This document shows, in pieces, positions 1-64,000 of a DNA stretch of 64,000 nt. The translations under genes and the position numbers were made by a program. The DNA lies in NCBI RefSeq assembly GCF_001590965.1, contig NZ_BCTW01000013.1:62001-126000 (forward strand). The letters run 5' to 3'. Position 1 is the first letter of the stretch. Each line of letters starts with the position of its first letter. The stretch comes from Novosphingobium lentum NBRC 107847 (GTDB lineage: Bacteria > Pseudomonadota > Alphaproteobacteria > Sphingomonadales > Sphingomonadaceae). The notes beneath the pieces are model-generated. The model saw nothing but the letters and a program-made list of their open reading frames with translations. It was not told where the DNA came from and did no database searches.

Positions 1-997
1 GCGTGATCCGGCGGGCACTGGCGCGAACCGCCAGCAGCCCCGCTGCGCGGCGGCAGCAGTCGGCCAGATCGATCGCGTCGGGCGCGGTCGCGAAAGTCCC
101 GGCCTCGATCACGTCGAGATCGGCGATGTCTTCCACCAGATCGAGCAGGTGGCGCCCGGCATTGGCGATGTCGGCTGCGTAACTGGCGTATTGTTCGGCC
201 AGCGGCCCGGCCAGCCGCGTGCGGATGGTCTCGGCGTTGGCGATGATCCGGTTGATCGGCAGCCGCAGCGCCGGCGCGAGTTGCGCGCCCAGCAGGCCTG
301 CCGGTGCTGCGTCGGCTCCCGTGGCCGGGCTGATCGCCGGCTTGGGCGGTTCGGGCAGCCGTTCGATCGAGTCGGGCACGAAATAGAGGTCGAACGCCGC
401 GGTTCGGTCCTGCGCGGTGCCGTGCGGAAACAACCTGACGCGCCAGGTCCGGCCCGAACCCTCGATCGAAACCGGCGTATCATCCAGCAGGCGCCAGTGC
501 GCGGGCTGGCGCAAGCTGGTGCCGAAACTGACATAGTCGGTCCAGCGCGCGCCGGCGATGGCGCCCAGCGCGGTGGCCAGCGGCTGCAGGTCGGGCGCGA
601 CCGCTGCGATCGCCAGCACACGCTGTTCCGCATCGACCAGCGCGTGGCCTTCGGCAATGTGGCGGACAAGGTCCTCTTCCGCGTTGGCGGGTTCGTCGGC
701 GTCGGCCGGGCTGGCGGCGCGCCAGTGGCTCAGTTCGATCACGCTGCCGGTATCGCTGGCCTGCACCGAGGCCCACACCGTGATCGGCTGGCCATCGTCG
801 ATCGCCACGATCATGCGCGACAGCGGCGCCGTCCGGCCCCGGGCGCTGCGCACCAGTGCCAGCAGCGCCGGAATGGCGATGGTGCCCGGAAAATCGCCGC
901 CGCTGCGCCGTTGCAGCCCGGCCAGCGGCTCGTCGGCTTCGAGCAGGCGATCGTCGCTGTCGCAGCGCGCGCGGATCGGACCGGCGGCAAGCGTCAT
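1..997 (-). CDS. Histidine-kinase-like protein lacking the phospho-accepting His (partial)
   Basis: The reading frame starts with ATG at 997 and runs off the left edge, so only the first 332 residues are visible. Residues about 230-300 look like a HisKA dimerisation helix pair: the H-box SHELRTPLN appears as APALRLPIN (residues 241-249), followed by RIIANAETI and, further on, a second helix ending LVEDIADLDVIEAG. The arginine, proline and asparagine of the box are kept, but the histidine position is Pro242. About 230 residues before it resemble no domain I can name. The ATPase domain, if present, lies outside the window. The gene begins one base after the stop of the next gene, so it is the last visible gene of an operon. 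Loss of His suggests a pseudokinase or a DivL-like signalling scaffold (inference). Confidence 0.6.
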   Translation of the reverse strand, partial: MTLAAGPIRARCDSDDRLLEADEPLAGLQRRSGGDFPGTIAIPALLALVRSARGRTAPLSRMIVAIDDGQPITVWASVQASDTGSVIELSHWRAASPADADEPANAEEDLVRHIAEGHALVDAEQRVLAIAAVAPDLQPLATALGAIAGARWTDYVSFGTSLRQPAHWRLLDDTPVSIEGSGRTWRVRLFPHGTAQDRTAAFDLYFVPDSIERLPEPPKPAISPATGADAAPAGLLGAQLAPALRLPINRIIANAETIRTRLAGPLAEQYASYAADIANAGRHLLDLVEDIADLDVIEAGTFATAPDAIDLADCCRRAAGLLAVRASARRIT

Positions 998-998
998 G

Positions 999-1967
999 TC
1001 AGTGCGCCAGCGCCTCGCCGAACCGGGCAAGCAGCGCAGCCGCGCGATCGGCCCGCAAGTGTTCGAGCCCCTTCGGCAAGGTGATCTCGGGGTGGAGCGT
1101 TACGAACTGCGCGGTGATGGCCTCGGACTTCAGCCCGCTGGCCGACAGCGCGAGCACGAGCCGGGCAAGCTGGCTTTCGGTCATCGCGAACACGGCGGTG
1201 TCACGGTCGAGGCCCGAGCCGATCGCCAGGCCGGTGGCGAACAGGCTGACGCCCGCATTGTCGATCGCCAGCGCGCCTTCAGCCTGGCCGCCCATGCCGC
1301 GAATCAGCCCGTCCATCAGCGCGATCCGGCTGTTGCGGCCGTCCTGCCGCGCACGCAGCGCCAGTTCGGCCTGGTGTGCCTGCGCATCGGCATCGGGGGT
1401 ATCGCCAAGGTAGGACCGCATCGTCAGCATGACGATGTGAAACAGATCGCCGGGCAGTTCGTTCAGCGGCAACTGCATCCGCCGGACCGACTGGCCGAAC
1501 CGGGCCTGCGCTGCCAGCAGCTTCATCGCCGAGGCGGCCGTGGCGGGATCCTGCGACGCGATCATCGTCTGCAGCAGCGGTGACAGCACCGGATCGAGCG
1601 CCAGCCTGACGTGCAGGCGTTCCGCGACGTGCCATTCCAGCGCCAGCGCATGGGCGTGGGCCAGCAGCGCGGGGACGCCGAGGAAGGCCGTGCCCAGATC
1701 CTCGCTCGCTTCGTGCGCCCAGGCCTGCGGTTCCTCATGTCCGGCGACTTCGGCGAGCGCAACGATCAGTTGCCGCGCCAGATCCATCATCATCCCGCGC
1801 ACGCGCGCGATGATCTCGTCGCTGAACACCGACTGGTCGTCATTGGCCAGCAGGTGCCGCAGGATCGGGCCGGTGTTGGCCTGCGCGCGGTCCGCGACGG
1901 CCAGCTCCTCGCCCAGCAAGTCCTCGATCGCGCCCGGGCCTGCATTCGAATATGCCATTTGTGCCAT
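999..1967 (-). CDS. Uncharacterised 322-aa alpha-helical protein
   Basis: A soluble, Ala/Leu-rich protein of 322 residues with no signal peptide or TM segment. I do not recognise a named family; the length and helical character recall DUF2336-type regulators of alphaproteobacteria, but the match is not firm. It sits between a membrane protein gene (10-base gap) and the kinase-like gene (1-base gap), so it is translated in the same operon and probably serves the same pathway. A CtrA-like motif (1992-2006) lies 25-40 bases upstream of the start, inside the end of the preceding gene. The start ATG at 1967 is followed by MAQMAYSNAG, and no better start is visible. Confidence 0.65.
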   Translation of the reverse strand: MAQMAYSNAGPGAIEDLLGEELAVADRAQANTGPILRHLLANDDQSVFSDEIIARVRGMMMDLARQLIVALAEVAGHEEPQAWAHEASEDLGTAFLGVPALLAHAHALALEWHVAERLHVRLALDPVLSPLLQTMIASQDPATAASAMKLLAAQARFGQSVRRMQLPLNELPGDLFHIVMLTMRSYLGDTPDADAQAHQAELALRARQDGRNSRIALMDGLIRGMGGQAEGALAIDNAGVSLFATGLAIGSGLDRDTAVFAMTESQLARLVLALSASGLKSEAITAQFVTLHPEITLPKGLEHLRADRAAALLARFGEALAH

Positions 1968-1977
1968 GATCGCCGGT

Positions 1978-3216
1978 CTAGCCGTCGTTGGTTAAGGGCG
2001 GGTTAGGAACGCGCAGGATGCCCATCGCCAGCATCAGCGCCAGCGCCAGAATGAGAATGATCGAGGCCCGCAACACCATGTCGAACGGCAACAGGAAGCT
2101 CGCCAGCGCCAGTGTCCAGCCCAGCAGCAGGCGATCGCCGAGCCACGCGATCCGGGCTTTGTCGGCCATCACCAGCGGCAGCAGGCGCAGCAGCAGCAGC
2201 AGCACGACCGGCGGAAAAAACGTGATCGTCCAGGGCAGGTCGGGTGTCGTCGGCGAAGCGCTGCGCCACGCGGCCAGCCACACCAGCAATCCGTCGACCA
2301 GCAGCAGGAACGCGCCATCGGCCAGCCCGCCACCGCGTCCGCCGACCAGTGAATCGCGCTCGATCCGCGTGAGGATCGCGGCGCCGCGATACAGCGTCCA
2401 GCCCACGCCGATCACCGCGAAGCCCGCTGTCGGTGACCACAGCCAGCCCGCGCCGAAGCCGAGCAGCGACACCGTGACCGCCGCCGCCGCCACCAGCCAC
2501 GGCCGGGTTCCGGCATGGAGCAGCGATGGCCCCAGATGCAGCACCAGCCACGCCGCCAGCAGCTCGCCCGGCGTGCGGCTTTGCCCCGTGGCGGCATGCA
2601 GCCGCAGCCACGCCGGTTCGGCGGCATGGGCATCCGCTTCGCTGCGCAGCACCTGCCAGCGGCCCTGGCCCAGCAGCGCGACCGGCACGCCGCGCTGGGC
2701 GACCCCGCCCTGCACCGCGAGCCGCAGCAGCGCCGAAAACGGGTTCCAGTCGCCGGGAAGTTCGGCAAACTGCGCCGCGATCCGCCCCGGCAGGCGCATC
2801 GCGCCCGCGTCCGAACTGTTGAGGTCGATCCGTTCGAAACCCGCGGCCAGCCCGGCCTCGACCGGGAAGGTCAGCACGCCCTGCTTGTCCGCCAGCAGCG
2901 CCAGCGCATCGTCGGGCAGCGCGAGCAGCCCGTCGGCGAACACGAACAGATCGTCATCGGCCCCCACCAGCGCCGAGATCTTCTGCGGCGAGGACAGCAC
3001 ATGGAACTGCGCGCCGCGCGCCTCGGCAGCGTGCTGGAGCGACACCAGTTCCCCGGTCAGCGCTTCGGCCGCGCACAGGATCCGGGTGCATCCCAGCGCC
3101 AGTGCCAGCCCCAGTTGATGGCGCGCGATGGAGCGGCCGCAGATCGGCAGGTAGCCGTGCGGTTCGGTCGATTCTCCCGAAGCCGGATCCACCAGCGATA
3201 ACAGCGCGACCCGCAA
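1978..3216 (-). CDS. Membrane protein with nucleotidyltransferase-like N-terminus and degenerate CDP-alcohol-transferase-like C-terminus
   Basis: 412 residues. The first ~200 residues are soluble and begin MRVALLSLVD..GYLPICGRSIARHQLGLALALGC, which has the layout of a sugar/inositol nucleotidyltransferase (phosphate-loop-like start, then a helix). The last ~200 residues hold about five or six hydrophobic segments. The overall design resembles bifunctional inositol-phosphate cytidylyltransferase/CDP-alcohol phosphatidyltransferases, but the hallmark DxxDGxxAR...GxxxDxxxD is absent: the aligned stretch reads TLYRGAAILTRIERDSLVGG. This family assignment is inference. It heads the tight three-gene run that ends with the kinase-like gene. 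Confidence 0.55.
   Translation of the reverse strand: MRVALLSLVDPASGESTEPHGYLPICGRSIARHQLGLALALGCTRILCAAEALTGELVSLQHAAEARGAQFHVLSSPQKISALVGADDDLFVFADGLLALPDDALALLADKQGVLTFPVEAGLAAGFERIDLNSSDAGAMRLPGRIAAQFAELPGDWNPFSALLRLAVQGGVAQRGVPVALLGQGRWQVLRSEADAHAAEPAWLRLHAATGQSRTPGELLAAWLVLHLGPSLLHAGTRPWLVAAAAVTVSLLGFGAGWLWSPTAGFAVIGVGWTLYRGAAILTRIERDSLVGGRGGGLADGAFLLLVDGLLVWLAAWRSASPTTPDLPWTITFFPPVVLLLLLRLLPLVMADKARIAWLGDRLLLGWTLALASFLLPFDMVLRASIILILALALMLAMGILRVPNPPLTNDG
1992..2006 (-). promoter_or_regulatory. CtrA-like box TTAA-N7-TTAG
   Basis: On the plus strand the sequence is TTAA, seven bases, TTAG; read on the minus strand it is CTAA-N7-TTAACC, close to the CtrA consensus TTAA-N7-TTAAC. It ends 25 bases upstream of the start at 1967 but lies within the last codons of the preceding gene, so it could be coincidental. 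Confidence 0.3.
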
Positions 3217-3331
3217 ACCCGTTCTCCTGCACGCGGGCCGTCGATAGGCCGCCGATGGGGCGGGCGCAATCGCGGGTTACCGGTAAAGCGCGTGGAGCCG
3301 ATCCGCTGGTGGCGGTTCGGGCCGGTCGCAG

Positions 3332-3640
3332 TCAGGCGTCGGGCGGGATCAGGTCCAGCAGGAAGTGCTCGATGCGGCGGGTCACGCCCGGTTCGCCGGG
3401 GACACCGGACAGCGCTTCGTCGGCCAGCCCGATCAACTTTTCGGCATGGAAGCTGGCCGCCAGCCCTTTCAGCCGCATCGCCGCGACCTGCCAGTTTCCG
3501 TCGCATCGCGCGCGGCGCATCAGATCGAGCTGACGTTCCGCGCTTTCGATAAATGCTCCGCGCAATTCCCGGAACAGCGCGGCATCGTTGCCGGCGGCTG
3601 CCGCGAGATTTGCGTCCAGGGCTTCGCCTTCATACGCCAT
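3332..3640 (-). CDS. HPt-domain-like protein without the active histidine
   Basis: 102 residues, all helical, the usual size of a free-standing histidine phosphotransfer (HPt) protein. The HPt signature A-H-x-L-K-G-x-x-x-x-x-G-A-x-x-L is recognisable as AMRLKGLAASFHAEKL: the Leu-Lys-Gly and Ala-x-x-Leu positions are intact, but the phospho-accepting His is Met and the glycine is His. Unless the His in the glycine position has taken over, it cannot relay phosphate in the normal way and more likely binds a receiver or kinase without catalysis. It is the first gene of the leftward cluster, 115 bases upstream of the membrane protein gene, and is divergent from the TipN-like gene. Confidence 0.65.
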   Translation of the reverse strand: MAYEGEALDANLAAAAGNDAALFRELRGAFIESAERQLDLMRRARCDGNWQVAAMRLKGLAASFHAEKLIGLADEALSGVPGEPGVTRRIEHFLLDLIPPDA

Positions 3641-3664
3641 ATCGCACGGGCTAGACCAGGAAGG

Positions 3665-3682
3665 TTAAGGTGGGGTTTAAAC
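3665..3682. promoter_or_regulatory. Possible CtrA-like site between divergent genes
   Basis: TTAA, eight bases, TTAAAC lies in the 71-base gap between the HPt-like gene (start 3640, minus) and the TipN-like gene (start 3712, plus). Spacing is one base longer than the TTAA-N7-TTAA consensus, so the call is weak. Position between two divergent starts is what one expects of a shared operator. Confidence 0.3.
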
Positions 3683-3711
3683 AATCGCCGTTGCCGTGGT
3701 AGTGTGCCTGC

Positions 3712-6423
3712 ATGAATGGGGGACCACGGATCATTCCGATCGAGCCCGGCCAGCCGGACAACGCGGCGGTCGAGGATTTGCGCGCCTTTGCGGCGGACGC
3801 TCCGCTGCTGTTGCGACCCGAAGACGAATCGTGGGACGACGAATCGCCCACCCCGCAGCGCGACATGCTGGCCTGGCTGGCGCCGGTTGGCGTGGCCATC
3901 ATCATCGCTGCGTGGACCGGCTTCTTCATCTGGGCGAACCTTGGCGCGATGCAGGCGGGCGCGACGCCAGCCGTGTGGGCCCAGTGGATCGGCCAGTGGT
4001 CGGTCCCGGTCCTGCTGTGCCTGACCGCGCTGCTGGTCGCGATGCGCAACAGCCGCCGCGAAGCAGGCCGGTTTGCCGATGCGGGACAATCGCTGCGCGC
4101 GGAATCCGAAGCGCTCGAACGGCGGCTGGTCTCGGTCAACACCGAACTGTCGCTCGCGCGTGACTTCCTCGCCGCGCAAGGCCGTGATCTGGAAGCGCTG
4201 GGCCGCATCGCGGTCGATCGCCTGTCGGGCAGCGCGGATCGGCTGCAGGCGCTGATCGTCGACAACGGAGCGCAAGTTTCCAGCATCGGCGACGTGTCGG
4301 TCAACGCGCTCGACAACATGGAAAAGCTGCGCGGGCACCTGCCGGTCATCGCCAATTCGGTTCGCGACGTGACCAACACCATCGCCAGCGCCGGACGCAC
4401 CGCGCACGTGCAGCTGGAAGACCTCGTCACCGGATTCCACCGGCTCAACGAATTCGGCGTCGCCAGCGAGCGGCAGGTCGAATCGCTGCGCGGCGTGGTG
4501 AACGAGGCGCTGGCCGAATTTACGCTTCAGGCCGACCAGCTCGACACGATCACCACCGCGCGGTTCGCCGCTTTGGCGAGTGAAGGCGAAGCCCACCGCC
4601 AGAACCTTGACCAGATCGAGATTGCCGCGCTGGCCGGAATCCGCACCCGCTCCGCCTCGCTCGAGCGCGAGCTGGCAGCCCACCGCGAAAGCACCGAAGC
4701 GGGCGAAAACAGCGCCTACGAAGCGCTGCGCGCGCGGCTTGTCGCGCTGCGCGAGGAAAGCAATTCCATCGCCCGCGCCATTGCCGGCGGTGAGAGCGAG
4801 GCGCTTAACGCGTGGACCGAACGCGCGGCATCGCATCGCGAAACGCTGCGCCACGCGCTGGAGGGCTTTGCGACCGACCACGAGATGGCGATCGCTGCCG
4901 CCTCAACCCGGCTCGGCGCCTTCGAGCAGGCGGCGCGCGGGATCGGTTCGACGCTGGACGACCATCTGCGCCGGATCGACGAGGAATTTGCCACCCGCCG
5001 CCAGACCGCCGAAGATGCCGCCGGGGAGCAGGACCGGTTGCTGACGGAGCGACTGGACGCGGTGGACCGCGCGATCACGCAACGCCACCAGGCGATGACC
5101 GCCACGGGCGTGTCCGCGTCCGATACGATGACTCAGCGGCTGGGCGAACTCGATCGCCTGATCGCACAGCAGCGCACGCACCAGACCGAACAGGCCGATG
5201 CGCTGGCCACGCGGTTCGAGGCGCTGAGCGAGCGGGTGAACGCGTTCTCCGCCGTGTTGCGCGCCTCGGGCGAACAGGGCGCGGCCACCGCCGCAGCCGT
5301 GGACCGGGCGATGGCCATGCTCAATTCCCGCCTGGTCGAGAGCGGCGAGGCGCTGGCCGGAACCGACGGCCAAGTCGCCGACCTGACCGATTCGGCCGTG
5401 CGGCTGCTCGAACTGATCCAGGCCAGCAGCGACCATACCCGGATCAAGCTGCCCGAAGCCGTGAAGGAAGCCGAAGGCGGCCTGCGGGGCATCGAAGACC
5501 GCGTGTTCATGTTGCGCGACACGCTGAAGGATGCCGGCGAGCGCGGACATGCGCTGTCGGAACACGTTCTCGCCTCGCGCAACGACATGGCCGGGGCGCT
5601 GGCCGACGTGGGCTCGCTCCACGGCGAATTCACCGCGCGCACGCAGGACCAGCAAAACCAGCTCGCGGCGTTGCGCGAAACGCTCGCCGCCGCCCGCAGC
5701 CAGAGCGAGCAGCTGGCAGGAGACATCCAGGCGAGCCTTGCCGGTGCGATTGCCCAGCTTTCGGGCGCGGTGGAAAACGTCGGCGCCAGCCTGCGCCATG
5801 GCACCGCCAGCGAGATCGAGGCCATCGCCAGCCAGCTGGGCGATCACAGCAGCGCGGCCATCGCCAAAGTGCTGCAGGGTCGTGGCGCGGAGCTGGTGCT
5901 GCGGCTGGAGGAAGCGATCGATCGCGCGGCCGAAGCCGGGCGCGACACCACGGTGCAACTGCGCGACCAACTGGCCAAAGTCGACGAACTGGCCGGCAAT
6001 CTGGAAAACCGCGTCGATCGCGCGCGCGAACGCGCCGAAGACCGCGTCGACAACGATTTCGCCCGGCGCGCCGCGCTGATCACCGAATCGCTGAAATCGA
6101 CCGCGATCGACATTGCCCGCGCGCTCTCCAGCGACGTTTCCGAAACCGCCTGGGCTTCGTACTTGCGCGGCGATCGCGGCATCTTCACGCGCCGCGCGGT
6201 GAGCCTGCTGGAAAGCGGCGAAGCGCGGATCGTGGCGCAACACTACGACAGCGACGAGGATTTCCGCTTGAACGTGAACCGCTACATCCACGATTTCGAG
6301 GCGATGCTGCGCCAGCTGCTGTCGACGCGCGACGGCAATGCGCTGGGGGTCACGCTGCTGTCGTCGGACATGGGCAAGCTCTATGTCGTGCTGGCCCAAG
6401 GGATCGAGCGCCTGCGCGCCTGA
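3712..6423 (+). CDS. Large two-TM coiled-coil protein, TipN-like polarity factor candidate
   Basis: 903 residues. An acidic, proline-rich cytoplasmic start (1-50) is followed by two hydrophobic segments (about 53-76 and 94-111), then some 700 residues of heptad-rich, Ala/Glu/Arg/Gln-rich helix typical of a long coiled coil. A compact C-terminal domain (about 805-903, from TAWASYLRGDRGIFTRRAV to the end) is not coiled coil. Length, two N-terminal TM segments and long coiled coil match the architecture of Caulobacter TipN, the cell-pole marker, and the related growth-pole-ring proteins of Rhizobiales. This is architecture, not proven homology. Alternative: a generic coiled-coil membrane scaffold. 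It is divergently transcribed from the HPt-like gene with a possible CtrA-like site between. Confidence 0.6.
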   Translation: MNGGPRIIPIEPGQPDNAAVEDLRAFAADAPLLLRPEDESWDDESPTPQRDMLAWLAPVGVAIIIAAWTGFFIWANLGAMQAGATPAVWAQWIGQWSVPVLLCLTALLVAMRNSRREAGRFADAGQSLRAESEALERRLVSVNTELSLARDFLAAQGRDLEALGRIAVDRLSGSADRLQALIVDNGAQVSSIGDVSVNALDNMEKLRGHLPVIANSVRDVTNTIASAGRTAHVQLEDLVTGFHRLNEFGVASERQVESLRGVVNEALAEFTLQADQLDTITTARFAALASEGEAHRQNLDQIEIAALAGIRTRSASLERELAAHRESTEAGENSAYEALRARLVALREESNSIARAIAGGESEALNAWTERAASHRETLRHALEGFATDHEMAIAAASTRLGAFEQAARGIGSTLDDHLRRIDEEFATRRQTAEDAAGEQDRLLTERLDAVDRAITQRHQAMTATGVSASDTMTQRLGELDRLIAQQRTHQTEQADALATRFEALSERVNAFSAVLRASGEQGAATAAAVDRAMAMLNSRLVESGEALAGTDGQVADLTDSAVRLLELIQASSDHTRIKLPEAVKEAEGGLRGIEDRVFMLRDTLKDAGERGHALSEHVLASRNDMAGALADVGSLHGEFTARTQDQQNQLAALRETLAAARSQSEQLAGDIQASLAGAIAQLSGAVENVGASLRHGTASEIEAIASQLGDHSSAAIAKVLQGRGAELVLRLEEAIDRAAEAGRDTTVQLRDQLAKVDELAGNLENRVDRARERAEDRVDNDFARRAALITESLKSTAIDIARALSSDVSETAWASYLRGDRGIFTRRAVSLLESGEARIVAQHYDSDEDFRLNVNRYIHDFEAMLRQLLSTRDGNALGVTLLSSDMGKLYVVLAQGIERLRA

Positions 6424-6551
6424 CCGCGCGCCGGTCGGGCCGGCGCTCCGCTGGCCGCGTTGCCGTATCCCCTTGTCCCGGCATGCCGAATTGCCGGAAC
6501 CGTCCATCGCTTGCGCCATTGCACTTACGAAGCTGCAACGGAGTATCAGCC

Positions 6552-7484
6552 ATGCCGATGATCGAAGCCCGCGACGGGATGCGGCTTTATGCCAAGACCT
6601 GGGGTGACGGCCCGCCCGTCGTGCTCATCCACGGCTGGCCGCTGTCGGGCGACAGCTGGGACCCCATCACCCACGCGCTGGCCGAGGATGGCTTCAAGGC
6701 GATCGCTTATGACCGCCGGGGCTTCGGCCGGTCCGACCAGCCGTCGGGCGGATATGACTACGATACCTTCGCCGATGATCTGGCCGACGTCATGGCGGCC
6801 ATGGGTGCTACGCGCGACGTCAGCCTCGTCGGCTTCTCGATGGGTGGCGGCGAGATCGCGCGGTACATGTCGCGCCACGGCGGGAAGGGCGTGGCGCGCG
6901 TGGCGCTGGTATCCTCGGTGGTGCCTTACATGCTCCAGACCGACGACAATCCCCATGGCGTGCCGCAAGCGACGTTCGACCAGATGACCGAGGGCATGCT
7001 GACCGATCGCGCCAGATTCATGACCGGCTTCTTCAAGGACTTCTACGGCGTGGGCATGCTGTCCAGCCCGGTCAGCGACGAAGTGCTGCAGCTGTCGTGG
7101 GCCACGGCGATGCAAGCTGGTCTGCGCCCGACGCTGGCCGCCGCCAAGGCGTTTGCCACCACCGATTTCCGGCCCGATCTGGCAAGTTTTACCGTGCCCA
7201 CGCTGATCATTCACGGCACGTCGGACAAGACCGTCCCGATCGACGCCACCGCGCGTGAAGTGGTCAAGACGGTGCAACAGGCCACGCTGATCGAATATCC
7301 GGGCGAACCGCACGGCGTGTTCGCCACGCAGACAGAACGCCTGACCCGCGACCTGCTGGCGTTCATCGGTGGAGATGATCGCAGCGTGTTCAGCGGGCTG
7401 GACGATGCAACGCAGGCCGATCGGCAGGACATCGTCGATGAAGTGACGCGCGAAACGATGGCCACGTCTGCGTCGATGATCTGA
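6552..7484 (+). CDS. Alpha/beta hydrolase, non-heme chloroperoxidase-like
   Basis: 310 residues. The core is the esterase/chloroperoxidase-type fold: oxyanion motif LIHGWPLSG near residue 21, nucleophile elbow GFSMGG near residue 95, acid in HGTSDKTVP and catalytic His in EPHGVF near residue 257. Such proteins hydrolyse esters and can form peracids; the physiological substrate cannot be read from sequence. About 35 residues extend beyond the usual C-terminus and are not conserved in the family. The ATG at 6552 was chosen because family members start MPMIEARDG; the open frame continues upstream only as a shadow of the preceding gene. Confidence 0.85.
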   Translation: MPMIEARDGMRLYAKTWGDGPPVVLIHGWPLSGDSWDPITHALAEDGFKAIAYDRRGFGRSDQPSGGYDYDTFADDLADVMAAMGATRDVSLVGFSMGGGEIARYMSRHGGKGVARVALVSSVVPYMLQTDDNPHGVPQATFDQMTEGMLTDRARFMTGFFKDFYGVGMLSSPVSDEVLQLSWATAMQAGLRPTLAAAKAFATTDFRPDLASFTVPTLIIHGTSDKTVPIDATAREVVKTVQQATLIEYPGEPHGVFATQTERLTRDLLAFIGGDDRSVFSGLDDATQADRQDIVDEVTRETMATSASMI

Positions 7485-7522
7485 CACGTCGCCATGGGTC
7501 TGAGCGATGACCTTCCCATCAT

Positions 7523-7603
7523 CCGCTCATCCCGAGCGAAGTTGAGGGACGTTGTGCATGTCGATAGCGCGCGGACCTGTCTCGACTCGCGCGACATGAG
7601 CGG
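7523..7603. repeat. Palindromic intergenic element
   Basis: Outer arms CCGCTCAT and ATGAGCGG (8 bases) enclose imperfect inner complementarity, including CATGTCG/CGACATG. It sits in the 240-base gap between the hydrolase and the stress protein and belongs to the dispersed palindromes with GAGCGAAGTTGAGGGAC-type cores. Confidence 0.5.
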
Positions 7604-7724
7604 GGCCGAGTGTGAGCAGCGCTTTGGAGTAAACCACCAGACAACGCCGCACCCGGCAGGGAACAACCCCTGCCCCGCCCCGTTGGTCGAACATCTCTCC
7701 CGTTCATACAAAGGGCAATTCGCC

Positions 7725-8207
7725 ATGAAATATTCCGACGGCCAACCCGCAGAAATGAAAGAAAAGTTCTGGAAGGCGATGACGCATTCGCCGTTCGTCA
7801 TGCTGCAACTCGACCATGATCCCGATTCCGCCGCGCCGATGACCGCGCAGCTCGACAAGGATGCCGACAGCGCGATCTGGTTCTTCACCAGCAAGGACGG
7901 GCGTTATGCCAGCGGCGGCGCGGCGACCGCCAACTTCGAGAGCAAGGGCCACGACGTGTTTGCGCGCTTTGCCGGCACGCTGGTCGAGGAAACCGACCGC
8001 GCCCGGCTCGACAAGCAGTGGAACAACTTCGTCGAGGCCTGGTATCCCGGCGGCAAGACCGACCCCAACCTGCTGTTCCTGCGCATGGATCTGGGCGACG
8101 CCTCGATCTGGTCGGGCGACATGGGCCTGCTCGCCACCGCCAAGATGGCACTGGGCATGAGCGTGCGCGAGGATGCCTCGGGCCAGTACGTCGAGACTGC
8201 GCTGTAA
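7725..8207 (+). CDS. General stress protein 26-like, pyridoxamine 5'-phosphate oxidase fold
   Basis: 160 residues with the split-barrel FMN-binding layout of the general stress protein 26 family: WKAMTHSPFVMLQL at the start, IWFFTSKDGRYASGG in the middle and the long barrel strand ending LDKQWNNFVEAWYPGGKTDPNLLFLRMDLGDASIW. These proteins bind FMN or FAD and are usually made under stress; the reaction is not established. ATG at 7725 fits family starts (MKYSDGQPAEMKEKFW) and has AAGGGC upstream. A longer frame from 7494 would run through a palindromic repeat and was rejected. A strong hairpin terminator follows. Confidence 0.85.
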   Translation: MKYSDGQPAEMKEKFWKAMTHSPFVMLQLDHDPDSAAPMTAQLDKDADSAIWFFTSKDGRYASGGAATANFESKGHDVFARFAGTLVEETDRARLDKQWNNFVEAWYPGGKTDPNLLFLRMDLGDASIWSGDMGLLATAKMALGMSVREDASGQYVETAL

Positions 8208-8232
8208 GCATTTCACGACACGACAACGAAGA

Positions 8233-8265
8233 GGGCCGCTCCCCATTTCGGGAAGCGGCCCTTTT
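8233..8265 (+). terminator. Rho-independent terminator after the stress protein
   Basis: GGGCCGCT pairs with AGCGGCCC (8 bp, extended by three G-C pairs around an A-C mismatch), loop ATTTC, followed by TTTT. It lies 26 bases after the stop at 8207 and just before the convergent permease gene. Confidence 0.85.
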
Positions 8266-8285
8266 CTACGTCATGGGCAAGCGGC

Positions 8286-9872
8286 TCAAGGGATCGGAGG
8301 GACCGACGACGGCGGAATGTCCGCATCGGTTTCATGGACCTCCACCAACCCGCGACCGACGTGGCTGTGGCTCTTGCTGTAGAGGAAGTAGACGGCCAGC
8401 CCCAGGATCGCCCAGCCGGCGAACAGTTCCAGCGTGTACCACGACAGGCTGAAGAACAGGTAGAGGCAGCCCAGCACCGCCACCGGCGCGACGATCATCA
8501 CTGCCGGGGTGCGGAACGGGCGCGTGCGGTTGGGATCGGTCTTGCGCAGGACCACCACCGCGATGGCGACCATCGCAAAGGCGAACAGTGTGCCCGAGTT
8601 CGAAATGTCCGCCAGCGCGCCCACCGGGAACAGCGCGGCGAAAATCGCCACGAAGATGCCGGTGATGATCGTGACCACGTACGGCGTATTGTAGCGCGGG
8701 TGGACCCGGCTCAGCACTTCGGGAAGCAGACCGTCGCGGCTCATCACGAAGAAGATGCGCGTCTGGCCGAACATCATCATCAGCACCACCGAAGGCAGCG
8801 CCAGACCGGCGGCGAGGCCGATCAGGTTGCCGATCTGGCGCCAGCCGATCTCGCGCATGGTCCAGGCCAGCGCTTCCTTCGAACAGACGACGGCCTGGTT
8901 CTGGATGGTCGAGCAGGCGGCAACCAGCTCGGTACTGCCCGGCGCGAGGCCGTGGCCGGTGCCGTCAATCAGCGGCTGTGCCCCGACCGAGCCGATGACT
9001 CCGGCGGCGACCAGGATATAGAACACGGTGCAGATCGCAAGGCTGCCGATCAGGCCGATCGGCATGTTGCGTTGCGGGTTCTTGGTTTCCTCGGCTGCGG
9101 TCGAAACCGCGTCGAACCCGACATAGGCGAAGAAGATCGAGGCGGCCGCCGCCGAAATACCCTTGAAGCCCAACGGCGCGAATGGATGGAAGTTGTGCGA
9201 TTGCATCACCGGCAACGCCAGAATCACGAACACGGTCAGCGCGGTGATCTTGATCATCACCAGGATCGCGTTGATGTACGCGCTTTCCTTGGTGCCGATC
9301 ACCAGCAGCCAGGTGACCAGCAGCGCGATGATCGCGGCGGGCAGGTTGATATAGCCGCCGGCCGCCATGGCCGTGACGATGGCGTCGCTCTGCTCGGCAC
9401 CGAACGCCACCTTGATGTGCGCGATCAGCGCATCGGCGTTGACGATCGTGGAGGGCAGCGAAACGCCCAGATACTCTCGCAACAGGCCCACGAAATAGCC
9501 CGACCAGCCAACCGAAACCGCGCCCGCCGCCACGGCATATTCCAGCACCAGCGCCCAGCCGACCATCCACGCCAGCATCTCGCCCATCACGGCGTAGCTG
9601 TAAGTGTAGGCGGAACCCGAAACCGGGACCATCGAGCTCATTTCAGCGTAGCACAAGGCGGCCACCGCGCAGACGAAGCCGGCGATGATAAAGCTGATCA
9701 TCATGCCCGGCCCGGCCTTTTGCGCCGCTTCGGCGGTCAGCACGAAGATGCCCGTGCCGATGATCGCGCCCACCCCCAGCATGGTAAGCTGGAATGCGCC
9801 GAGCGATCGATGCAGCGATTTCTTCTCGGCTGTCGCCAGAATGGCATCGAGCGGTTTGACGCGACCGAACAT
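8286..9872 (-). CDS. Cationic-amino-acid-type permease, APC superfamily
   Basis: 528 residues with about 12 TM segments plus hydrophobic extensions, belonging to the cationic amino acid transporter/YfnA branch of APC transporters. The motif GVGAIIGTGIFVLT at residues about 32-46 is the substrate-binding TM1 loop; FFAYVGFDAVSTAAEETKNP is the conserved TM6-to-loop region. It should import an amino acid with protons; the specific substrate is unknown. Start chosen at ATG 9872 (MFGRVKPLDAILA, preceded by AGGAG), because the 48 extra residues of the longer frame do not resemble the family. Single gene, convergent with the stress protein. Confidence 0.88.
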   Translation of the reverse strand: MFGRVKPLDAILATAEKKSLHRSLGAFQLTMLGVGAIIGTGIFVLTAEAAQKAGPGMMISFIIAGFVCAVAALCYAEMSSMVPVSGSAYTYSYAVMGEMLAWMVGWALVLEYAVAAGAVSVGWSGYFVGLLREYLGVSLPSTIVNADALIAHIKVAFGAEQSDAIVTAMAAGGYINLPAAIIALLVTWLLVIGTKESAYINAILVMIKITALTVFVILALPVMQSHNFHPFAPLGFKGISAAAASIFFAYVGFDAVSTAAEETKNPQRNMPIGLIGSLAICTVFYILVAAGVIGSVGAQPLIDGTGHGLAPGSTELVAACSTIQNQAVVCSKEALAWTMREIGWRQIGNLIGLAAGLALPSVVLMMMFGQTRIFFVMSRDGLLPEVLSRVHPRYNTPYVVTIITGIFVAIFAALFPVGALADISNSGTLFAFAMVAIAVVVLRKTDPNRTRPFRTPAVMIVAPVAVLGCLYLFFSLSWYTLELFAGWAILGLAVYFLYSKSHSHVGRGLVEVHETDADIPPSSVPPIP

Positions 9873-10116
9873 GTATTTCTCCTGCCAGGACCGGAGCGCC
9901 TGGGCGACCCCCACCAAAAAGGTTGCTCCGGTAACCAGCTTGTAACCGCCGAAGCTAGCGCCAAGCAGACTTGGCGCAAGGCCTTTTTCCCCAGCCTTGC
10001 GCGAGTCCCAGCGCATGGCAGCCCTTGCCTCGGTATCGGTCGGGTGCGGTCAGGTGTCGTTCGGGCCACGGTCGCAATGCTTGCGCGGCCCGGATGAACC
10101 TCTAAAACCCCCGGCC

Positions 10117-10986
10117 ATGTCCACGACCTTCCAGCTCGATACCGCGACCAGTCGCGCCAACCCCACCCCGGCGCCGATGAAGCGGCTGACCGTGCCGGCG
10201 ATCCGCCAGCGCAAGAAGGATGGCGTGACCAAAGAGCCGATCGTGATGCTGACCGCCTACACCGCCCGGCAGGCGCAACTGCTCGATGCGCACTGCGACC
10301 TGCTGCTGGTGGGAGATTCGCTGGGGCAGGTGATCTACGGCCTGCCATCGAGCGTTCCGGTCACGCTCGACATGATGGCAGCGCACGGGGCGGCGGTGGT
10401 GCGCGGCAGCTACCACGCGGTGGTGATCGTCGACATGCCGTTCGGCAGCTACGAAGCCTCGCCCGAACAGGCTTTCACCAACGCGGCGCGGCTGCTCAAG
10501 GAAACCGGATGCGCCGCTGTGAAGCTGGAAGGCGGAGAGGCGATGGCCGAAACCGTGGCCTTCCTGACCCGGCGCGGCATCCCGGTGATGGGCCATGTCG
10601 GGCTGACCCCGCAGGCGGTCAACCAGCTCGGCGGTTATAATGCGCGCGGGCGGACCAGGGCCGAAGCGGCCAAGATCGTCGGCGACGCGCGCGCGCTGGC
10701 AGAGGCCGGCGCGTTCGCCATCGTCATCGAGGGCGTGGTCGAACCGATCGCGGTCGAGATCACCGCAGCGGTGCCCTGCCCCACCATCGGCATCGGCGCA
10801 TCGGCGCAGTGCGACGGGCAGGTGCTGGTGACCGAAGACATGCTCGGCATGTTCGAACGCGTACCGCGCTTCGTCAAAGTCTATGAAAACATCGCCGAAA
10901 CGATCGCCGAGGCCGCCGCGACATATGCCCGTGAAGTGCGTGACCGCAGCTTTCCGGGTGTGGAGCAGACTTACCAGCCCAAGTGA
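10117..10986 (+). CDS. panB: 3-methyl-2-oxobutanoate hydroxymethyltransferase
   Basis: 289 residues. It transfers a hydroxymethyl group from methylene-tetrahydrofolate to 2-oxoisovalerate, giving ketopantoate, the first step of pantothenate synthesis. Family landmarks are in order: [15 protein letters not shown], the metal-site strand [34 protein letters not shown], the catalytic-Glu strand IVIEGV and IGIGAS. An extra ~20-residue N-terminus precedes the usual start of the domain ([12 protein letters not shown]), so translation could also begin at the internal Met. No other pan gene is adjacent. Confidence 0.95.
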
Positions 10987-11003
10987 TTCTGGATCATCGT
11001 AGA

Positions 11004-11032
11004 CAGACCCGAACCGCTCCGGTCCGGGTCTG
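11004..11032 (+). terminator. Hairpin after panB
   Basis: CAGACCCGAACC and GGTCCGGGTCTG form a 12-bp stem with one mismatch around GCTCC, starting 18 bases after the panB stop. The following bases are only weakly T-rich (CGTTGTCGTT), so it may be an imperfect terminator. Confidence 0.55.
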
Positions 11033-11082
11033 CGTTGTCGTTACCAATTCACGCGTCTGCGACAATGCGGCTCTCCCCAATC

Positions 11083-11169
11083 CCGCCCATCCTGAGCTTG
11101 TCGAAGGACTGTCCTTTTCTGCCGACGCGGAAGTGAGGTGCAATCCTTCGACAAGCTCAGGACGGACGG
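11083..11169. repeat. REP-like inverted repeat, family A (CTTCGACAAGCTCAG core)
   Basis: Two imperfectly complementary 29-base arms (11083-11111 and 11141-11169) carry the core CTTCGACAAGCTCAG and its complement, separated by 29 bases. Related elements occur at 22999-23097 and 51263-51383. It lies between panB and the DUF475 gene. Confidence 0.8.
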
Positions 11170-11224
11170 ATAAAAACGAAGTTATCGATCTGCAGATCGG
11201 TGGCAAAACCAGTCAGGACTCCAG

Positions 11225-12262
11225 GTGCTTCAGCAGTTTCGCGGATCGATCATTTTCACGCTGGTCTGCCTGGTGCTGGCCGCCTTGGTCGGGTGGCTGC
11301 GCACGCATACCCTCGCCGGGCTGTTCGAAGTGCTGTGGGTGGTGATCGTGCTGGCGGTGCTGGAGATATCGCTGTCGTTCGACAACGCGGTGGTCAATGC
11401 CGCCGTGCTCGAGAAGATGACGCCGGTGTGGCAGAAGCGTTTTCTCACCTGGGGCATGGTGATCGCGGTGTTCGGCATGCGCATCGTGTTTCCGCTGGGA
11501 ATCGTGGCGATCGCCGCCGGGATCGGTCCGGTCGAGGCGCTGCGCCTGTCGCTGGAACAACCGCAGGAATATGAAAAGATCGTCAGCGGCGCGCATATCG
11601 GCATTGCCGGGTTCGGCGGCGCGTTCCTAGCGATGGTCGGGCTCAAGTTCTTCTTCGACAGCGACAAGGACGTGCACTGGATCGGACTGGTCGAGCGGTT
11701 CCTCTCGCGCTTTTCATCGATCAGCGCGCTCGAGATGGCGCTGGTGCTGCTGGCAGTGCTGGGCGTGGCGTCGCTGCTGCCGCAGGACGTGGCGATGCGG
11801 TTCGTGATCGCGGCGATCTTCGGGCTCGTCTCGTTCGTAGTGGTTGATGGCATCGGCACCATGCTGGAATCGAAGGAGGCGGCCACCCGTGCCGTTGCAG
11901 GCGAAGTCGCGCGCGCCGGGCTTGGCGGGTTCATCTACCTCAATGTGCTCGACGCTTCGTTCAGTTTCGACGGCGTGATCGGCGCGTTCGCCTTGTCGAA
12001 CAACATGCTGGTGATCGCGCTGGGCCTGTCGATCGGTGCGATGTTCGTGCGATCGATGACGATCATGATGGTCGAAAAGGGCACGCTGGGCGAATACCGC
12101 TACCTTGAACACGGCGCGTTCTGGGCGATCATCGTGCTGGGCGGGATCATGCTGGCGTCGGCGCGCTTCGAGATTTCGGAAACCGTCACCGGGCTGATCG
12201 GCGGCGTGCTGATCGCGCTCTCGCTGGCGTGGTCGGTGCGGTACAAACGGCGCGAGGGCTGA
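11225..12262 (+). CDS. DUF475 integral membrane protein, TerC-related
   Basis: 345 residues with about nine TM segments. Two acidic intramembrane motifs, LSFDNAVVNAAVL (about residues 50-62) and FSFDGVIGAFALSNN (about 245-260), mark the DUF475 family and resemble the metal-handling motifs of TerC-type transporters. That suggests export of a divalent metal such as manganese, which is inference. The start is GTG at 11225 with AGGA a few bases upstream; no ATG fits the beginning of the first TM segment. Followed by a perfect palindromic repeat and convergent with the CoA transferase gene. Confidence 0.85.
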   Translation: MLQQFRGSIIFTLVCLVLAALVGWLRTHTLAGLFEVLWVVIVLAVLEISLSFDNAVVNAAVLEKMTPVWQKRFLTWGMVIAVFGMRIVFPLGIVAIAAGIGPVEALRLSLEQPQEYEKIVSGAHIGIAGFGGAFLAMVGLKFFFDSDKDVHWIGLVERFLSRFSSISALEMALVLLAVLGVASLLPQDVAMRFVIAAIFGLVSFVVVDGIGTMLESKEAATRAVAGEVARAGLGGFIYLNVLDASFSFDGVIGAFALSNNMLVIALGLSIGAMFVRSMTIMMVEKGTLGEYRYLEHGAFWAIIVLGGIMLASARFEISETVTGLIGGVLIALSLAWSVRYKRREG

Positions 12263-12271
12263 GGGGTTACA

Positions 12272-12363
12272 CGTCGTCCCGGACTTGATCCGGGACCGCC
12301 GGCAAGATCATCCGAACGTAGCGGCGATGCGGCCAGCGGTCCCGGATCAAGTCCGGGACGACG
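12272..12363. repeat. REP-like inverted repeat, family B, perfect 28-bp arms
   Basis: Arms 12272-12299 and 12336-12363 are fully complementary over 28 bases; the core is CCCGGACTTGATCCGGGA, itself palindromic. The loop is 36 bases. It sits between convergent genes and could fold as a transcription terminator for both. A second, less perfect copy is at 32620-32701. Confidence 0.85.
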
Positions 12364-12369
12364 AAAACT

Positions 12370-13443
12370 TCAGTCCAGCCGCACACCCGTCAGCCGCGGA
12401 GCCGCCGCCGGCGTGCCGCTGAACCGTGGCGCGGGGGCGGGCATGACCAGCCCTTCGGTTTCCACGAACGTTCCCCGAGCGACCATGTGCGGGTGCTTCG
12501 GCGCTTCGGCCAGGCTGAGCACCGGGGCGAAACAGATGTCGAACCCGTCCATGATCGCGCACCATTCGCCGCGCGTCTTGGTCAGGAACAGTTCTGCGAT
12601 GCGCACTTTGAGATCGGGCCAGCGCGCCCGGTCCATCTGCACTTCGGGCGCGAACGCCGGATCGTCCTTCAACCCGGTCTTCTCCAGCAGCAGCGCATAG
12701 AACTGCGGCTCGATCGATCCGATCGAGATCCACTTTCCGTCCGATGTTTCGTACGTGTCATAGAAGTGCGCGCCGCCGTCGAGCAGGTTGACCCCGCGCT
12801 CGTCCTGCCACATGCCGCTGCCGAAATAGGTGTAGGTCATCGCCGACAGGATCGCCGCGCCATCAACCATCGCGCAGTCGACCACCTGGCCCTTGCCCGT
12901 GCGCTGCGCCGACAGCATGGCCGCGACCACGCCGAACGCCATCAGCATGCCGCCGCCACCGAAATCGCCGACCGCGTTGACCGGAAACGCCGGCTTTTGC
13001 CCCGCCTGGCCATAGCTGTGCAGCGCGCCGGTGAGCGAGATGTAGTTGATATCGTGGCCGGCACGCGGCGCCATCGGGCCGTCCTGGCCCCACCCGGTCA
13101 TGCGGCCGTAGACCAGCCGGGGGTTGTCGGCGAGCAGCACCTCGGGCCCCAGCCCCAGCCGCTCCATAACCCCGGGGCGATAGCCTTCGACCAGCGCATC
13201 GGCGTCCTTCACCAGTTCGCGCACGCGTGCGACCGATGCGGGGTCCTTCATGTCGAGCGTGATCAGCGTGCGGTTGCGGTTGAGGATATCGCGGTTGCCG
13301 GCGTCGCCTGCAGGCGGGCGCTTGCCCGGACGCTCGATCCGGATGACCCGCGCGCCATGATCGGCCAGCATCATGCACGCGAACGGCCCCGGCCCGATCC
13401 CGGCAAGTTCGATCACCGTCAGCCCTTCGAGCACACCCGCCAT
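12370..13443 (-). CDS. CaiB/BaiF CoA transferase family, alpha-methylacyl-CoA racemase-like
   Basis: 357 residues. Starts with LEGLTVIELAGIGPGPFACMMLADHGARVIRIERPG, the standard CoA-binding beginning of the family. The racemase catalytic residues are in place: His in GHDINYI, Asp in GDFGGGG and Glu in DTYETSDGKW. It therefore more likely epimerises 2-methylacyl-CoA esters than transfers CoA. Start ATG 13443 fits the family; the longer frame lacks similarity. Directly upstream lies a pseudo-palindrome (13463-13480) that also occurs before moxR. The gene may be monocistronic; the next gene on this strand ends 86 bases upstream. Confidence 0.88.
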   Translation of the reverse strand: MAGVLEGLTVIELAGIGPGPFACMMLADHGARVIRIERPGKRPPAGDAGNRDILNRNRTLITLDMKDPASVARVRELVKDADALVEGYRPGVMERLGLGPEVLLADNPRLVYGRMTGWGQDGPMAPRAGHDINYISLTGALHSYGQAGQKPAFPVNAVGDFGGGGMLMAFGVVAAMLSAQRTGKGQVVDCAMVDGAAILSAMTYTYFGSGMWQDERGVNLLDGGAHFYDTYETSDGKWISIGSIEPQFYALLLEKTGLKDDPAFAPEVQMDRARWPDLKVRIAELFLTKTRGEWCAIMDGFDICFAPVLSLAEAPKHPHMVARGTFVETEGLVMPAPAPRFSGTPAAAPRLTGVRLD

Positions 13444-13462
13444 AATCCCCGCCCCTTGCAAT

Positions 13463-13480
13463 TTAACCGATCGATTGAAC
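13463..13480. promoter_or_regulatory. Operator-like pseudo-palindrome TTAACCGATCGATTGAAC
   Basis: Centred on CGATCG, 20-37 bases upstream of the CoA transferase start. A near-identical 18-mer (TTAACCGAACGATTAAAC) precedes moxR at 56573-56590. A TetR-type repressor site is one possibility; no regulator gene is adjacent. Confidence 0.35.
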
Positions 13481-13528
13481 CGGGCTTTGCCGCGACCGGG
13501 GCGTGGTGTCGAGCAAAATGCGGGCGGG

Positions 13529-15421
13529 TCAGTCGGCGTCCGCGCCGCTCGGGTCCGCGATGCTGCGCGCCGTCGCAAGGTGCTGGACCGGCGCGGCCAG
13601 CATGGCGGACTTGGCGAACAGTTCGCCGGCCAGATTGCTGGAACCGTCCTGCGCGCGCAGGATCATGGCATAGGCCCGGCTCGTGCGCGGACTGGCCGGT
13701 TGGGCGGTATAGGCCGCCGCCGCGTCGCGCTGCGCGCCCGCCGCATCGCCCGACCGCAGCTGGACGATGGCCAGATCGGCCAGCAGCGTCGCGCCACCCT
13801 GCCGACGAATGCGCAGCGCGGACAGCATCTCGTTCGCCCGCGCCCAGTCGCCGGTGCGGGCATACGCATCGCCGAGCATGCGCGCGGCCTGCACCGAATT
13901 GGGGTTCTGGTTGATGTACGCCGCCAACGCCCGGTCGGCCGACTCATCCTGCCCGGTCGCGCGCATCGTCGCCACCAGCCGCCGCAGCACCGGCTCGGTC
14001 AGGCGGATCGACGCGGCGCGTGCGTAATCGCCCAGCGCCCCGTTGGCATCGCCGCCCATCAGACGCACGTCACCCTCGATCAGCCAGGTTTCGGCGGAAC
14101 CGGGATTGCTGGTGCGGAACCTGGCGGCGACGGTCAGCGCCCCCGCGCCCTGCCCGGCGGCCAGCAGCCCGCGCACATACGGCACCACCGTATCGGCGGA
14201 TCTGGGGTTGTCGTTGTATTGCGCCGCCAGCACGTCCACCGGCGAAGCCACGGACAGCGGCACGAACGGCGCATCGGCGCCCAGCACCGCGCGCTGCAGG
14301 AACGGCGCGGCGCGATCGCGCTCACCGCTTTCCTCCAGCGACCGCGCGACCAGCGCCGTGATGTAGGGCGATGCGCCGGGCCGCCGGGCAATGTCCTCGA
14401 ACCGCTCGACCACCTGTTCGTCATTGCCCTGACGCGCCAGCGCGCGTGCGAGCATGGCCTGCGCCTGCGAATTGTCGGGCTGGAAGCGCAGCAGCCGGTC
14501 GAACTGTTCGACCGCAAGGTTGATGTTGCCGGCGCGGTATTCCAGCACGCCGTTGAGCAGGATCGCCGCCGGCACATCGCGCAGCTTGGTCCCGGTCTTG
14601 AGCATGATCGCGCGCGCCAGCGCGGTCTTGCCGGCGCGCGCCGCCAGTACCGCCTGCAGCAGATAGCCGCGCGGGTTGCCGGGATCGACCTCTTCCAGTT
14701 TGCGACAGACGGTCAGCATCGCCCGATAGCGCCCCAGATCGCCCAGCGTCGCGGCATATTCGCCCAGCAGCGACCGATCGCTTGATGCGCGCTTCAGCCC
14801 GGCTTCGAACCACGGTAGCGAGGCGGCAAGGCCATAGCGCTCGCGCACCATCAGGCCTTTCATCTCGAGCGCGCGCACGTTGGCCGGATCGACCGCGAGC
14901 GCCTGGTCCGCCGCCCAATCCGCGCCCGCCTGCTGCCCGCTGACGAAACGCATCCGCGCGACCAGCACCCACAGCATGCCATCGCGCGGGTTCAGCCGCA
15001 CCGACTGGTCGAAGGCCGCCGCCGCGCCGTTCAGGTTGCCTTCGACCAGTTCGAGCTGGCCGCGTGTGCGCCATCCCAGCGCGGCAGAGTCGGGCGTGAA
15101 CGCGCCGCTATCCAGTACCTTGCGCGCTTCCCGGCGATCGCCTTGCAGCAACATCGCCTCGGCCAGCTGCGCCCGCACGGCATCGGCGGGAGCGCCCTGC
15201 CGGATGGCTTCGCGCAGGCGCACTTCGGCGGTCACGCCATCGCCGCGCGCCACCGCACTGCGCGCGGCGGCGCGGGCCGGCTCGACCAGTGCTCGACCGT
15301 CACCGCTGGCCACGGCGGGCACGGCCAGCGCCAGCAGGCCGATGACCGCGAGCAGCCCCGCTGCAAGCCGCCGCGCGGGCGCGGGCCTAGCTATTGAGGT
15401 CGTATTGCTTGAGCAGGTCAT
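13529..15421 (-). CDS. prsT: PEP-CTERM/XrtA system TPR-repeat protein
   Basis: About 630 residues if started at ATG 15421. A signal peptide (ARRLAAGLLAVIGLLALAVPAVAS) is followed by a solenoid of tetratricopeptide repeats covering nearly the whole chain, e.g. GNLNGAAAAFDQSVRLNPRDGMLWVLVARM. The protein should be exported and act as a scaffold for exopolysaccharide assembly, as assigned to the third gene of [12 protein letters not shown] loci. The chosen start overlaps the end of prsR by 35 bases, and no start codon placing the signal peptide downstream of the prsR stop is visible. Translational coupling is likely. Confidence 0.8.
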   Translation of the reverse strand: MTCSSNTTSIARPAPARRLAAGLLAVIGLLALAVPAVASGDGRALVEPARAAARSAVARGDGVTAEVRLREAIRQGAPADAVRAQLAEAMLLQGDRREARKVLDSGAFTPDSAALGWRTRGQLELVEGNLNGAAAAFDQSVRLNPRDGMLWVLVARMRFVSGQQAGADWAADQALAVDPANVRALEMKGLMVRERYGLAASLPWFEAGLKRASSDRSLLGEYAATLGDLGRYRAMLTVCRKLEEVDPGNPRGYLLQAVLAARAGKTALARAIMLKTGTKLRDVPAAILLNGVLEYRAGNINLAVEQFDRLLRFQPDNSQAQAMLARALARQGNDEQVVERFEDIARRPGASPYITALVARSLEESGERDRAAPFLQRAVLGADAPFVPLSVASPVDVLAAQYNDNPRSADTVVPYVRGLLAAGQGAGALTVAARFRTSNPGSAETWLIEGDVRLMGGDANGALGDYARAASIRLTEPVLRRLVATMRATGQDESADRALAAYINQNPNSVQAARMLGDAYARTGDWARANEMLSALRIRRQGGATLLADLAIVQLRSGDAAGAQRDAAAAYTAQPASPRTSRAYAMILRAQDGSSNLAGELFAKSAMLAAPVQHLATARSIADPSGADAD

Positions 15422-16763
15422 ACAACGTCGGCCGACTGATCCCGAGCAACCGCGCGGTGCCAGAAATGTTGCCCTCGCTGCGCGCCAGCGCGTGCCGGAT
15501 GACCCGGCGATCGGCACTTTCGCGCGCGCTCTTGAGGTTGAGCGGGTTGTCCTGCGCCGTGTCGGGCGCGGCGAGGTCGAGATCGGTGGCGGCAATCAGC
15601 TTGCCGTCGGCCATGATGACCGCGCGCTTCACCCGGTTTTCCAGCTCGCGGACGTTGCCCGGCCAGTTCCACGCGTCGATCGCCGCCAGCGCATCGGGCG
15701 CAAAGCCCTGAACCTGGGGGTTCATTTCCTTGGAGAACTTGGTCAGGAACGCCTTGGCCAGCAAGGTCGGGTCGCCCGGGCGTTCGGCCAGGCTGGGGAT
15801 CTTCACGACGATTTCGGCCAGGCGATAGAACAGGTCCTCGCGGAACCGCCCGTCGGCGATCATCGCTTCCAGGTTCTGGTGCGTCGCGCAGACGATGCGC
15901 GTATCGACCGCGATCGAGCGGCGACCGCCGATGCGCTCGATCGTGCGTTCCTGCAGGAAGCGCAGCAGTTTGACCTGCAACTGCAGCGGGATGTCGCCCA
16001 CTTCGTCGAGGAACAGCGTGCCGCCGTCGGCCATTTCGATCTTGCCTTCGGTCATCTTGACCGCGCCGGTGAACGCGCCCTTTTCGTGCCCGAACAACTC
16101 GCTTTCGAGCAGGTTTTCCGGGATCGCGGCGCAGTTGATCGCCACGAACGATCCTTGCGCGCGGCGCGACGCCTCGTGCACGCCGCGCGCCAGCAGTTCC
16201 TTGCCGGTGCCACTCGCGCCCAGCAGCATGACCGAGACGTTGGTGTTGGCCACGCGTTCGATCGTGCGCGCCACGCGCACCATTTCGGGCGCGGAGGTCA
16301 GCAACGACCCCAGCACGCGGTTGTCGCGGCCGCTCTTTTCGGCGAGCGCACGGTTTTCCGCCTCCAGCCGGTGGAGATGCAGCGCGCGCCGCACGATCAG
16401 CCCCAGCGCATCGATATCGACCGGCTTCTGATAGAAATCGTAGGCGCCCTGCGCGATCGCCCGCTGCGCACTTTCGCGCGCGCCGTGGCCGCTGGCGACG
16501 ATCACCTTGGTGTCGGGCTTCAGCGCCATGATCTCGTCGAGCACGGCAAAGCCTTCGCTGGTGCCGTCGGGGTCCGGCGGCAGGCCAAGGTCGAGCGTGA
16601 CCACTTCGGGTGCCTCGGAACGCAGCAGCGCCAGCGCGCTGGCCCGGTCGCCGGCGATGTGGACCTCGAAATCCTCATAGACCCATTTCAGCTGGGCCTG
16701 CAGCCCCGGATCGTCCTCGACGATCAGCAGCCGGGGCATGCGGTCGGGTTTGGCGTCGGTCAT
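15387..16763 (-). CDS. prsR: PEP-CTERM-box response regulator, sigma-54 activator
   Basis: 458 residues. Receiver domain 10-130 with acidic pair EDD, phospho-acceptor Asp58 (VTLDLGLP) and Lys113. AAA+ activator domain about 155-390 with Walker A GASGTGKE at 182-189, the sigma-54 contact loop GAFTGA and [12 protein letters not shown] Fis-type helix-turn-helix follows at the C-terminus ([20 protein letters not shown]). It should bind enhancers and drive RpoN promoters of exopolysaccharide and PEP-CTERM protein genes when phosphorylated by PrsK. Its ATG overlaps the prsK stop by one base, so the pair is co-translated. Confidence 0.93.
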
Positions 16764-18901
16764 CAGGCTACTTTCTGCGAGGCGGAGTGGCCATGGGGGC
16801 CGCCGATGGTTTCGAGCAGGTCAGCGGCGACGACCAGCGGCAGCCGCACGACGAAGCGGCTGCCCAGCCCTTCGCGGCTTTCCACGTCGAGCCGGCCGCG
16901 CATCGCCTTGACCAGCTCGCGCGCTTCGAACGCGCCGATGCCGAACCCGCCGGGCTTGGTCGATACGAACGGCTTGAACAGTTTGTTGCGCACGAACTCG
17001 GCGCTCATCCCGCAGCCGGTGTCGATGACCTCGATGCAGCCGTGCAGGCCGTCGGCGCCGATCGTGACGATCACCGGCATGCCGTTTTGGCTGGCGTCGA
17101 TCGCGTTCTGGATCAGGTGCATCAGCACTTGTTCCAGTGTCTCGCGATGCGCGACGATCGCGCAATCCGGGCGGTCGGTGACATAAACCTGCGGACCTTC
17201 CGGCCCGACGTAGCGCGTCGCCACCGACCGCGCGACTTCGGATGGATCGATCTGTTCGAACCGCGCGACCGCGCTCGATCCATAGCGGGACAGCCGTGCC
17301 AGCAGCGTGTTCAGCTTGTCCGCCGCGCTGTGCAGCGTGACCAGCATATCGCTGCGGAAGGCCGGATTGTCGGCGTGGCGTTCGGCGTTGCGCGACAGCA
17401 GGCTGAGCTGGCTGGCAAGGTTCTTGATATCGTGCATCACGAACGCGATGCGGCGGTTGAACTCGTCGAACCGGCTCGCCTCGAGCAGCGCGACCTGCCC
17501 GGCATGTTCCGCCAGATAACTCGCCAACTGCTGCCCGACCACGCGCAGCAGGTCGAAATCCTCCCAGTCGAGCTTGCGCGCCACCGCCGGGCGGCCGAGC
17601 ACCACCAGTCCGACCAGCCGATCGAAATGCAACAGCGGCACCAGCGCCCACGCGCTGTCATCGTCCACCAGCCAGCGCGGGACGATGGCGGTCTCGCCCC
17701 GGTGGTCGGTGCCTGCGCGCAGCTCGTCCAGATCGACGATGAAGCCGTCGCGCTCGAAATACGTGGCGGCCTGCGGCGGCATGGCTTCGGCCGGCACGTC
17801 GATCGTGCGCCATTGCCAGCGCGAGGCCAGCACCAGCTCGCCGCGATCGGCCGTGACCAGCAACAGGCCGCTGCTACTGTCGGTGATGTCGGCCACGGCC
17901 TGGACCACGCGTTCGTGCAACGGCAACGCGCTGGTCCCGCCGCGTCCGATGGTGCGGGTGAACCGCTGCCATTCGGACCGGTAGTCATAGCGGTGCTGGA
18001 AGAAATGCTTGGACACCGTCACCTTGAGCCAGCTGCGCAGCCGCCCCGAAGGCAGCGCCAGCAGGCACAGCACCGTCATGGCAAAAGCAAAGCCGAGCTG
18101 GGTCAGCTGCCCGACATCGCCGCCCATCCATGACAGCGATTCCGCGGCGCCGACCATCACGATCAGGTACAGCCCGATCACCAGCAGCGAGAGCGACTGG
18201 AATGCCACCGTGCGCGACGGCGAAAACCGCATGTCGGCGCGGCCGCGCAACGATCCCGCCGCCAGCAGCCCCGAAAACGCGATCGCCGCCAACCCGCGCA
18301 ACGCCGAAAGCTCACGCGGGACGACGTTGTCGAGATAGCCGACGGTGTAATAGTTGAGGTCATAGCCCCACAGCAGCGCCAGCGCGACGCACGTCCAGCG
18401 CAAGCCGCCGCGCAACGCGGGCATCGTCCCTGCATACAGATTGTGGACCAGCACCAGCGCGCCGGTCACCACCAGCAGCCGGAACATCACCGACAAGTGG
18501 AAAATCATGTAGGCGGCGCCGGGCAGGCTGCCGAACCGCATCGTCAGGAACAACAGCACCGGCTGCATCAGCTCCACGAACACCAGCGCCGCCAGCACCG
18601 GGCGCACCGGGCGCATGCTCTCGTGGCGGCCATCGCGCGCGAACAGCTGATAGATCGTGGCCAGCCAGGCCAGGTTGCGCAACGTCTCGAACAGCTGCGC
18701 CGGCCCGCTCATCGCGCCCATGACGCTGACCACCAGCAGCCACGCCGCGCTGATCGCCAGCGCCAGCACCTTGGCATGGCCGCCGATCCCGTCGCGACGC
18801 TCGCGCTGCCACATCCACACCGCCAGCAGCACGCACGAAAACGCACCGCCCAGATGGGTCCACTGGCCAAAGCCGTCCCAGGTGAAGGGATTGCCTGTCA
18901 T
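16763..18901 (-). CDS. prsK: PEP-CTERM system sensor histidine kinase
   Basis: 712 residues. The N-terminal ~290 residues contain about eight TM segments, followed by a GAF domain (about 320-470) and a kinase core: the H-box FVMHDIKNLASQLSLLSRNAE carries the phospho-histidine, then N-box LIQNAIDAS and G-boxes DTGCGMS and GFGIGAFEA. The HDIKN form of the H-box is typical of PrsK. It senses an unknown envelope signal and phosphorylates PrsR. Encoded directly before prsR with a one-base overlap, and 42 bases after the EpsB-like transferase gene. Confidence 0.92.
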   Translation of the reverse strand: MTGNPFTWDGFGQWTHLGGAFSCVLLAVWMWQRERRDGIGGHAKVLALAISAAWLLVVSVMGAMSGPAQLFETLRNLAWLATIYQLFARDGRHESMRPVRPVLAALVFVELMQPVLLFLTMRFGSLPGAAYMIFHLSVMFRLLVVTGALVLVHNLYAGTMPALRGGLRWTCVALALLWGYDLNYYTVGYLDNVVPRELSALRGLAAIAFSGLLAAGSLRGRADMRFSPSRTVAFQSLSLLVIGLYLIVMVGAAESLSWMGGDVGQLTQLGFAFAMTVLCLLALPSGRLRSWLKVTVSKHFFQHRYDYRSEWQRFTRTIGRGGTSALPLHERVVQAVADITDSSSGLLLVTADRGELVLASRWQWRTIDVPAEAMPPQAATYFERDGFIVDLDELRAGTDHRGETAIVPRWLVDDDSAWALVPLLHFDRLVGLVVLGRPAVARKLDWEDFDLLRVVGQQLASYLAEHAGQVALLEASRFDEFNRRIAFVMHDIKNLASQLSLLSRNAERHADNPAFRSDMLVTLHSAADKLNTLLARLSRYGSSAVARFEQIDPSEVARSVATRYVGPEGPQVYVTDRPDCAIVAHRETLEQVLMHLIQNAIDASQNGMPVIVTIGADGLHGCIEVIDTGCGMSAEFVRNKLFKPFVSTKPGGFGIGAFEARELVKAMRGRLDVESREGLGSRFVVRLPLVVAADLLETIGGPHGHSASQKVA

Positions 18902-18943
18902 AAGCTGGCTGTCGTGGGGATGGCGGTCATGCGGTTGACGGCC

Positions 18944-20329
18944 CTACCGCGCGCCTTCGTGCCACAGCACGACACGCAAGGTCTGAAGCAGGATCAGCAG
19001 GTCCAGGAACGGCGTATAATTCTTGGCATAGTACAGATCGTATTCCAGCTTGTGCCGCGAATCCTCGATCGACGCGCCATAAGGGTAGTTGATCTGCGCC
19101 CAGCCGGTGATGCCAGGCTTCACCATGTGGCGTTCAGCGTAGAACGGCAGGTGTTCTTCGAGTTCCGCCACGAATTCGGGGCGTTCCGGGCGCGGGCCGA
19201 CGAAGCTCATCTGGCCTTTCAGCACGCTCCATGCCTGCGGCAGTTCGTCGATCCGCACCTTGCGGATGAACCGGCCGACACGCGTGACGCGTGGGTCATT
19301 CTTTGAGGCCCACTGCGCGCCTGCCGCTTCGGCATCGGTGCGCATCGAACGCAGCTTGATGACGTCAAAGTTCTGGCCGAACAGCCCGACGCGGGTCTGG
19401 CGGAAGAACGCGGGGCCCCGGCTGTCGAGCTTCACCAGGATGGCGAACAGCACGATCACCGGCAGCGTCGCCGCCAGCAGCAGCGAGCTGACCGCTATAT
19501 CGAACACGCGCTTGGCGGCGCTCGACAGCATCCGGCCCGACGAAAACCCGTCGGAGAAGATCAGCCAGCTGGGGTTGACGGTATCGAGATCGACCCGACC
19601 CGTCTCGCGCTCCATGAACGTGGAAAAATCGTTGACGTGGACCCCGGTGGTCTTGATCCGCAGCAGGTCTTTCAGCGGCAGCGCATTGCGCCGCTCCTCC
19701 AGCGCCAGCACCACTTCGCTCACCCCCAGGTTTTCCACAAACCGGGTGAGGTTGTGCAGCGCCGAGCGGTTGATCGCTTCCTCGACCACATGGACGCTGT
19801 CGCTCATCCCGATGTAGCCGACGATGGCAAAGCCCGCTTCGGGCCGCTCACCCAGCTTGCGCAGGCGGTCGGCGCGCAGACCGGCGCCCAGCACCAGCAC
19901 GCGGCGGCGGAAGGCGGCGGTGCCGATGATCCCGCTCAGCAGCAGGCGGATGGCAAACAGCATCCCCAGCGACAGGAACATCGCGTAGAACAGGTTGGAT
20001 CGCCACAGCGTGCGGCCCGGCAACAGGAAGTACACCACCGACAGCGCGATGATGCCCAGGCTGATCGCCACCAGCAGCCGCGCCATCGCATAACGCATCG
20101 ATCGCAGTGCATCCGATCCGTAGACGCCGACCGCGATCATCGCGACCTGGTTCAGCCCGGCGAAGATGACCAGCGGAGTCCAGCGCTCCGTGACGGGGCC
20201 CACGTCCATCCCGATCTGGTGCGCGCGGAGAACCCAGCCCACTTCTCCTGCCAGCATCAGCAGGACGAAATCGAACAGGCCCAGCAGCAGCACGGCATGC
20301 GGGATGTAGTGTTTGAAAAGCCTGACCAT
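18944..20329 (-). CDS. XrtA-system polyprenyl-phosphate sugar transferase (EpsB-like)
   Basis: 461 residues. Four or five TM helices at the N-terminus, a NAD-binding-like middle domain (RRRVLVLGAGLRADRLRKLGE), one more TM helix, then the bacterial sugar transferase domain with KRVFDIAVSSLLLAATLPV, KLRSMRTDAEAAGA, RKVRIDELPQ and VGPRPERPEFV. It should load the first sugar of an exopolysaccharide repeat onto undecaprenyl phosphate. The TIGR03013-type architecture is associated with exosortase XrtA loci. Start ATG 20329 (MVRLFKHYIPH) follows GGAGG closely; a start 20 codons upstream is possible. First gene of the leftward prs operon. Confidence 0.88.
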   Translation of the reverse strand: MVRLFKHYIPHAVLLLGLFDFVLLMLAGEVGWVLRAHQIGMDVGPVTERWTPLVIFAGLNQVAMIAVGVYGSDALRSMRYAMARLLVAISLGIIALSVVYFLLPGRTLWRSNLFYAMFLSLGMLFAIRLLLSGIIGTAAFRRRVLVLGAGLRADRLRKLGERPEAGFAIVGYIGMSDSVHVVEEAINRSALHNLTRFVENLGVSEVVLALEERRNALPLKDLLRIKTTGVHVNDFSTFMERETGRVDLDTVNPSWLIFSDGFSSGRMLSSAAKRVFDIAVSSLLLAATLPVIVLFAILVKLDSRGPAFFRQTRVGLFGQNFDVIKLRSMRTDAEAAGAQWASKNDPRVTRVGRFIRKVRIDELPQAWSVLKGQMSFVGPRPERPEFVAELEEHLPFYAERHMVKPGITGWAQINYPYGASIEDSRHKLEYDLYYAKNYTPFLDLLILLQTLRVVLWHEGAR

Positions 20330-20648
20330 GGCCTCCACGGCAGATGTGACGCCCCGTGTCGGAGCTTTGCCTGACCGGCCTAGGGCCAAGGGGTAAAATG
20401 TCGGTTACCTTGACAGCGCCCCGCAAACTATTTTTGCTACCAAAACACGCAAAAGCGCGGAACAGAGCCATCGCCGCCGGGCGCTTTGTCGGTCTTTTTT
20501 ACAGGGCGGCGCGCTTCGACGGGTTGGGTGGCACACCCGGCGCACGGCAGATCGGGGTGAGCCAATCCGCTGCGATGTGGTCCCAACAATGACCGGAACG
20601 GGGCACACAACGCTGGCCAGCCGCGCCCGACCCTGTCATTCTGCCACC
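20330..20648. other. Intergenic region between divergent prs operon and patatin gene
   Basis: 319 bases without a convincing gene. It contains an AT-richer patch (about 20394-20450, including TTTTTGC and AAAACACG) that probably holds the leftward promoter. I found no clear sigma-54 box or terminator in it. Confidence 0.5.
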
Positions 20649-22973
20649 ATGCGGCAGAAAGAACTGCGCATCGCGCTCATCTGTTACGGCGGCATCAGCC
20701 TGGCCGTGTACATGCACGGTGTGACCAAGGAACTGTGGTATGCCACGCGGGCCAGCCGCGGTTTGCACCGCCGTGATCCGCCTCCGCCGGGCGTCGAAGG
20801 CGTCTATCGCAGTCTGCTCGATACCATTGCGGCCACGCGCGACGTCAAGCTGCGGCTGCTGCCCGACATCATCGCCGGGGCCAGCGCGGGCGGGATCAAC
20901 GGGGTGTTCCTCGCCCAAGCCATCGCCAGCGGACAAAGCCTGGAGCCGCTGACGCAGCTGTGGCTCGAAAAGGCCGACGTCGATGTGCTGCTCGATCCCG
21001 ATGCGCAGCCGTGGAGCCGTTTCGCCAAATTCTGGGCGCAACCGCTGGTGTGGTTCGTGCTGAAAAAGCCGGGCAACGTGGTGTCCAGCACCGTCGCGCA
21101 CGGAACGCGGGCCGAAGTGCGGCGCAAGGTTTCGCGGCTGATCCGCGCACGCTGGTTCGCGCCGCCGTTCAGCGGCATCGGCTTTTCGCGGCTGATCGCG
21201 CAGGCGCTTGAGGCGATGGCCGCGCAGACCGACGGCGCGCCGCTGCTCCCCAACGGCCACCCGCTCGACCTGCTGGTTACGGCCACCGATTTCAACGGCC
21301 ACCCCGAACAGCTGCGGCTCCACAGCCCGCCGGTGGTCGAGGAAAGCGAGCACCGGCTGTCGATCGGCTTCCGCAGGGTCGCCACCACCGGCCCCGATCG
21401 CGATCTGGCCGCCGTGCCCGAACTGGTGCTGGCCGCCCGCTCCACCGCGAGTTTCCCCGGGGCGTTTCCGCCGCTGCTGGTCGCCGAGATCGACACGCTG
21501 GTGGCCGAGCGCCGCATCGCCTGGCCGGGGCGCGACGGGTTCCTCGCCCGCATCATGCCGCAACGCTGGAAAAGCGGCGACATCGAAGGCGCCGCGCTGA
21601 TCGACGGATCGGTGCTGGTCAACGCGCCGTTCGCAGGCGCGATCGACGTGCTGCGCGATCGTCCGTCGCAGCGCGAGGTCGACCGGCGCTTTGTCTATAT
21701 CGACCCCCGCCCCGACCAGGCGCGCATCGGCGAGAAGTCGGGCAGCTCGGTCGGCTTCTTCTCCGCCATCTTCGGCTCGCTGTCTTCGATCCCGCGCGAA
21801 CAGCCGATCCGCGACAACCTTGAGGCACTCGAGGCGCAATCGCTGGAACGCAAGCGCCTGCGCACCATCGTCGAGGCGCTGCAGCCCGAAATCGAGGACG
21901 CGGTCGAAAAGCTGTTCGGCTACACGTTCTTCTTCGATCGGCCGAACCAGCGGCGGCTGACCGGGTGGCGCAACAAGGCGCAGCAGGCGGCGGCGGAACA
22001 GTCCGGTTTCGCGTTCCACGGCTATGCCCAGGTCAAGCTGGCGGGGATCGTCGCCGAGCTGGCCCACACCATCCACGATGCCGCGCCCGAGGCGGCCAGC
22101 CAGCAGGACGTCGAGGCGGCGATCTGGGGATTCCTGCCCAGCACCGGGCTCGATCACCTGGTCTCGCTGCGCGGCGGAGCCACCGCCGAAGCCATCGCGT
22201 TCTTCCGCCAGCACGACATCGGCTTCCGCATCCGCCGGCTTAAATTGCTCGCCCGCCGCCTGACGTACGACTGGGAGGGGATGACCGAAACCACTGCCGA
22301 AATGCGCGAGGAAGCGCGCGACGCGGTCTATCGCGCGCTGTCGCTGTATCAGGGACGCGAGGCGATCGAAGGCTTGGGGCCAGGGTTTTCAGAGACCGCG
22401 ACGCTGGCGGTGCGCGATCCCGGCGCGGTGCTGACCTCGCTGGCCGCACGGCGCGACCTGACGGGTATCGACCTCAACGTCGATGCGATGCTGGTCGCCG
22501 CGCTCGATGGCATGGACCGGCCGCTGCGGCGGCGCGTGCTTTACGCCTACCTCGGTTTTCCGTTTTACGACGTGGCGACGCTGCCATTGCTGCAGGGTGA
22601 GGGTCTGAACGAATTCGATCCGGTGAAGGTCGATCGGATCAGCCCTGACGACGCGCTCTCGATCCGTACGGGCGGAACGCTGGCCTGCCTGCGCGGGGTC
22701 GAATTCTTCAACTTCGGCGCGTTCTTCAGCCGCGCCTATCGCGAGAACGACTACCTTTGGGGCCGCCTGCATGGTGCCGAACGGGTGATCGACCTGATCG
22801 CCTCCACGGTGGAAACGCCGCTCGCGCGCCAGGTGATCCGCACCTTCAAGCGCGACGCATTCCTCGCCGTACTGGAGGAAGAACGCGGCCGGCTGATGGC
22901 CGAGCCGGGGCTGATCGACAGCGTCGTGGCCGAAGTGCACGCGGCGATGGGGGTGGGTGCCGCCGATGTCTGA
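20649..22973 (+). CDS. Large patatin-like phospholipase
   Basis: 774 residues, matching the long patatin-related family rather than short RssA-type patatins. The dyad is present: nucleophile in AGASAGGING (about residue 80) and Asp in LIDGSVLVNAPF (about residue 320). An N-terminal glycine-rich start ALICYGGISLAVYMHGV supplies the oxyanion hole. The C-terminal half is helical with no recognised motif. It should hydrolyse acyl ester bonds of membrane lipids; no signal peptide is seen, so it is probably cytoplasmic or membrane-associated. ATG 20649 was chosen over an upstream frame start because MRQKELRIALICYGG is the family beginning. Confidence 0.88.
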   Translation: MRQKELRIALICYGGISLAVYMHGVTKELWYATRASRGLHRRDPPPPGVEGVYRSLLDTIAATRDVKLRLLPDIIAGASAGGINGVFLAQAIASGQSLEPLTQLWLEKADVDVLLDPDAQPWSRFAKFWAQPLVWFVLKKPGNVVSSTVAHGTRAEVRRKVSRLIRARWFAPPFSGIGFSRLIAQALEAMAAQTDGAPLLPNGHPLDLLVTATDFNGHPEQLRLHSPPVVEESEHRLSIGFRRVATTGPDRDLAAVPELVLAARSTASFPGAFPPLLVAEIDTLVAERRIAWPGRDGFLARIMPQRWKSGDIEGAALIDGSVLVNAPFAGAIDVLRDRPSQREVDRRFVYIDPRPDQARIGEKSGSSVGFFSAIFGSLSSIPREQPIRDNLEALEAQSLERKRLRTIVEALQPEIEDAVEKLFGYTFFFDRPNQRRLTGWRNKAQQAAAEQSGFAFHGYAQVKLAGIVAELAHTIHDAAPEAASQQDVEAAIWGFLPSTGLDHLVSLRGGATAEAIAFFRQHDIGFRIRRLKLLARRLTYDWEGMTETTAEMREEARDAVYRALSLYQGREAIEGLGPGFSETATLAVRDPGAVLTSLAARRDLTGIDLNVDAMLVAALDGMDRPLRRRVLYAYLGFPFYDVATLPLLQGEGLNEFDPVKVDRISPDDALSIRTGGTLACLRGVEFFNFGAFFSRAYRENDYLWGRLHGAERVIDLIASTVETPLARQVIRTFKRDAFLAVLEEERGRLMAEPGLIDSVVAEVHAAMGVGAADV

Positions 22974-22998
22974 CGTCTGTTGGGGCCGAGCACAATCG

Positions 22999-23097
22999 CT
23001 CATCCTGAGGAGCCGTTGAGCCTGTCGAAACGGCGTCTCGAAGGACGGGTGGTTCGAGACGAGCCTTCGACAAACTCAGTCTCCCATCACCATGAGC
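22999..23097. repeat. REP-like composite palindrome, family A variant
   Basis: Contains GAGCCTGTCGAAACGG and GAGCCTTCGACAAACTCAG plus a perfect inner hairpin CGTCTCGAA/TTCGAGACG (23034-23061); ends CTCAT and ATGAG close the element. It lies between the convergent patatin and dnaJ genes. Confidence 0.7.
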
Positions 23098-23130
23098 GGA
23101 ATTGCGGACCGCCGCAAAAACGCGAACCCA

Positions 23131-24252
23131 TCAGGTCAGGTCGTTCCAGGCTTCCTTGATCCGCTCGAAAAAGCCTTTGGAATTGGGGCATTCCTCGCCG
23201 GTTTCGGTCGACTGGAATTCGCGCAGAATGTCCTTCTGGCGCGCGCTGAGCTTGATCGGGGTTTCGACCTGGATTTCCACCACCATGTCGCCCTGCCCGC
23301 GTCCCTGCAGCACCGGCATCCCCGCGCCGCGCTTGCGCAACTGCTTGCCGGTCTGGATGCCCGCCGGGATCGGGATCGCGTGGACTTCGCCGTCGAGGCC
23401 GGGGATCTCGATCTCGCCGCCCAGCGCCGCCTTGGTGAAGCTGATCGGCGCGCGGGTGAGCAGCGTCGTGCCGTCGCGTTCGAACACGTGGTGGCGCGAT
23501 ACGTGCAGGAAGATGTACAGATCGCCCGGAGGCGCGCCCATCGGCCCCGCCTCGCCCTTGCCGGTCAAGCGGATGCGCGTGCCCGAATCGACGCCTGCCG
23601 GAATGTCGACCGACAGCTTCTGCTCGGCATCGACGCGGCCTTCGCCGCCGCAGGCCCGGCACGGGCTTTCGATCACTTCGCCGCGACCGTGGCAGCTGGG
23701 GCATGGCCGCTCGACCATGAAGAAGCCCTGCTGCGCGCGCACTTTGCCGCGCCCGCCGCACAAGTTGCAGCGCCGCGCCGCCGTGCCGGGCGTTGCGCCC
23801 GATCCGCTGCACGGTTCGCAGCCTTGCGAAACCTCGACCACGATCTCGGCCGACTTGCCGTGGAACGCATCCTCGAGGGTGATTTCCATGTCGTAGCGCA
23901 AGTCCGCACCGCGCCGGGGCTGGCCCCGACCGCCGCCACCGCCAAACGCGCCGCCGAAGATCGTCTCGAAGATATCGCCCAGATCGCCGAAATCGGCCTG
24001 GCCGCCACCGCCGCCACCGCTGCCGTCGAACGCGGCGTGGCCATAGCGGTCATACGCGGCGCGCTTCTGCGGGTCGCTCAGGCAGGCGTAAGCCGTGCTG
24101 ATCGACTTGAACTTCGCTTCGGAATCGGCGCAGCCCGGATTCTTGTCCGGGTGGAAACGCATCGCCAGCCGCCGGTACGACGACTTGATCGTCTTGTCGT
24201 CGGCGGTCCGCTCCACTTCGAGCAGTTCGTAGAAATCGGTTTCGGTCGCCAT
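23131..24252 (-). CDS. dnaJ: Chaperone protein DnaJ
   Basis: 373 residues. J domain at 1-70 with HPDKN, Gly/Phe-rich linker (GSGGGGGGQADFGD), then four CxxCxGxG zinc repeats (CEPCSGSG, CNLCGGRG, CPSCHGRG, CRACGGEG) and the C-terminal substrate-binding domains. It stimulates DnaK ATP hydrolysis and hands over unfolded proteins. The ATG at 24252 gives the family start TETDFYELLEVE; an earlier frame start adds nine unrelated residues. It lies 80 bases downstream of dnaK on the same strand, so the two are co-transcribed. Confidence 0.96.
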   Translation of the reverse strand: MATETDFYELLEVERTADDKTIKSSYRRLAMRFHPDKNPGCADSEAKFKSISTAYACLSDPQKRAAYDRYGHAAFDGSGGGGGGQADFGDLGDIFETIFGGAFGGGGGRGQPRRGADLRYDMEITLEDAFHGKSAEIVVEVSQGCEPCSGSGATPGTAARRCNLCGGRGKVRAQQGFFMVERPCPSCHGRGEVIESPCRACGGEGRVDAEQKLSVDIPAGVDSGTRIRLTGKGEAGPMGAPPGDLYIFLHVSRHHVFERDGTTLLTRAPISFTKAALGGEIEIPGLDGEVHAIPIPAGIQTGKQLRKRGAGMPVLQGRGQGDMVVEIQVETPIKLSARQKDILREFQSTETGEECPNSKGFFERIKEAWNDLT

Positions 24253-24332
24253 CGCCCCGTCCCAAACGTCACCCGCCACCCACGCCTTGGCGCGAGTGGC
24301 GGAAACGGTTCAATCCATCATCGACCCTGCGA

Positions 24333-26249
24333 TCAGGGCTTGGCGTCGTCGACTTCCGAGAATTCGGCATCGACCACGTCTTCGCCCGCCGCATTCTCCG
24401 GTGCCTCGCCAGCAGGCGAAGCGGCCGCAGCCTGCTCCTTCTCGTAGATCGCCTGGCCCATCTTCATCGCGACCTGGGTCAGCGCTTCGGTCTTGGCCGT
24501 CATCTGCGCGGCATCGCCGCTTTCGATGGCGGTCTTGGCCTCGGCGATCGCCGCCTCGATTTCGGACTTGAGCGCGGCATCGACCTTGTCGCCGTTTTCT
24601 TCAAGCTGGCGCTCGGTGGCGTGGACCAGGCTGTCGGCGTTGTTCTTCGCCTCGGCCGCGGCACGCCGTTCCTTGTCCTCTTCGGCGAACTTCTCCGCGT
24701 CGCGCACCATCTGGTCGATGTCGGCGTCGGAGAGCCCGCCCGAGGCCTGGATGCGGATCTGCTGTTCCTTGCCCGTGCCCTTGTCCTTGGCCGAGACGTT
24801 GACGATGCCATTGGCGTCGATGTCGAACGTCACTTCGATCTGCGGCACCCCGCGCCGCGCCGACGGGATGCCAACGAGGTCGAACTGGCCGAGCAGCTTG
24901 TTGTCGCCCGCCATCTCGCGCTCGCCCTGGAACACGCGGATGGTGACGGCTTGCTGGTTGTCTTCGGCGGTCGAATAGACCTGGCTCTTCTTGGTCGGGA
25001 TCGTGGTGTTGCGGTCGATCATCTTGGTCATGATGCCGCCCAGCGTCTCGATGCCCAGCGACAGCGGGGTCACGTCGAGCAGCAGCACGTCCTTGACATC
25101 GCCCTGCAGCACGCCGGCCTGGATCGCGGCGCCCATGGCCACGACTTCGTCCGGGTTCACGCCGGTGTGCGGGTCCTTGCCGAAGAACTCCTTCACCGCG
25201 TCGCGCACCTTGGGCATGCGGGTCATGCCGCCCACGAGCACGACTTCGTCGATCTGCGCGGCGGTAAGGCCGGCATCGGCGAGCGCCTTCTTGCACGGTT
25301 CCATCGTACGCTTGATCAGGTCGGCGACCATGCGTTCCAGATCCGAACGGGTGATCGTCTCGACCAGGTGCAGCGGCGTGGTCGCGCCGCCTTCCATGCG
25401 CGCGGTGATGAACGGCAGGTTGATCTCGGTGGTCTGCGCGCTCGACAGCTCGATCTTGGCCTTTTCAGCGGCTTCCTTCAGCCGCTGGAGGGCCAGCTTG
25501 TCGGTGCGGAGATCCATGTTCTCCTTCTTCTTGAACTGGTCCGCGAGGTATTCGACCAGCTTGGAGTCGAAGTCTTCACCGCCCAGGAAGGTGTCGCCGT
25601 TGGTCGACTTCACCTCGAACACGCCGTCGCCGATCTCGAGGATCGAGACGTCGAACGTGCCGCCGCCCAGATCGTAGACCGCGATGGTCTTGCCGTCCTG
25701 CTTGTCGAGGCCATAGGCCAGCGCTGCTGCGGTCGGCTCGTTAATGATGCGCAGCACTTCGAGGCCGGCGATCAGGCCGGCGTCCTTGGTCGCCTGGCGC
25801 TGCGCGTCGTTGAAGTAGGCGGGCACGGTGATGACGGCCTGCGTCACGGTTTCGCCGAGATAGGATTCCGCGGTTTCCTTCATCTTCTGCAGGATGAAGG
25901 CGCTGATCTGGCTGGGCGAATAATCCTCGCCGCCCGCCTTGACCCACGCGTCGCCGTTCTTGCCCTTGGCGATGGTGTAAGGAACCAGCTCGGTGTCCTT
26001 CTTGGTCACCGGATCGTCGAAGCGGCGGCCGATCAGGCGCTTGACCGCGAAAATGGTGTTGTCGCCGTTGGTTACGGCCTGGCGCTTGGCCGGCTGTCCG
26101 ATCAGGCGTTCGCCGTCCTTGGTGAAGGCGACGATCGAAGGCGTGGTGCGCGCGCCTTCCGAATTTTCGATGACCTTGGGCTTGCCCCCGTCCATGACGG
26201 CCACGCAGCTGTTGGTGGTGCCAAGGTCGATACCGATAACTTTAGCCAT
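24333..26249 (-). CDS. dnaK: Molecular chaperone DnaK (Hsp70)
   Basis: 638 residues, the normal length. Starts [21 protein letters not shown]; the ATPase domain (1-380) includes [35 protein letters not shown] and [11 protein letters not shown]. The substrate-binding domain (about 390-610) follows, then a lid and the tail ending [10 protein letters not shown]. It binds hydrophobic segments of unfolded proteins in an ATP cycle with DnaJ and GrpE. First gene of the dnaK-dnaJ operon; a heat-shock-type promoter is proposed at 26340-26367. No CIRCE element is seen upstream. Confidence 0.98.
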
Positions 26250-26339
26250 GGTTTCCCCATATCCTTCCGATTGAGACACCGCCTTGCCGCTGCCCCCCTG
26301 ATGCGGGCGAGCGCCGGTCCGCGGCTCTGATGGGGGGCG

Positions 26340-26367
26340 ATATAGGTGCGCTTTGGCTTGGCACAAG
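26340..26367 (-). promoter_or_regulatory. Putative RpoH (sigma-32) promoter of dnaK
   Basis: On the minus strand CTTG (26367-26364), 17 bases, CCTATAT (26346-26340), located about 90 bases upstream of the dnaK start. This resembles the alphaproteobacterial heat-shock consensus CTTG...CCATAT. It sits between dnaK and the divergent copper chaperone gene. Confidence 0.5.
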
Positions 26368-26415
26368 CCCTTGCGCGTCCTACCGCATGCCCGAAACCGG
26401 ACAGGAGAATGATCG

Positions 26416-27000
26416 ATGGTGGGATTGGGTCGCGGCGGCATGGCAAGGCTGGGTCTTGTCGCGGTGCTGCCGCTGGCGATGGCGCTGGCCTCGTGCGGCA
26501 AGAAAGCGCCCGATGCACCGTCCGCTCCTGCCAGCCAGGGCATCGATGAAACGCCCAGCAACGCCCCCGGCATCGCGCTGACCGGGGCGGTGGTGAAGCT
26601 GCCGCTGGTGGGCGGACGGCCCGGTGTCGCCTATTTCACCATAAGCCAGGGCAACGGCGCACCGCGCAAGCTGGTGGGCGTCCACATCGATGGCGTGGGC
26701 CGCACCGAAATGCACCAGAGCAAGACCGTCAATCGCGTGTCGAGCATGGACCCGGTCAGCGACGTGCCGCTGGGCGCGGGCAAGTCGATAGCCTTTGCTC
26801 CGGGCGGTTATCACGTGATGCTGTTCGATATCGCGCCCACGCTGAAGCCCGGCACCGAGGCCGAGCTGACCATCACGCTCGATGACGGCGACAAAGCCAC
26901 GATCAAGGCCAAGGTCGAAACTGCGGATTTCGGCACGGGCGCGGGCGGCATGTCGGCAAGTGGCATGTCGGCAAGTGGCATGGCGATGGACCACATGTGA
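26416..27000 (+). CDS. PCu(A)C-type copper chaperone lipoprotein
   Basis: 194 residues. Lipoprotein signal with lipobox ALASC; the mature protein has the copper-binding pattern of PCu(A)C proteins: GRTEMHQ...SSMDP...GGYHVMLFD, which supplies Met and His ligands. It should carry copper in the periplasm for cytochrome oxidase assembly. The tail adds a Met-rich extension [17 protein letters not shown] built from a 15-base direct repeat (26946-26975), which could bind extra copper. Divergent from dnaK; overlaps the next gene by four bases (ATGTGA). Confidence 0.85.
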
Positions 27001-27494
27001 TCGGCGACGCGGCATCGGCTGCCTGCCCGGTGGGCGGCGATCGGCCGTTGACGGCAGGCGAGCGCGGGCTGGTGCGCGGCATGTTCCACGACGCGATCCG
27101 GTGCGATGCCGTGCGGATCAAGCGCAGGCGGTTCTTTCCGCTGCAGCCTGCGCGCGTCACCATGGCGCCGATGGGGCACCTGCATTTCCACCCCGCGTCG
27201 GCCGTCTATTGCGACGACTTTGCGCTGGCCCCGGTGGCGCTGCAGGCGTTCTTCCTGCACGAGATGACGCACGTATGGCAGGCCCAGCAGCGCGGTAAGT
27301 GGTATCTGGTGCTGATGCGCCATCCGCTGTGCCGCTACGACTACAGCATCCGGCCGGGCTGGCCGCTGGCCCGCTACGGCATTGAACAGCAGGCCGAAAT
27401 CGTGCGGCATGTGCACCTGGCCCGGCACGGCGTTCCCGTACCGGGCAGTCCGGGGCGCGCCGCGCTGGAGTCGATCCTGCCGTTCGGAACCTGA
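26997..27494 (+). CDS. Vgr-related small protein with HExxH metallopeptidase motif
   Basis: 165 residues starting at GTG 26997, overlapping the copper chaperone stop. The centre carries FFLHEMTHVWQAQQRGKWY, a zinc-protease HExxH motif, and a later EQQAEIVRH that could supply the third ligand Glu. Similar short proteins are annotated as Rhs/Vgr-related in sphingomonads, but no secretion genes are nearby. No signal peptide is evident. Translational coupling to the copper chaperone suggests a linked function, but what it cleaves is unknown. Confidence 0.7.
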   Translation: MIGDAASAACPVGGDRPLTAGERGLVRGMFHDAIRCDAVRIKRRRFFPLQPARVTMAPMGHLHFHPASAVYCDDFALAPVALQAFFLHEMTHVWQAQQRGKWYLVLMRHPLCRYDYSIRPGWPLARYGIEQQAEIVRHVHLARHGVPVPGSPGRAALESILPFGT

Positions 27495-27498
27495 AAGG

Positions 27499-28068
27499 TC
27501 AGTCGGGTTTCTTGGCCACCGCGACCATCGCCGGGCGCAGCAGCCGGTCCTTGATCATGTAGCCCGCCTGCAGTTCCTGCACGATCGTGCCCGGCGCGAC
27601 ATCGGCCGACGGCACTTCGAGCATTGCCTGGTGCTGGTGCGGATCGAGCGACAGGCCCATCGCGGCGATGCGGGTGATGCCGTGTCCGGCGAACACCTTG
27701 TCGATCTCGCGCCCGGTCGCGTCGATCCCGGCGATCAGGTTCTTGAGCTTCTCGTCCTCGCGCAGTTCGGCGGGGATCGACTGGAGCGCGCGCGTCAGGT
27801 TGTCGGACACCGACAGGATGTCGCGGGCAAAGCCGGTGGCGGCGTAGGCGCGCGTGTCGGCGATGTCCTTTTCCATGCGGCGGCGCAGGTTCTGCGTCTC
27901 CGCCTTGGCATACAGCACGTCCTGCCTGGCGGTTTCCAGCTGTTCGCGCAGCTGGGCAAGCTCGCCCGCTTCCGCGTCGTCTGCGGGCGTATCGATCATG
28001 TCTTCGGGAACGCCCTTGAGTTCTGCTGCCACGTCCTGATCGTGCTGGCGCGTATCGTCATTGGTCAT
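27499..28068 (-). CDS. grpE: Nucleotide exchange factor GrpE
   Basis: 189 residues. Acidic N-terminus, long coiled coil (ELAQLREQLETARQDVLYAKAETQNLRRRMEKDI), then the beta domain with HQAMLEVPSADVAPGTIVQELQAGYMIKDRLLRPAMVAVAKK. It opens the DnaK nucleotide pocket to release ADP. Its ATG overlaps the hrcA stop (ATGA), so the pair is co-translated; start at 28068 was chosen on that basis. Confidence 0.96.
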   Translation of the reverse strand: MTNDDTRQHDQDVAAELKGVPEDMIDTPADDAEAGELAQLREQLETARQDVLYAKAETQNLRRRMEKDIADTRAYAATGFARDILSVSDNLTRALQSIPAELREDEKLKNLIAGIDATGREIDKVFAGHGITRIAAMGLSLDPHQHQAMLEVPSADVAPGTIVQELQAGYMIKDRLLRPAMVAVAKKPD

Positions 28069-29129
28069 TTGCGGGAAAATCCATCCTGTCCGATGAGTTT
28101 GCTCAGGCTCTGAGCGGTAAAGTCCACCATGGGGACGACTCGCGCATAATTCAACCGCGTCGGCCCGATCACGCCGACCACGCCGACCACTTTTCCCTCC
28201 CCGTCGCGCCATGGCGAGGCGATCACGGATGAGCCCGAAAGCGAGAACAGCCGGTTCTCGCTGCCGATGAAGATGCGCGTCGCCTCGGCCTCGCGCGCGG
28301 CGTCGAGCACCCCGGCGATGGCTTCGGCGTTTTCCAGTTCATCGAGCAGCTGGCGCACGCGCTCGATGTCGCCCAGCGCCGATTCGTCGAGCAGGTTGGC
28401 CTGCCCGCGCACCACCAGCACCGGCCGCTGCGCCGCGTCCTTGCTCCACACCGCCAGCCCGCGTTCGACCAGATCGCGGCTCGCGTTGTCGAGCGCGGTG
28501 CGCCCGCCAGAAATCTCGCGCCGCACCAGCGCCACCGCATCGACCAGCGTGCGGCCCGCCAGCCGGCTGCTGAGATAGTTGCCCGCCTCCTCCAGCGCCG
28601 AGGACGTGACGCCGGGCGGCAAGTCGATCACCCGGTTCTCGATTCCGCCGTCCTCGCCCACCAGCACCGCCAGCGCGCGCGACTGGCCCAGCGGCACGAA
28701 CGTCAGCTGCGCGAGGCGTGGTTCGGCACGCGGCACCATCACCACCCCGGCGCCGGCGGACAGTTCGGACAAAGCCGCGCTGGCCGCCGCGAACGCTGCC
28801 TCGATCGATCCGCCCTTGACCAGCCCGCGCTCGATCTGGAGACGCTCGGCCGCCGTGGGTTCGGCCACTTGCATGATCCCGTCGACGAACAATCGCAGCC
28901 CGACGTCGGTTGGCAGCCGCCCGGCGCTGGTATGCGGCGCGGCCAGCAACCCGGCGTCCTGCAATTCCTGCAGCACCGAACGGATCGACGCCGACGACAG
29001 GTTGACCCCGCCGGTGCCCGCCAGCGTCTTCGATCCCACCGGCAACCCGTTGGCGATGAAGCCTTCCACCACCAGCCGGAAGATGTCCCGCGCGCGATTG
29101 GAAAGTTCTGAGACGGGCGGTGCAGACAT
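28065..29129 (-). CDS. hrcA: Heat-inducible transcription repressor HrcA
   Basis: 354 residues. An N-terminal winged helix (SNRARDIFRLVVEGFIANGLPVGSKTLA...SIRSVLQELQDAGLL) is followed by a GAF-like dimerisation domain ending VGVIGPTRLNYARVVPMVDFTAQSL. HrcA normally represses groESL and related operons by binding CIRCE and needs GroEL to stay active. No CIRCE inverted repeat was seen near hrcA or dnaK here, so its targets are probably outside the window. Divergent from rph, a conserved alphaproteobacterial arrangement. Confidence 0.95.
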   Translation of the reverse strand: MSAPPVSELSNRARDIFRLVVEGFIANGLPVGSKTLAGTGGVNLSSASIRSVLQELQDAGLLAAPHTSAGRLPTDVGLRLFVDGIMQVAEPTAAERLQIERGLVKGGSIEAAFAAASAALSELSAGAGVVMVPRAEPRLAQLTFVPLGQSRALAVLVGEDGGIENRVIDLPPGVTSSALEEAGNYLSSRLAGRTLVDAVALVRREISGGRTALDNASRDLVERGLAVWSKDAAQRPVLVVRGQANLLDESALGDIERVRQLLDELENAEAIAGVLDAAREAEATRIFIGSENRLFSLSGSSVIASPWRDGEGKVVGVVGVIGPTRLNYARVVPMVDFTAQSLSKLIGQDGFSRK

Positions 29130-29207
29130 GCCCCCTTGTAGAGCCTGCTCTTGCGGCCTCAAGGACATTGCGCCTAACGCGGGCTCAAACCACCAAAGGG
29201 AATACAC

Positions 29208-29924
29208 ATGCGACCTTCCGGCCGTGCGCCAGACGAAATGCGCAGCATTTCGATCGAGACCAACTTCACCAAACACGCCGAGGGCTCGTGCCTGATCGGG
29301 TTCGGCGATACCAAGGTGCTGGTCACCGCCAGCGTCGAAGACCGCATCCCGCCGTGGATGCGCGGCAAGGGCGAAGGCTGGGTGACAGCCGAATACTCGA
29401 TGCTGCCCCGCGCCACGCATACGCGCGGGTCGCGCGAAGCGGCCAAGGGCAAGCAATCGGGCCGCACGCAGGAAATCCAGCGGCTGATCGGGCGTTCGTT
29501 GCGCGCGGTGACCGACATGAAGAAGCTGGGCGAACGCCAGATCACGCTCGATTGCGATGTGATCCAGGCCGACGGCGGCACGCGCACCGCGGCGATTTCG
29601 GGCGCGTGGGTCGCGCTACGGCTGGCCGTGCAGAAGCTGCTCGATTCGGGCGCGATCACGCAGGATCCGCTGACCGAGAAAGTCGCGGCGATCTCGTGCG
29701 GGATCGTCGGCGGCGTGCCGGTGCTCGATCTCGACTATATCGAGGATTCGGGCGCCGATGCCGATGCCAATTTCGTGCTGATCGAAGGCGGCAAGATCGC
29801 CGAAGTCCAGGCCACGGCCGAAGGCGCGACGTATGACGAGGAAGGCCTGCTGCGCCTGCTGCGCCTGGCGCGGATGGGCACCGGCATGATCTTCGAGGCG
29901 CAGGAACGCGCGGTTCGCGGATGA
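29208..29924 (+). CDS. rph: Ribonuclease PH
   Basis: 238 residues, the usual length. It is a phosphate-dependent 3' exonuclease that trims tRNA precursors. Landmarks: [73 protein letters not shown]. It opens an operon rph-rdgB-hemW-xerC whose genes overlap or nearly touch. Confidence 0.97.
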
Positions 29925-30547
29925 GGCATTTGGGCGCAGATACGCTGGTCATCGCCACGCACAACGCGGGCAAGCTGCGCGAAATCCAGGCGCTGCTTGC
30001 CCCATATGGCGTGAACTGCATCTCCGCCGGATCGCTCGGCCTGCCCGAACCTGCCGAGACCGGGACCACATTCGTCGCCAACGCGCTGATCAAGGCGCGC
30101 GCGGCGGCGGAAGCGGCGCAACTGCCCGCGCTGGCTGATGACAGCGGGCTGTGCGTGACCGCGTTGGGCGGAGCGCCCGGCGTCTACACCGCCGACTGGG
30201 CCGAGGCCGATGTGTTCGAAGGCGGGCCGAAGCGCGACTGGTACATGGCGATGGGCAAAGTCGAGGGCAAGCTGGTCGAACTTGCCCCCGCCACCCCGCG
30301 CGACTGCTGGTTCGCCTGCGTGCTGGCGATCGCCTGGCCCGATGGCGAACAGGCGGTCTATGAAGGCCGCGCCGACGGCAGCCTGACCTGGCCACCGCGC
30401 GGGACGCTGGGCTTCGGCTACGATCCGGTGTTCGTGCCGGCGGGCGATACGCGCACGTTCGCCGAACTCGACCCGGCCGAAAAGCACGCGATCAGCCACC
30501 GCGCCGATGCGTTCGCCAAGCTGGTCGCCGAGCAGTTCGGCGGGTAA
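29921..30547 (+). CDS. rdgB: Non-canonical purine NTP pyrophosphatase (RdgB/HAM1)
   Basis: 208 residues. It hydrolyses dITP, ITP and XTP to monophosphates, keeping deaminated purines out of nucleic acids. Motifs: [18 protein letters not shown], the metal site [38 protein letters not shown] and [12 protein letters not shown]. The start overlaps the rph stop by four bases (ATGA). Confidence 0.96.
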
Positions 30548-30556
30548 ATCCGCGCA

Positions 30557-31711
30557 ATGGGCCTTGCACTCTACATCCACTGGCCGTTCTGCCTGGCGAA
30601 ATGCCCGTACTGCGACTTCAACAGCCATGTCCGCGCCAGCGTCGATGTGCCCGATTGGCGGGCGGCGCTGTTCGCCGACATGGCGCATGAGGCCAAGGCC
30701 ACCGGAAACCGCGAGCTGACCTCGATCTTCTTCGGCGGCGGCACGCCCTCGCTGATGCCGCCGGCGCTGGTTGCCGCGCTGATCGATCAGGCCGCGCGCC
30801 ACTGGCAGTTCGCGCCCGACATCGAGATCACGCTGGAGGCCAATCCCTCGTCGGTCGAGGCTGCGAATTTCGCCGCGCTGGCGGGCGCGGGCATCAATCG
30901 CGTGTCGCTGGGCCTGCAGGCACTCGACGATGCGACGCTCAAGTTCCTCGGTCGGCTGCACGATGCGCGCGAAGGGCTGGCCGCGCTCGACGTGGCGCAG
31001 CGCCACTTCGCGCGGGTGAGCTTCGACCTGATCTATGCCCGGCCCGGGCAGACGCCGGAGCAATGGGAAACCGAATTATACCAGGCCCTTGCGCTCGGCA
31101 CCGGGCACGTTTCGCTATACCAGTTGACGATCGAGGCGGGCACGAAGTTCGCCACCATGGTGCGCGAACACGCGTTCGAGCCGCTGCCCGACGATCCGGC
31201 GGGCGACCTGTTCGCGCTGACCCGCGAGATCACGGCGGCGGCGGGCATTCCGGCCTATGAAATCAGCAACCACGCCCGACCGGGCGAGGAAAGCCGCCAT
31301 AACCTGACCTATTGGCGTTACGGCGATTATGTCGGCATCGGCCCCGGCGCGCATGGGCGGCGTGGCGGTGTGGCGACCGAGCGGCACAAGAAGCCCGAGA
31401 ACTTTCTGCGCGCGGTTGCAGAGGCAGGCCACGGCATCGCCACGCAGCGCGCGCTGGGCGACAAGGAGCAGGCGGCAGAGGCGGTCCTGATGGGCCTGCG
31501 ACTTGCCGAGGGGCTCGATCCCGAGGCGCTGGCCCACCGCTTCGGCCTCACCGCCGCCGATCTGATCCGGCCCGACAAGCGCAAATTTTACGCCGATCTG
31601 GGCTTCCTGACCGACACGGACCGACACCTGACCGTCACCGAGGCCGGCATGCCGCTGCTCGACGCGCTGCTGGCCGAACTCGTGCCGGCTGCGCTCGTCA
31701 CGTCTTCATGA
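30557..31711 (+). CDS. hemW: Radical SAM heme chaperone HemW
   Basis: 384 residues. The iron-sulfur motif CxxxCxxC is at Cys12, Cys16 and Cys19 (FCLAKCPYCDF), followed by FFGGGTPSLM and the HemW-specific C-terminal domain (YEISNHARPGEESRHNLTYW). HemW binds heme and delivers it to respiratory proteins; it was formerly misannotated as coproporphyrinogen oxidase. Third gene of the operon; its stop overlaps the xerC start (ATGA). Confidence 0.94.
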   Translation: MGLALYIHWPFCLAKCPYCDFNSHVRASVDVPDWRAALFADMAHEAKATGNRELTSIFFGGGTPSLMPPALVAALIDQAARHWQFAPDIEITLEANPSSVEAANFAALAGAGINRVSLGLQALDDATLKFLGRLHDAREGLAALDVAQRHFARVSFDLIYARPGQTPEQWETELYQALALGTGHVSLYQLTIEAGTKFATMVREHAFEPLPDDPAGDLFALTREITAAAGIPAYEISNHARPGEESRHNLTYWRYGDYVGIGPGAHGRRGGVATERHKKPENFLRAVAEAGHGIATQRALGDKEQAAEAVLMGLRLAEGLDPEALAHRFGLTAADLIRPDKRKFYADLGFLTDTDRHLTVTEAGMPLLDALLAELVPAALVTSS

Positions 31712-32604
31712 GCCGCGCCGATCTGCTCGAAGCCTGGCACGATCACCTTGCGCTCGCCCGCCGCCGTTCCCCGCACACCGTGCGCGCCTACGGGGCGACG
31801 GCGGCGCGGTTGCTGTCCACCCTGCCCGGCGATCCTGACTGGACCGCGATCGCGACGCTCGACGCGGCGACGTTGCGCAACCTGCTGGCCCAGCGCCGCG
31901 CCGACGGGATCGGCAATGTCTCGGCGGCGCGCGAGCTTTCGGCGCTGAAAGCGTTCATCGCGTTTGCCGGGACGCAGGCCGGGCTCGCGCAGGCACCGCA
32001 GCCCCGGCTGCGTGGACCGCGCATCAAGAAGGGCCTGCCCCGCCCGATCACGCCCGACGAAGTGGTCAATCTTGCCGAAGCGGTGGCCGACGATGCCGCC
32101 GAGGAATGGATCGCGGCGCGCGACCGGGCGGTGCTGCTGCTGCTGTATGGCGCGGGGCTGCGTATTGCCGAGGCGCTGTCGCTGACCGGCGCGATGCTGC
32201 CGCTGGGCGAGGTGATGACGATCACCGGCAAGGGCGGCCGCCAGCGGGTGGTGCCGATCCTGCCGATCGTGCGCGAGGCGGTGGCGGATTATCTCGCCAA
32301 GTCGCCGTGGCCGGTCGTGCGCGACCAGCCGGTGTTTCGGGGGGCCAAGGGCGGCCCGCTGGCGCAGGGCATGGTGCAGAAGGCGGTCGCGCGCGCGCGG
32401 ATCGTGCTGGGCCTGCCCGCCACCGCCACGCCGCACGCGCTGCGCCACAGCTTCGCCACGCATTTGCTGGGCGCGGGTGCGGATTTGCGGAGCCTGCAGG
32501 AACTGCTCGGCCACGCCAGCCTGAGTTCCACGCAGATCTATACCAAGGTCGATGCGGCGACGCTGCTCGATGTTTACCGCAACGCCCATCCGCGCGAGCG
32601 GTAG
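31708..32604 (+). CDS. xerC: Tyrosine recombinase XerC
   Basis: 298 residues. SAM-like N-terminal core-binding domain (1-100) followed by the catalytic domain with Arg in GAGLRIAEAL, Lys in ITGKGGRQR, HALRHSFATHLL, LGHASLSSTQIYTKV with the nucleophilic Tyr. It resolves chromosome dimers at dif with XerD. Operon position after hemW and a housekeeping-type sequence favour XerC over a phage integrase. Confidence 0.9.
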   Translation: MSRADLLEAWHDHLALARRRSPHTVRAYGATAARLLSTLPGDPDWTAIATLDAATLRNLLAQRRADGIGNVSAARELSALKAFIAFAGTQAGLAQAPQPRLRGPRIKKGLPRPITPDEVVNLAEAVADDAAEEWIAARDRAVLLLLYGAGLRIAEALSLTGAMLPLGEVMTITGKGGRQRVVPILPIVREAVADYLAKSPWPVVRDQPVFRGAKGGPLAQGMVQKAVARARIVLGLPATATPHALRHSFATHLLGAGADLRSLQELLGHASLSSTQIYTKVDAATLLDVYRNAHPRER

Positions 32605-32619
32605 AGCCCGTTCCGACTG

Positions 32620-32701
32620 ACGTCGTCCCCGACTTGATCCGGGACCGTTGGCGAACAAGCGCGTGTCCGCCTGCGATCCCGGGTCAAGCCCGGGACGACG
32701 T
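32620..32701. repeat. REP-like inverted repeat, family B
   Basis: Arms 32620-32647 and 32674-32701 are imperfectly complementary and contain CGACTTGATCCGGGA and its near-complement TCCCGGGTCAAGCCCGGG. Second copy of the element at 12272-12363. It lies between the convergent xerC and kinase genes. Confidence 0.8.
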
Positions 32702-32709
32702 GAACATCG

Positions 32710-34107
32710 TCACTTCACCGCTGGTGCCGCGCGCGGCAGGCGCAGTCTGGACAGCAGCCCGCCCAGATCCTCGCTTTCGCCCAGTTCGATCGATCCGCCA
32801 TAGATTTCGGCCACGTCGCGCACGATCGCCAGCCCCAGCCCGGTGCCCGGCTTGCCGGTATCGAGCCTTGCGCCCCGCGCGAAAATCTTCTCGCGCGCGT
32901 CCTCGGGAATGCCGCAGCCGTCGTCCTCGACCCAGATCTCGCAGGCGGTGGGATCCTTGGGCAGCGCGTCGATCGTGACGAACACGCTGCCACCGCCGTA
33001 CTTGGCCGCATTCTCGATCAGGTTGCCGAGGATTTCGTCGAGGTCCTGCCGCTCGATCGCCACCAGCGCGTGGCGATTGCCGTCCATGTCCAGCCGCACG
33101 TGCGGGTAGAGCCGCGTCACAGCGCGCTCGACCGCCTCGGCGCTGTCCCAGATCGCGGCGCGCGACAGGCCGACCGCGCGGCGGCCCACGGCGCGCGCGC
33201 GCGCGAGGTGGTGATCGACCTGCCGCCGCATCACCGCCGCCTCGCGGATCACGGTGTCGGCCAGATCGGGCGCCTGCGCGGTGGCCGCGTTCATCACCAC
33301 GGTCAGCGGAGTCTTGAGCGCGTGGGCAAGATTGCCGGCATGGGTGCGCGCTTCTTCCGCCTGCCGTTCGGAGTGTTCGAGCAGCGCGTTCAGTTCCTGC
33401 ACCAGCGGCTGCACTTCCAGCGGCAGCGGCTCGGTCACCCGGCTCGCCCCGCCGCCGCGCATCGCCGCAATCGCGCGGCGCACGCGGCGCAGGGGGCCGA
33501 GGCCGTAATAGGTCTGCAGCGCCGCCATCAGGAACAGCCCGAGCCCCAGCACGAGGAAGCTCCAGATCAGGATCGAGCGGATCCGCCGGATCTGGCCGTT
33601 GAGCTCACCCCGGCTGGCGGCGACGGTGAAGCGCCATTGCGTGGCGCTGCTGGGCAGGATGACCGACCGTTCCATCATCCGCAGCGGCTCGTCCTCGAAC
33701 TGCTTGCTGTCGTAGACGTGCGGCTGGCTGTCGAAGTGGCTGGGTTCGATCTTGAGGCTGCGGTCCCACAGCGAGCGCGAGGGGAAATCGTCATGCCCCT
33801 TGCCGCTGATCTGCCAGTACAACCCGCTGTTGGGTTCCAGGAAGCGCTGGTCGCCCAGAGGGCGGTTGAAGAACACTTCGCCATCGGGGCCGATCTCGGC
33901 CGATGCGACCATCGCGGTGAGCATGTAGCCCAGCTGATCGTCGAAATTGCGCGTGACGAGGCCGGTCAGCGTGCGATCGAGCGCCAGCCCCCCGCCCAGC
34001 AGCAACACCGAAACCCACGCAAACGCGATGAGCAGCATGCGTCGCGACAGCGATCCCGTGTGCCGCGCGGGCACTACGGTTGCAAAGGATTCATCCTCGC
34101 CGGGCAT
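32710..34107 (-). CDS. PhoQ-type sensor histidine kinase
   Basis: 465 residues. TM helix about 22-46, periplasmic sensor about 47-175, second TM about 180-200, HAMP, then kinase core: H-box AGNLAHALKTPLTVVMNAA, N-box EILGNLIENAAKYGG, G-boxes DDGCGIPEDARE and GTGLGLAIVRDVA. The AHALKTPL form of the box is typical of PhoQ-like kinases. It should phosphorylate the regulator encoded 60 bases upstream. The ligand is unknown. Confidence 0.88.
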   Translation of the reverse strand: MPGEDESFATVVPARHTGSLSRRMLLIAFAWVSVLLLGGGLALDRTLTGLVTRNFDDQLGYMLTAMVASAEIGPDGEVFFNRPLGDQRFLEPNSGLYWQISGKGHDDFPSRSLWDRSLKIEPSHFDSQPHVYDSKQFEDEPLRMMERSVILPSSATQWRFTVAASRGELNGQIRRIRSILIWSFLVLGLGLFLMAALQTYYGLGPLRRVRRAIAAMRGGGASRVTEPLPLEVQPLVQELNALLEHSERQAEEARTHAGNLAHALKTPLTVVMNAATAQAPDLADTVIREAAVMRRQVDHHLARARAVGRRAVGLSRAAIWDSAEAVERAVTRLYPHVRLDMDGNRHALVAIERQDLDEILGNLIENAAKYGGGSVFVTIDALPKDPTACEIWVEDDGCGIPEDAREKIFARGARLDTGKPGTGLGLAIVRDVAEIYGGSIELGESEDLGGLLSRLRLPRAAPAVK

Positions 34108-34167
34108 GGCAACCCTCGTTGCCCCTCACCCCTTGGGCGACAGGCTCATGAATGGCGGTGCCCGGGA

Positions 34168-34845
34168 TCAGCCCCGCCCCGGCTCGGCCGGATCGTCGAG
34201 GCTGTAGCCCAGACCGCGGATGGTGGTGATCACGTCGGCGCCCAGCTTCTTGCGGATGCGGGTGACGAACACTTCAATGGTGTTGGAATCGCGATCGAAA
34301 TCCTGATCGTAGATATGTTCGATCAGCTCGGTGCGGCTCACCACCTTGCCCTTGTGGTGGAGCAGGTAGGACAGCAGCTTGTATTCCTGCGCGGTCAGCT
34401 TGACCGGTTCGCCGTCGAGCGTGACGCGGCCCGAACGCGTATCCAGCCGCACGTCGCCGGCGGTCAGTTCGGACGAGGAATTGCCCGAAGCGCGGCGGAT
34501 CAACGCGCGCAGGCGGGCGATCAGCTCCTCGGTCTGGAACGGCTTGGCGAGGTAATCGTCGGCACCGGCATCGAGGCCGGCGACCTTGTCGGACCAGCTG
34601 TCACGCGCGGTCAGCACCAGCACCGGAAACTGGCGGCCTTCCTTGCGCCACATGCCGAGCACGGTGAGCCCGTCGATCTCGGGCAGGCCGAGGTCGAGGA
34701 TGACGGCGTCGTATTCCTCGGTGCTGCCCAGGAAATGGCCGTCTTCGCCATCGGTGGACAAGTCCACCGCATAGCCGGTCTGTTCCAGCGTGGTCTTGAG
34801 CTGCTTGCCGAGGGTTGGTTCGTCCTCGACGATCAGGATGCGCAT
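34168..34845 (-). CDS. OmpR/PhoP-family response regulator
   Basis: 225 residues. Receiver with acidic pair EDE, phospho-acceptor in AVILDLGLPEIDG and Lys in LAKPF, then a winged-helix DNA-binding domain (LTAQEYKLLSYLLHHKGKVVSRTELIEHIY...VTRIRKKLG). It is followed by its kinase and preceded by a PepSY protein gene, a common arrangement for envelope or cation-responsive systems. Confidence 0.92.
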   Translation of the reverse strand: MRILIVEDEPTLGKQLKTTLEQTGYAVDLSTDGEDGHFLGSTEEYDAVILDLGLPEIDGLTVLGMWRKEGRQFPVLVLTARDSWSDKVAGLDAGADDYLAKPFQTEELIARLRALIRRASGNSSSELTAGDVRLDTRSGRVTLDGEPVKLTAQEYKLLSYLLHHKGKVVSRTELIEHIYDQDFDRDSNTIEVFVTRIRKKLGADVITTIRGLGYSLDDPAEPGRG

Positions 34846-34968
34846 CCGGCTGTCCCCTGCTGGCCACGCGAACGGCGTGGCCCTGTTGTAAATGTTGGTT
34901 GGGTTGTGGTTGCAAGATGGTGGCTTGCGGCCAGCCGGTCAAGCAACCGCCGGTGCCGACGGCGCACC

Positions 34969-35277
34969 CTAATGCGATTCACCCATGATCTGGCCGCTGC
35001 GCGCATCGACATCGACGAACACCACGCGCCCGTCGCGGATGAATTTCAGCCGGTAGGCCATCGCCGTCGCATCGTATTCCGGCCCCAGGTACTGCATCCC
35101 TGGCTTGGTCGGCAGCACGCGCCGTTCGATGTCGCGCAGCGAATGGACGTTGCCGGCGGCGATCTCGCGGCGAATCTGGCCTTGCTCGTCACGGCGCGGC
35201 TCTGCCTGCGAAACGGCCGAAACCGAAACCAGGCAGAGCGCGAGGAGCGGGGCGAAGGGGATGGCGGGCCGTTTCAT
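34969..35277 (-). CDS. Periplasmic PepSY-domain protein
   Basis: 102 residues with a clear signal peptide (APLLALCLVSVSAVSQA) and one PepSY-like fold: Arg/Glu-rich helix then strands ending VVFVDVDARSGQIMGESH. Such proteins often sit next to PhoP/PhoQ-type systems and may modulate the sensor or a protease. Same strand and 123 bases upstream of the response regulator gene. Confidence 0.8.
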   Translation of the reverse strand: MKRPAIPFAPLLALCLVSVSAVSQAEPRRDEQGQIRREIAAGNVHSLRDIERRVLPTKPGMQYLGPEYDATAMAYRLKFIRDGRVVFVDVDARSGQIMGESH

Positions 35278-35368
35278 GATGCCCGAATGCCTAGTTCCTG
35301 CGGATTGAACAAGGTGTGAATGTTGTCGCAGGCGAGCGTTCAGGCGTATTACAGCTTCAACGCCGGTT

Positions 35369-36079
35369 CTATTTCACCAGTTCGTATTTGACGGTCACCG
35401 ACACCGCCGTACCGACGCGGCCCGGTTCGACCGGCGTGCTCGGCGCCTTGGCCTGCGCCATCACTGCGTTGCGCATGAACGGCACCGGCCCGCGTTCGCT
35501 GGTGGCTTCCTCGATCGACAGCAGCCGCAGCCCATTGAACCCGGCCAGCTTGGCATATTCGTTGGCGCGCGCCTGCGCCTGCTCGAACGCGGCCTTGCGT
35601 GCCACGGCGCGGACCGGCTTGTCGTCGTCGATGCTGAAGCTGGGGCCGCTGATGTCGTTGGCGCCTGCCGCCACCAGCGCGTCGAGCGTCTGGCCAACCT
35701 TGGCGGTGTTGCGCAGGATCACGCTGACCTGGTTGGCCGCGTCATAGCCGAGGAAGGCGGGCGGCGCGCCGTTGTTGTACTGGTATTGCGCGTTGAGCGA
35801 GATGCCGTTGGTCTGGATGTCGGCGCGCGGGATGCCCAGCGCGCGCAAACGGGCGATGACCTTGTCCATAGCGGCGGCGTTCTGCTGCATCGCCGCGACA
35901 GCCGTGGGCGCGCGTGTGGTCACGCCGGCGCCGATGGTGGCGATATCGGGATCGGACTGGACAGTCTCGGTAGCCGAAATCTCGACTACCGGGCCTTGCG
36001 AGGCCACCTGCACCTCTGCGGCGAACGCGGGTGTGCTGAGGCCGGCGAGCGCGGCGATGGCAAGGCTGGAACGAAGCAT
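35369..36079 (-). CDS. SIMPL-domain periplasmic protein
   Basis: 236 residues. Signal peptide ending TPAFAAE, then the SIMPL/DUF541 domain: VVEISATETVQSDPDIATIGAGVTTRAPTAVAAM near the start, GISLNAQYQY and the C-terminal strand GTAVSVTVKYELVK. Members form rings and are linked to oxidative stress tolerance, but the biochemical role is not settled. ATG 36079 chosen to place the signal peptide at the N-terminus. Confidence 0.88.
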   Translation of the reverse strand: MLRSSLAIAALAGLSTPAFAAEVQVASQGPVVEISATETVQSDPDIATIGAGVTTRAPTAVAAMQQNAAAMDKVIARLRALGIPRADIQTNGISLNAQYQYNNGAPPAFLGYDAANQVSVILRNTAKVGQTLDALVAAGANDISGPSFSIDDDKPVRAVARKAAFEQAQARANEYAKLAGFNGLRLLSIEEATSERGPVPFMRNAVMAQAKAPSTPVEPGRVGTAVSVTVKYELVK

Positions 36080-36205
36080 GTGAAGATCCCCTTCGGTTGA
36101 TGCGGCGACGGATCGCCGCAACGGCATGACGCGCGGCTGAACGGACCGTTCCCGCGCACGCACTGCACTAGACCTTGCGGCGATGCCCCGCTAAGCGCGC
36201 CCCAT

Positions 36206-38002
36206 ATGGCAGCAGCACCGATACTAAGCTGGGAAGGCCTTGGCCTTGTCCAGGGGAACGGCTGGCTGTTCCGCGACCTCGACATCCACGTCGGCCCGCG
36301 GGACCGGCTGGCGCTGATCGGGCGCAATGGCGCGGGCAAGACCACATTGCTCAAACTGCTGGCGGGCCAGGTCGATGCCGACAAGGGCACGCGCTCGGTC
36401 CAGCCCGGCACGCGCATCGTCACGCTGGAGCAGGACCCGTTCTTCACCGGGTATGACAAGCTGATCGATTTCGCGCTGGCCGGCCCCGATGCCCCGCCAC
36501 GCCACGCGGTGGAAGCCATCGCCGGGCAGCTGGGCATCGATCTGGAACGCAATGCGACCAGCGCCAGCGGTGGTGAACGGCGCCGCGCCGCGCTCGCCCG
36601 CGCGCTGGCATCCGAACCCGACCTGTTGCTGCTCGATGAGCCGACCAACCACCTTGATCTCGCCGCGATCGACTGGCTGGAAAGCTGGCTGCAACGCTAC
36701 AACGGCGCGTTCGTGGTGATCAGCCATGACCGCACCTTCCTCACCCGGCTGACCAAGGCGACGCTGTGGCTCGATCGCGGATCGATGCGGCGCAAGGAAG
36801 TCGGCTTTGGCGGCTACGAGGCGTGGATGGAGCAGGTCTTCGCCGAAGAGGCGCGCAACGCCGACCGGATGGACGCCAAGCTCAAGATCGAGGCGCACTG
36901 GCTGGAACGCGGCGTCACCGCGCGGCGCAAGCGCAACCAGGGCCGCCTCGAAAAGCTGTGGGAAATGCGCGCCGCCCGCGCCGCGATGCTCACCCCCACC
37001 GGTGTCGCCAAGCTGTCGCTGGGCACCGACGATGTGAAGACCCGCGCGGTGATCGTGGCAGACAAAGTGGTCAAGCGGTTCGGGGCCGGAGACACCCAGC
37101 GCACGATCATCAAGGACTTTTCGCTGCGCATCACGCGCGGCGATCGCATCGGCGTGGTCGGCGCGAACGGTGCGGGCAAGACCACCCTGCTCAAGTTGCT
37201 GACCGGCGAGATTGCGCCCGACGAGGGCAAGATCACGCTGGCCAAGACGCTCGACGGGGTGATCATCGACCAGCAGCGCAGCCTGATGTCGCCCGAAAAG
37301 CGCGTGCGCGATGTGCTCGCCGAAGGCGGCGACTGGATCGACGTGCAAGGCGTGCGCAAGCACATCCAAGGCTACCTGAAGGACTTCCTGTTCGATCCCA
37401 ACATGGTCGAGGCGCGCGTCGGCACGCTGTCGGGCGGCGAACGCTCACGCCTGCTGCTGGCGCGCGAGTTCGCGCGCAAATCCAACCTGCTGGTGCTCGA
37501 CGAGCCGACCAACGATCTCGATCTCGAAACGCTCGACCTGCTGCAGGAAGTGATCTCGGACTACGACGGCACCGTGCTGATCGTCAGCCACGACCGTGAT
37601 TTCCTTGACCGCACGGTGACGATCACGCTCGGGCTCGATGGGTCGGGCAAAGTCGATGTGGTCGCGGGCGGCTATGCCGACTGGGAAAAGCAGCGCAAGG
37701 GTCGCGTGCTGCCCGTGGGCAAAAGCAGGACCGAAGCCGCGCCGCCACCGCCTCCCCCGCCGCCCGCGAAAAAGGCCAAGCTGACCTACAAGGACCAGCG
37801 CGACTACGAGATCCTGCCGACGCGGATCGAGGAACTGGAAGCGGCGATTGCGCGCGACGAGGCCGCGCTGGCCGACCCGGCGCTGTATGTCGCGAACCCG
37901 GCGAAGTTTGCCGCGCTGACGGCCGCGATCGCCAAGGCGCAGGCGGACAAGCACGCCGCCGAGGAGCGCTGGCTGGAGCTGGCGGAGCTGGTCGAAGGGT
38001 AA
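36206..38002 (+). CDS. uup: ABC-F ATPase, Uup-like
   Basis: 598 residues, no TM segments. Two ABC domains: Walker A IGRNGAGKTTLLKLL and GANGAGKTTLLKLL, signatures ASGGERRRAALARAL and LSGGERSRLLLAREF, Walker B LLLLDEPTNHLD and LVLDEPTNDLD. A proline stretch (PPPPPPPPAKKAKL) leads to a C-terminal coiled coil, the hallmark of Uup. ABC-F proteins act on the ribosome or on branched DNA rather than in transport. Confidence 0.9.
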   Translation: MAAAPILSWEGLGLVQGNGWLFRDLDIHVGPRDRLALIGRNGAGKTTLLKLLAGQVDADKGTRSVQPGTRIVTLEQDPFFTGYDKLIDFALAGPDAPPRHAVEAIAGQLGIDLERNATSASGGERRRAALARALASEPDLLLLDEPTNHLDLAAIDWLESWLQRYNGAFVVISHDRTFLTRLTKATLWLDRGSMRRKEVGFGGYEAWMEQVFAEEARNADRMDAKLKIEAHWLERGVTARRKRNQGRLEKLWEMRAARAAMLTPTGVAKLSLGTDDVKTRAVIVADKVVKRFGAGDTQRTIIKDFSLRITRGDRIGVVGANGAGKTTLLKLLTGEIAPDEGKITLAKTLDGVIIDQQRSLMSPEKRVRDVLAEGGDWIDVQGVRKHIQGYLKDFLFDPNMVEARVGTLSGGERSRLLLAREFARKSNLLVLDEPTNDLDLETLDLLQEVISDYDGTVLIVSHDRDFLDRTVTITLGLDGSGKVDVVAGGYADWEKQRKGRVLPVGKSRTEAAPPPPPPPPAKKAKLTYKDQRDYEILPTRIEELEAAIARDEAALADPALYVANPAKFAALTAAIAKAQADKHAAEERWLELAELVEG

Positions 38003-38005
38003 GCA

Positions 38006-38053
38006 GCCCCTCCGTCAGTGCTGCGCACTGCCCGCAGGGCCGGTTGGAGGGGC
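38006..38053. terminator. Bidirectional hairpin between convergent genes
   Basis: GCCCCTCC at 38006-38013 pairs with GGAGGGGC at 38046-38053, and an inner hairpin CAGTG...CACTG sits in the loop. It separates uup from the convergent DUF885 gene. Resembles a mobile-type palindrome; terminator role is inferred from position. Confidence 0.5.
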
Positions 38054-38058
38054 CTTCG

Positions 38059-39882
38059 CTACGCCGCCGCCAACCGCTCCCGCGTCCGCTCCTCCACCCG
38101 CTGTTCCAGCATCGACAACGGCATCACGCCCTCCTTGAGGATGTCGTGGAACCACGGCAGACTGAACTTGTCGCCCAGCGCCGTGCGGGCCTTTTCGCGC
38201 GTGGCCACCCACGCGGTATGGCCCATCTTGTAGCTGCACGCCTGCCCGATCATGGTGCAATAGCGCTCGACCTCGCGCTGGCTGCGCGCAGGCGCAAAGC
38301 CGACGGTGTCGACCATGTACGCGGTCGCCTTCTCGCGGCTCCATTTGTAGTGGTGGATGCCGGTATCGACCACCAGCCGCGCCGCGCGGAACAGGAACGA
38401 CTGCAGGTATCCGGCGCGCTCGATGCCGTTGTACGCGCCCAGCTCATCGGACAGCTGCTCGGCATAAAGCGCCCAGCCCTCGCCGTAGGACGAGATGAAA
38501 TAGTTCTTCAGCAGCAGCGGCAGCTCCCCGCCGGCCTGCGCGTAGCCGCCCTGCAGGTGATGCCCGGGAATGCCCTCGTGATAGGTGAGCGAGGGCAGCG
38601 AATATTTCGGCCACTCGGCGGTGTCCTTGAGGTTGATCCAGTAGATCGCCGGGCGCGATCCATCGAGCGCAGCGGAGTAGTAATAGCCGTTCGACGCGCC
38701 GTCCTGGATCTCCGGCGGCACGCGGCGGATTTCGAGCGGATTGTGCGGGAACCCGGCGAACGCCTGCGGCAGCCGCTGTTCCATTGCCGCGATCCCGGCG
38801 TTGAGGCTGGCGATCAGCCCCGCCCGGCCCGCGTCGGTGTTGGGCCACAGCTGTTCGGGCGCATGGTTCAATGCGGTCAGTCGCGCGCCGACCGACCCAG
38901 TGGTGAAGCCGGCAGCTTTCAGGATCGCGTCGAGCTTGCCGGTGATGTCTGCCACCTGGTCGAGCCCGATCTGGTGGACCTGCTCGGGCGTGTCGTCGGT
39001 CGTGGTCGCCTCGCGCAGCGCGGCGGCGTAGATCGCGTCACCCTGCGGCAGGCGCCACGCCCCGTCGCCGTCCTTCGTGGTGCGACGAAGCTGCTCCATC
39101 AGCGCGATCTGGCGATCGAGCGCGGGATAGACCGTGCCGCCGACGATCCGCGCCGCGCGGGCCTGCCACGCCCCGGCCAGGCCCTTGGCCGTGGTGCGCC
39201 GCACCAGCGACTGGACCATGGCGTTGCTCTCGGGCGTGGCCGCGCGCAGCTTGCGCATCTGGCCCAGCGCCAGGTCGATCGACCAGCCCGGCGCCACGAT
39301 CCCGCGCGCGCCCAGCTTGCGCTGATAGGCGGTTTCATCGTCCAGCACCTTCCCGAAACCCGAAAGCCGCGACAGGTAGGCTTCCGCATCGGCCGACGTT
39401 TCAACGGTGTGCTGGCTGTCGAGGAAATCGGGCACCCCGAAGTACGCGCCGCCCTGCTGGGTAATCGTATAAGGGCGCTGAACGGATGACAGCTCGAACC
39501 GCGATGCGACCAGCCGCTGTTCGAACATGTACAGCAGCACATCGCGGTTGCGCTTGCCCGCCTGGCTCAGCCCTGCCGGATCAAAGGCGCGGATCCTCGC
39601 CAGCGAGCGCCGGTTGGCCGCGAGCGTGACCGCGCGATGGGCCTCGCTGCGATCGTCGAGCCGATATTTCAGCTGTGCGCGCGGACCCTTGTCGAGCCCA
39701 TACCCGGTCGCATCCTCGGGCGCGAGCAGCAGCTCATCGTAGAAGATCCGGTCGAGCGCAGCGTTGAACGCGGCGTCGGTCGATCCCTTGCCAAACGCCA
39801 CGCCCGGCCGCAGCAACCCCCACGTCAGCGCCGCGCCGCCAGCGCCCAGGAATTCGCGTCGTTCCAGCATCGAAATGGCCAT
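38059..39882 (-). CDS. DUF885 family putative metallopeptidase, Tat-exported
   Basis: 607 residues. Twin-arginine-like signal LERREFLGAGGAALTWGLL followed by an all-helical domain of the DUF885 family. The zinc motif is HEGIPGHHLQ (about residue 430), with EGWALYAEQL nearby as the second ligand helix. It is likely an exported zinc carboxypeptidase or oligopeptidase; no substrate can be assigned. Start ATG 39882 taken; alternatives at 39906 and 39870 cannot be excluded. Confidence 0.85.
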   Translation of the reverse strand: MAISMLERREFLGAGGAALTWGLLRPGVAFGKGSTDAAFNAALDRIFYDELLLAPEDATGYGLDKGPRAQLKYRLDDRSEAHRAVTLAANRRSLARIRAFDPAGLSQAGKRNRDVLLYMFEQRLVASRFELSSVQRPYTITQQGGAYFGVPDFLDSQHTVETSADAEAYLSRLSGFGKVLDDETAYQRKLGARGIVAPGWSIDLALGQMRKLRAATPESNAMVQSLVRRTTAKGLAGAWQARAARIVGGTVYPALDRQIALMEQLRRTTKDGDGAWRLPQGDAIYAAALREATTTDDTPEQVHQIGLDQVADITGKLDAILKAAGFTTGSVGARLTALNHAPEQLWPNTDAGRAGLIASLNAGIAAMEQRLPQAFAGFPHNPLEIRRVPPEIQDGASNGYYYSAALDGSRPAIYWINLKDTAEWPKYSLPSLTYHEGIPGHHLQGGYAQAGGELPLLLKNYFISSYGEGWALYAEQLSDELGAYNGIERAGYLQSFLFRAARLVVDTGIHHYKWSREKATAYMVDTVGFAPARSQREVERYCTMIGQACSYKMGHTAWVATREKARTALGDKFSLPWFHDILKEGVMPLSMLEQRVEERTRERLAAA

Positions 39883-39980
39883 TGTGCGTCCCGCTGATTG
39901 TTTCAATCGTTACCGATTTCCACGCGGTGCGAGCCATGGCAAGTGCGATCGTGCACCGTTGGTCGATTGCCGTCAGCCGT

Positions 39981-40457
39981 TCATCGGATGCGATAGAAAT
40001 CCGCCACCCGATCGAGCGCGATCCCGAGCACCAGCTTGCCGCTGCGGACCGGCCAGGCCAGCGCCTTTTCCGCCACCGGCACGCTGTCGCCTGCGCAGAC
40101 CACGCGCCACAGGATGTCCGACAGCCCGCTGCCGGCGGCCCCGACTGCGCTGTCGAACCGGTGCCGCGCGGCGATCTGCCGTTCGCTGGCGCTCAGTCCG
40201 CCGTCGCCGCCGCTCCCTTTGATGCGGACCACATCCCAGCGCATGGTGACGCTGGGCGCGAGTTGCGCGCGTTCCCAATCGGCGCGCAGACGCTCGCCCG
40301 CATTGAACTGACGATCGGTCAGATGCCCCCGCGCGTGGAGCCAGCCAAGCGGCGATTCGGCCAGGTTGACCGTCACGCTGCGGCATCCGGTGGCGCGATT
40401 TTCGCGCTTGCGCGGACCTGCCGCAGTGAGTTCGCGTTCCACGAGAATGGGTTTCAT
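39981..40457 (-). CDS. DUF6456 domain protein
   Basis: 158 residues. A basic N-terminal segment precedes the domain, which begins ESPLGWLHARGHLTDRQFNAGERLRADWERAQL and continues LSASERQIAARHRFDSAVGAAGSGLSDILWRVVC. The helical DUF6456 domain is restricted mainly to alphaproteobacteria and looks nucleic-acid related, but has no known function. Divergent from the XRE regulator gene with about 120 bases between. Confidence 0.75.
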   Translation of the reverse strand: MKPILVERELTAAGPRKRENRATGCRSVTVNLAESPLGWLHARGHLTDRQFNAGERLRADWERAQLAPSVTMRWDVVRIKGSGGDGGLSASERQIAARHRFDSAVGAAGSGLSDILWRVVCAGDSVPVAEKALAWPVRSGKLVLGIALDRVADFYRIR

Positions 40458-40576
40458 GACGTCACCTTTGCATTAAGGGGCACATAACAGGAACAATGTC
40501 CGAAACGCCCCTTGCTCCCGCATCTGCTTTGTAGGAAAGCGAAAAACCAAACCGGTTCGCCGAGGATCCCGCTGTC

Positions 40577-41149
40577 ATGATCAACCGAATCCGAGACATC
40601 AGGAAACAGAAGGGCATGACTCTGTCCGATGTGGCGGTAAACTGCGATCCGCCGACCACTGCGCAAACGATTGGCAGGCTCGAAACCGGGATGCGCAATC
40701 TTTCGCTGGTGTGGATGAACCGGATCGGTGCAGCGCTGGGGGTCGATCCGCAACTGCTGGTCAAGGCCGACAACGATGGTGCCCCGCGCGCGGTGGCACG
40801 TCTTGGCGCGCAGGGCGCAGAGGCGCTGGCCCGGCCGACCGATGCCGTGCTGCCGATCGAACTGCTGGGCGATGAAAAGCTGATGGCGCTGCTCGTCGAC
40901 GTCGGCGCCGGCGAATATCGCGCGGACGACCAGGTGTGGCTGCGCGAAGTCGGCCCGGACGACTATGCGCGCGCGCTCAATCGCGATGTGCTGGCCCCCC
41001 GCCCTGCCGGACGGTTCGCGTTCGGCCGGATGATCGACCAGCGCGATGGCCGCATCGCGCTGCTGCCGCCGGGACCGGGGCAGCGGCAGGTGGTGATCGA
41101 CCAGCCGGCCTGGCTCGGCGTTGCGGAAATGCTCGTGCGGCGGCTCTGA
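40577..41149 (+). CDS. XRE-family transcriptional regulator
   Basis: 190 residues. Cro/CI-type helix-turn-helix at 1-65 (MINRIRDIRKQKGMTLSDVAVNCDPPTTAQTIGRLETGMRNLSLVWMNRIGAALGV). The remaining ~120 residues may form a beta-rich ligand domain (VGAGEYRADDQVWLREVG), but no catalytic residues of a LexA-type protease are evident. It probably represses itself or the divergent DUF6456 gene. Confidence 0.8.
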   Translation: MINRIRDIRKQKGMTLSDVAVNCDPPTTAQTIGRLETGMRNLSLVWMNRIGAALGVDPQLLVKADNDGAPRAVARLGAQGAEALARPTDAVLPIELLGDEKLMALLVDVGAGEYRADDQVWLREVGPDDYARALNRDVLAPRPAGRFAFGRMIDQRDGRIALLPPGPGQRQVVIDQPAWLGVAEMLVRRL

Positions 41150-41151
41150 CC

Positions 41152-42384
41152 GTGGACGACACGCCGGTTGAGGGCGCGCGCCCGCGCCGCCTGCTGTCGA
41201 TCGCGACGCTTTATCCCACGCCTCGCCGCCCGGCGTTCGGCCGGTTCGTGGCGCGCCAATTGCATGCGCTCGCCGCGCGCGACGACTGGGACGTCACCGT
41301 CATCAACCCCATCGGCTTGCCACCGGTCAAGCTGGCCCGTTATGCCGACGTGGCCGCGACCGTGCCGTTCGAACAGGACGGCGATCTGGCCGTCCATCAC
41401 GTGCCGTTCACGCTAGTGCCGGGGTTGAGCGGGCGGTTCAACCCGGCGCTGATCGCGCGCGCGGTGCTGCCGCTGGCGCGCAAGCTGCACGCCGAGCATT
41501 CGTTCGACCTGGTCGACGCCCAATTCTTCTATCCCGACGGCCCCGCCGCGATGCGCATTGCCGATGCGCTGGGCCTGCCGCTGGCGATCAAGGCGCGCGG
41601 TTCCGACATCCATGTGTGGGGCGGCAACGCGTCGGCGCGCAAGCAGATGCTGGCCGCTGCGGACCGCGCCGCGGTGCTGCTGTCGGTGTCGCATGCGCTG
41701 GCCCGCGACATGGCGGCGCTCGGCATGGATCGCGGCAAGATCGCGGTGCATTACACCGGGCTCGACCACGACCGGTTCAAGCCCCTGCCCCGCGCCGCCG
41801 CGCGCCAGCTGGCCTCGGCGATGCCCGATCAGAACATCCCGGTCGAAGGCCGCCTGCTGCTCAGCGTCGGCGCGCTGATCCGCATCAAGGGCCAGTCGCT
41901 GGCGATCGAGGCGCTGGCGCAACTGCCCGCCGACGTCCGGCTCGCGCTGGCCGGCACCGGCGAAAACGAGCCGGTGTTGCGCGCGCTGGCCGCACGGCTC
42001 GATCTGGCGGAGCGGGTCCATTTCCTCGGCGCGGTGGGGCACGAAACGCTGCCCGCGCTGCTCAGCGCCGGCGATGTCATGGTGCTGCCGTCAGAGCGCG
42101 AAGGGCTCGCCAACGCGTGGATCGAGGCGCTTGCGTGCGGCACGCCGCTGGTCATCCCCGATGTCGGCGGCGCGCGCGAGGTGGTGAACGATCCGGTCGC
42201 CGGCCGCATCGTGGAGCGCACCCCCACCGCCATCGCCGACGCGGTGCGCGATCTGCTCGCCGATCCGCCCGCGCAGGATGCGGTCGCGGCCAGCGCCGCG
42301 CGGTTCAGCTGGGACGCTAACGCCGCCGCGCTGGCCGGGTTCTATACCGCAGCGGTTGTGGGCAGAGCGCCCGCCATCGACTGA
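41152..42384 (+). CDS. Glycosyltransferase family 4
   Basis: 410 residues with a GT-B fold. N-domain begins LLSIATLYPTPRRPAFGRFVARQLHALA; the donor-binding C-domain carries LLLSVGALIRIKGQSLAIEAL and the nucleotide-sugar motif LPSEREGLANAWIEALACGTPLVIPDVGGAREVV. It should transfer a sugar from a nucleotide donor to a polysaccharide or lipid; specificity is unknown. Start is GTG 41152, two bases after the XRE stop, so both are co-transcribed. It ends 15 bases from convergent secF. Confidence 0.88.
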   Translation: MDDTPVEGARPRRLLSIATLYPTPRRPAFGRFVARQLHALAARDDWDVTVINPIGLPPVKLARYADVAATVPFEQDGDLAVHHVPFTLVPGLSGRFNPALIARAVLPLARKLHAEHSFDLVDAQFFYPDGPAAMRIADALGLPLAIKARGSDIHVWGGNASARKQMLAAADRAAVLLSVSHALARDMAALGMDRGKIAVHYTGLDHDRFKPLPRAAARQLASAMPDQNIPVEGRLLLSVGALIRIKGQSLAIEALAQLPADVRLALAGTGENEPVLRALAARLDLAERVHFLGAVGHETLPALLSAGDVMVLPSEREGLANAWIEALACGTPLVIPDVGGAREVVNDPVAGRIVERTPTAIADAVRDLLADPPAQDAVAASAARFSWDANAAALAGFYTAAVVGRAPAID

Positions 42385-42399
42385 TCCAAACGGGTAGCG

Positions 42400-43377
42400 T
42401 CAGGCGCCTTCGCGGGCGAGCCGTTCCTGCCGGTCCTGTGCGGATTCGTTGGGGACGAAGCTGCCCGAGGTCACGCGCAGCCAGATCAGGATCGGCGCGG
42501 CCATGTAGATCGAGCTGTATGTGCCGACGAAAATGCCCAGCGTGATCGCCGCAGTGAAGCCGAAGATTACCTGCGGCCCCAGCAGCAGCAGCGCGGTGAG
42601 CGTGATCAGCATCATCAGCGAGGTCATGACGGTGCGCGCCAGCGTCTCGTTGACCGAAAGATCGAGCAGCTCGGGCATCGGCATGCGCCGGTATTTCTTC
42701 AGGTTCTCGCGGATGCGGTCATAGACCACGATCGTGTCGTTGAGCGAATAGCCGATCAGCGTGAGCAAGGCCGCGACGATGTTCAGATCGAACTCGATCT
42801 GCGTCACCGCGAACATGCCCAGCGTCAGTGAAACGTCGTGCACCAGGCTGACGAGCGCGCCCACGCCGAACTGCCATTCGAACCGCACCCAGATGTAGAT
42901 CGAGATGGCGATCGCGGCGAAACCCAGCGCCTTGAACGCGGTCCAGCCCAGTTCCTTGGAAACTTTGCCCGATACCGAATCGACACCATCGATGCGCACG
43001 TCGGCGTGCTTGGCCTTGAGGTCGGCGGTGATCGTGCGCGTCATTGTGTCGGCCAGCGCCGGATCGTGGTCGGCACCCTTGGGCAGCTTCATCCGGATCG
43101 AGACCTGGTTGGGCTTGCCATACGTCTGGATGATCGGTTCGCCATAGCCCAGCGCGGTCACTTCGCTGCGCAAGCCGCCGACGGGCGCGGTGGCGCTGCG
43201 TTCGAACGTGGCGCGGATCATCTGGCCACCGACGAAATCGACGCCGAAATTCAGCCCCTCGGTCAGCACCAGCGCCCATGACGCCAGGACCAGAAGTCCG
43301 CTGACGATGAAGAACGGGATGCGCCACTTGAGGAAGTGGATGTTGGTGTCGTCGGGGACAAGCTTGACGAGTTTCAT
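42400..43377 (-). CDS. secF: Protein translocase subunit SecF
   Basis: 325 residues. Six TM segments with a periplasmic domain after the first; GVDFVGGQMI and ALLTLIGYSLNDTIVVYDRIREN are SecF landmarks. SecDF uses the proton gradient to pull proteins out of the SecYEG channel. Downstream of secD by 10 bases in yajC-secD-secF order. Confidence 0.97.
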   Translation of the reverse strand: MKLVKLVPDDTNIHFLKWRIPFFIVSGLLVLASWALVLTEGLNFGVDFVGGQMIRATFERSATAPVGGLRSEVTALGYGEPIIQTYGKPNQVSIRMKLPKGADHDPALADTMTRTITADLKAKHADVRIDGVDSVSGKVSKELGWTAFKALGFAAIAISIYIWVRFEWQFGVGALVSLVHDVSLTLGMFAVTQIEFDLNIVAALLTLIGYSLNDTIVVYDRIRENLKKYRRMPMPELLDLSVNETLARTVMTSLMMLITLTALLLLGPQVIFGFTAAITLGIFVGTYSSIYMAAPILIWLRVTSGSFVPNESAQDRQERLAREGA

Positions 43378-43387
43378 GTGCCTGACC

Positions 43388-44992
43388 TCAAATTTCTATG
43401 GTCGACGGGCGCGCCTTGCGCAGCCACTGGGATACCCACAGGCGGGTCATGGTCATCGCGGTGAACACCGATGTCATGATGCCGATCACCAGCACCACCG
43501 CGAAACCCTTGACCGGGCCCGAGCCGAACAGGAACATCAGCACCGCGGCGATGATGTTGGTGATGTTGGCGTCATAGATCGCGCGGCTGGCTTCCTTGTA
43601 GCCCATCTCCACCGCCTGGACCACGCGGCGTCCGCGCTTGCGTTCCTCACGGATACGCTCGTTGATCAGCACGTTGGCGTCCACCGCCGCGCCGATCGTC
43701 AGCACGAACCCGGCGATGCCCGGCAGCGTCAGCGTGGTGTTGACGATCGCCATCACGCCCAGGATCATCAGCACGTTGATGACCAGCGCAATGTCGGCAT
43801 AGACCCCGAACCGGCCGTACGTGAAGAAGATGAAGGCCATCACCGCCACGGTGCCGACCAGCATTGCGATCATGCCCTTGCGGATCGAATCCGCGCCGAG
43901 ATCGGGCCCGACGGTGCGTTCTTCCACCACCTTGAGATCGACCGGCAACGCGCCCGATCGCAGCGAGATCGCCAGCTGGTTGGCGCTTTGCGCGGTGAAG
44001 CTGCCCGAAATCTGCGCGGTCCCGCCGATGATCGGCTCGTTGATGTTGGGCGCCGACAGGACTTTGCCGTCAAGGATGATCGCGAACGGCTTGTTGACAT
44101 TGGCCGTGGTCAGCTTGGCGAACTTGGCGCCGCCTTCGTTGTTGAAGGTGATGCTGACCACCGGCTCGTTGGTCTGCTGGTTGTTGCTCTGCTGCGCGTT
44201 GGTCAGCGTGTCGCCGCGAATGCCGCCCAGCCGCTTGACCGCCAGCCGGGTGCCGGCCTGCGGCGAGCCCGGTGCGAACGGCACCAGCTCGCTGCCCGGG
44301 GGCACGATGCCCTTGGCGATGTCGGACGGCAGCGCGGTGGTGTCGACCAGCTTGAATTCGAGCTTGGCGGTCTGCCCCAGCAGGCTTTTCAGCGCGGCGG
44401 GATCCTGCAGGCCGGGAACCTGCACGACGATGCGATTGTCGCCCTGCCGGATGATGGTGGGTTCGCGCGTGCCCAGCGCGTCGATGCGCTTGCGCACCAC
44501 TTCCACGGCAGTGTCCATCGCCTGCGTCACCGCCTGCGCGATGCCTTCGGGCGTGGGGGTGAGGATGAACCGCGTGCCGTCGACGACCTCGATCTTCCAG
44601 TCGCGCTGGCCGGTCAAGCCCGCACCGCTGGTCAGCGGCAGGACCATTTCGCGCATCGCGTCGACCTGCGTCGGGTCCTGCACCACGAACGTCAGCGTGC
44701 CGTTGGTCTGCGCAATGTCGCTGACGCGCACTTTGCCATCGGACGACGCGACTTTGCCGCGCACCGATTCTTCCATGCCTTCAAGCCGCTGCGACGTGAC
44801 CTGGCTGGGATCGGCTTCGAGCAGGATGTGGCTCCCGCCGGCAAGGTCGAGCCCCAGGTTGACGCGCGGTTCTGGCAATTGCGAGGGCCAGGCGAACCCG
44901 GCGGCGGTGGTCAGCGACGGGATCGCGGCCAGGATGCCGATGATCGTCAGCGACCACAGCCAGATCACCTTCCAGCGGGGAAAATCGAGCAT
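43388..44992 (-). CDS. secD: Protein translocase subunit SecD
   Basis: 534 residues. First TM at about 10-30, large periplasmic domain starting LNLGLDLAGGSHILLEAD, then five TM helices including GAAVDANVLINERIREE. Partner of SecF in protein export. Encoded 22 bases after yajC. Confidence 0.97.
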   Translation of the reverse strand: MLDFPRWKVIWLWSLTIIGILAAIPSLTTAAGFAWPSQLPEPRVNLGLDLAGGSHILLEADPSQVTSQRLEGMEESVRGKVASSDGKVRVSDIAQTNGTLTFVVQDPTQVDAMREMVLPLTSGAGLTGQRDWKIEVVDGTRFILTPTPEGIAQAVTQAMDTAVEVVRKRIDALGTREPTIIRQGDNRIVVQVPGLQDPAALKSLLGQTAKLEFKLVDTTALPSDIAKGIVPPGSELVPFAPGSPQAGTRLAVKRLGGIRGDTLTNAQQSNNQQTNEPVVSITFNNEGGAKFAKLTTANVNKPFAIILDGKVLSAPNINEPIIGGTAQISGSFTAQSANQLAISLRSGALPVDLKVVEERTVGPDLGADSIRKGMIAMLVGTVAVMAFIFFTYGRFGVYADIALVINVLMILGVMAIVNTTLTLPGIAGFVLTIGAAVDANVLINERIREERKRGRRVVQAVEMGYKEASRAIYDANITNIIAAVLMFLFGSGPVKGFAVVLVIGIMTSVFTAMTMTRLWVSQWLRKARPSTIEI

Positions 44993-45014
44993 GTCCGGAA
45001 AATCTTCCCTGAAA

Positions 45015-45362
45015 TCAGTCGTTGGCCGGCGCGGTGGCGTTGGGCGGGATCACATCGCCGATGGTCGAGCGCACGGCCTTGACCCGCACGTTCGGCCCCA
45101 GTTCCAGATCGACGTAAGTGTCATCGACCTTGATCACCTTGGCCACCAGCCCGCCGGCGGTGACGACCTGATCGCCCTTCTGCAACCCGGCGATCTTGGC
45201 CTGGGTGTCCTTCTGCCGACGCATCTGCGGGCGCAGGATCAGGAACCAGAAGATGAAGCCCATCGCCACCAGCGGCAGGAACTGCATCCACGCGGGCGGT
45301 TCGGCAGGGGCCGCGCTGGTGGCAGCGGCGGACAGGACGGAAAGCAGGGAGGAAGTGATCAT
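45015..45362 (-). CDS. yajC: Preprotein translocase subunit YajC
   Basis: 115 residues. One TM helix (FLPLVAMGFIFWFLILRPQMRRQKD) followed by the small cytoplasmic domain LQKGDQVVTAGGLVAKVIKVDD. Associates with SecDF. Start ATG 45362 chosen because the 11-residue upstream extension is unlike the family. Confidence 0.95.
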   Translation of the reverse strand: MITSSLLSVLSAAATSAAPAEPPAWMQFLPLVAMGFIFWFLILRPQMRRQKDTQAKIAGLQKGDQVVTAGGLVAKVIKVDDTYVDLELGPNVRVKAVRSTIGDVIPPNATAPAND

Positions 45363-45580
45363 GGGTCGGGCGACGTTCTCTTGCATCTGCCACACCGAAC
45401 AAGTCGCGCGCTGCGCGGCGCTCTTGCCGGGCGGGCCGGGTTCTGGCTTGCCGGATGGACCGGTTTGTGACCCGTTACGGGATGGTCGGCGCGACTAGCA
45501 GCAATGCGCGATCAAGGCAACGATGGCCGATGGCGGGACGTCACGCCGCCAGCGCGGACGAATGGTCGGCAGGCGAGCGC

Positions 45581-45609
45581 TTGCCTTCCCGGATCGTCGT
45601 GCCTATAGG
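45581..45609 (+). promoter_or_regulatory. Sigma-70 promoter of tRNA-Pro
   Basis: TTGCCT (45581-45586), 17-base spacer, TATAGG (45604-45609), ending 12 bases before the tRNA. A good match for a housekeeping promoter in a GC-rich genome. Confidence 0.55.
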
Positions 45610-45621
45610 GCGCCCCTCGGT

Positions 45622-45698
45622 CGGGACGTAGCGCAGCCTGGTAGCGCATCACACTGGGGGTGTGGGGGTCGGAGGTTCGAATCCTCTCGTCCCGACCA
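45622..45698 (+). tRNA. tRNA-Pro (anticodon GGG)
   Basis: 77 bases including the encoded CCA. Acceptor CGGGACG pairs with CGTCCCG; D arm GCGC..GCGC; anticodon stem TCACA/TGTGG with loop CTGGGGG, giving anticodon GGG; T arm contains GGTTCGAATCC. Discriminator A precedes CCA. Confidence 0.95.
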
Positions 45699-45847
45699 GT
45701 TTCCTTAGAACAGGAAACAGCGACCGGGCGGCCGATGGTCCGTTTTGCGCGACGGCCTTACCGCCCCACCGTGCAGCTTCGCAAAACCATTGTCCTACAC
45801 GAACCGATCTGGTTACATGCTCCGGCTCCCGATTCTTATGGCGGAGC

Positions 45848-46267
45848 ATGGCGATGGCGCTTCTCGATAGCATTCTTACCCCGCTCGCGGCGATCATCGA
45901 CAAAGTGATCCCCGATCCCCGGCAGCGCGATGCGGCCAAGCTGGAACTGCTCAAGCTGCAGGGCACGCAGGAACTGGCGGGGATGCAGAGCCAGCTGTCC
46001 GCGATCATCGCCGAAGCGCAGTCGCCCGATCCGTGGACCAGCCGCGCGCGGCCCGGATTCCTTTACGTGATGTACGTCATGATCCTGTGGTCGCTGCCGA
46101 TGGGGCTGATCGCCGCGTTCCGGCCCGACGCCGCGCGCGACATCGCCAGCGGCATCACCGGCTATCTCGCGGCGTTGCCCGAACCGCTCTACGGCCTGTT
46201 CGGCACCGGCTACCTTGGCTACACGGCGGCGCGCCAGTGGGGCAAAGCCAGGGGCACCGACCGGTAG
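45848..46267 (+). CDS. 3TM holin of gene-transfer-agent type
   Basis: 139 residues. An amphipathic start (MAMALLDSILTPLAAIIDKVIPDPRQRDAAKLELLKLQGTQELAGMQSQL) is followed by SPDPWTSRARPGFLYVMYVMILWSLPMGLI and a third hydrophobic segment near YLAALPEPLYGLFGTGYLGYTAARQWGK. This is the GTA_holin_3TM pattern. Holins make membrane lesions for endolysin release. No capsid, portal or lysin genes are in the window, so it is an orphan, 150 bases after tRNA-Pro. Confidence 0.8.
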   Translation: MAMALLDSILTPLAAIIDKVIPDPRQRDAAKLELLKLQGTQELAGMQSQLSAIIAEAQSPDPWTSRARPGFLYVMYVMILWSLPMGLIAAFRPDAARDIASGITGYLAALPEPLYGLFGTGYLGYTAARQWGKARGTDR

Positions 46268-46289
46268 AGTTTATTCCACTGGCGTGGAA

Positions 46290-46372
46290 GCGGCACCAGC
46301 CCACTCCCCCGGCCCGGCCACCCGACAGGATATCTTATGGGTGGTTGGGCCGAGGGAGTGGGCCGGTGCCGC
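46290..46372. repeat. Long imperfect palindrome
   Basis: Arms of about 34 bases (starting GCGGCACCAGCCCACTCCC and ending GGGAGTGGGCCGGTGCCGC) pair with few mismatches around a 15-base AT-rich loop. It lies after the holin gene. The half-sequence GGCACCAGCCCGCATCC recurs near 62996. Confidence 0.75.
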
Positions 46373-46374
46373 AC

Positions 46375-46397
46375 CTGTTTCAGCCTCGCTGAAACAG
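46375..46397 (+). terminator. Perfect 9-bp hairpin
   Basis: CTGTTTCAG, CCTCG loop, CTGAAACAG, directly after the long palindrome and upstream of the lipoprotein gene. There is no run of T, so it may be structural rather than a terminator. Confidence 0.4.
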
Positions 46398-46494
46398 ACT
46401 CCATTTCCCCTTGGTTAGTTTCGCGTAACCATTTGCTGCTATGGCGTTTGTTCAACCGAAGTATTTTGCCCGGTCGGGCTGAGGAAGCGAACGC

Positions 46495-46875
46495 GTGAAC
46501 AGGCTGAAAGCGGTAGGTTTGGCGGGCATTGCGCTGCTGGGCGGCATGCTCGGCGGTTGTGGCAACGAGCAGGCCGTGCGCGACGCGGCGCTGGAGCGAC
46601 GGCTGGCCGCCGCCGAATCGAAAGCGGACCGCGCCCAGATCAAAGCCGATGCGGCCGCGGCCGATGCGGCGCATCAAACCCCGGCCGAAGTGCCCGAAGC
46701 CGCCGTGGAGGACGACGAAGACGCCGGCCCACCAGCCAACGATCCCGCCGCCGATCTCAACAGCAACAACGATCTGCCCGATACCGAAATGCCACCACCC
46801 CCGCCACCCGCGGTGCCCGACAGTGGTGGTGGTGGCGGCGATTCCCCGCCGCTCCACGGTCCTGCCGTCCATTAA
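46495..46875 (+). CDS. Small acidic lipoprotein
   Basis: 126 residues from a GTG start. Signal sequence with lipobox LGGC, then an Ala/Asp/Glu-rich helix and a proline/glycine-rich tail (PPPPPPAVPDSGGGGGDSPP). No domain is recognised; composition suggests a flexible envelope-anchored protein. Flanked by palindromes upstream and a short tandem repeat downstream. Confidence 0.65.
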   Translation: MNRLKAVGLAGIALLGGMLGGCGNEQAVRDAALERRLAAAESKADRAQIKADAAAADAAHQTPAEVPEAAVEDDEDAGPPANDPAADLNSNNDLPDTEMPPPPPPAVPDSGGGGGDSPPLHGPAVH

Positions 46876-46894
46876 GCGGCCAGCACCCGGGGCG

Positions 46895-46936
46895 GTTGGC
46901 CTGACCCCGTGTTGGCCTGACCCCGTGTTGACCTGA
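46895..46936. repeat. Short tandem repeat GTTGGCCTGACCCCGT
   Basis: Two full 16-base copies and a partial third (GTTGACCTGA) lie between the lipoprotein and aroQ genes. Confidence 0.7.
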
Positions 46937-47013
46937 TCCAGCCCTCGGTCTTGCGTCACGGCGCGCCGGGGCTATCAGGGGCGCCGTTCCACGCCAGCCC
47001 GACAGGTCCGCCG

Positions 47014-47487
47014 ATGCCCGCAACTTCGCAAGACAACACGCCAGACGTTTCCGCCGGTACGACGGTGTTCGTGCTCAACGGGCCGAACCTCAACCTGCTG
47101 GGCATGCGCGAACCGGCGATCTACGGGTCGGACACGCTCGACGACATCGCCGGGATGCTGGAAGATCGTGCGCGCGAACTGGGGCTGCACATCGACATGC
47201 GCCAGTCCAACCATGAAGGCCATCTGGTCGACTGGCTGCACGAAGCGCAGGCCAGCGGCGCCAAGGCGGTGCTGATCAACGCCGGCGCCTATACCCACAC
47301 GAGCGTGGCGCTGCACGATGCGATCAAGGCAATCCGCACCCCGGTGATCGAAATTCACTTGTCCAACCCGCACACGCGCGAACCCTTCCGGCACAAAAGC
47401 TTTGTCGGCATGGCGGCAAAAGGCTCGATCGCGGGATTCGGTGCCCGCAGCTATCTGCTCGGGCTGGAGGCGGCGGCCGGCCTCTGA
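47014..47487 (+). CDS. aroQ: Type II 3-dehydroquinate dehydratase
   Basis: 157 residues, typical for the dodecameric type II enzyme. It converts 3-dehydroquinate to 3-dehydroshikimate in the shikimate pathway. Landmarks: VLNGPNLNLLGMREPAIYG (active-site Arg and Tyr), QSNHEGHLVDWLHEA, NAGAYTHTSVALHDAI and EIHLSNPHTREPFRHKS. An extra ~15-residue N-terminus precedes the core. It lies upstream of accB, an arrangement common in alphaproteobacteria. Confidence 0.95.
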   Translation: MPATSQDNTPDVSAGTTVFVLNGPNLNLLGMREPAIYGSDTLDDIAGMLEDRARELGLHIDMRQSNHEGHLVDWLHEAQASGAKAVLINAGAYTHTSVALHDAIKAIRTPVIEIHLSNPHTREPFRHKSFVGMAAKGSIAGFGARSYLLGLEAAAGL

Positions 47488-47618
47488 ATCGGCCTCTGAA
47501 TCGGCCCGGCCGTCCAGTTTTCCACGATTGCGGGCCGGGTTGCGCGCCCGGCACCCCTTGCCAGCCTTGCCTGCCCCGCGCATAGCGACCGCCAGTTTCG
47601 GATACCGCGAGGAATAAA

Positions 47619-48110
47619 ATGAGCGCCGACAAGGACAGCACCGGCCATGCCGGGCACGGCGAGAAAATGGCCATCGACAGCGCGCTGGTGCGCGAGCTGG
47701 CCGAACTGCTGGGTGAGACCGGCCTGAGCGAGATCGAGGTCGAGGACGGCCATCGCAAGATCCGCGTTGCCCGCACGATGACCGCCGTGGCCGCAGCGCC
47801 CGTGGCCTATGCCGCGCCCGCCGCCGCCGCCCCTGCCGCATCCGCCGCTGCGCCCGCCCCCGTCGCCGACCCGCATGCCAATGCGGTCAAGTCGCCGATG
47901 GTCGGCACCGTCTATCTTTCCGCCGAACCCGGCAGCACGCCGTTCGTCAGCGTCGGCCAGGCGGTCAAGGCCGGCGAGACGCTGGTGATCGTGGAGGCGA
48001 TGAAAGTGATGAACACCATCACCGCACCCGCCGCCGGCACGGTCAAGGCGATCCTGGTCGAAAATGCCCAGCCGGTCGAATACGACCAGCCGCTGGTCGT
48101 GATCGCCTGA
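47619..48110 (+). CDS. accB: Acetyl-CoA carboxylase biotin carboxyl carrier protein
   Basis: 163 residues. N-terminal helix, Ala/Pro linker (about 55-85), then a biotinyl domain with the biotinylation site VEAMKVMN. Carries carboxybiotin between AccC and the carboxyltransferase. Translated with accC, 24 bases apart. Confidence 0.97.
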
Positions 48111-48134
48111 TCCGCCGGGACTGAGCGACCAGCC

Positions 48135-49499
48135 ATGGCGATATCCCGCATCCTTATCGCCAATCGCGGCGAGATCGCCCTGCGCATCCACCGCGCGGCG
48201 CACGAAATGGGCATCGAGACGGTCGCGGTGCATTCCACCGCCGATGCCGATGCGATGCACGTGCGGCTGGCCGATCGCGCGGTGTGCATCGGCCCCCCCG
48301 CGGCGCGCGACAGCTACCTCAATGTCGCCGCGATCATCTCGGCGGCCGAAATCAGCGGCGCCGACGCGATCCATCCCGGCTATGGCTTCCTGTCGGAAAA
48401 CGCGCAGTTCGCCGAAATCGTCGAGGCGCACGGGCTGATCTGGATCGGCCCCAAGCCCGAACATATCCGCACCATGGGCGACAAGGTCGAGGCAAAGCGC
48501 ACCGCCGGCGCCCTGGGCCTGCCGCTCGTCCCCGGCTCCGACGGCGCGATCAGCGATCCGGTGGAAGCGGCGAAGATCGCGGCCGAAATCGGCTATCCGG
48601 TGATCATCAAGGCGGCATCGGGCGGCGGCGGACGCGGCATGAAAGTCTGCACCGGGCCGGACGACCTGACCACGCTGATGCAGCAGGCCGGGTCCGAGGC
48701 CAAGGCCGCGTTCGGCGATGCGACGGTCTATCTCGAAAAATACCTCGGCAACCCGCGCCACATCGAATTCCAGATCTTCGGCGATGGCAAGGGCAACGCC
48801 ATCCATCTGGGCGAGCGCGACTGTTCGCTGCAGCGCCGCCACCAGAAAGTGCTGGAAGAAGCGCCCTCGCCCGTGATCGGCGCGACCGAGCGCGATCGCA
48901 TGGGCGGCATCGTCGCGCGCGCGATGGCCGACATGGCCTATCGCGGCGCAGGCACGATCGAGTTCCTGTGGGAAGACGGCGAGTTCTACTTCATCGAGAT
49001 GAACACCCGGCTGCAGGTGGAACACCCGGTGACCGAGGCGATCACCGGGGTCGATCTGGTGCGCGAACAGATCCGCATCGCCGATGGCAAGCCGCTGTCG
49101 GTGGCGCAGGAAGACATCCGCTTCACCGGCCACGCCATCGAATGCCGGATCAACGCCGAAGACCCGATGACCTTCGCGCCCTCGCCCGGGCTGGTGACCA
49201 ACTACCACGCGGCGGGCGGCATGCACGTGCGCGTCGATAGCGGGTTGTATGCGGGCTACCGCATCCCGCCGTACTACGATTCGATGATCGCCAAGCTGAT
49301 CGTCTATGGCCGCACGCGCGAAGGTTGCATCATGCGGCTGCGGCGCGCGTTGCAGGAAATGGTGATCGACGGGGTCAAGACCTCGATCCCGCTGCACCAG
49401 AAGCTGCTGGAGGACCCGACGTTCCTCAACGGCGACTATTCGATCAAGTATCTGGAAGACTGGCTGGCCGCGCAGCAGGCGATACCGCCGCAGGCCTGA
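48135..49499 (+). CDS. accC: Acetyl-CoA carboxylase biotin carboxylase subunit
   Basis: 454 residues. ATP-grasp enzyme: [13 protein letters not shown] start, ATP loop [12 protein letters not shown], catalytic region [26 protein letters not shown]. Carboxylates the biotin on AccB with bicarbonate and ATP, the first step of fatty acid synthesis. Ends 15 bases from the convergent dedA-like gene. Confidence 0.98.
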
Positions 49500-49514
49500 C
49501 GGGCAAAACGCCGG

Positions 49515-50138
49515 TCAGGTTTCGTCGGTGCCGGGTCCGGCGAGGCGCGGTTTCCATGTCATCACGCGCCACATGTACGCGATCCCGATCGCCACGATCA
49601 GCGCCAGCGCGGCAGGCCCGGTGAACTTCTCCAGCTCGCCGAAATTGCGGCCGAGGTGGAACCCCGCCCAGACCAGCAACGCGTTCCAGATCGTCGCGCC
49701 GGCAAACGTGAACGCCAGGAACTTCACGTGCCCCATCCGCGCCAGCCCCGCAGGCAGCGAGATCAGCGTGCGCATGAACGGCGAAAACCGCATGCCGAAC
49801 ACCACCCACTGGCCATGGCGGCGGAAGAACCGCACCAGCGCCTCCACGCCCGTCCAGTCGAGCGTCAGCCAGCGACCCCAGCGCGTCACGAAAGGGCGCA
49901 ACCGCTCGTACCCGAACGACCGGCCGAGCACGAACCACGCGTAATTGCCCAGCGTCGAGCCGACCGTGCCCGACAGCATCAGCGGGAGCACCTCCATCCG
50001 CCCATGTGCCACCGCGATGCCGCCCACGCCCATGATCAGTTCGGACGGGATCGGTGGAAACACGTTCTCCAGCACCATCAGGAACGCAATGCCCCAATAG
50101 CCGCCGCCTTCGATGAGATGGAAAATCCAGTCGTTCAT
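49515..50138 (-). CDS. DedA family membrane protein
   Basis: 207 residues with about five TM segments. Family landmarks: ENVFPPIPSELIMGVGG, GSTLGNYAWFVLGRSFG and MRFSPFMRTLISLPAGLARM, where the Arg and Pro are conserved. DedA proteins affect membrane-potential maintenance and probably flip polyprenyl or phospholipid carriers. Downstream of gshB with a palindromic repeat between. Confidence 0.9.
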   Translation of the reverse strand: MNDWIFHLIEGGGYWGIAFLMVLENVFPPIPSELIMGVGGIAVAHGRMEVLPLMLSGTVGSTLGNYAWFVLGRSFGYERLRPFVTRWGRWLTLDWTGVEALVRFFRRHGQWVVFGMRFSPFMRTLISLPAGLARMGHVKFLAFTFAGATIWNALLVWAGFHLGRNFGELEKFTGPAALALIVAIGIAYMWRVMTWKPRLAGPGTDET

Positions 50139-50182
50139 GGGTGGGGTAACGTCCGAAACGGGGGGATGGTCCCGACCCTGCG

Positions 50183-50265
50183 CCGCGTCCCCGCGAAGGC
50201 GGGAACCTCAGGCAAACGGGTGCGCTCTGCACCGGCACGAGGTCTCCGCCTTCGCGGGGACGCGG
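50183..50265. repeat. REP-like inverted repeat, family C
   Basis: Arms 50183-50209 and 50239-50265 pair over 27 bases with few mismatches; the core is CCGCGAAGGCGGG/CCGCCTTCGCGG. It lies between gshB and the dedA-like gene. A related half occurs near 62113 (CCCCACGGAGGCGGGGA). Confidence 0.8.
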
Positions 50266-50278
50266 CGGTTGGGGCCAG

Positions 50279-51241
50279 TCAGAGCCTGGCCTCGATCGCA
50301 TCCCAGATCATGCCGGGCGTATCGGTGCCGTTGTAGCGATCGATCGCGACGATGCCGGTGGGCGAGGTCACGTTGATCTCGGTCAGCCATTTGCCGCCGA
50401 TCACGTCGATACCGACAAAGATCAGCCCCATGCGCTTCAGCTCCGCGCCCATTGCCGCGCAGATTTCCTCTTCGCGCGCCGTCAGCGTGGTCGCTTCGGC
50501 ATAGCCGCCAACCGCCAGGTTGGAGCGGAACTCGCCCTCGCCCGGACGGCGGTTGATCGCGCCGGCGACCACGCCGTCGACCAGCACGATGCGCTTGTCG
50601 CCATCGGCCACTTCGGGAAGGAACGGCTGGACCATGAACGGCTCGGGCCAGACCTGTCCGAACAGTTCGGACAGCGCAGACAGGTTGCCGCCATCGGCAT
50701 CGACCTTGAACACCGCCTTGCCGCCGTTGCCGTGCAGCGGCTTGACCACCACCGCGCCGCTGAAGCCGCCCGCCGCCATCTCGAGCTGGAACGCGCGCAC
50801 GTCACGCGCCGCACGGGTGATCAGCGTGGGCGGCATGAACCGCGCGTAGTCGAGCACATAGACCTTTTCGGGCGCATTGCGGACCGATCGGGGATCGTTG
50901 ACCACCAGCGTCTCGCCCTCGAGCCGTTCGAGCAGGTGCGTGGCGGTGATGTAGCCCAGGTCGAACGGCGGGTCCTGCCGCATCAGCACCACGTCGATGT
51001 CATGGCCCAGATCGAGCCGCCGCATTTCGCCCAGCTTGTAGTGGCTGCCTGCGATACGCTGCACCGTCACCGGCGAACAATCGGCAAACACCCGGCCCGC
51101 CTGCCACGCCAGCGTTTTCACGTCGTAATAATACAGCTCGTGCCCGCGCTCCTGCGCGGACAGCATCAGCGCAAAACTGGAATCGCCGCCGATGTTGATC
51201 GAATGAAGCGGGTCCATCTGGACCGCGACGCGAAGGGTCAT
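50279..51241 (-). CDS. gshB: Glutathione synthase
   Basis: 320 residues. Joins gamma-glutamylcysteine and glycine with ATP. Landmarks: N-terminal VAVQMDPLHSINIGGDSSFALMLSAQ, MRQDPPFDLGYITATHLLE, VKPLHGNGGKAVF (ATP-grasp), GVDVIGG-like IFVGIDVIGGKWLTEINVTSPTGI. Product supplies the glutathione used by the GST in this window. Follows rsmI-yraN on the same strand. Confidence 0.96.
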   Translation of the reverse strand: MTLRVAVQMDPLHSINIGGDSSFALMLSAQERGHELYYYDVKTLAWQAGRVFADCSPVTVQRIAGSHYKLGEMRRLDLGHDIDVVLMRQDPPFDLGYITATHLLERLEGETLVVNDPRSVRNAPEKVYVLDYARFMPPTLITRAARDVRAFQLEMAAGGFSGAVVVKPLHGNGGKAVFKVDADGGNLSALSELFGQVWPEPFMVQPFLPEVADGDKRIVLVDGVVAGAINRRPGEGEFRSNLAVGGYAEATTLTAREEEICAAMGAELKRMGLIFVGIDVIGGKWLTEINVTSPTGIVAIDRYNGTDTPGMIWDAIEARL

Positions 51242-51262
51242 ACTGGAAAACCTCGATGATTA

Positions 51263-51383
51263 ACCCGTCCATTCTGAGCGTGTCGAAGGATTGTCCTTCT
51301 TTTGTGCCCAGTCTGGTACTGCACAGTCTGGCGATGCCTCGGAAGAAAAGCAGTGCTTCGACAGGCTCAGCACGGACGGGGTT
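51263..51383. repeat. REP-like inverted repeat, family A
   Basis: Arms around 51263-51292 and 51351-51383 contain GAGCGTGTCGAAGGATTG and CAGTGCTTCGACAGGCTCAG; they pair imperfectly over about 30 bases. Lies between yraN and gshB. Confidence 0.75.
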
Positions 51384-51416
51384 GGATAACGGTCGGAATT
51401 CACACCTGCTGCGGCT

Positions 51417-51773
51417 CTACGGTTGCCAGGCGTTGGTGATGTGGCGTGGCCAGCGCCCCGGCGCAAGCAGCAGCACGTCGATCCGCATGTCATCGCCATC
51501 ACGGACATAGCGCGGTGCCAGCACTTCGGCAGCGCGCGCCACGCGTTGCAGCCGCCGCGCATCGATCGCCAGATCGCGGTCGGCCGCCGTGGCGCGCCAC
51601 TTGACCTCGACGAACGCCACCATGCGCCCGCGCCGCACGATCAGATCGACCTCGCCCGCGCCCACCCGCTGCCGTCGTGCCAACACGCGCCATCCGGCCA
51701 GCCGCAGCCACACCATGGCGAACGTTTCGCCCCGCCGGCCCTGCCGTTCCGCCTCGATGCGGCGCGACGTCAT
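51417..51773 (-). CDS. YraN/UPF0102 family protein, endonuclease-like fold
   Basis: 118 residues with the restriction-endonuclease-like core: RRGETFAMVWLRLAGWRVLARR, GEVDLIVRRGRMVAFVEVKWR (the E-x-D...E-x-K motif). The family is found next to rsmI in many bacteria, with no proven substrate. Its start overlaps the rsmI stop by four bases. Confidence 0.9.
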   Translation of the reverse strand: MTSRRIEAERQGRRGETFAMVWLRLAGWRVLARRQRVGAGEVDLIVRRGRMVAFVEVKWRATAADRDLAIDARRLQRVARAAEVLAPRYVRDGDDMRIDVLLLAPGRWPRHITNAWQP

Positions 51774-52606
51774 GCCTTCAGTTCCAGCGCGCGGGCATAG
51801 AGCGCCTTGCGATCGAGCCCATGCGCCTTGGCGACTTGCGCCGCCGCTTTGGACGTCGGCAAATCGGCCAGCGCGGCGAGCAGTTCATCGTCGAGGCTGG
51901 CCACATCGGGCGCCGGTGTGGCTGCAGGCGGCCCCGCCAGCACCACGATCTCGCCGCGCGGGGGATGCGCAGTATAATGTGCGACCAGATCCTGCACAGG
52001 TCCGGTGCGGCATTCTTCGAACGTCTTGGTCAGTTCGCGCGCCACCGCCAGTTCGCGCCCCGGCAGCCCTGTCGCCATCGCCTCCAGCGTGGCGACCAGC
52101 CGGGGGCCGCTTTCATAGAACACCAGCGTCGCCTTCAACGCCGCGAGTTCGGCCATCGCATCGTCGCGCGCCTTGGCCTTGCTCGGCAGGAACCCGGCGA
52201 ACAGGAAGCGGTCGGTCGGCAATCCCGCCAGCGTCAGCGCGGTGATCGCCGCGCTGGGCCCCGGCAAGCTGGTGATCGCGATGCCGCGTTCGCGCGCGGC
52301 GCGCACCAGCCGGTATCCGGGATCGGAAATCAGCGGGGTTCCCGCATCGCTGACCAGCACGACCGCTTTTTGGACCATTTCGGCGAGCAGGCTTTCGCGC
52401 GCGGCTTCGCTGGCATGATCGTCGTACCGCCGCATCGGTTTCTTGATTGCAAGGTGATTCAGCAACTTGCCCGTGACGCGGCTGTCTTCGCAGGCTACGA
52501 TGTCGCAAGCCTCGAGCACCTGGACAGCCCGGCGCGTGATGTCGCCGAGATTGCCAATCGGGGTGGCGACTATATAGAGCCCGGGGTCAAGAGGAGGCGC
52601 ATCCAT
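51770..52606 (-). CDS. rsmI: 16S rRNA 2'-O-ribose C1402 methyltransferase
   Basis: 278 residues. SAM-dependent tetrapyrrole-methylase fold: LYIVATPIGNLGDITRRA, CEDSRVTGKLL, VSDAGTPLISDPGYRLV and SLPGPSAAITAL. Methylates the ribose of C1402 in the ribosomal P site. The ATG at 52606 gives the usual N-terminus. Divergent from the LpoA-like lipoprotein gene, with 39 bases between starts. Confidence 0.95.
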   Translation of the reverse strand: MDAPPLDPGLYIVATPIGNLGDITRRAVQVLEACDIVACEDSRVTGKLLNHLAIKKPMRRYDDHASEAARESLLAEMVQKAVVLVSDAGTPLISDPGYRLVRAARERGIAITSLPGPSAAITALTLAGLPTDRFLFAGFLPSKAKARDDAMAELAALKATLVFYESGPRLVATLEAMATGLPGRELAVARELTKTFEECRTGPVQDLVAHYTAHPPRGEIVVLAGPPAATPAPDVASLDDELLAALADLPTSKAAAQVAKAHGLDRKALYARALELKA

Positions 52607-52645
52607 GTTCCTCCCAATGGACCGGGTCACGGAGAGCGGCAAGCT

Positions 52646-53812
52646 ATGTTCAAGGGTCAGATCGCGGCGTCCACGCCCGCCATGGGACGCAGCCTGGCGA
52701 TGCTCGGCACGGTCGCGCTGCTCGCCGGGTGCCAGGTGATCCCGCGCGGACCGGCGCAATCGGGCCCCGCGCCCGTGGCGACCGAGGCGGCGCCGCAAGC
52801 CAATGTGCTGCCCACCGACAAGGAGCGCCACCGCGTGGCGCTGCTGGTGCCGTTGTCCGGCCCCAACGGCAGCGTCGGCCAGTCGATCGCCAACGCCACC
52901 ACGATGGCGCTGCTCGATACCAGCGCGCAGAACGTGCGGATCACCACGTATGATACCGCGACCGGCGCCGGGTCGGCCGCCGCGCGCGCCGTGGCCGACG
53001 GCAACAAGCTGATCCTGGGGCCGCTGCTGTCGGACGACGTGGTGGCGGTGTCCAATGTCGCCCGCCCCGCGCACGTGCCGATGATCACGTATTCGAACGA
53101 CACCAGCGTGGCCGATCGCGACGTGTTCGTGATGGGCCAGGTGCCCGGCCAGTCGATCGCCCGCGTGGTCGATTATGCGCACGGCCATGGGGTCAAGCGG
53201 ATCGCGGCGATCGTGCCCACCGGCGTCTATGGCCAGCGCGCGTCGGCTGCGCTCGTCGAATCGGCGCGCGCCAGCGGCATCACGGTGACCGACATCGAGA
53301 CTTACGATCGCGGCAACACCTCGATCGCCAGCGCGGTACGCCGCGCCAAGGACAAAGGACCGATGGACGCGATGCTGATCGCCGACGGCAGCCGCCTGTC
53401 GTTGCAGGCCGCGCCGTTCATCGGCACCGGCGTGCAACTGCTCGGCACCGAACTGTGGAGCGGAGAGGTCAGCATCACTCGCAGCCCGGCGTTGCGCGGG
53501 GCGTGGTTCGCCGCTGTATCCGACACCCGCTTCGGCCGGTTCGAGACCAGCTATCGCCAGCGTTTTGCCGCCGTGCCCTCGCGGCTGGCGACGCTGGGCT
53601 ACGACAGCGTCCTGCTCACCATCAACGTCGCGCGCAGCTGGCGTCCGGGCAGCACGTTCCCCACCGCGCGGCTGTATGACCGCGACGGTTTCATCGGGCT
53701 GGACGGCGTGTTCCGCTTCAACGGTAGCGGCGTGGCCGAACGCGCGATGGAAGTGCGCCAGGTCGGCGCGGGCACCTTCACCATCGCCAGCCCGGCGCCC
53801 GCGCGGTTCTGA
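52646..53812 (+). CDS. Penicillin-binding protein activator, LpoA-like lipoprotein
   Basis: 388 residues. Lipobox LLAGC, then a periplasmic-binding-protein-like domain: HRVALLVPLSGPNGSVGQSIANATTMALLD, KLILGPLLSDDVVAVS, RVVDYAHGHGVKRIAAIVPTGVYGQRAS. Such proteins stimulate class A PBPs from the outer membrane; the rsmI-yraN-lpoA neighbourhood is widely conserved. No PBP gene is nearby. Confidence 0.88.
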   Translation: MFKGQIAASTPAMGRSLAMLGTVALLAGCQVIPRGPAQSGPAPVATEAAPQANVLPTDKERHRVALLVPLSGPNGSVGQSIANATTMALLDTSAQNVRITTYDTATGAGSAAARAVADGNKLILGPLLSDDVVAVSNVARPAHVPMITYSNDTSVADRDVFVMGQVPGQSIARVVDYAHGHGVKRIAAIVPTGVYGQRASAALVESARASGITVTDIETYDRGNTSIASAVRRAKDKGPMDAMLIADGSRLSLQAAPFIGTGVQLLGTELWSGEVSITRSPALRGAWFAAVSDTRFGRFETSYRQRFAAVPSRLATLGYDSVLLTINVARSWRPGSTFPTARLYDRDGFIGLDGVFRFNGSGVAERAMEVRQVGAGTFTIASPAPARF

Positions 53813-53823
53813 TGGTTTCTTGG

Positions 53824-53944
53824 CCCTCTCCCCCTTCAGGGGGAGAGGGTTGGGAGAGGGCGTCGCGCAGGCCGCCCCCCTCTCAACTGCGACTAGCCCG
53901 CTACGCGGCCAAGTCTGCGTATCTCTCCCCCTGCAGGGGAGAGA
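53824..53944. repeat. Double hairpin element, family D
   Basis: A perfect 11-bp hairpin CCCTCTCCCCC-TTCA-GGGGGAGAGGG at 53824-53849 and a 9-bp hairpin TCTCTCCCC-CTGCA-GGGGAGAGA at 53922-53944 bracket about 70 bases. The first hairpin begins 12 bases after the LpoA-like stop and could end transcription. Confidence 0.75.
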
Positions 53945-54027
53945 ACAGTCATGAACCCGCCAACCTTGCGGATAAGCGCGTGCCCCGGGTTGCACGCGTG
54001 AATCCCCGCGTTCTATAGGCGTTCCCC

Positions 54028-56025
54028 ATGGTGGACGACCTGTTCGACAAGCTGCCCACGGGCGGCACAGACAGCTATGACGGTTCGGCGATCGAGGTGC
54101 TCGAAGGGCTTGAGCCCGTGCGCCGCCGCCCCGGCATGTACATCGGCGGGATCGACGAACGCGCGCTGCATCATCTCGCCGCTGAAGTCATCGACAACGC
54201 GATGGACGAAGCCGTCGCCGGCCACGCCAACCGCATCGAGGTCACGCTTGAGGACGCGCCCGGCAGCGCGGGCAAGCTGACCGTCAGCGACAACGGGCGC
54301 GGCATCCCGGTGGATGAACATCCCAAGTATCCGGGCAAGTCCGCGCTCGAGGTGATCCTGACCACGCTGCACTCGGGCGGCAAGTTTTCGGGCAAGGCAT
54401 ATGCCACCAGCGGCGGCCTGCATGGCGTGGGCGTGTCGGTGGTCAACGCGCTGTCGTCGCTCACCCGCATCGAAGTGGCTCGCAACAAGGAGTTGTACGC
54501 GCAGGAGTTCAGCCGGGGCCTGCCCACGACCAGGCTGCTGCGCGTGGGCGCGGCGCCCAACCGGCGCGGCACCACGGTCAGCTTCATCCCCGACACCGAG
54601 ATTTTCGGCGAGGATGCCAAGTTCAAGCCCGCGCGGTTGTTCCGGCTGGCGCGGTCGAAGGCGTATCTGTTCGCCGGCGTGGAAATCCGCTGGAAATGCG
54701 CGCCCGCGCTGGCCAGCGACGATGCGCCTGCAGAGGCGGTGTTCCAGTTTCCCGGCGGACTGGCCGATCACCTTGCCGAACAGGTTGCGGGCCGCGAATG
54801 CGTGACCGCCCAGTTCTTCCGGGGATCGCAGGATTTCCCGGGCGAGCAGCAGGGCCGCGTCGAATGGGCGATCGCCTGGCCGCTTTGGTCCGACGGATCG
54901 TACAGCTATTACTGCAACACCATCCCCACGCCCGACGGCGGCACCCACGAACAGGGCCTTCGCGCCGCGCTGACCAAGGGCATCCGCGCGTTTGCGGAAC
55001 TGATCGGGCAGAAAAAGGCCAGGGACATCGCGCCCGAGGATGTCGTCACCGGCAGCGAAGTGATGCTGTCGGTGTTCATCCGCGAGCCCCAGTTCCAGAG
55101 CCAGACCAAGGACCGCCTGACCAGCCCCGAAGCGGCGCGGATGGTCGAAAACGCGGTGCGCGACCACTTCGACCACTTCCTGTCCGACAACCTCGATCGC
55201 GGCAAGGCGCTGCTCGGCGCGGTGATGGAGCGGATGGACGAGCGCCTGCGCCGCAAGGCGGAGCGCGAGATCAAGCGCAAGACCGCGACCAGCGCAAAGC
55301 GCCTGCGCCTGCCGGGCAAGCTGACCGACTGTTCGGGCGAAGGCAGCGCCGAAACCGAACTGTTCATCGTCGAAGGCGATTCGGCCGGCGGCAGCGCCAA
55401 GCAGGCGCGCGACCGCAAATCACAGGCGATCCTGCCGATCCGCGGCAAGATCCTCAACGTCGCGTCCGCCACCGCCGACAAGATCCGCGCCAACACCGAG
55501 ATCGCCGATCTGGCGCTGGCGCTCGGCTGCGGCATGCGCAAGGACTGCAACCCCGACAACTTGCGCTACGACCGCGTGATCATCATGACCGACGCCGATG
55601 TCGACGGCGCGCACATTGCCACGCTGCTGATGACGTTCTTCTTCCAGGAAATGCCCGAACTGGTCCGGCGCGGGCACCTCTATCTGGCGCAGCCGCCGCT
55701 CTATCGCCTCGTGTCGGGCAGCACCTCGGCCTATGCGCGCGACGATGCGCACCGCGCGGAGCTGGAAAAGACCACCTTCAAGAACAAGAAGGTGGAAGTC
55801 GGCCGGTTCAAGGGCCTGGGCGAAATGAACCCGCAGCAGCTGCGCGAGACCACGATGTCACCCGCCAGCCGGGGCCTGCTGCGGATCACCTTGCCGCCCG
55901 AATACGAAGATCGCGCGGCGGTGAAGGACCTGGTCGACCGGCTGATGGGCCGCAATCCCGAGCACCGTTTCATGTTCATCCAGAACCGCGCGGGCGAACT
56001 CGATCCCGACATGATCGACGCCTGA
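54028..56025 (+). CDS. parE: DNA topoisomerase IV subunit B
   Basis: 665 residues. GHKL ATPase with EVIDNAMDEAVAGHAN, DNGRGIPVDEH and the lid SGGLHGVGVSVVNALS, then a TOPRIM domain with EGDSAGGSAKQARDRKSQAILPIRGKILN and DADVDGAHI. Decatenates replicated chromosomes with ParC. The length and the absence of the long GyrB insertion favour ParE. Confidence 0.95.
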   Translation: MVDDLFDKLPTGGTDSYDGSAIEVLEGLEPVRRRPGMYIGGIDERALHHLAAEVIDNAMDEAVAGHANRIEVTLEDAPGSAGKLTVSDNGRGIPVDEHPKYPGKSALEVILTTLHSGGKFSGKAYATSGGLHGVGVSVVNALSSLTRIEVARNKELYAQEFSRGLPTTRLLRVGAAPNRRGTTVSFIPDTEIFGEDAKFKPARLFRLARSKAYLFAGVEIRWKCAPALASDDAPAEAVFQFPGGLADHLAEQVAGRECVTAQFFRGSQDFPGEQQGRVEWAIAWPLWSDGSYSYYCNTIPTPDGGTHEQGLRAALTKGIRAFAELIGQKKARDIAPEDVVTGSEVMLSVFIREPQFQSQTKDRLTSPEAARMVENAVRDHFDHFLSDNLDRGKALLGAVMERMDERLRRKAEREIKRKTATSAKRLRLPGKLTDCSGEGSAETELFIVEGDSAGGSAKQARDRKSQAILPIRGKILNVASATADKIRANTEIADLALALGCGMRKDCNPDNLRYDRVIIMTDADVDGAHIATLLMTFFFQEMPELVRRGHLYLAQPPLYRLVSGSTSAYARDDAHRAELEKTTFKNKKVEVGRFKGLGEMNPQQLRETTMSPASRGLLRITLPPEYEDRAAVKDLVDRLMGRNPEHRFMFIQNRAGELDPDMIDA

Positions 56026-56087
56026 TCCGCGCTCGGAACATGATTGCGGGCATACTGGAACGGGCCAGCACAACCGATTCGACGGAT

Positions 56088-56103
56088 TTAACCGGTTCTT
56101 AAC
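56088..56103 (+). promoter_or_regulatory. CtrA box TTAA-N7-TTAAC
   Basis: TTAACCGGTTCTTAAC matches the CtrA consensus exactly (TTAA, seven bases, TTAAC). It is 140 bases upstream of the Flp pilin start. Flp/pilA genes are CtrA targets in Caulobacter. Confidence 0.65.
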
Positions 56104-56141
56104 CATCAATCGACATCGGGGCCCGGGAGTCGGGCCTCGGT

Positions 56142-56156
56142 TTAACGATCTCTTAG
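56142..56156 (+). promoter_or_regulatory. Second CtrA-like box TTAA-N7-TTAG
   Basis: TTAACGATCTCTTAG, one mismatch from consensus, 54 bases downstream of the first box and 87 bases upstream of the pilin ATG. Confidence 0.55.
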
Positions 56157-56242
56157 GGGAACTGCGGATACATCCAATGCGGTCGGGGAAGGGACGCCCC
56201 GGCAGAAGACATTGGGGACGTTCCTTTTTTCGGAGACCGGAC

Positions 56243-56425
56243 ATGAAGTTCATCAAAAAGCTGTTTGCAGACAACGAAGGCGCCACCGCAATCGAGTACG
56301 GCCTGATCGCCGCTCTCGTGGCCGTTGCCGCGATCACCGCCATGGGTTCGCTGGGCAACTCGCTGTCGACCACGTTCAACACCGTTTCGGGTCAGATGAA
56401 CAACGCTTCGGACGGCCATCTCTAA
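56243..56425 (+). CDS. Flp-family type IVb pilin
   Basis: 60 residues. Short basic leader MKFIKKLFADNEG, then the Flp motif ATAIEYGLIAALVAVAAITA: prepilin peptidase cuts after the Gly, and Glu-Tyr is the Flp signature. The tail SLSTTFNTVSGQMNNAS is polar. It should build the Tad pilus fibre used for surface attachment. The remaining tad/cpa genes are not in the window. ATG 56243 chosen so that the leader has the normal length. Confidence 0.9.
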   Translation: MKFIKKLFADNEGATAIEYGLIAALVAVAAITAMGSLGNSLSTTFNTVSGQMNNASDGHL

Positions 56426-56572
56426 GACTGGCTGACAAGCTGACTACGCGGGGGGCGGTGCCGATGGCGCCGCCCCTTTTCGTTGCGCAATCCGCACATC
56501 CCGCCGGGCTGGCATGGAGACCGCACAGACCGCGTTTCGCCCTTGCAAGGTCCCATCGGGCAACCTATCCGC

Positions 56573-56590
56573 TTAACCGAACGATTAAAC
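56573..56590. promoter_or_regulatory. Operator-like pseudo-palindrome TTAACCGAACGATTAAAC
   Basis: 19-36 bases upstream of the moxR start. Shares AACCGAWCGATT with the site before the CoA transferase gene at 13463-13480, a locus 43 kb away. Confidence 0.35.
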
Positions 56591-56608
56591 GGACAGGACG
56601 CGCAGCCC

Positions 56609-57466
56609 ATGAAGACTCCGACGCAGCGTTTCGAAGGCACCCAGAACTACGTCGCGACCGACGATCTCAAGGTTGCGGTCAACGCCGCCGTGCTGCTGCG
56701 CCGCCCGTTGCTGGTCAAGGGTGAGCCCGGCACCGGCAAGACCGTGCTGGCGCATGAAATCGCCAAGGCTGTGGGCGCGCCGCTGATCGAATGGAACGTG
56801 AAGTCCACCACCAAGGCGCAGCAGGGCCTGTATGAATACGACGCGGTCGCCCGCCTGCGCGACGGCCAGCTGGGCGACGAGCGCGTCCACGACATCGCCA
56901 ACTACATCAAGAAGGGCAAGCTGTGGGAGGCGTTCACCGCACCGCAGCTGCCCGTGCTGCTGATCGACGAGATCGACAAGGCCGACATCGAATTCCCCAA
57001 CGATCTGTTGCAGGAACTCGATCGCATGAGCTTCGATGTCTATGAAACCCGGCAGACCGTGGCGGCCGTCGAGCGCCCGATCGTGGTGATCACCTCGAAC
57101 AACGAAAAGGAACTGCCCGACGCGTTCCTGCGCCGCTGCTTCTTCCACTATATCAAGTTCCCCGACCGCGACACGATGAAGGCGATCATCGACGTCCACT
57201 TCCCCGATATCCAGAAGACGCTGGTCAACAAGGCGATGGATATCTTCTACGAAGTGCGCGAGGTTCCGGGCCTGAAGAAGAAGCCCAGCACCAGCGAGCT
57301 GCTCGACTGGCTCAAGCTGCTGCTGAACGAGGACATGCCGCTCGACGTGCTGCAGAACCGCGATCCGACCAAGGCGATCCCGCCGCTGCACGGCGCATTG
57401 CTCAAGAACGAGCAGGACGTGATGCTGTTCGAGCGGCTGGCGTTCATGGCACGCCGCCAGAGCTGA
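56609..57466 (+). CDS. MoxR-family AAA+ ATPase
   Basis: 285 residues. Walker A VKGEPGTGKTVLAHEI, Walker B LPVLLIDEIDKAD, sensor regions ITSNNEKELPDAFLRRCFFHYIKFPD. MoxR ATPases act with VWA-domain proteins to insert metals or assemble enzyme complexes. The partner VWA gene lies at 60911, after four unrelated genes. A longer open frame upstream is not supported; ATG 56609 gives the usual N-terminus. Confidence 0.92.
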   Translation: MKTPTQRFEGTQNYVATDDLKVAVNAAVLLRRPLLVKGEPGTGKTVLAHEIAKAVGAPLIEWNVKSTTKAQQGLYEYDAVARLRDGQLGDERVHDIANYIKKGKLWEAFTAPQLPVLLIDEIDKADIEFPNDLLQELDRMSFDVYETRQTVAAVERPIVVITSNNEKELPDAFLRRCFFHYIKFPDRDTMKAIIDVHFPDIQKTLVNKAMDIFYEVREVPGLKKKPSTSELLDWLKLLLNEDMPLDVLQNRDPTKAIPPLHGALLKNEQDVMLFERLAFMARRQS

Positions 57467-57482
57467 ACCGTTCGCGCCGGTT

Positions 57483-58511
57483 TTAGATGACGTTGAAGCA
57501 GGCGATGCCCGCGCTTTTGAGGCGCGAGCAATACGCGTGCGCGTCGGGTGCCGAAACCCGCAGGCGAAAGACCCGGCGCGACCCCACGATCGCTGGGACG
57601 ACGGCCTTGCGGAACCGGCCGAGTTCGGGCCGGACATTCAGCAGCTGCGCCCAGTGCGCCTCCGATTCGGCCAGCGACGCGGTCGCGGCCAACTGGATGG
57701 TCTGCCCCGTGATCGCGACGGCGGGCTCGATCGCGGCCGCAACGGGCTGGGCGAAAGGTGTCCGCGGGGGCGCGGGGACGGGCGGCGATGCCATGCGGGT
57801 CGCCAAGGCGAGCGCGGCGCGCGGCGGACTGCCGGTTGCGGGCAACTGGGGTGGGCGTAGCGCCAGCGCAAAGCTGCGCGCATGGTCATCGGACCGGATC
57901 GGCTCGTTGGCGATGACCACGGTCGTCGCAGTTGCTTTGGTCAGCCCGTAAAGCGATCGCGCAAAGCCATAGGGAACGCGGATGCAGCCATGCGATGCGG
58001 CGTATCCCGGCAGGCGCCCCGCGTGGATCGCGATCCCGCTCCACGTCAGGCGCTGCATGAAGGGCATCGGCGCGTTGCTGTAGATGTTGGAGCGGTGGAG
58101 CAACTGCTTCTGCAGGATCGGGAACACCCCCGCCGGGGTCGCGTGGCCGCGTCTTCCGGTCGAAACGGGGGTCGAATCCCAGGCTTCGCCATCCTTGAAC
58201 ACGTGCATGTGCTGCGATGCCTTGCTGACCACGATCAGCACGCCCGAGCGCAGGGCGTCCTCGACGCTCGGCGGCTGGGGATCGGGCAACGGCGCGGGGG
58301 CTTTGGCATCCGCGGCAGGCTGGGCCAGCGGAACCGCCGCGAGCGCAGGCGCAGGAACCGCGCCGACCCGCGGCAAGAACGCAGGCGGCATCGGCCCCGC
58401 GAGCAGCAGCAGGCACAACGATCCGAACAGGGAGCGGGCGACCCAGGTAATGGTAAACCACCGGTTGACGACGAGGGTTAACGATTTAACCCGCCGCCCC
58501 GCACTCTCCAA
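57483..58511 (-). CDS. L,D-transpeptidase (YkuD) with C-terminal SPOR domain
   Basis: 342 residues. Basic start, hydrophobic signal/anchor (ARSLFGSLCLLLLAGP), proline linker, then a YkuD domain with GIAIHAGRLPGYAASHGCIRVP, whose His and Cys are the catalytic pair. After a second Pro/Ala linker comes a SPOR-like domain (LNVRPELGRFRKAVVPAIVGSRRVFRLRVSAPDAHAYCSRLKSAGIACF), which binds denuded peptidoglycan at the septum. It should make 3-3 crosslinks. Convergent with moxR, 16 bases between stops. Confidence 0.88.
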   Translation of the reverse strand: MESAGRRVKSLTLVVNRWFTITWVARSLFGSLCLLLLAGPMPPAFLPRVGAVPAPALAAVPLAQPAADAKAPAPLPDPQPPSVEDALRSGVLIVVSKASQHMHVFKDGEAWDSTPVSTGRRGHATPAGVFPILQKQLLHRSNIYSNAPMPFMQRLTWSGIAIHAGRLPGYAASHGCIRVPYGFARSLYGLTKATATTVVIANEPIRSDDHARSFALALRPPQLPATGSPPRAALALATRMASPPVPAPPRTPFAQPVAAAIEPAVAITGQTIQLAATASLAESEAHWAQLLNVRPELGRFRKAVVPAIVGSRRVFRLRVSAPDAHAYCSRLKSAGIACFNVI

Positions 58512-58530
58512 GGATTCTTTCGCCCACTAT

Positions 58531-58607
58531 GGGTTACGACCGGGGGTTACGACCGGGGGTTACGACCGGGGGTTGCGTCCGGGGGTTGCGTCCGGGGGTT
58601 GCGTCCG
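58531..58607. repeat. 13-bp tandem repeat, two sub-families (3+3 copies)
   Basis: Three copies of GGGTTACGACCGG are followed by three of GGGTTGCGTCCGG, the last one base short. It occupies most of the gap between the L,D-transpeptidase start and the GST stop. Confidence 0.9.
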
Positions 58608-58626
58608 TTCACAGCCTGCCCTCGCC

Positions 58627-59367
58627 TCAGGCGTCCGCCACCAACCGCTCCATCGGCACTTCGGCAACCATCTTCTTCGCCGCCGGCCGCGCCGCGATCA
58701 TTTCGATCCAGCGCAGCAGATGCGGGGTGTCCGCCTGGTTGACCAGCTCGGCAAAGCCAAACTGCATGCCGCCCGCGATGGCGTAGTTGCAGATGTCGGC
58801 GAGCGAATACATCTCGCCCGCCAGCCATTCGTGGTCGGCCAGATGATCGTTCAAACGCCGCACCGACACGCCGATCTTGCGCATTTCCTCGTCCAGCATG
58901 TCCTGCGGAAAGCCGTCGCGCGCGCGGCGCCATTTGACCTGCTGTTCGGGGATCGGGATGCGCTTGATCTTCTCCTCGAATTCCTCTGCCGAAATCGCGC
59001 GCGCCATGCCGCTGATCATGCGCGACCAGCCGATGGTCGACACGCACCAGCAGAAATATTCATCGACCCACTTGGTCCACACCCGCATCTGCGCGCGGCC
59101 ATAACTGTCCGCCGGGCGCAGTTTCACGGCGGTGGGATATTCGTCTTCGAGGTATTCGCAGATCACGGTGGATTCGGTGATGACCCTGCCATTATCCACC
59201 AGCGCGGGCACCTGCCCGTTGGGATTGATCGCCTTGAACCAGTCTTCATGGTGCTCGAACTGCGCGGGGTTCAGCCGCACGCCCTTGAACTCCAGCCCCT
59301 TCTCATAGAGAGTGAGCAGCGGCTTGAGCGAATTCGCGCCGGGTCCGAAACTGTACAGGGTAAGCAT
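58627..59367 (-). CDS. ligF: LigF-like beta-etherase-type glutathione S-transferase
   Basis: 246 residues. Thioredoxin-like N-domain begins MLTLYSFGPGANSLKPLLTLYEKGLEF, with GQVPALVDNG and TESTVICEYLEDEYP binding glutathione; the C-domain has VWTKWVDEYFCWCVSTIGW, QQVKWRRARDGFPQDMLDEEMRK and LADHEWL. From memory these stretches are strikingly like LigF, which cleaves the beta-aryl ether bond of lignin-derived dimers using glutathione. This is family recognition, not a computed match. Start ATG 59367 fits LigF; an earlier Met adds four residues. A palindromic operator-like site lies 52-70 bases upstream. Confidence 0.75.
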   Translation of the reverse strand: MLTLYSFGPGANSLKPLLTLYEKGLEFKGVRLNPAQFEHHEDWFKAINPNGQVPALVDNGRVITESTVICEYLEDEYPTAVKLRPADSYGRAQMRVWTKWVDEYFCWCVSTIGWSRMISGMARAISAEEFEEKIKRIPIPEQQVKWRRARDGFPQDMLDEEMRKIGVSVRRLNDHLADHEWLAGEMYSLADICNYAIAGGMQFGFAELVNQADTPHLLRWIEMIAARPAAKKMVAEVPMERLVADA

Positions 59368-59385
59368 CGCTGGGGGCATCCTCTG

Positions 59386-59438
59386 GCATGGCTTGTGGCC
59401 TTGCAGGGAGCCTAGTGATTGTATGTATTACATACAAG
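59386..59438. repeat. 53-bp direct repeat, left copy
   Basis: Matches 60137-60189 at 46 of 53 positions by eye, same orientation. It includes GCCTAGTGATTGTAT and a palindrome. The pair brackets an AT-richer orphan gene. Confidence 0.85.
59419..59437. promoter_or_regulatory. Palindromic operator TTGTATGTATTACATACAA
   Basis: A perfect 19-base palindrome (odd centre) inside the left direct repeat, upstream of the LigF-like gene. It looks like a MarR- or GntR-type operator. No regulator gene is adjacent. Confidence 0.6.
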
Positions 59439-59493
59439 CTTTGGAGAACCTTCCCCTTGCGTCAGTTGCGCTTAGCGGTGGTATAGGGGACTG

Positions 59494-60114
59494 ATGCGAG
59501 CTCCGATTCACTACGCCTTCCTCTGGCTTAAGCGATCATTCCACCGATCATTTGGAATTGGCGACGCCATCGCGGGAGGTATCGGTTCTGCCGCGAACAT
59601 AGGGCTGCATTTTCATCCAAGCTGGCAGTCCAAGATGACTGAGATGGCGTGGCAGATACCGCTATTTGGTCTTGCGGCTGCATTGTTGTGGCGGCTTCTA
59701 ATTGCACCGTATGAACTTTGGAAAGAGCAAAAGGACCGCGCTGACAAGGCAGAATGTGGCTTGGTTTTGGAGGCAAAAAAAGCTTCACTCACAATCGAAA
59801 TAGACCGGGACGGTGGCGCAAAAGAAATCGCCAGTGTGAATGTAAATTCATGGCGTGGAGAGGCGTTAGTCGCCCGTTCGATAGATGAGGATGGCAAAGT
59901 CATCGCCCACGATATGCTGGGGCAATGGTTTTTTGCTGTTTGGTTCGACAGGCCAGTGTTTGATTATGAGGCCACACTTCGCGTAGTCGGTAACGACCTT
60001 TTGGCGCTTTCCGTTTCGTGGCAAATTCCACGCGGCGTTTTCTTCACCGTTTCCATTCCAGAAAAATCGGCGGCGGTGCAGTTGGCGATTGAAAGCCGAC
60101 CAAATGCAGGATGA
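59494..60114 (+). CDS. Orphan protein with one or two TM segments
   Basis: 206 residues. A possible amphipathic N-terminus, a hydrophobic helix (about residues 52-72, WQIPLFGLAAALLWRLLIAPYELW), then a soluble domain. No family recognised. Codon use and base composition are visibly more AT-rich than all neighbours (e.g. TTTTGATTATGAGG-like stretches), and the gene is enclosed by 53-bp direct repeats, so it was probably inserted after the surrounding genes were in place. Confidence 0.65.
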   Translation: MRAPIHYAFLWLKRSFHRSFGIGDAIAGGIGSAANIGLHFHPSWQSKMTEMAWQIPLFGLAAALLWRLLIAPYELWKEQKDRADKAECGLVLEAKKASLTIEIDRDGGAKEIASVNVNSWRGEALVARSIDEDGKVIAHDMLGQWFFAVWFDRPVFDYEATLRVVGNDLLALSVSWQIPRGVFFTVSIPEKSAAVQLAIESRPNAG

Positions 60115-60136
60115 GCTTCGCAGGCGGCAACCTTGG

Positions 60137-60189
60137 GCACGGTTTGTAGCCTTGCAGGAAGCCTAGTGATTGTATTTATCTCATACAAG
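60137..60189. repeat. 53-bp direct repeat, right copy
   Basis: Right partner of 59386-59438; seven mismatches. Contains a decayed version of the palindrome. Confidence 0.85.
60170..60188. promoter_or_regulatory. Decayed operator TTGTAT-N7-ATACAA
   Basis: Retains both outer arms of the left-copy palindrome but has three changes in the centre. Ends 24 bases upstream of the GFA gene start. Confidence 0.5.
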
Positions 60190-60211
60190 TCTGCACAGGG
60201 GAGATGGCGCA

Positions 60212-60634
60212 ATGAGCTATACCGGCCAGTGCAACTGCGGCGCTGTGAACGCTAAGATCGAAGGCGAGCCGGTGGCGGTGCGCCAGTGCTGGTGCCGCCA
60301 GTGCCAGAAGGCAGCGGCAGGCAGCGCGACCACCAACGCGATGTTCCCGACCGAGGCGATCACGTTTCACGGAGCGCTGGGGTCGTGGTCATATGAAGCG
60401 GCCAGCGGCAACACGCTGACGCAAAGCTTCTGCGCAAACTGCGGCACGCCGGTGATGGGACAATCGTCCGCCCGCCCGCAATTCCGCACGCTGCGCGTGG
60501 GCTTCCTCGACCAAGCGCAGGGCCTGAAGCCGCAAGTCATCATCTGGACCGACGACGCGCCGGAATGGGCGGTGATCGATCCTGAGCTGCCCACCTTCGC
60601 GCGCCAGCCCCCTCCGCCGCCATCTCAGGGCTGA
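60212..60634 (+). CDS. GFA-family (glutathione-dependent formaldehyde-activating-like) protein
   Basis: 140 residues. Zinc-binding Cys clusters of the family are present: GQCNCGAV, CWCRQCQKAA and FCANCGTPV. Only some members use glutathione and formaldehyde; others have unknown substrates. Position beside a GST and a shared palindromic repeat suggest a glutathione-linked or detoxification role (inference). Confidence 0.88.
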   Translation: MSYTGQCNCGAVNAKIEGEPVAVRQCWCRQCQKAAAGSATTNAMFPTEAITFHGALGSWSYEAASGNTLTQSFCANCGTPVMGQSSARPQFRTLRVGFLDQAQGLKPQVIIWTDDAPEWAVIDPELPTFARQPPPPPSQG

Positions 60635-60730
60635 ATTCGCTTGATCGAGCATTTTCCTACATGTCGCGAATGCGCTATCGGTGCGCGATGATCCGCCATT
60701 CGGTCCCTTTTGAACCACTCGCTTCAACGT

Positions 60731-60770
60731 TCGCAGCGGCTCGCAGCGGCTCGCAGCGGCTCGCAGCGGA
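60731..60770. repeat. 10-bp tandem repeat TCGCAGCGGC
   Basis: Three perfect copies and a fourth with one change, in the 276-base gap between the GFA and VWA genes. No gene is seen in that gap. Confidence 0.85.
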
Positions 60771-60910
60771 AAGTCACAGCGGCTCTGGTTTTTCGGATGA
60801 GATTATTGCTTTTTGTCAGATGTTTAATGCGATGACCCGACCGTGTGTCGTGCGCCGTTCTGTGTCAACTTCGCGCCATCATCATCTGCCCGCCAAACGG
60901 ACCTGATCCC

Positions 60911-62092
60911 ATGTTCTTCAACTTCATCGACGAGCTGCGCACCGCCGGGATCAAGGCTTCGTTCAAGGAGCATCTGACGCTGCTCGAGGCGCTCGACAAG
61001 GATGTGATCGAGCAGACGCCCGAGCAGTTCTATTACCTGTCGCGCGCCACGTTCGTGAAGGACGAAGGGCTGCTCGACCGGTTCGACCAGGTGTTCAACA
61101 AGGTCTTCAAGGGCTTGCTGACCGACTATGGCCAGAGCCCGGTCGACATTCCCGAGGACTGGCTGAAGGCCGTCGCCGAAAAGTTCATGACGCCCGAGGA
61201 GATGGAGGCGGTCAAGAAGCTCGGCTCGTGGGAAGAGATCATGGAGACGCTGAAGCAGCGTCTGGAAGAACAGCAGAAGCGCCACGAGGGCGGCAGCAAG
61301 TGGATCGGCACCGGCGGCACCAGCCCGTACGGCAACGACGGCTACAACCCCGAAGGCGTGCGCATCGGCGGCGAAAGCAAGCACAAGCGCGCAGTGAAAG
61401 TGTGGGAAAAGCGCGAGTTTGCCAACCTCGACAACACCAAGGAACTGGGCACGCGCAACATCAAGGTCGCGCTGCGCCGCCTGCGCCGGTTCGCGCGCGA
61501 GGGCAATGCCGACGAGTTGGACCTCGACGCAACGATCGATGGCACCGCGCGGCAGGGCTGGCTCGACATCCGCATGCGGCCGGAACGCCACAATGCGGTG
61601 AAACTGCTGCTGTTCCTCGACGTGGGCGGATCGATGGACCCGTTCATCAAGCTGTGCGAGGAGCTGTTCAGCGCGGCGACGACCGAGTTCAAGAACCTGG
61701 AATTCTTCTATTTCCACAACTGCCTGTACGAAGGCGTGTGGAAGGACAACCGCCGCCGTTTTGCCGAACGCACGCCGACCTGGGACATCCTTCACAAGTA
61801 CGGCCACGACTACAAAGTGGTGTTCGTGGGCGACGCCGCGATGAGCCCTTACGAGATCAGCCATCCGGGCGGATCGGTCGAACATTTCAACGAGGAATCG
61901 GGCGCGGTCTGGCTCGATCGGCTGGCGCATGTTTATCCGGCCACGGTGTGGCTCAACCCCGTGCCCGAAAAGCAGTGGGGCTATTCGCAATCGACCAAGA
62001 TGGTGCGCGAACTGCTGGGCGGGTCGATGTTCCCGCTGACGTTGCAGGGGCTGGACGAGGCCATGCGCGAGCTGACTCGCAAGAAGCATTGA
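60911..62092 (+). CDS. VWA-domain (CoxE-like) protein, MoxR partner
   Basis: 393 residues. The N-terminal half is helical and charged; the C-terminal half is a von Willebrand A fold with the metal site LLFLDVGGSMDPFIKLCEELFS (MIDAS D-x-G-x-S) and KVVFVGDAAMSPYEI. MoxR-VWA pairs mature metal enzymes or membrane complexes. Normally the genes are adjacent; here four genes and two repeats intervene. ATG 60911 was chosen; the upstream extension is not conserved-looking. Confidence 0.88.
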   Translation: MFFNFIDELRTAGIKASFKEHLTLLEALDKDVIEQTPEQFYYLSRATFVKDEGLLDRFDQVFNKVFKGLLTDYGQSPVDIPEDWLKAVAEKFMTPEEMEAVKKLGSWEEIMETLKQRLEEQQKRHEGGSKWIGTGGTSPYGNDGYNPEGVRIGGESKHKRAVKVWEKREFANLDNTKELGTRNIKVALRRLRRFAREGNADELDLDATIDGTARQGWLDIRMRPERHNAVKLLLFLDVGGSMDPFIKLCEELFSAATTEFKNLEFFYFHNCLYEGVWKDNRRRFAERTPTWDILHKYGHDYKVVFVGDAAMSPYEISHPGGSVEHFNEESGAVWLDRLAHVYPATVWLNPVPEKQWGYSQSTKMVRELLGGSMFPLTLQGLDEAMRELTRKKH

Positions 62093-62166
62093 TGGGTGGC
62101 CCGTAAGTGTTTCCCCACGGAGGCGGGGACTCACAATTGCCACCCCCCACCCCTACATCGCGCGGC

Positions 62167-62991
62167 ATGACCAGCCCTCGCCTGCCCGCCCTGTTCCTCG
62201 GCCACGGATCGCCGATGACGATGATCACCGACAATCCCGAGCGCGCCGCGTTCGAGGCGCTGGGAGCGGCGCTAGCCCGCCCGCAAGCGATCCTGTGCAT
62301 CTCGGCGCACTGGGAAACGCAGGGCCGCACGCACCTTTCGGCGGGCGACCATCCGCGCACGATCCACGATTTCCGCGGGTTTCCGCCCGAACTGTACGCC
62401 ATGCGCTATCCCGCGCCGGGGTCGGCAAACCTGATCGACCGGGTGGCCGCGCTGCTGGGTGAGGACCGCATTGCGCGTGATGACAGCTGGGGCTTCGACC
62501 ACGGCACCTGGGGTACGCTGCTGCCGATGTTCCCCGACGCGACCATCCCGGTGGTGGCGATGAGCCTCGACCGCTCGCTCGATGCCGACGCCCACCTGGC
62601 GCTGGGCGCAAAGCTGGCGCCGTTGCGCGATGAAGGCGTGCTGATCGTGGGCAGCGGCAACGTGATCCACAACCTGGCGCTGTGGCGCGAGGCGCAAGGC
62701 ACGATCCCCGCCTGGGCCGCCGATTTCCGCAGCCGCACCAACGCCGCGCTGATCGCGGGCGACACCGCCGCGCTCACCCGCTTTTCACCCGATGACCGCG
62801 CCGCCGCCAACGCGATCAACAGCGCCGAACATTACCTGCCGTTGCTCTACGTGGCCGGCGCGCGGCTGCCGGGCGACGATGTCGCACTGTTCAACGATAC
62901 GATCGACGGGGCGCTGTCGATGACGTCGGTGCTGATCGGAGACGCCGCGCCATTGGCCGGAATCGCCGGGGTTCAGAGTTTTTCCATTTGA
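62167..62991 (+). CDS. Class III extradiol dioxygenase, DODA (YgiD) type
   Basis: 274 residues. Metal ligands of the LigB-like/YgiD fold: FLGHGSPM (first His), CISAHWE (second His), with SWGFDHGTWGTLLPMFPDATIPVVAMS and IVGSGNVIHNL further on. It should open catechol-type rings such as DOPA. Near a LigF-like gene this may point to aromatic degradation, but no pathway genes are adjacent. ATG 62167 chosen because family members begin just before LPALFLGHGSP. Confidence 0.85.
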   Translation: MTSPRLPALFLGHGSPMTMITDNPERAAFEALGAALARPQAILCISAHWETQGRTHLSAGDHPRTIHDFRGFPPELYAMRYPAPGSANLIDRVAALLGEDRIARDDSWGFDHGTWGTLLPMFPDATIPVVAMSLDRSLDADAHLALGAKLAPLRDEGVLIVGSGNVIHNLALWREAQGTIPAWAADFRSRTNAALIAGDTAALTRFSPDDRAAANAINSAEHYLPLLYVAGARLPGDDVALFNDTIDGALSMTSVLIGDAAPLAGIAGVQSFSI

Positions 62992-63029
62992 GACGGCACC
63001 AGCCCGCATCCGACGTTAGTCGGACAATT

Positions 63030-63890
63030 CTACACGGGCTTGCGCGCCACGATATAAAAGCAGTCGCCTTGCCCGATCAGCGGCCCCAGCTTGGCGATCG
63101 GCGCGAACACCAGCGCATACGCCAGCCGCTTGGGCATGCGCAGCAGCGCGCGCGGCGCGCCGAATGTGTACGGCAGATCGATGTTGCGATGGACCACCAG
63201 CCCGCATTCGAATCCCGCCTTTTCCAGCATCGCGCCCAGCGTGCGGACAGAAAACTGGTACAGGTGGTGCGGCGGATCGGGATGCGGCCACAGGCCGATG
63301 CGGTTGGCCAGTGTGTAGGAAAGGCGGGGAAACAGCCCATCGATGTTGGGGGTGGACAGCACAAATTGTCCGCCGCCGCGCAACAGGCGGAAGGCGGCGG
63401 CGATGTCGGCACTGGGATCGGGCACATGCTCGATCACGTCGAACATCGTCAGCACATCCACGCTGGCGTCGGGCCGGGTGCATTCGTGGATGCTGCCCCG
63501 GTCCACCGTCAGCCCGAACCGGTCGCGAGCGAACTGGGCGGACTCGGCTGAAAATTCGACCCCGGCGACATCGAACCCCTGGCTGCGCGCCAGCGTCAGC
63601 CACTGGCCGGTCGAACAGCCCACGTCGAGCAGGTCGCCAGATGAAGCGACCTGCCGTACCACTGCGAGATGGTCGTGCGCGATGCCTTCCATCCGCAGGA
63701 ACAGTGCGCTGCCCGGCGCGGCGAGGTCGGTGTGGTAGGACGTGGCCGACGAATACAGCCGTTCGAGTTCGGCCGCGTCGGGCGGATTGGCAATAAATGC
63801 CAATCCGCACGCCGTACAGGCAACCAGCCGGTAGCCCTTGCTGGTGAACAAGTGCCGGGCTTCCACATTACCGCAATGATTGCACTGCAA
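63030..63890 (-). CDS. SAM-dependent methyltransferase with N-terminal zinc ribbon
   Basis: 286 residues. CNHCGN and CTACGL form a small zinc ribbon at 3-30, then a class I methyltransferase fold with LLDVGCSTGQWLTLA (motif I) and DVLTMFDVIEHVPDP (motif IV region). This architecture is common in polysaccharide and sugar-modifying methyltransferases; substrate unknown. The last 110 bases of the window beyond it hold no complete gene. Confidence 0.88.
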   Translation of the reverse strand: MQCNHCGNVEARHLFTSKGYRLVACTACGLAFIANPPDAAELERLYSSATSYHTDLAAPGSALFLRMEGIAHDHLAVVRQVASSGDLLDVGCSTGQWLTLARSQGFDVAGVEFSAESAQFARDRFGLTVDRGSIHECTRPDASVDVLTMFDVIEHVPDPSADIAAAFRLLRGGGQFVLSTPNIDGLFPRLSYTLANRIGLWPHPDPPHHLYQFSVRTLGAMLEKAGFECGLVVHRNIDLPYTFGAPRALLRMPKRLAYALVFAPIAKLGPLIGQGDCFYIVARKPV

Positions 63891-64000
63891 TTTGGAGACT
63901 TTCCATGCGAGCCGTGTTTACGACGCCGCACTAGCCGCCAGATCGAAATATTGGATTAAGGCGTCAGCTTTTGGCCGGTGGCGGGACGAACGACACGTGC

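Follow-up and report, generated by a model that had tools for sequence, protein, structure and literature searches.

A candidate TipN/GPR-family pole scaffold in Novosphingobium lentum and its divergent HPt-like neighbour

The closest described systems are membrane-anchored proteins of the growing pole. GPR of Agrobacterium tumefaciens (Atu1348; 2,115 aa) and RgsE of Sinorhizobium meliloti (SMc00190; 2,089 aa) have two N-terminal transmembrane (TM) segments and a long continuous helix with many PF01442 domains. In GPR, loss of the last 10 residues spoils complementation and keeps ring formation, whereas a C-terminal deletion of 221 residues abolishes it (PMC8262873). A deletion of 332 residues, which removes the tail as well, keeps the rings and more function than the 221-residue deletion (PMC8262873), so the effect of the latter is not simply loss of the tail domain. 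TipN of Caulobacter crescentus also has two TM segments and is 882 aa long in passages of PMC13170164 that call GPR and TipN 'analogous'; a passage of PMC8546619 describes GPR as 'with similarity to' TipN. Distant RgsE homologues are placed in Emcibacterales and Rhodospirillales in sections of Krol et al. (PMC7327166) that name no Sphingomonadales; the paper nowhere mentions TipN (0 occurrences).

We analysed a window of 64,000 nucleotides from Novosphingobium lentum NBRC 107847 (contig NZ_BCTW01000013.1, positions 62,001 to 126,000), to which all coordinates refer. It includes a gene (3712..6423, + strand, ATG start), hereafter the scaffold gene, encoding 903 aa. Its product shares the two N-terminal TM segments and the long helix with GPR and RgsE, but is far shorter, has no PF01442 match at E ≤ 1 and contains only 13 prolines in all, where GPR has a proline-rich stretch. 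In size (903 against 882 aa) and in its two TM segments it resembles TipN. The ORF is the single match within its own genome, and searches of Pfam and NCBIfam with the protein gave nothing above cut-off.

Hydropathy bore out the two TM segments claimed in a first-pass annotation of this DNA, at about residues 53-75 (3868..3936, +) and 91-111 (3982..4044, +), and the hairpin can be aligned across the rows of our alignment A4. The basic stretch RNSRREAGR follows, so the bulk of the protein is predicted to be cytoplasmic. Past the hairpin, conservation in Sphingomonadales marks a region at about residues 112-260 (4045..4491, +) and an internal stretch at residues 541-570 (5332..5421, +). The same annotation had proposed a coiled coil of about 700 residues. 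A long helix of about 670 residues is indeed present, nearly free of prolines (2 in the 667 residues 113-779; 4048..6048, +) and strongly amphipathic (the periodicity peaks at a power of 9.47, where the top of 60 shuffles reached 2.65). Its period of 3.58, however, falls between the heptad (3.50) and 11-residue (3.67) registers, and the region is therefore better termed an extended amphipathic helix whose register is mixed. The hairpin would hold the protein in the inner membrane, and the helix, about 100 nm if fully extended, would reach into the cytoplasm and, judging from GPR, may oligomerise.

The best conserved part is the C-terminal helical domain (residues about 779-903; 6046..6420, +), with 49 invariant columns over the last 155 residues in 79 Sphingomonadales rows. 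A well-defined C-terminal domain had been annotated before; it is real, but its size is nearer 125 than 100 residues. An AF2 model from 102 rows of our widest profile (A6) has eight helices (mean pLDDT 77.6, pTM 0.75) and weakens between residues 20 and 60 of its 125. The model from the 79 similar Sphingomonadales rows that make up profile A1 was poorer (pLDDT 64.3). Foldseek returned no match at E ≤ 0.001 with either model (best 1.9 with the A6-based one), and the VIA comparison of the A6-based model gave a best Z of 4.5, with none at or above 5. Hence, the modelled tail matches no PDB fold convincingly, a result that speaks neither for nor against any known fold. The only PDB sequence matches with A1, SRA1 chains over the helical part (best E 0.028), were treated as chance.

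Relatives of the protein are encoded in 495 candidate stretches of the genome collection, which argues against a chance finding. The best 80 of these, to which our gene-order counts apply, show 42-57% identity in the best segment, most of them across the whole query; the gene itself (L001) was left out of the homolog set. Sphingomonadales relatives are conserved along most or all of their length. Beyond this order it is the tail domain that can be followed. A1 matches it in 104 of 289 genomes of the class and A6 in 116, mostly once per genome, which leaves 173 without a match to the broadest profile. The domain is usually single copy (110/115 genomes) and ends at most 20 residues from the protein end in 51 of the 53 loci read out; the exceptions are L164, where it lies inside a 930-aa ORF, 412 residues before the end, and L155 (42 before the end). 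Far from setting this protein apart, as had been supposed, the domain marks a whole family present in many Alphaproteobacteria.

Homology tests are independent only where the profile lacks the group under test. Profiles A1 and A3 contain no rows of family f58, and A3 none of Caulobacteraceae; our independent tests are thus the class search with A1 and the searches of f58 and of Caulobacteraceae with A3. A5 (two f58 and seven Caulobacteraceae rows; L155 and L157 dropped for weak tails) and A6 (more of the tested groups; L150 and L153 dropped) include rows of the tested groups, and consequently their counts measure spread. Each of the three f58 genomes within the class sample was matched by A1 (E 3.8e-20, 2.2e-13 and 1.8e-9) and by A3 (E 2.8e-35, 7.9e-29 and 2.0e-17). 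A5 matches 59 of 60 genomes in f58 itself and 146 of 149 in the order it belongs to, which we infer to be Hyphomicrobiales; genomes of this order carry contigs 100% identical to Terrarubrum, Acuticoccus and Hartmannibacter plasmids. Several tail bearers have the architecture of GPR, for example L152 (2743 aa, two TM regions, 13 PF01442 stretches), L116 (2115 aa, 7 stretches) and L153 (7 stretches). A proline-rich stretch lies at 1896-2005 in L166 and 1891-2000 in L190, counted from mechanical ORF starts; that of GPR was published at 1,890-2,000 (PMC8262873). The GPR-architecture proteins examined carry the same tail domain near the C-terminus as the scaffold.

In Caulobacteraceae, A3 finds the tail domain in 28 of 40 genomes at E ≤ 3e-6, down to 1.5e-16, whereas the narrower A1 gave just two matches (E 0.48); in these genomes the domain has diverged strongly (branch 1.81). 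We infer the family label itself, since the DivJ scores of its genomes (f52) all stay below the curated cut-off, 1000 bits, the best being 970. One protein, L145, is taken as TipN from its family, size and architecture: 885 aa, two TM regions, a long helix of period 3.60 and, as in the scaffold, a C-terminal domain recognisable by profile. Unlike the scaffold, the TipN candidates begin with about 90-145 proline-rich residues ahead of the TM hairpin, and their tail is much diverged. Because mechanical ORF starts were used, TM positions, lengths and gaps at other loci may err by tens of residues.

These matches bear on whether the resemblance to TipN is convergent, a long helix and two TM segments being easy to evolve. 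The N-terminal and helical parts lack sequence matches outside the family: an N-terminal profile run against 20 members from other genomes matched only L133, of the same family, and N-terminal similarity further out is too weak alone to show homology. The shared tail, in contrast, was found in both groups by profiles free of them, is usually single copy and sits at the protein end. The A3 matches largely refute convergence, which we regard as highly improbable. The earlier guess of a TipN or growth-pole-ring protein, made from architecture, thus finds support in a homologous tail carried by GPR-architecture proteins and by TipN-sized two-TM proteins of Caulobacteraceae. Profile homology to these candidates supports assigning the scaffold gene to the TipN/GPR(RgsE) family as its Sphingomonadales ortholog.

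What the family does is a separate question. Its common job could be envelope tethering (Tol-Pal, lipid transport, peptidoglycan) rather than pole marking, and the sphingomonad protein may then be located where the cell divides or all along the envelope. Consistent with this, sections of PMC7327166 report that S. meliloti RgsE interacts with TolQ, RgsA and RgsS, a passage of PMC8262873 describes apolipoprotein-like helices in GPR, and the downstream gene belongs to one cluster in 13 of the 53 sampled loci, MlaD/MCE-type in the member scanned. However, the same sections of PMC7327166 report RgsE and GPR at the growing pole and not at the septum, and TipN is called the marker of the new pole in part of PMC10127582. 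We therefore consider envelope tethering unlikely as the common job. We think it probable, on the whole, that its product is the TipN/GPR(RgsE) ortholog of Sphingomonadales, a scaffold of the new or growing pole whose divergently encoded partners would act by binding; its polar localisation and cell-cycle role would follow from this kinship. The C-terminal helical domain would be the conserved docking part for work at that pole. The shared tail makes TipN, GPR and the sphingomonad scaffold testable as one family, and since it sits at the protein end, where the 10-residue truncation harms GPR, it offers a small part to mutate.

Divergent from the scaffold gene, 71 bp away, lies a gene for an HPt-like protein of 102 aa (P0002; 3332..3640, -), in which Met55 replaces the phosphoacceptor His. 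P0002 itself matches the HPt profile weakly (E 0.032, below the curated cut-off), but 15 of 24 members of its family match PF01627 at E ≤ 0.1, and the family aligns to intact HPt proteins with hhalign (E 1.1e-5, probability 82%). It differs from these in lacking the His in 68 of 69 Sphingomonadales proteins (kept in 1/69). Three genes follow on the same strand: a 412-aa protein of uncertain start codon (1978..3216, -), weakly NTP-transferase-like in 3 of 25 members; a 322-aa protein (999..1967, -), possibly distantly DUF2336-like (1 of 26 members); and a histidine-kinase-like protein (P0005; 2..1030, -), which runs past the window edge and whose full-length counterpart in L235 has 464 aa. P0005 lacks the phosphoacceptor His (Pro253) and retains its HATPase domain (PF02518, E 6e-22); Pro takes the place of the HisKA His in 72 of 75 kinase-like relatives. 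DivL is a pseudo-histidine kinase with Tyr at this position. P0005 resembles DivL-type proteins in its retained HATPase domain and its replaced His, with Pro instead of Tyr. As the phosphoacceptor residues are lost in both P0002 and P0005, they most likely act by binding and not by phosphotransfer, for example by keeping a kinase or a response regulator bound there.

The divergent placement of the HPt-like gene had been read as a hint of a cell-cycle or polarity module, a hint that gains support from other families and orders. Outside the bacterial family to which the window belongs, an HPt gene is divergent from the scaffold gene in 15 of 49 loci, at 77-995 bp as measured to mechanical ORF starts. 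All 15 proteins match PF01627 and their His is invariant; the count leaves out L147|12235, some 4 kb from the anchor (HPt profile E 0.0022), and L124, where the upstream neighbour is a hybrid kinase bearing a fused HPt domain. P0002 is kin to such genuine HPt proteins, encoded in pairs with the scaffold gene elsewhere. The iterated HPt profile used for these counts had taken in Sphingomonadaceae rows; the strict profile and hhalign searches were separate from it.

Yet a common promoter could be all that joins the HPt and kinase genes to the scaffold gene, with no physical or signalling link. Unlinked genes often share a bidirectional promoter. An HPt gene next to the scaffold gene, as seen here, was found neither in the seven Caulobacteraceae loci nor in 27 of the 42 further loci outside the window's bacterial family (L124 among the 27); most of the other families sampled showed none, and ten Erythrobacteraceae-type loci drop the HPt-like gene yet keep the next genes. 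The remaining three genes of the operon, searched as profiles in 20 loci of other genomes, gave only general kinase matches (L116 and L124). Against mere promoter sharing stand the recurrence of the pairing in several families, the hybrid kinase of L124, and the strict HPt profile (ORFs of at least 90 aa, E ≤ 0.01), which gave 20 hits in 792,529 bases, 19 of them next to the scaffold gene. We see mere sharing as a serious contender, at somewhat below an even chance. The recurring HPt neighbour is a candidate link between pole marking and cell-cycle signalling, and Sphingomonadales are a natural experiment in which phosphate chemistry was lost and the genes mostly kept. More tentatively, TipN and GPR may be one ancient alphaproteobacterial scaffold defined by its tail, with HPt as ancestral partner and a phosphorelay positioned at the pole; Sphingomonadales would have turned it into a CtrA-timed, binding-only pseudo-phosphorelay, from which some Erythrobacteraceae dropped HPt.

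CtrA probably times transcription of the scaffold gene and of the divergent operon through their shared promoter (3641..3711; 71 bp, with 67-72 bp in 58 of 69 loci), as its motif content suggests. A CtrA-box-like site, TTAA-N7-TTTA, lies at 3665..3679 (+), and TTAA-N7-TTWA occurs in the shared promoter of 66 of 69 Sphingomonadales loci (shuffle mean 0.08), the second half-site being TTTA in 51/69 and exact TTAA in 15/69. GANTC sites give no signal in this promoter (13/69 against a shuffle mean of 16.5). Outside the window's bacterial family, an exact box lies within 300 bp upstream in only 1 of 49 loci, and the promoter link is hence claimed for Sphingomonadales only. In four further loci of the window's bacterial family the box is exact once, has TTTA once and TTTC once, and is absent once. 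A conserved gTGnTA at 3696..3701 (+) may be the -10 element of the scaffold gene.

The open reading frame at window positions 3712-6423 (+) starts with ATG and encodes a scaffold protein of 903 residues, for which hydropathy indicates two transmembrane (TM) segments, roughly residues 53-75 and 91-111. The sequence RNSRREAGR directly follows the second segment, and the bulk of the protein is therefore predicted to be cytoplasmic. The first-pass annotation had called this bulk a coiled coil. A long helix is indeed present: residues 113-779 include two prolines, and their hydrophobic periodicity has a power of 9.47, against a maximum of 2.65 in 60 shuffles. The heptad register did not hold, since the period of 3.58 is that of a mixed-register amphipathic helix. 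The period is 3.60 in a Caulobacter candidate (L145, see below), and 3.62 and 3.66 in two proteins with the architecture of GPR. The gene is single in its 4.4-Mb genome, where the sole match is the gene itself; this genome also encodes PopZ.

The genome collection contains 495 candidate relatives, of which we analysed the best 80. These have 42-57% identity in their best segment and come mostly from Novosphingobium, Erythrobacter, Qipengyuania and their kin, with some unplaced MAGs. Conservation concentrates in residues 91-260 (after the TM hairpin), 541-570 and 745-903, and is highest in the tail domain (779-903). A tail profile made from Sphingomonadales only (A1, 79 rows) matches 104 of the 289 genomes sampled across Alphaproteobacteria. 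Wider profiles match 115 of them at E ≤ 0.01 (A3, with exactly one match in 110) and 116 at E ≤ 0.001 (A6, 102 rows, with none in 173). The domain ends at most 20 residues from the protein end in 51 of the 53 loci read out around family members. The exceptions are L155, where it stops 42 residues before the end, and L164, whose frame continues for 412 residues. In the latter (7275-10064 (+), 930 residues) a multi-TM transporter-like stretch follows the tail, either because the two have been fused or because a stop codon has been lost. Among 20 members from other genomes, at the threshold used 14 have two separated N-terminal TM peaks, five have one or overlapping peaks, and one has none (L119, which starts near a contig end); a hairpin motif containing LPHE occurs in nine of the 20 aligned N-termini. 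Short forms also exist. L157 (6847-7938 (-), 364 residues) has little helix between its two TM segments and its tail, which is diverged (E = 1.6e-7), and tail matches in genome family f18 also lie on short frames (330-377 residues). Such forms may represent the family's minimal unit. A quick tree was built from 102 tails (56 unlabelled rows uncounted, 42 of 99 inner branches open); in it, each of three labelled groups is split by one branch from the other two, with SH-aLRT supports of 100 for Sphingomonadaceae, 100 for Caulobacteraceae and 96 for Hyphomicrobiales. The Caulobacteraceae branch is long (1.81).

The tail links the scaffold protein to proteins with the architecture of GPR and RgsE. 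Neither A1 nor A3 contains any row from genome family f58, and both profiles match its three genomes in the class sample (A1: 3.8e-20, 2.2e-13 and 1.8e-9; A3: 2.8e-35, 7.9e-29 and 2.0e-17). Profile A5, which contains two f58 rows, matches 59 of 60 f58 genomes (one by a fragment only) and 146 of the 149 genomes of its order. We take this order to be Hyphomicrobiales, bearing in mind that GTDB and NCBI orders may differ. Three of its genomes have contigs 100% identical to plasmids of Terrarubrum, Acuticoccus and Hartmannibacter; the Terrarubrum record places it in Hyphomicrobiales, the Agrobacterium record gives the same order, and the other two genera presumably belong there too. Tail-matching frames in this order reach 2,940 residues, many being around 2,000. 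In L152 (2743 residues), 13 PF01442 stretches accompany two TM regions, and in L153 seven accompany one clear TM peak; L116, from another family, has 2115 residues and seven stretches. A proline-rich stretch lies at 1896-2005 in L166 and at 1891-2000 in L190. GPR is described as a protein of 2,115 residues with two N-terminal TM domains, PF01442 across about 75% of its length and a proline-rich region at 1,890-2,000 (PMC8262873). The same study reports that loss of the last 10 residues of GPR leaves polar foci in place but impairs complementation, that removing 221 residues causes complete failure, and that removing 332 allows rings and partial function (PMC8262873). As the longer deletion is partly functional, the defect of the 221-residue deletion is, on this account, not simply tail loss. 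The last 10 residues should correspond to the end of the last helix, because the tail reaches the C-terminus in relatives. RgsE (2,089 residues), a homolog of GPR, is reported at the growing pole, interacting with RgsA, RgsS and TolQ (PMC7327166).

The scaffold gene is followed by putative lipid-transport genes in L131, L152, L154, L155, L161, L165, L166, L168-L170 and L188-L190. An MlaD/MCE-type cluster occurs in 13 of 53 loci (typed from one scanned member, L190; PF02470, PF11887), and an ABC-transport auxiliary lipoprotein cluster in 12 of 53 (typed from L131; PF03886). A lipid-transport operon beside an apolipoprotein-like scaffold is suggestive.

The link to TipN passes through family f52, taken as Caulobacteraceae from its DivJ matches. 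The DivJ model NF050805 matches 32 of 40 f52 genomes at E ≤ 1e-120, and the best (G322, 970 bits) covers nearly the whole model. None of the 40 reaches the curated cut-off of 1000 bits, attained among 14 control genomes by Caulobacter vibrioides only. A1 gives just two matches at E = 0.48 in these genomes; A3, built without f52 sequence, detects the tail in 28 of the 40 at E ≤ 3e-6, the strongest match reaching 1.5e-16. The G322 member, L145, has 885 residues; its N-terminus is rich in proline, its TM peaks lie at 145 and 180, and its tail spans 774-881. TipN is described as 882 residues with disordered termini (PMC13170164), and we infer that L145 is TipN. GPR has been called 'with similarity to' TipN (PMC8546619) or 'analogous' (PMC13170164). 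Searches of CC-licensed PubMed Central listings gave no paper on the shared tail domain or the HPt pairing, which is a weak negative. By analogy with work on GPR, RgsE and TipN, the scaffold would be oligomeric, membrane-anchored and located at the new pole, its tail recruiting partners.

Opposite the scaffold gene lies a minus-strand operon encoding an HPt-like protein (3332-3640), proteins of 412 (1978-3216) and 322 residues (999-1967) and a kinase-like protein (2-1030). The divergent arrangement, which had been read as a hint of a cell-cycle or polarity module, proved conserved: among the best 80 of 495 relatives, the full order occurs in 63 of 73 loci with sufficient flank, and the individual genes in 68/78, 75/75, 73/74 and 73/73. 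The HPt-like gene is missing from ten loci with flank, eight of them from Qipengyuania and one each from Altericroceibacterium and Erythrobacter. In these Erythrobacteraceae-type loci (L048, L049, L050, L067, L073-L077 and L080) only 182-268 bp separate the scaffold and 412-residue genes; other Qipengyuania retain the gene. The phosphoacceptors are lost. The HPt histidine column has His in one of 69 proteins (Met in 30, Leu in 23), and the HisKA column has Pro in 72 of 75 kinase-like proteins; the window's kinase-like protein keeps its HATPase domain (PF02518, 6e-22). The 412-residue family shows weak NTP-transferase similarity (3/25 members, best 0.0018), and the 322-residue family a DUF2336 match in one of 26 members (4e-5). 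A citrate synthase gene (PF00285, 3e-139) adjoins the kinase-like gene just left of the window (L235, 1578-2864 (+)). The citrate synthase CitA of C. crescentus was reported as a cell-cycle regulator from a tipN cpdR double-mutant screen (PMC7083601); the adjacency may be coincidence.

The 53 loci comprise four of the window's family and 49 outside it. A divergent HPt gene lies upstream of the scaffold gene in 15 of these 49 (gap 77-995 bp to mechanical ORF starts): 11 of the 15 loci from the order of genome G238 and four from other families. All 15 proteins match PF01627 with an invariant His. Their strict profile retrieves 20 ORFs at E ≤ 0.01 in 792,529 bases: these 15, three Sphingomonadaceae HPt-like genes, a fused one (L124) and one elsewhere (L147, E = 0.0022). 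L124 (3226-5844 (+)) is a hybrid kinase (HisKA, HATPase, receiver, HPt) encoded in the same direction as a 1630-residue family member and 78 bp upstream of it. Profiles of HPt-like and intact HPt proteins align (E = 1.1e-5, probability 82%). None of the seven Caulobacteraceae loci showed an HPt neighbour, nor did most of the other families sampled. Since the pairing recurs outside Sphingomonadales with an intact His, it is either older than this order or of repeated origin. In Sphingomonadales, the HPt-like and kinase-like proteins may act as binding partners without phosphotransfer.

The shared 71-bp promoter region (3641-3711) has a conserved core, gGTTAA-N4-gGgTTTA, with a CtrA-box-like site at 3665-3679. 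The CtrA consensus is TTAA-N7-TTAA, reported to be conserved across Alphaproteobacteria (PMC9437464). TTAA-N7-TTWA occurs in 66 of 69 promoter regions (letter-shuffle mean 0.08, maximum 2), as the exact box in 15 and with TTTA in 51; the remaining three have TTTC. Four additional loci from the window's family contribute one exact box, one TTTA and one TTTC, and the fourth lacks a box. Outside this family, a box lies within 300 bp in one of 49 loci. About 17 nt downstream of the box, on the scaffold side, gTGnTA is a putative -10 element of the scaffold gene. We predict that CtrA controls the scaffold promoter, and it would time expression from the shared region. The pattern occurs at two places in the 64-kb window (0.02 expected); the second site, at 56088-56102 (TTAACCGGTTCTTAA), matches on both strands.
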